Assembly: GCA_017412025.1 (NCBI GenBank)
Contig: JAFQOY010000261.1
Coordinates: 1-12,002, forward strand
Direction: 5' to 3'
Source: Clostridia bacterium
Lineage (GTDB): Bacteria > Bacillota_A > Clostridia > Christensenellales > Aristaeellaceae
Length of the DNA stretch: 12,002 nt
Part shown: piece by piece, positions 1-12,002 of the stretch
How the letters are laid out: each line of letters starts with the position of its first letter
Numbering within the stretch: the stretch's first letter is position 1
Made by a program: the position numbers and the translations under genes
The notes under the pieces: generated by a model
Told to the model about the DNA's origin: nothing
The model's input: the letters and a program-made list of their open reading frames with translations, nothing else
Database searches by the model: none

Positions 1-20
1 AGCAGGAAAACCTCTTTGAA

Positions 21-64
21 GGCTCCCTCCTGAGGGAGCTGTCAGCGAAGCTGACTGAGGGAGT
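21..64. repeat. Folded palindromic repeat (REP/MITE-like) at left edge
   Basis: Seen in sequence: GCTCCCTC (22-29) can pair with GAGGGAGC (32-39). GTCAGC (41-46) pairs with GCTGAC (50-55) across a GAA loop. A second GAGGGAG (57-63) can pair with the same CTCCCTC (23-29) and close a larger structure. This arrangement resembles short non-coding palindromic repeats found in many copies in gut Clostridia genomes; that is from memory of such repeats, and copy number cannot be tested in one window. Bases 71-86 and 111-129 form a further imperfect fold-back, so the element may run to about 129. It lies just downstream of the minus-strand XRE gene and could help end its transcript, but no clear U-tract follows. 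Confidence 0.6.
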
Positions 65-141
65 GAATAGAGCGCGCTCCTTGCGATTCCCCACGCTCCG
101 CTTCGCTGATTCGCTCACAGGATGCGCTTGGCTGCGGTGCC

Positions 142-540
142 TCAGAAGGGGGAGCATTCGGGTTCAGTTCCTGCAGTTTCACCGTGCACGGGCAGCGCCG
201 CAGCGCCTGAGCAGGCGCACAGATGCTTTTTGCGAAGCAGCGCGACCATATCGGACACCACTTCCTGTTCATATTCGTAAAGCCCGCGGTAGTTGTTGAT
301 CAGCAGGATCTCAGATTTGCGCAGATGCATGACGGGCGTTTCACTCAGGCAGGAGAAAAACTCACAGGGCGACATCTCAAGCGCCTGACAGATCCGCTCA
401 AGCAGATCCATAGAGGGGTTCTTTGTTCCCTTGCATAGCTTGTTGAGGTAAGCCGGCGTCATACCGAGCTTTTCCGCCAGCGCTTTTTGCGTGGTCTTTC
501 GCAGCTCAATGGCCGCGACGAGATTCTTGCTGATGTCCAT
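142..540 (-). CDS. XRE-family helix-turn-helix transcriptional regulator
   Basis: A 132-residue DNA-binding regulator. Residues about 6-60 form a typical XRE/Cro-CI helix-turn-helix: TTQKALAEKLGMTPAYLNKL holds the two core helices and NPSMDLLERICQALEMSP follows as the closing part of the domain. Residues 74-105 (RKSEILLINNYRGLYEYEQ, then a short helix) match the C-terminal segment often seen in small XRE repressors, where 'E..LI..YR.L....Q' is followed by a helix that probably dimerises. The last 25 residues are Cys- and Pro-containing and look disordered. The ATG at 540 is preceded by AAGGAG with a six-base spacer. The gene is divergent from the small XRE gene at 719, and its promoter overlaps an inverted repeat, so autorepression is likely. 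Target genes are unknown. Confidence 0.9.
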   Translation of the reverse strand: MDISKNLVAAIELRKTTQKALAEKLGMTPAYLNKLCKGTKNPSMDLLERICQALEMSPCEFFSCLSETPVMHLRKSEILLINNYRGLYEYEQEVVSDMVALLRKKHLCACSGAAALPVHGETAGTEPECSPF

Positions 541-562
541 GCAGTGCTCCTTATCGAAAATA

Positions 563-574
563 TTCCTGACGGAA
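563..574. promoter_or_regulatory. Putative operator A, perfect inverted repeat
   Basis: TTCC-TGAC-GGAA is a perfect inverted repeat lying between the -10 of the minus-strand XRE promoter (577-582) and its ribosome binding site, near the expected transcription start. On the minus strand it reads into GGAATATT, which also occurs in element B (621-637). Inference: autoregulatory site for the XRE protein at 142-540. Confidence 0.45.
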
Positions 575-576
575 AT

Positions 577-605
577 ATTATGATCTATTCTCTCCGGAAA
601 ATCAA
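577..605 (-). promoter_or_regulatory. Promoter for the minus-strand XRE regulator
   Basis: On the minus strand TTGATT (605-600) is followed after 17 bases by CATAAT (582-577), a good sigma-A type pair. It predicts a start near 570 and a leader of about 30 bases before the ATG at 540. Confidence 0.55.
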
Positions 606-618
606 GAGAAGAGAAAAA

Positions 619-672
619 TTAACCTGAAGGGAATATTTCTGTGTTGACATATTAACCTACAAGGGATATAAT
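619..672 (+). promoter_or_regulatory. Two direct operator-like repeats, B and C
   Basis: TTAACCTGAAGGGAATATT begins at 619 and TTAACCTACAAGGGATAT begins at 652, so the copies are offset by 33 bases, about three helical turns. Each has a CCT...AGG core with partial dyad symmetry. B lies just upstream of the -35 and C covers the spacer and -10 of the plus-strand promoter. Inference: binding sites for one or both neighbouring XRE proteins, with occupation of C blocking RNA polymerase. Confidence 0.5.
644..672 (+). promoter_or_regulatory. Consensus sigma-A promoter for the small XRE gene
   Basis: TTGACA (644-649) and TATAAT (667-672) are perfect consensus hexamers with an optimal 17-base spacer. 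Transcription should start near 679, giving a leader of about 40 bases before the TTG start at 719. Such a strong promoter is expected to be held down by a repressor, in line with the operator-like repeat inside its spacer. Confidence 0.8.
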
Positions 673-718
673 AAGCGATGTAAATGGTACTGACAGGACA
701 GTTTTGGGGTGGTGAAGG

Positions 719-919
719 TTGACTTTAAGAGAATTGAGAAAAACGAAGAGACTTACACAGAAGGGGCTGTCGGCCAGATGCGGCGTGAGCCAGTGCTATA
801 TCTGCGCGCTGGAGCAGGGCAGGAAGAGAAGCCCCAGCATGGATGTTGTCCGCCGGCTGGCGGCAGGGCTTGGGGTCAAGGCTTCCTGTGTGCTTGACGC
901 GCTGGAGGAGGCGGTGTAG
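719..919 (+). CDS. Small Cro-like XRE-family DNA-binding protein (TTG start)
   Basis: A 66-residue protein that is almost entirely one XRE helix-turn-helix domain: LRELRKTKRLTQKGLSARCG, then VSQCYICALEQGRKRSPSMD, then VRRLAAGLGV as the last helix. It has no ligand-binding or dimerisation extension, so it resembles Cro-type repressors and small antitoxin-like regulators. An in-frame TGA at 713-715 makes the TTG at 719 the first usable start; GGGGTGG at 706-712 is a serviceable ribosome binding site with a six-base spacer. An overlapping plus-strand frame starting with GTG at 709 lacks any recognisable domain and is rejected. The gene faces the end of the importer operon, and no terminator of its own is evident. 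Confidence 0.8.
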   Translation: MTLRELRKTKRLTQKGLSARCGVSQCYICALEQGRKRSPSMDVVRRLAAGLGVKASCVLDALEEAV

Positions 920-964
920 GGGCGTACGGGGAGGGTTTGGATTCTGCGTCTGAAGTCGCTGCAC

Positions 965-1004
965 AAAAAAGCGGCCCCGATCCCAAAGAAGGGAGCGAAG
1001 CCGC
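965..1004 (-). terminator. Rho-independent terminator of the importer operon
   Basis: On the minus strand a 14-base stem (1004-991 with 984-971) closes a six-base loop, TTCTTT. It includes two G-U pairs and one mismatch and is followed directly by six T residues (970-965). It lies 14 bases past the stop of the 87-residue protein, exactly where the operon should end. On the plus strand no T-run follows, so it would be a poor terminator for the gene at 719-919. Confidence 0.85.
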
Positions 1005-1017
1005 CTGAAGGATTCTG

Positions 1018-1281
1018 TCAGACCCTGAACCACACATGCAGGCAGAACAGGATGAAGAGGATCAGGAACGCGGAAAACACGGCGCACACCAGCAGCGACG
1101 CCTTCAGCGCGCCCCAGAGGGCAAAGCGCGTCTGGCGCTTGTCAAGCGTCTCGTGCGGCATGCCCAGCCATTCGGGCACGGAATTCTCCTTTTCGGGCGC
1201 ATACCACGGCATGCCGTCCACGTTCATGTCGGCGATCACGTGGCCGTCGTCGCCCTCGGGGAGACGGTTATTCCTTGTCAT
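1018..1281 (-). CDS. Small single-pass membrane protein at the importer operon tail
   Basis: An 87-residue protein of no family I recognise. The N-terminal ~52 residues are hydrophilic and contain the distinctive stretch LPEGDDGHVIADMNVDGMPW (residues 7-26), followed by a Pro-containing segment and a basic patch (DKRQTR, 47-52). Residues about 55-83 form one strongly hydrophobic helix. With positive charge just before the helix and only a few residues after it, the N-terminus probably faces the cytoplasm. The ATG at 1281 has GGAG seven bases upstream, and the gene overlaps the end of oppF by 14 bases, so it is probably translationally coupled. The position suggests an accessory or regulatory subunit of the ABC importer, perhaps contacting the ATPases; this is inference from context only. 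Confidence 0.8.
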   Translation of the reverse strand: MTRNNRLPEGDDGHVIADMNVDGMPWYAPEKENSVPEWLGMPHETLDKRQTRFALWGALKASLLVCAVFSAFLILFILFCLHVWFRV

Positions 1282-2272
1282 AGCCGCTCTCCGGGTCGTA
1301 GATGTGGCAGGCTACGGTATGGCCGCCGCCCATGTCCATCGTGCGCGGCGCCTTTTGCGCGCACACGCCCTTGCACATGCGGCAGCGCGTGTGGAACTTG
1401 CAGCCGCTGGGCGGATTGGCGGGGGAGGGGATGTTGCCCTCCAGGATGATGCGGTTCATCTTCACCGTCGGATCCGGCACCGGAATGGCGGAGAAGAGCG
1501 CCTGCGTGTAGGGGTGCAGCGGATTGGCGAAGATCTCCTTCTTGTCCGCATACTCGACCATGTTGCCCAGGTACATGACGCCGACGGTGTCGGAGATGTG
1601 CTGGACGACGGACAGATCGTGGCTGATGAAGAGATACGTGAGGTTGAACTCCTTCTGCAGATCCTCCAGCAGGTTGATGATCTGCGCCTGAATCGACACG
1701 TCCAGCGCGGAAACCGGCTCGTCGCAGACGATGAAATCCGGGTTGAGCGCGATGGCGCGGGCGATGCAGATGCGCTGGCGCTGGCCGCCGGAGAACTCGT
1801 GCGGATAGCGGTCCTTCTGGTATTCATGCAGGCCGCAGGCCTTCATGATGCGCGTCACGTAGGCGTCAAGCTCCTTCTCCGGCACGATCTTGTGCTCGCG
1901 CACGGCCTCGCCGATGATCTCGCCGACGGGCAGGCGCGGGGAAAGGCTGGAATACGGATCCTGGAAGATCAGCTGGATCTTCGGGCGGAAGGCGCGCCTC
2001 TCCCTGGAGGAGAGCTTGTCCACCTCGGTCTCGCCGTTGAAGAGCACGGTGCCGCTGGTCTTGTCCGTCAGGTTGAGGATGGTCTTGCCGATGGTCGTCT
2101 TGCCGCAGCCGGACTCGCCGACCAGGCCCATCGTCGTGCCGCGCTTGATGGTGAAGGAGACGTCCTCCACGGCGTGCACATGGCCGACCACGCGGCCGAA
2201 GAGACCCGCCTTGATGGGGAAGTACTTGCAGAGGTTCCTGACCTCCACGACGTTTTCCGTCTTATTCGGCAT
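1268..2272 (-). CDS. oppF: Oligopeptide ABC transporter ATP-binding protein OppF
   Basis: A 334-residue ATPase that, with OppD, powers peptide import from the cytoplasmic face. All nucleotide-binding elements are present: Walker A GESGCGKTT (52-60), Q-loop Q104 in LIFQDPYSSLSPR, signature FSGGQ (160-164), Walker B IVCDEP (181-186) and H-loop His218. The C-terminal oligopeptide/dipeptide extension starts near HPYTQALFSAIP (253) and carries C291, C297, C300 and C304, the cysteine pattern that binds an iron-sulfur cluster in some Opp/Dpp ATPases. The start at 2272 has GGGAGG eight bases upstream; a frame extension to 2299 would run deeper into oppD and is unlikely. It overlaps oppD by 11 bases. 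The ACA-to-SGG and P-loop regions are intact, so it should be active. The transported substrate cannot be deduced from this subunit. Confidence 0.95.
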   Translation of the reverse strand: MPNKTENVVEVRNLCKYFPIKAGLFGRVVGHVHAVEDVSFTIKRGTTMGLVGESGCGKTTIGKTILNLTDKTSGTVLFNGETEVDKLSSRERRAFRPKIQLIFQDPYSSLSPRLPVGEIIGEAVREHKIVPEKELDAYVTRIMKACGLHEYQKDRYPHEFSGGQRQRICIARAIALNPDFIVCDEPVSALDVSIQAQIINLLEDLQKEFNLTYLFISHDLSVVQHISDTVGVMYLGNMVEYADKKEIFANPLHPYTQALFSAIPVPDPTVKMNRIILEGNIPSPANPPSGCKFHTRCRMCKGVCAQKAPRTMDMGGGHTVACHIYDPESGYDKE

Positions 2273-3434
2273 CGCGGGCACCTCCCTTGTCTTCGTCAAG
2301 ATAACGCCAGCAGCTGACGATGTGGGTATCGGTCACATGGATTTCGGGCGGATACTTGCCCTGGCAGTTTTCAACGCACATTTCGCAGCGGTCGCGGAAG
2401 TAGCAGTAGTCCGGCATGGCGATGGGGTTGGGCACCGCGCCGGGGATGGAGTACAGGCGGTCCGTCGTCTTGTTGATGACGGGCTTGGACTTCATCAGGC
2501 CGATGGTGTAGGGGTGGCGCGGGTCGAGGAATACCTCGTGCGCAAGGCCCTTTTCCACCACGCGTCCGGCATACATGACCACGACGTAATCCGCCATCTC
2601 GGCGATGACGCCCAGATCGTGCGTGATGAGCATGATGGAGGCGTTGATCTTGTCCTTCAGGTCGCGCAGAAGCTCCAGAATCTGCGCCTGGATGGTCACG
2701 TCCAGCGCGGTCGTTGGCTCGTCGGCGATGATCAGGCGCGGATTGCACACCAGCGCCATGGCGATGACGATGCGCTGGCGCATACCGCCGGAGAGCTCGT
2801 GCGGATAGCGGTTGTACACGCCCTCGGCGTCGGCGATGCCGACCATCTTGATCGCGTCGATGGAGCGCTGCCTGACTTCTTCCTTGCTCATCTGCGGGTT
2901 GTGCAGCGAGATGACCTCGTCGAGCTGGAAGCCGATGCGGAACACCGGGTTGAGGCTGGTCATCGGCTCCTGGAAGATCATGGAGATCACGTTGCCGCGG
3001 ATCTTTTCCATCGCCTCGATGGGCATCTGCGCCACGTCGTAGGCCTTGTCGCCGAGGTTCAGACGCATCTCGCCCGCGACGGTCTGGCCGGTCGGGCGCT
3101 GCACCAGCTGCATCAGGCTCATGCTCGTCACGCTCTTGCCGCAGCCGCTCTCGCCCACGATGCCGACCGTCTTGCCGATGGGCACGTTGAAGCTCACGCC
3201 GTCCACGGCCTTGACCGTGCCGATGTCGGTGAAGAAGTAGGTGTGCAGGTTGTCAAATTCCACGACGTTTGCAGGATCCTTCATCTTCGTCAGGTATTCG
3301 CTTTCCGGCACGTTCTTGCGCGTGCGTTTCTTTTCGTATTCCCGGGTGATGCGCATGTTTTCCTTGCTGATGCGCCGGGACTCCTTCGCGGAAATGTATC
3401 CGGAGGATTTCTTTTCGTTCTTTTCGTTGCTCAT
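2262..3434 (-). CDS. oppD: Oligopeptide ABC transporter ATP-binding protein OppD, with N-terminal extension
   Basis: A 390-residue ATPase partner of OppF. It has Walker A GESGCGKS (94-101), Q-loop Q155 in MIFQEPMTSLNP, signature LSGGM (214-218), Walker B LIIADEP (234-240) and H-loop His272. The oligopeptide-type C-terminal domain follows HPYTIGL (308-314) and has C344, C350, C353 and C357, a potential 4Fe-4S ligand set. The ABC domain begins only at about residue 55. The first 50 residues are very rich in Lys, Arg, Glu and Ser and probably helical, which is longer than the ~330-residue norm for the family. The start at 3434 is supported by GGAGGGG six bases upstream, whereas the internal Met51 has no ribosome binding site. 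The gap from oppC is 16 bases and the 3' end overlaps oppF by 11. Confidence 0.95.
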   Translation of the reverse strand: MSNEKNEKKSSGYISAKESRRISKENMRITREYEKKRTRKNVPESEYLTKMKDPANVVEFDNLHTYFFTDIGTVKAVDGVSFNVPIGKTVGIVGESGCGKSVTSMSLMQLVQRPTGQTVAGEMRLNLGDKAYDVAQMPIEAMEKIRGNVISMIFQEPMTSLNPVFRIGFQLDEVISLHNPQMSKEEVRQRSIDAIKMVGIADAEGVYNRYPHELSGGMRQRIVIAMALVCNPRLIIADEPTTALDVTIQAQILELLRDLKDKINASIMLITHDLGVIAEMADYVVVMYAGRVVEKGLAHEVFLDPRHPYTIGLMKSKPVINKTTDRLYSIPGAVPNPIAMPDYCYFRDRCEMCVENCQGKYPPEIHVTDTHIVSCWRYLDEDKGGARDAE

Positions 3435-3450
3435 GCTTATCCCCTCCAGA

Positions 3451-5208
3451 TTATCGCTTCATCTTCGGATCGAACGCGTCGCGCAGACCGTCGCCGACGA
3501 AGTTGAAGCCAAGAACCGTCAGCACCATGAGCAGGCCGGCCGGAATCCAGATGAACCAGTAGTTGCTCATGACGTAGATGTTGCTGGCGGAGTTGATGAT
3601 GGTGCCCCAGGAGGCCAGCGGATACTTGATGCCAAGGCCGAGGAAGGACAGCGTCGCCTCCGTCAGGATGATGGAGCCCAGGCTCATCGTGGCCTGCACG
3701 ATCAGCAGCGGCATGACGTTGGGCACCAGGTGCTTGAAGATGCGCTGGCTGATGCGGATGCCGGTGGCCTCGGTGGCAACCATGAAGTCCTGCTCGCGCA
3801 GGGAGAGAATCTGGCCGCGCACTGTGCGCGCGATGCCCGTCCAGCCCATCAGGCCCATGATCGCCATCAGCAGGAAGATGCGGATGTACGGGTTGAGCTC
3901 AAAGGCGTCCATCAGCGAACCGGCGATGATCATCATCGGGTAGTAGGGGATGGAGTTGAACAGGTCGACAAAGCGCATGCAGAAGGTATCCACCCAGCCG
4001 CCGAAATAGCCGGACACGCCGCCGACGATGACGCCGATGAGCAGCTCCAGGATGACGACGACGAAGCCGACCATAAGGCTGATGCGGCCGCCGTACATCA
4101 GGCGGGTGATGACGTCCATGCCATGGTCGTCGGTGCCCAGCCAGTGGGAGGCGCTCGGCGCGGAATACATGTCCACCAGGTAAGTGACCTGACGGGTATA
4201 GACGATATAGCTGTTCAGGTTCAGCGCAATGGTGTGGCGCTCGGTTTCGCCATTGGCGTTCACATAGTCAAACTCGGTCTTGTGCTGCGCGATGGCGTCG
4301 GCGACGGCGGCCTTGTAGTCCATCGGCAGGAAGGTGCCGGCAGCCATCGGGCTGACGATGACGTTGGAGACGCTGGCGATCATGGTCCTTGCGTCGCCTT
4401 CGCCCTGATAGATGGAAGCGGTGGTCTCGTTTTCCACGTCGATGCCGTAGGTTTCGCCGTTCACCTTAAAGGTGGATGCGCCCGCATGCATGGCGGTCTC
4501 GCTGGCGAGGCGGAAATCGAAGCTGGAGACAAGATCGCGGTACGCGCTGTCTGAGCTGTCGTAGGCGAGCATGCTGGCCAGCGCGATATCCTGCGCGCCG
4601 GAGAGCGTGTAGGACTTGGCCTTGCCCGGGGTGAGGGTATAGGCGCCGCCCTCGCATTCAAAGGAGGTCTGTCCGGCCTTGACGGCGGCGACGGCGGCGT
4701 TTTCCACGGCCTTGCTGATCTCAACGCCCGCCTTGGGCTTGACCTGGGCGATCTTGCCCAGCGCCGTCACGGTGCCCAGCTCGCTGGCCTTGCCGATGCG
4801 GTAGAAGCCGTCGTCCACCTTGACGACGGAGTAGGTCTCCTTGCCGGCGGTGAAGCTGGCGTCGCCGTTCTTGACGGCGAGGTTGAAGCTGGCGCGCGCC
4901 GTGGCGGGCAGCTCCGCGCCGGGGATGGTCACATAGCGGTATTCCGTATTGACCACGGCGCTGGCGTATTCCTTGGTCGCATAGTCGTATTTATAGAAGA
5001 CCTCGTCCTGCCTGTAGGGCGACACGACGCCGCCGATGAAGGAGAAGGCGAACATGAACACGAGAATGCAGATGCCCAGAATGGCGAGGCGGTTGCGGAT
5101 GAACCGCTTGAAAACCATCATGCCGGGCGAGAGCACCTTGACGCGGCGGCCGTCGTCCAGGCTCAGGTTTTCCTCTTTATTGATCGAATCGTTTCGTTTT
5201 TCACTCAT
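3451..5208 (-). CDS. oppC: Oligopeptide ABC transporter permease OppC with large extracytoplasmic repeat domain
   Basis: A 585-residue inner-membrane permease, about twice the usual ~300. Residues 1-39 are a charged cytoplasmic lead, and TM1 spans 40-62. The standard permease domain resumes at about 350 with SASHWLGTDDHGMDVITRL and holds five more membrane segments (about 374-400, 416-432, 442-460, 498-520, 548-575). The cytoplasmic coupling (EAA) loop lies near 475-500 (GIRISQRIFKHLVPNVMP). Between TM1 and this domain are about 290 residues outside the membrane, in which a motif of the form A-x3-G-x-S/T-x-F recurs four times, with its Phe at 119, 183, 247 and 313. The ATG at 5208 has GGGGAG about seven bases upstream. 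Gaps are 21 bases to oppB and 16 to oppD. The extra domain may contact the binding protein or the cell wall; that is inference. Confidence 0.93.
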   Translation of the reverse strand: MSEKRNDSINKEENLSLDDGRRVKVLSPGMMVFKRFIRNRLAILGICILVFMFAFSFIGGVVSPYRQDEVFYKYDYATKEYASAVVNTEYRYVTIPGAELPATARASFNLAVKNGDASFTAGKETYSVVKVDDGFYRIGKASELGTVTALGKIAQVKPKAGVEISKAVENAAVAAVKAGQTSFECEGGAYTLTPGKAKSYTLSGAQDIALASMLAYDSSDSAYRDLVSSFDFRLASETAMHAGASTFKVNGETYGIDVENETTASIYQGEGDARTMIASVSNVIVSPMAAGTFLPMDYKAAVADAIAQHKTEFDYVNANGETERHTIALNLNSYIVYTRQVTYLVDMYSAPSASHWLGTDDHGMDVITRLMYGGRISLMVGFVVVILELLIGVIVGGVSGYFGGWVDTFCMRFVDLFNSIPYYPMMIIAGSLMDAFELNPYIRIFLLMAIMGLMGWTGIARTVRGQILSLREQDFMVATEATGIRISQRIFKHLVPNVMPLLIVQATMSLGSIILTEATLSFLGLGIKYPLASWGTIINSASNIYVMSNYWFIWIPAGLLMVLTVLGFNFVGDGLRDAFDPKMKR

Positions 5209-5229
5209 TTTGTGGCTCCCCTTTTCCGG

Positions 5230-6225
5230 TTAATTCACGCGTACGCGGGGATCGACCACTGCGTACATGATATCAGCCAGCATCAGGCTCACCTGCGTGA
5301 GCACGAGGCCAAACACCGAATAGAACATGGTGAAGGGCAGGTCGCCCGCGACCATAGCGTCGTATGAGATATATCCGATGCCCGGAATCTGGTAGAGCGT
5401 TTCGGTGATCATGGAACCGCTGAACAGGCTGGGAACCAGATAGCTCAGGTAGCTGACCAGCGGAATGAGGGTATTGCGGAAGGCATGGCGGTTGATGACG
5501 ACCTTCTCCGACAGGCCCTTGGCACGGGCGGTGCGGATGTAATCGGCGTTGAGCACTTCCAGCATGTTGGTGCGGGTATAGCGGGTGAGGCCGCCGACGT
5601 TGAGCATGCACAGGGTCAGCACAGGCAGGAACATGTGATGCGCCATATCCATAAACTTGCCCCAGGAAGACAGCTGGTCGTAATAGCGGCCGACAATGCC
5701 GTAAAGGTCGAACCATCCCAGCTTGACGGCGAATATGTATTTGAGCACCGTCGCCAGGAAGAACGTGGGCAGGGAGATGCACAGCATCGCGAAGATCATG
5801 ATGCCGTAGTCAAACTTGCCGTACTGATTGCGCGCGGCCTGTATGCCGAGCGGTATACAGATGATGATCTGCAAAAACAGTGTGATGATGTTGAGTACGA
5901 CGGAATACCAGATGACGTCGTTAAACTTCTGGGTGACGGGTACGCCGTAGAACCAGGAATCGCCGAAGTCGCCGCGGGCGACGTTGCCCAGCCAGCTGAC
6001 ATAGCCCTGCACGACGCCCTCATCCATGTGATAGGCCTCGGTGAGCTTTTCCAGCCATTCCTGATAACTGGCGCCGCCGGTGGTGGCGGTGGCAGCCGCG
6101 CGTTCACGCGCGAGCTTCTCCACGTAGCTTGTGGGCATGCTGCGCATGACGCCGTAGATGATAAAACCACCGCACAGAATGATCATCAGCGCCAGGCAGA
6201 TACGCCTGACAATGAATTTCCACAC
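5230..6225 (-). CDS. oppB: Oligopeptide ABC transporter permease OppB (GTG start)
   Basis: A 331-residue permease that forms the membrane channel with OppC, close to the family norm. TM1 is at about 8-26. An extracytoplasmic stretch follows, with the typical GDFGDSWFYGVPV (85-97). The binding-protein-dependent permease domain begins near residue 104 with further membrane segments at about 104-130, 139-166, 197-213, 256-276 and 296-323. The cytoplasmic coupling loop is at about 228-256 (ADYIRTARAKGLSEKVVINR, then HAFRNTLIPL). The segment ETLYQIPGIGYISYDAMVAG is also characteristic. The start is GTG at 6225, with GGAGGAG about eight bases upstream on the minus strand. It is separated from the binding-protein gene by 170 bases that hold a strong hairpin. 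Confidence 0.95.
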   Translation of the reverse strand: MWKFIVRRICLALMIILCGGFIIYGVMRSMPTSYVEKLARERAAATATTGGASYQEWLEKLTEAYHMDEGVVQGYVSWLGNVARGDFGDSWFYGVPVTQKFNDVIWYSVVLNIITLFLQIIICIPLGIQAARNQYGKFDYGIMIFAMLCISLPTFFLATVLKYIFAVKLGWFDLYGIVGRYYDQLSSWGKFMDMAHHMFLPVLTLCMLNVGGLTRYTRTNMLEVLNADYIRTARAKGLSEKVVINRHAFRNTLIPLVSYLSYLVPSLFSGSMITETLYQIPGIGYISYDAMVAGDLPFTMFYSVFGLVLTQVSLMLADIMYAVVDPRVRVN

Positions 6226-6275
6226 TTGAATTTCTCCTCCTTATTGTGAAAGCTGCAGGCTTCAATATGAGAGAA

Positions 6276-6307
6276 GGCCGTCCTCCTCCCTGAGAAGGAG
6301 GACGGCC
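6276..6307 (-). terminator. Intercistronic stem-loop between binding-protein and permease genes
   Basis: GGCCGTCCTCCT (6276-6287) and AGGAGGACGGCC (6296-6307) form a perfect 12-base-pair stem with an eight-base loop. On the minus strand it is followed by TTCTCTCATATT, pyrimidine-rich but not a true U-tract. This fits a partial terminator or an mRNA-stabilising 3' stem after the binding-protein message, a common way for ABC importers to make more binding protein than permease. A weaker fold-back, GGGTGCAT (6341-6348) with ATGCA/ACCC (6355-6365, two-base bulge), lies nearer the binding-protein stop. The rest of the 170-base gap has no ORF. Confidence 0.6.
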
Positions 6308-6395
6308 GGGAATTGCCAGCCTGCGGCCTGCCAGCTGAAGGGGTGCATTGTGCGATGCATCACCCTTGCCTAAGAGCAGCAAAGCTGAATGGGAA

Positions 6396-8801
6396 TTACT
6401 TGTTCATGTTCATCACGATGTTCTGGGAATCCATCAGCCAGCCCCAGTAGGTGGTGACGTCCGGGGTGACGGTGGCAGTATCCACGCGGACGGAAGAGGA
6501 CAGCGCGATGTTCTGACGCTGATAGGCCGGGATTTCAACGGCCCAGTCCATGATCTCGTCAAGGCAGGCGCGGTAGACTTCCTTGCGGTAAGCCTGATCC
6601 TCGCTGGCGCGGGCGTCCAGGATCATCTGATCCAGCTCCTCGGAGCGGATGTGATAGTGGTTGGAGTCGGAGCCGCCCAGACCCACGATGTTGGAGGAAT
6701 GATAGACCTGGTACATATCCGGATCGATGGTGGAGCCCCACGCGGCGCACCACATCTCGTGCACGCCGGCGTCCATGGAATCCCACAGCACGTTGGAGTC
6801 GGCCGGGTCGTTGATCTTCAGCTCGAAGCCGATGGTGGCCAGCGCGTTCTTGGCGTCGGTCAGGATCGCGAAGGACGGGTGATCGCCGATGCCGTCGGCC
6901 GGGATGATCACTTCGTAGGACAGCTTGGCGCCTTCCGGAGCGGCGGTCATCATGCCGGTCGCCTCGTCGAAGGTATAGCCCGCAGCCTTGAAGAAGCCCT
7001 TGGAGGCCTCCAGCGCGGCGGCGTACTTGGCCGGGGCGTCCATGTCCGCGGTGAAGATCGGGTTGCCGTCAACGTCCACGGAGAAAGCGACCCTGTAGCC
7101 TTCGTCGGTGGCCTGCGGAGCAGCCCAGCTGGTGGAGGAGATCGGGTAGTTGATAACGGAAGCGGCGTCGCCGTAGTAGGAGTCGAACGCGACGTCACGG
7201 TAGACGGACATCACGGTGGCGATGGCCTTGCGCAGGTTCTTGGAGGCCTCGGAGGCCGGCTCGCCGGCGACATTCACGGTGTCCGCGTTGATGCCGATGT
7301 AGCCGTAGCCCAGGTTCGCAACGGAGTAGGTGGTGACGACGTCGCCCACCAGCTCGCCGTTGGAGTTGAAGGAGCGCAGCATCTCGAAGTTGGCCTTGGA
7401 GCCGTTGACGTCGGAGCCGCCGTCGACGGTGCCGGTCTGCACAGCGCTGCAGACCTCAGCAGAGTTGGTCTCCTTGAACTGGAAGTTCTTGGTCGCCGGA
7501 GCGCCGAGGTAGTAGTGCTCGTTGGCCTCGTAGTAGACCACGCGGTTCTCATACTTGACAAACTTGTACGGACCGGCGCCCATCGGCTTGTCGAGCTTGT
7601 CCTGCATGCAGGACAGATCGCCGTACGGATGGCCGAAGTTGTTGGCCTCGTAGTCGTAGGTGCCGTCGCCGTAGTAGTGCATCGGCGCGATCTGGATGCC
7701 CAGAATGGTGTAGATGGCCGGCGCGGAGAAGCCGTTGACCTTCACTTCCACGGTGAGGTCGTCGAGCTTGCGGATGCCGGTGATGTTGGGAACGCCCGCG
7801 CTCATGTCCACGCCGGAAGCGGCGGCGATGGCGGACATGGTGGAGGCGTTCAGCGCGTCGAGGGTGGTGCCGGTGGCGGACTCGCCCGCGTCGAGATACG
7901 CGGTGAAGTCGCCCGCATACTTGGCGGCAGCGGCCTCGTAGTAGTCGTCATTGGTCGCCTCGGCAACGGCGATGGTCTCGCCGGCGGCGGTGGTCACGGT
8001 GGCGAAGTCTTCGCTGATTTCGCCGAAGCCCCACAGCGCCATGCCCAGGGCGGTCTTCAGGCCTTCGCTGGCGGCGACTTCATCGGCGGTCTTGCCCAGC
8101 ATCGCCTCGGCATAGTCCGCGGCGTAGTTGTCAAAGACGTAGTCGGTGATGCCCTGCGTGTCGGCCTTCCACAGCTCGACGATGCCGGCCTGATAGGCGT
8201 CGTACACTTCCTGAGTGAACGGATCGGCCTCGGTCACGGTGTAGCCGGCGCCGGCAGCCTTGAGGGCGTCCATGGCGGGCACAACGGCGGCGAGGGAATC
8301 CTCCGGCACCTGGGTCAGATACGCCTGCAGGCCCACGATGTCGTAGGAGCCCAGCGTGGTGGAGCCGGTGTAGGACGGATCGAGATAGACATAGTAGTTA
8401 AAGATGATGTCGTCCGCCGTCATCTGCGTGCCGTCGGAGAACTTGATGTTGTCCGCGAGCTTGGCGGTATATGTGGTAATGTCCGCCTCCTTGTCGTAGA
8501 CCTGGGAGAGGTCCGCGATGCCCTGATAGAAATAGTCCGTGCCGTTGTAGCTGACGGTTTCACCTTCAATGCCGTTGAAGATGATGCCGCCGGTACGGTC
8601 GGTGGTCATCAGGGGGACCTGGGTCATTTCCACGACGTCCTGGTCGTAACCGGTGTCGGCGAAGAACGGGCTGAACTTGGAAGAGAGGGTCTGGATCGCA
8701 ACAACGATCGGGGTTTCAACCGCCGCCGTATCCTCGGCGAACGCGGTCGTCATGCCTGCGAGCATGGAGAGAGCCAGCAGGATGGACAGAAGCTTCTTCA
8801 T
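6396..8801 (-). CDS. oppA: Extracellular oligopeptide-binding protein (SBP family 5), enlarged, non-lipoprotein
   Basis: An 801-residue secreted solute-binding protein that should capture peptides or a related solute and deliver it to OppB/OppC. Residues 1-22 are a Sec signal peptide ending in AFA-ED, a good signal peptidase I site. There is no lipobox cysteine, so it is not an obvious lipoprotein. Family-5 features include the N-terminal lobe with FSDGTQMTADDIIFNYYVYL (121-140), the conserved MGAGPYKFVKYE (407-418), and LRKAIATVMSVYRDV (523-537). An Ala- and acid-rich segment at about 150-340 is inserted before IRKLDDLTVEVKVNG (343-357); the usual length is 520-560. The chosen ATG at 8801 has AAGGAGGA just upstream and begins the signal peptide; an upstream in-frame ATG at 8834 would spoil it. 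Peptide, dipeptide or nickel specificity cannot be settled, so the symbol is by operon context. Confidence 0.9.
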   Translation of the reverse strand: MKKLLSILLALSMLAGMTTAFAEDTAAVETPIVVAIQTLSSKFSPFFADTGYDQDVVEMTQVPLMTTDRTGGIIFNGIEGETVSYNGTDYFYQGIADLSQVYDKEADITTYTAKLADNIKFSDGTQMTADDIIFNYYVYLDPSYTGSTTLGSYDIVGLQAYLTQVPEDSLAAVVPAMDALKAAGAGYTVTEADPFTQEVYDAYQAGIVELWKADTQGITDYVFDNYAADYAEAMLGKTADEVAASEGLKTALGMALWGFGEISEDFATVTTAAGETIAVAEATNDDYYEAAAAKYAGDFTAYLDAGESATGTTLDALNASTMSAIAAASGVDMSAGVPNITGIRKLDDLTVEVKVNGFSAPAIYTILGIQIAPMHYYGDGTYDYEANNFGHPYGDLSCMQDKLDKPMGAGPYKFVKYENRVVYYEANEHYYLGAPATKNFQFKETNSAEVCSAVQTGTVDGGSDVNGSKANFEMLRSFNSNGELVGDVVTTYSVANLGYGYIGINADTVNVAGEPASEASKNLRKAIATVMSVYRDVAFDSYYGDAASVINYPISSTSWAAPQATDEGYRVAFSVDVDGNPIFTADMDAPAKYAAALEASKGFFKAAGYTFDEATGMMTAAPEGAKLSYEVIIPADGIGDHPSFAILTDAKNALATIGFELKINDPADSNVLWDSMDAGVHEMWCAAWGSTIDPDMYQVYHSSNIVGLGGSDSNHYHIRSEELDQMILDARASEDQAYRKEVYRACLDEIMDWAVEIPAYQRQNIALSSSVRVDTATVTPDVTTYWGWLMDSQNIVMNMNK

Positions 8802-8869
8802 ATTTGTTCCTCCTTGTTTATTTATTCTCTGCATTCATGCACAATGCCACGAATACAAAGTTACATTTC

Positions 8870-8899
8870 ATTATATAGGAACACATTTTGTATTGTCAA
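8870..8899 (-). promoter_or_regulatory. oppA: Consensus promoter of the importer operon
   Basis: On the minus strand TTGACA (8899-8894) and TATAAT (8875-8870) are perfect consensus hexamers with an 18-base spacer. Transcription should start near 8863, giving a leader of about 62 bases before the ATG at 8801. A strong promoter suits the high demand for a binding protein. Confidence 0.8.
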
Positions 8900-8928
8900 G
8901 CTTTGAAAGGAATTGTGTCAGAATGTGT
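8881..8928. promoter_or_regulatory. Inverted repeat flanking the importer -35
   Basis: ACACATTTTG (8881-8890) and CAGAATGTGT (8919-8928) form an inverted repeat of ten bases with one mismatch. A related GAATTGTGT lies at 8910-8918. The left arm is inside the promoter spacer and the right arm is upstream of the -35, so a bound dimer or loop could control the operon. The regulator is unknown. Confidence 0.4.
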
Positions 8929-9154
8929 ATAATACGAAGATTTAACAGTCAGTTTGCAGCATGGGGTGAAAAAGTACTGAAAACACGTGCGAATCGGCAG
9001 GATATGAGCATGACGCGCTTTATTAAATAAATAAATCTTAATGACAACGCGCAGGATGTTTCAAAAATGTAAGAATTGTTTCCTATATTCACAGATTCAG
9101 GATGCGTACATGATAAAAGAAGGAGAATTTGCGCCGGGGGGACGACTGACCGCC

Positions 9155-9183
9155 TTGTAAACAGAAGAAATTAATGGTATGAT
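9155..9183 (+). promoter_or_regulatory. Extended -10 promoter for the E2-like/acyl-CoA synthetase genes
   Basis: TTGTAA (9155-9160) is followed after 17 bases by TATGAT (9178-9183), preceded by TGG, an extended -10 TGn motif. The start near 9190 gives a leader of about 48 bases before the ATG at 9238. Confidence 0.6.
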
Positions 9184-9237
9184 ATACGGGCTGCAAAAAC
9201 ATATCACCTACTATGCATTTTGAAAGTGAGAATTACG

Positions 9238-10104
9238 ATGGCAAAAAAACGTGGAGACCGCAGAGACGGCGCGCTGCTCAAAGACATCCATGCCATGCAT
9301 CTGATCATGCCGCTGATGTATCCCAACCGGTGTGACAACGAGGCGTTTATCAGCGAGCAGATTGACCTGACGAACGTGATGGCTTACCTTGAAAAGAAGA
9401 ATGCGGACAATCCGGCATATAAATACAATCTGTTTCAGGTGATGGTGACGGCGATGCTCAGGACCATTACCCTCAGGCCGAAGATGAACCGCTTCATCGC
9501 CAACCAGACGATGTACCAGCGCAATGAGGTATCGGCGGCGTTCACGGTCAAGAAGATCTTTTCCGATAACGGCGCGGAGGCGCTGGCGATCATCCACTCT
9601 AAAGGAAGCGACACCATCGACACCATCCACGAGGAGATTTACCGTCAGGTGTCCTTCTGCCGCAGCGACAAGCTGGACGACGGCATGAAGAGCCTTGATC
9701 TGGTGCAGAAGACGCCGCGTCCGCTGCTGAAAACCGTGGGCTGGCTGCTGCGCTTCCTCGACAGGCGGGGCATCGTGCCGTATTCGCTCATCAAGGGCGA
9801 TCCGTATTATTCCTCCGTCGTGCTGAGCAATCTGGGCTCCATCGGCCTCAATGCGGGCTACCACCATCTGAACAACTGGGGCACGACGTCCGTGTTCTGC
9901 ACGGTGGGCTCGATCAAAAAGAGGCCGTTTTACGGCGAGGACGGCAGCGTGACGATGCGCGAGAGCGTGGATCTGGGCCTGACCATCGACGAGCGCCTGG
10001 CGGACGGCTATTACTATTCCAAGACGATCAGGCTGCTCAAGAAGCTGCTGGAGAATCCGGAGCTGCTGGAAGAGCCGCTTGAAAAAGAGGTTGAATACGA
10101 ATGA
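9238..10104 (+). CDS. Stand-alone E2/CAT-fold acyltransferase-like protein lacking the catalytic His
   Basis: A 288-residue protein matching the catalytic-domain fold of 2-oxoacid dehydrogenase E2 acyltransferases and chloramphenicol acetyltransferase, without the lipoyl and peripheral-subunit-binding domains of true E2. Typical features are ALIIH-like strands before residue 120, SSVVLSNLGSIGLNAG (192-207), WGTTSVFCTVG (214-224) and the C-terminal LTIDERLADGYYYSKTIRLL (248-267). In E2 the last motif is DHRxxDG with His as the base; here it is DERLADG, so Glu252 replaces that His while the Asp-Gly pair is kept. The usual acyl-transfer mechanism is therefore doubtful. The ATG at 9238 has only a weak GTGAG upstream; an in-frame TTG at 9220 is less likely. 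It overlaps the acyl-CoA synthetase gene by four bases, so it probably uses or shuttles the same acyl group. Confidence 0.8.
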   Translation: MAKKRGDRRDGALLKDIHAMHLIMPLMYPNRCDNEAFISEQIDLTNVMAYLEKKNADNPAYKYNLFQVMVTAMLRTITLRPKMNRFIANQTMYQRNEVSAAFTVKKIFSDNGAEALAIIHSKGSDTIDTIHEEIYRQVSFCRSDKLDDGMKSLDLVQKTPRPLLKTVGWLLRFLDRRGIVPYSLIKGDPYYSSVVLSNLGSIGLNAGYHHLNNWGTTSVFCTVGSIKKRPFYGEDGSVTMRESVDLGLTIDERLADGYYYSKTIRLLKKLLENPELLEEPLEKEVEYE

Positions 10105-11819
10105 GCGTGATTACGGCAAAAACTCCGTGGAGGGAGTACATGGGCGACGTGCCCATGCATCTTGATTATTTTGAGGGATCGATGTTTGAGATGCTTGAGC
10201 AGGTTGCGCTGAAGTATCCAGGCCATATTGCCTATGACTTCATGGGCAAATCCACGACGTATAAGAAGCTGGTGCAGGAGGTGGAAACCTGCGCCAAAGC
10301 GCTCAAGACCATCGGCGTGCGCGAGGGCGACCGGGTGACCATCGCCATGCCCAACTGCCCGCAGGCGATCTGCCTGTTCTACGCGGTCAATCTGGTGGGC
10401 GGTATCGCCAACATGATCCATCCGCTGTCGGCGGAGAAGGAGATTGAGTTCTATCTCAACGAGTCCGGCAGCGTCACGGCGATTACGCTGGATCAGTTCT
10501 ATCACAAGTTTGAGGCGATCCGCAAGAACACGAAGGTCGTCAACATCATCATCGCCAGCATCCGCGATGCGCTGGCCCAGCCGATCAGGACGGGCTACAT
10601 GCTCACCGAGGGCAGAAAGATCCGCAAGATCCCTGCGGACGCGCCTGTGATCCGCTGGAAGGAGTTCATGGCGCTGAGCAAGTGCTGCTTCTACGAGTAC
10701 AAGGTCTCCCGCGCGGCGGATGACCCCGCTGTGATCCTCTATTCCGGCGGAACGACCGGCACGACGAAGGGCATTGTGCTGACGAACAAAAACTTCAACG
10801 CGCTGAGCGAGCAGGTGATCGCGGCCAATCCGATGTTCCGCCCGGGCGACAAGATGCTGGCGGCAATGCCGGTGTTCCACGGCTTCGGCCTGGGCGTGTG
10901 CATCCATACGATGCTTACTCAGGGCGGCCGCTGCATCCTCGTGCCGCGCTTCACGCCCAAGACGTACGCGAAGGATTTGGTCAAAAACCGCTGCAACTTT
11001 GTCGCCGGCGTGCCGACGCTCTATGAAGCGCTGCTGCGCCTGAAGGACATGGAAGGCGCCGACCTGAGCTGCCTGAAGGGCGTATTCTCCGGCGGCGATT
11101 CGCTGTCCATCGAGCTGAAGAAGAAGATGGACAAGTTCCTCTACGATCACAAGGCGACCGTGCAGGTGCGCGAGGGCTACGGCACGACGGAGACCGTTAC
11201 GGCCTGCTGCCTGACGCCGCAGCACATGTTCAAGGAGGGCTCCATCGGCCTGCCGTTTCCGGATACCTACATCAAGATCGTGGAGCCGGGCACGGACAGG
11301 GAGCTGCCCTACGGCGAGGAGGGCGAGATCCTGCTGGCCGGCCCGACGGTGATGAAGGAATACATGCATCATCCGCAGGAGACGGCGCAGACGCTGCGCG
11401 CGCACAGCGACGGCCTGACGTGGGTATACACCGGCGACCTGGGCAGGATGGACGAGCAGGGCTTTGTCTATTTCAGGGGCAGGGCCAAGCGCATGATCGT
11501 CACCTCCGGCTACAACGTCTATCCGGCGCAGATTGAAAACATTCTGGATGCGCACGAATTCGTGCAGATGAGCTGTGTGATCGGCATTCCGGATTCGTAC
11601 AAGATGCAGAAGGTCAAGGCGTTTGTCAAGCTCGCCGCAGGCGTTGAGGCAAACGAGGAAACGAAGAAGGCGATCCTTGACCACTGCAGAAAGCACGTGG
11701 CCAAGTACGCGATGCCCTGCGATGTGGAATTCCGCGAGGAAATGCCCAAGACGCTGGTGGGCAAGGTGGCCTACAGGGTGCTTGAGGAAGAGGAAATGGC
11801 GAAGCAGCAGAGCGCATAA
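10101..11819 (+). CDS. Acyl-CoA synthetase (AMP-forming), fatty-acid-CoA ligase type
   Basis: A 572-residue ANL-superfamily enzyme that should activate a carboxylic acid with ATP to an acyl-adenylate and pass it to CoA. Adenylation motifs occur in order: phosphate-binding YSGGTTGTTKG (214-224), VFHGFGLG near 258-265, GYGTTE (359-364), YTGDLGRMDEQG (443-454), RGRAKRMIVTSGYNVYP (459-475) around the hinge, and the C-terminal PKTLVGKVAYR (549-559) with the catalytic Lys555. The length is normal for fatty acyl-CoA ligases and nothing essential is missing. The ATG at 10101 overlaps the stop of the E2-like gene as ATGA, a translational-coupling arrangement. Chain length and natural substrate cannot be read from the motifs; a medium- or long-chain or aromatic acid is possible. 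It is cytoplasmic, with no signal peptide or membrane segment. Confidence 0.92.
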   Translation: MSVITAKTPWREYMGDVPMHLDYFEGSMFEMLEQVALKYPGHIAYDFMGKSTTYKKLVQEVETCAKALKTIGVREGDRVTIAMPNCPQAICLFYAVNLVGGIANMIHPLSAEKEIEFYLNESGSVTAITLDQFYHKFEAIRKNTKVVNIIIASIRDALAQPIRTGYMLTEGRKIRKIPADAPVIRWKEFMALSKCCFYEYKVSRAADDPAVILYSGGTTGTTKGIVLTNKNFNALSEQVIAANPMFRPGDKMLAAMPVFHGFGLGVCIHTMLTQGGRCILVPRFTPKTYAKDLVKNRCNFVAGVPTLYEALLRLKDMEGADLSCLKGVFSGGDSLSIELKKKMDKFLYDHKATVQVREGYGTTETVTACCLTPQHMFKEGSIGLPFPDTYIKIVEPGTDRELPYGEEGEILLAGPTVMKEYMHHPQETAQTLRAHSDGLTWVYTGDLGRMDEQGFVYFRGRAKRMIVTSGYNVYPAQIENILDAHEFVQMSCVIGIPDSYKMQKVKAFVKLAAGVEANEETKKAILDHCRKHVAKYAMPCDVEFREEMPKTLVGKVAYRVLEEEEMAKQQSA

Positions 11820-11841
11820 GCGGACATACGAATACAAAGCG

Positions 11842-12002
11842 GAACCGTCCCTGGTGGGGCGGTTCAGACCGTCAACAAAGTATTGTTGACGGTCTGTCGC
11901 TGCAAGTCTGCTAACGCATACTTGCAGCGGATAAAACATCATTTTCTTGTACGCTGCGCGTACGGCCAGAAAATGATATAGGAAGCGGCTTGCAGCCGCT
12001 CC
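11842..12002. repeat. Array of five consecutive hairpins
   Basis: Five stems follow one another. (1) GAACCGTCCC 11842-11851 with 11856-11865, ten pairs including one G-U. (2) CAGACCGTCAACAA 11865-11878 with 11883-11896, 14 perfect pairs and a four-base loop AGTA. (3) CGCTGCAAGT 11898-11907 with 11920-11929, with three further inner pairs. (4) ATCATTTTCT 11938-11947 with 11968-11977, enclosing GTACGC/GCGTAC (11949-11963). (5) AGCGGCT 11984-11990 with 11994-12000, reaching the window end. No U-tract follows any stem on the plus strand and no ORF is present. The arms differ from each other, so this is not a tandem copy of one unit. It follows the acyl-CoA synthetase stop by 22 bases and may stabilise or end that transcript, or be an RNA or mobile-element end. 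Confidence 0.75.

Follow-up and report, generated by a model that had tools for sequence, protein, structure and literature searches.

Importer permeases that bear extracytoplasmic inserts are a known kind. In the available excerpts of PMC11192437, AmiC of Streptococcus pneumoniae is described as carrying two such domains, ECD1 and ECD2 (residues 31–278), which are proposed on the basis of an AlphaFold-Multimer model to clamp the binding protein, and its partner AmiD as having a coil only (residues 64–99). Excerpted text of PMC12136057 describes a scoop motif of Escherichia coli DppB that inserts between the lobes of DppA, and the portion of PMC3150292 at hand reports that MalF-P2 contacts MalE in the maltose importer. 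Here we describe an OppC-type permease in which the first transmembrane helix (TM1) is followed by a tandem array of repeat units. To our knowledge, MalF-P2 is not repetitive, and in solved Opp/Dpp importers the permease meets the binding protein via small loops. We take AmiC to be an OppB-type subunit.

The window, by which we mean the entire 12,002-nucleotide stretch of DNA that was analyzed, holds an operon encoding a binding protein, OppB, OppC, OppD and OppF (Table 1). The OppC-type assignment is based on this operon together with both Pfam domains, namely OppC_N at residues 27–76 and BPD_transp_1 at residues 392–585 (41 and 94.8 bits vs cut-offs of 23.9 and 26.4). The top NCBIfam model for the permease is Opp4C, which at 322.4 bits stays under its curated equivalog cut-off of 350, and that for the binding protein is Opp4A, at 98 bits under a cut-off of 650. 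The order SBP–OppB–OppC–OppD–OppF is kept across 80 loci from Clostridia and Anaerolineae as far as contigs extend (OppD is broken into two frames at locus L024), and it is the same in the operons fetched from nine of ten genomes with three-unit arrays and from the single genome with the long form described below. The permease and the operon themselves are ordinary. As a separate observation, the C-terminal cysteine clusters of OppD and OppF resemble by eye the [4Fe-4S]-binding ones of E. coli DppD/DppF (PMC12136057, excerpts).

Table 1. Coordinates in the window of the operon genes and of the features of OppC and the binding protein.
Feature	Position	Strand	Basis
OppF-type ATPase, 343 aa	1268–2299	minus	Pfam, NCBIfam, gene order in relatives
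OppD-type ATPase, 390 aa	2262–3434	minus	Pfam, NCBIfam, gene order in relatives
OppC-type permease, 585 aa	3451–5208	minus	Pfam OppC_N + BPD_transp_1
OppC permease core, remaining TM helices (residues 366–579)	3472–4113	minus	
Inserted extracytoplasmic repeat domain (residues 72–345)	4174–4995	minus	AF2; no Pfam match above cut-off
Unit 4 (residues 292–345), Phe313	4174–4335	minus	profile statistics, AF2, motif
Unit 3 (residues 226–291), Phe247	4336–4533	minus	profile statistics, AF2, motif
Unit 2 (residues 162–225), Phe183	4534–4725	minus	profile statistics, AF2, motif
Unit 1 (residues 98–161), Phe119	4726–4917	minus	profile statistics, AF2, motif
TM1 of OppC (residues 40–62)	5023–5091	minus	helix in AF2 model; OppC_N match
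OppB-type permease, 331 aa	5230–6225	minus	Pfam, NCBIfam, gene order in relatives
Substrate-binding protein (SBP_bac_5), 812 aa, oversized	6396–8834	minus	Pfam; solved relatives shorter
Extra segment of binding protein, ~190 aa (residues ~165–350)	7785–8342	minus	solved-relative alignments

Between TM1 and the permease core of this OppC lie ~275 residues that consist of four tandem units of ~64 residues each. As in AmiC, the array is a large insert on the extracytoplasmic side that follows TM1 in an oligopeptide permease subunit, but the AmiC ECDs are described as two distinct domains, a difference that is one of description (PMC11192437, excerpts). In addition, the array resides in the OppC-type subunit, whereas an AmiC-type insertion belongs to the OppB-type subunit, which in the window measures 331 aa. 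A folded extracytoplasmic insert in an importer permease is likewise shared with MalF-P2, which touches its binding protein (available portion of PMC3150292), although the permease family and the position of the insert are different. The OppC/DppC proteins of E. coli and Mycobacterium tuberculosis in solved structures (8z21, 8z1v, 8j5q, 8wd9 and others; 13 chains of 273–289 residues) are too small for the domain, and the 278-position NCBIfam Opp4C model is too short to hold it. Five solved OppC/DppC sequences align at residues 348–584 only, apart from weak matches to TM1 among the alignments displayed. The first-pass annotation, made from the sequence alone, stated that such a domain is normally missing from OppC, in keeping with what is seen in 11 chosen genomes, where 11 of 37 OppC_N frames are array-bearing (538–685 aa). 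The remaining 26 frames span 274–496 aa; 21 of them are just 274–355 aa, and 5 (422–496 aa) have room for another insert. Insertions in OppC seem in general to be accommodated in the loop that follows TM1.

Evidence for the repetition comes from single-sequence and family-profile comparisons. The motifs that first drew attention to the domain (AVKNGDASF, AVKAGQTSF, AMHAGASTF and AIAQHKTEF) are exact, and end at Phe119, Phe183, Phe247 and Phe313, respectively. Local scores from pairwise comparison of the four segments within the one sequence added up to 175, compared to a mean of 134.6 and a maximum of 170 for shuffles (0 of 1000 reached the real score). When the spacing was fixed at 64/64/66, the top five of 359 placements across the whole protein fell no more than 4 residues from the register originally proposed, which itself ranked fifth. 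With profiles built from 100 family sequences and restricted to the query columns, the six unit pairs reached scores of 25–59 and probabilities of 78–98. The maximum from column shuffles of the unit profiles was 20.2, with 0 of 60 per pair reaching the real score, and 56 controls, in which segments from elsewhere than the four units were compared, scored at most 10.7. Similarity among the units had been expected to exceed that of shuffled sequence, and it does so in the single-sequence sum and in all six profile pairs.

It could be argued that the repetition reflects chance similarity within an alanine-rich segment. Within one sequence, lone pairs are indeed weak, with 32 to 372 of 1000 shuffles equally good for the six unit pairs, and an earlier profile run on all alignment columns yielded probabilities of 87–97 for five pairs and just 8 for units 1 and 4, which are for this reason the weakest pair. 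Chance similarity is nonetheless already contradicted by the shuffle results and by three-unit relatives, which lack 63 residues between equivalent points of adjacent units and in which three units were counted in 10 of the 10 genomes of their clade. We give this explanation practically no prospect of being correct.

The predicted structure is consistent with the profile statistics. Specifically, residues 91–346 folded alone in AF2 (pLDDT 94.4) yielded four similarly built modules, each a helix followed by strands, as had been anticipated for a prediction on the domain alone; the helices begin at residues 102, 166, 230 and 296. The proposed order within each unit (motif, strand, then helix) proved wrong, as the helix precedes the motif and the beta strands come after it. 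The extent was also revised: the repeat is present, but its region is better set at residues 98–345 (window 4174–4917), and an additional strand pair begins at residue 72, ahead of unit 1. With respect to location, positive residues precede TM1 (judged by eye) and the domain comes after it, which places the domain outside the cell, as do the signal peptide and lipobox of the free form discussed below. The claim of four similar extracytoplasmic modules in OppC is thereby upheld in the main, by the profile statistics, by the predicted structure, and by relatives in which whole units have been lost and probably also gained.

Searches with the domain returned no established family. Nothing in Pfam exceeded its cut-off for the window domain (DUF4251 alone appeared, at 13.5 bits vs a cut-off of 27), no match reached significance in a fold search of solved structures, and a PDB sequence search found no relative of the domain (best E 0.069). 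A Pfam match to Lsr2 in 18 of 66 domain members (best E 3.2e-05) was set aside, since it probably reflects short motif similarity. Neither Pfam nor NCBIfam has a name for the repeat domain, its site in OppC, the series of three, four and five units, or the lipoprotein form, so that a domain unnamed in the annotation libraries searched fills about half of a 585-residue protein. The open-licence literature searched yielded no description of the repeat domain either, which is weak evidence of absence. Permeases with inserts are thus familiar, and this repeat domain is one for which no name or description was found.

Natural variation in unit number provides a further view of the array. Among relatives of genome G081, a domain match was found in 11 of 60 genomes (G081 included). 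Ten of these form a three-unit clade, with OppC proteins of 514–530 aa and exactly three units each; at locus L081, the missing 63 residues correspond to residues 141–203 of the window OppC and run from a point in unit 1 to its equivalent in unit 2. The eleventh genome (G562, locus L093) has an OppC of 685 aa, and a search from it gave 135 relatives at E <= 0.001, with 118 of the 120 listed measuring 675–715 aa. In this long clade of ~680 aa, U2 and U3 are both closest to unit 2 and U4 matches unit 3, while U1 resembles unit 1 (probability 75, 0 of 40 shuffles). U5 is marginal, scoring 18.4 against U1 (shuffle maximum 17.1) and 15.6 against unit 4 (maximum 15.1). As judged from these sequence matches, the long form likely has five units through duplication of unit 2. 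Counting by hmmsearch at 5 bits found four units in 15 of the 120 long forms, three in 84, two in 20 and one in a single protein, using a unit model from which three-unit, long and lipoprotein forms are absent.

In a permease-core tree, the three-unit and long forms each make up one clade (SH-aLRT 99 and 100), and the four-unit forms fall on both sides, from which we infer that four units are likely the ancestral state, with a distant outgroup that leaves the root unsure. This tree, built by a quick method, has 72 rows: the window together with 45 further four-unit loci, 8 of the 10 three-unit genomes, 15 of the 120 listed long-form proteins, and 3 array-less permeases that serve as outgroup and sit on very long branches. 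The units are homologous and variable in number, as seen in the profiles, the three-unit and longer relatives, and the tree, and so constitute a tandem repeat. Moreover, because three-unit, longer and free lipoprotein forms exist, the array is modular and varies by whole units, with versions of three, four and probably five.

Regarding occurrence, a protein search with residues 60–360 identified 161 relatives at E <= 0.001 among 7991 candidates scored. All 120 listed (50–75% identical) have four units, and in databases they are labelled merely 'ABC transporter permease'. A contig scan with one genome per species gave at least 569 loci, of which the best 80 were kept; these come from Clostridia and Anaerolineae (Chloroflexota), favor array-bearing OppCs and are uninformative on frequency. 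Four units were counted in OppC at 80 of these 80 loci at >=5 bits, and at 79 under a stricter cut (>5), with one locus having three; the difference is a single L022 unit at 5.0 bits. The unit-count model was built from alignment A2 (see below), so that four-unit counts are partly by construction. The family with the OppC array was thus found in anaerobic Clostridia and Anaerolineae, the domain profile having sampled two phyla and the contig scan alone, through its best 80 of at least 569 loci, having covered the others.

In even samples, the domain is rare. It was present in 2 of 299 genomes from the Acidaminobacter phylum, the centre included, and as a full match in 4 of 201 Chloroflexota genomes, two of them already known. 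One further Chloroflexota hit, in G332 (E 0.005), was spurious and is not a member: it is a 186-aa frame without permease features and cupin-like by eye. The OppC core nearest to that of the window in the tree is L002 of genome G005 (90% identity). Among G005 relatives, 8 of 60 genomes have the domain (the centre included), three of these as partial matches in frames of 529, 687 and 730 aa, and this patchiness suggests repeated loss or transfer.

Sequence conservation within the array was assessed in two alignments. A1 has 41 sequences and still includes P0001, P0101, P0113 and P0118. A2 has 100, comprising the window, 74 of the 80 loci (L014, L022, L037, L043, L071 and L072 are omitted) and 25 of the 120 listed proteins, and omits P0001, P0101, P0113, P0117 and P0118 for gaps or poor cores. 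The unit skeleton consists of the four Phe residues, each with an Ala eight residues upstream; all four Phe are invariant in A1 and >=90% conserved in A2. Across 66 domains with identity to the window down to 22%, 13 positions are >=90% conserved (F119, A175, F183, Y190, F232, A239, F247, S281, L294, A305, F313, G320 and Y334 in OppC numbering), corresponding to seven aromatic residues, three helix alanines, and one each of S, L and G. No charged residue is >=90% conserved in these 66 domains, where Ser occupies one of the 13 positions and F, Y, A, L or G the other 12. The mean distance is 1.34 for the domain vs 0.26 for the core, that is, about five times more divergence in the domain, and such fast divergence would fit an accessory surface.

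In terms of function, the position of the array, its operon, its fast evolution and its lack of a conserved polar site lead us to favor docking of the substrate-binding protein as the best explanation. Drawn from analogy and gene context, this reading may equally well prove right or wrong. The array would form a platform on the outer face of the membrane that receives the large cognate binding protein and orients it over the pore, a role that is proposed for the AmiC ECDs, the nearest arrangement described, and that MalF-P2 fills in the maltose importer. Contacts made by OppC would then supplement the scoop-type contact that DppB is known to make, and gain or loss of units would change the reach of the platform with the permease left undisturbed.

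The presumed partner is unusually large. Binding proteins beside an array-bearing OppC measure 745–884 aa (65 complete ORFs, first possible start), compared to 490–562 aa for eight solved relatives. The extra segment accounts for a gap in the alignments, where residues 170 to 416 of the binding protein correspond to 111 to 156 of 4oet, and residues 159 to 403 to 119 to 168 of 1xoc; an equal-length counterpart is absent in both of these solved relatives. This segment has the highest mean distance (1.66) among nine operon parts measured. In 16 chosen genomes (sets of 11 and 6, with G005 in both), the partner of the array-bearing OppC was 769–903 aa stop to stop in 16 of 16 cases, and 70 of the 76 other SBP_bac_5 frames were at most 704 aa. 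The six other large binding proteins measured 748, 780, 834, 923, 975 and 984 aa stop to stop, the 923-aa frame perhaps being a frame-shifted gene. The association between array and large binding protein is consistent, not exclusive. Upstream of the array-bearing permease, L045 has two consecutive large binding proteins, and L075 and L078 have three each.

Several results count against docking. The other large binding proteins just listed are one, and binding-protein length is another, as it does not track unit number in the operons compared (751–835 aa with three units, 745–884 with four, 781 with the long form). Covariation is the third: across 59 loci plus the window (L022 and L036 removed), it did not single out the binding protein. 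The domain correlated with the conserved binding-protein parts at 0.24 and 0.26, given the distances of the OppC core, OppB, OppD and OppF, and with OppB at 0.28 and OppD at 0.32, each tested against the remaining three; with the extra segment, the correlation was negative (-0.19). The choice of the best 80 of at least 569 loci, which favors array-bearing OppCs, is a further point against. The natural three-, four- and probably five-unit variants, together with the lipoprotein variants, offer ready tests of binding-protein recognition and platform length.

The anchoring of the binding protein bears on a different proposal, in which the array would hold the importer in larger assemblies or retain at the cell surface a binding protein that is not lipidated. 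In agreement with retention, the window binding protein carries a signal peptide of the AxA type, with no cysteine among its first 75 residues, although its lineage is regarded as monoderm, and several close relatives are alike. However, in more than half of the array-bearing relatives the binding protein has a lipobox. The pattern flagged 47 of 76, an approximate figure given that it produced some false flags, for example at position 12 within the hydrophobic stretch in L012 and L022, and missed some likely lipoproteins (L041, L063). A lipobox is likewise lacking in several further binding proteins encoded by these genomes, a number left uncounted as taking the longest frame gave a wrong one at several GC-rich loci. 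The trait is therefore not tied to the domain. We regard assembly or retention as highly improbable. The narrower idea of the array as a lipid-anchor substitute for the binding protein was rejected as a specific role on these same two grounds.

The domain also exists outside the permease. Anaerolineaceae locus L025 encodes, 0.4 kb behind oppF, a 299-aa protein with a signal peptide, a lipobox (LSAC) and all four units, and L040 has the same lipoprotein gene in partly masked sequence; these are the only units outside OppC among the 80 loci. A search gave 20 free lipoprotein-type proteins, 19 of them with a SAC lipobox and the twentieth without an N-terminus. Four units were counted in 18 of the 20 (one unit of one protein at 4.9 bits) and three in the two shorter ones. 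Given the lipobox of the free form, the domain probably folds independently and works outside the membrane. A fuller version of the docking reading would hold that this is a new modular repeat family whose unit number (three, four or five) is tuned to the reach of the dock, with the Anaerolineaceae lipoprotein working in trans by receiving or handing over the binding protein; we consider it rather unlikely that all of this holds.

This free form, adjoining the operon, would also suit an array that acts as a spacer or an anchor on peptidoglycan or another wall polymer and thereby sets the position of the importer with respect to the wall. Spacing and wall binding are common roles of repeat arrays, and the window and the kept loci belong to lineages regarded as monoderm. 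Against this, the Pfam families for which the window domain gave no match above cut-off include wall-binding ones, and the near absence of conserved polar residues in 66 domains is a poor fit with a constant ligand. Attachment to the wall, or spacing from it, is an unlikely role. Alternatively, the array itself could bind peptide as a second receptor or a filter before the pore. Its placement at the permease mouth (from AF2 and the insert position) would be apt for this, and the free lipoprotein could be an extra receptor, but the 66 domains share no conserved polar or charged site and a dedicated binding protein is already present in the operon; we hold peptide binding to be very doubtful.

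Other features of these loci were recorded in passing. In a 607-aa OppC paralogue at L068:593–2413 (plus strand), the site of the array between OppC_N and the permease domain is taken up by RCC1-type repeats (six stretches of Pfam RCC1_2, E 6.9e-40). Four OppC-like permeases of 447–515 aa (L013:19338–20882, L049:1433–2917, L064:20245–21585 and L074:13488–14828) lack units of the array repeat and are long enough at this site to accommodate different extracytoplasmic inserts. In the window, positions 9220–10104 (plus strand) encode a lone 2-oxoacid dehydrogenase acyltransferase catalytic domain of 294 aa, in which Pfam found no lipoyl domain. The DHR..DG motif usual for such acyltransferases appears by eye to be altered, and the stop codon of the gene overlaps the start of an acyl-CoA ligase gene at 10101–11819.
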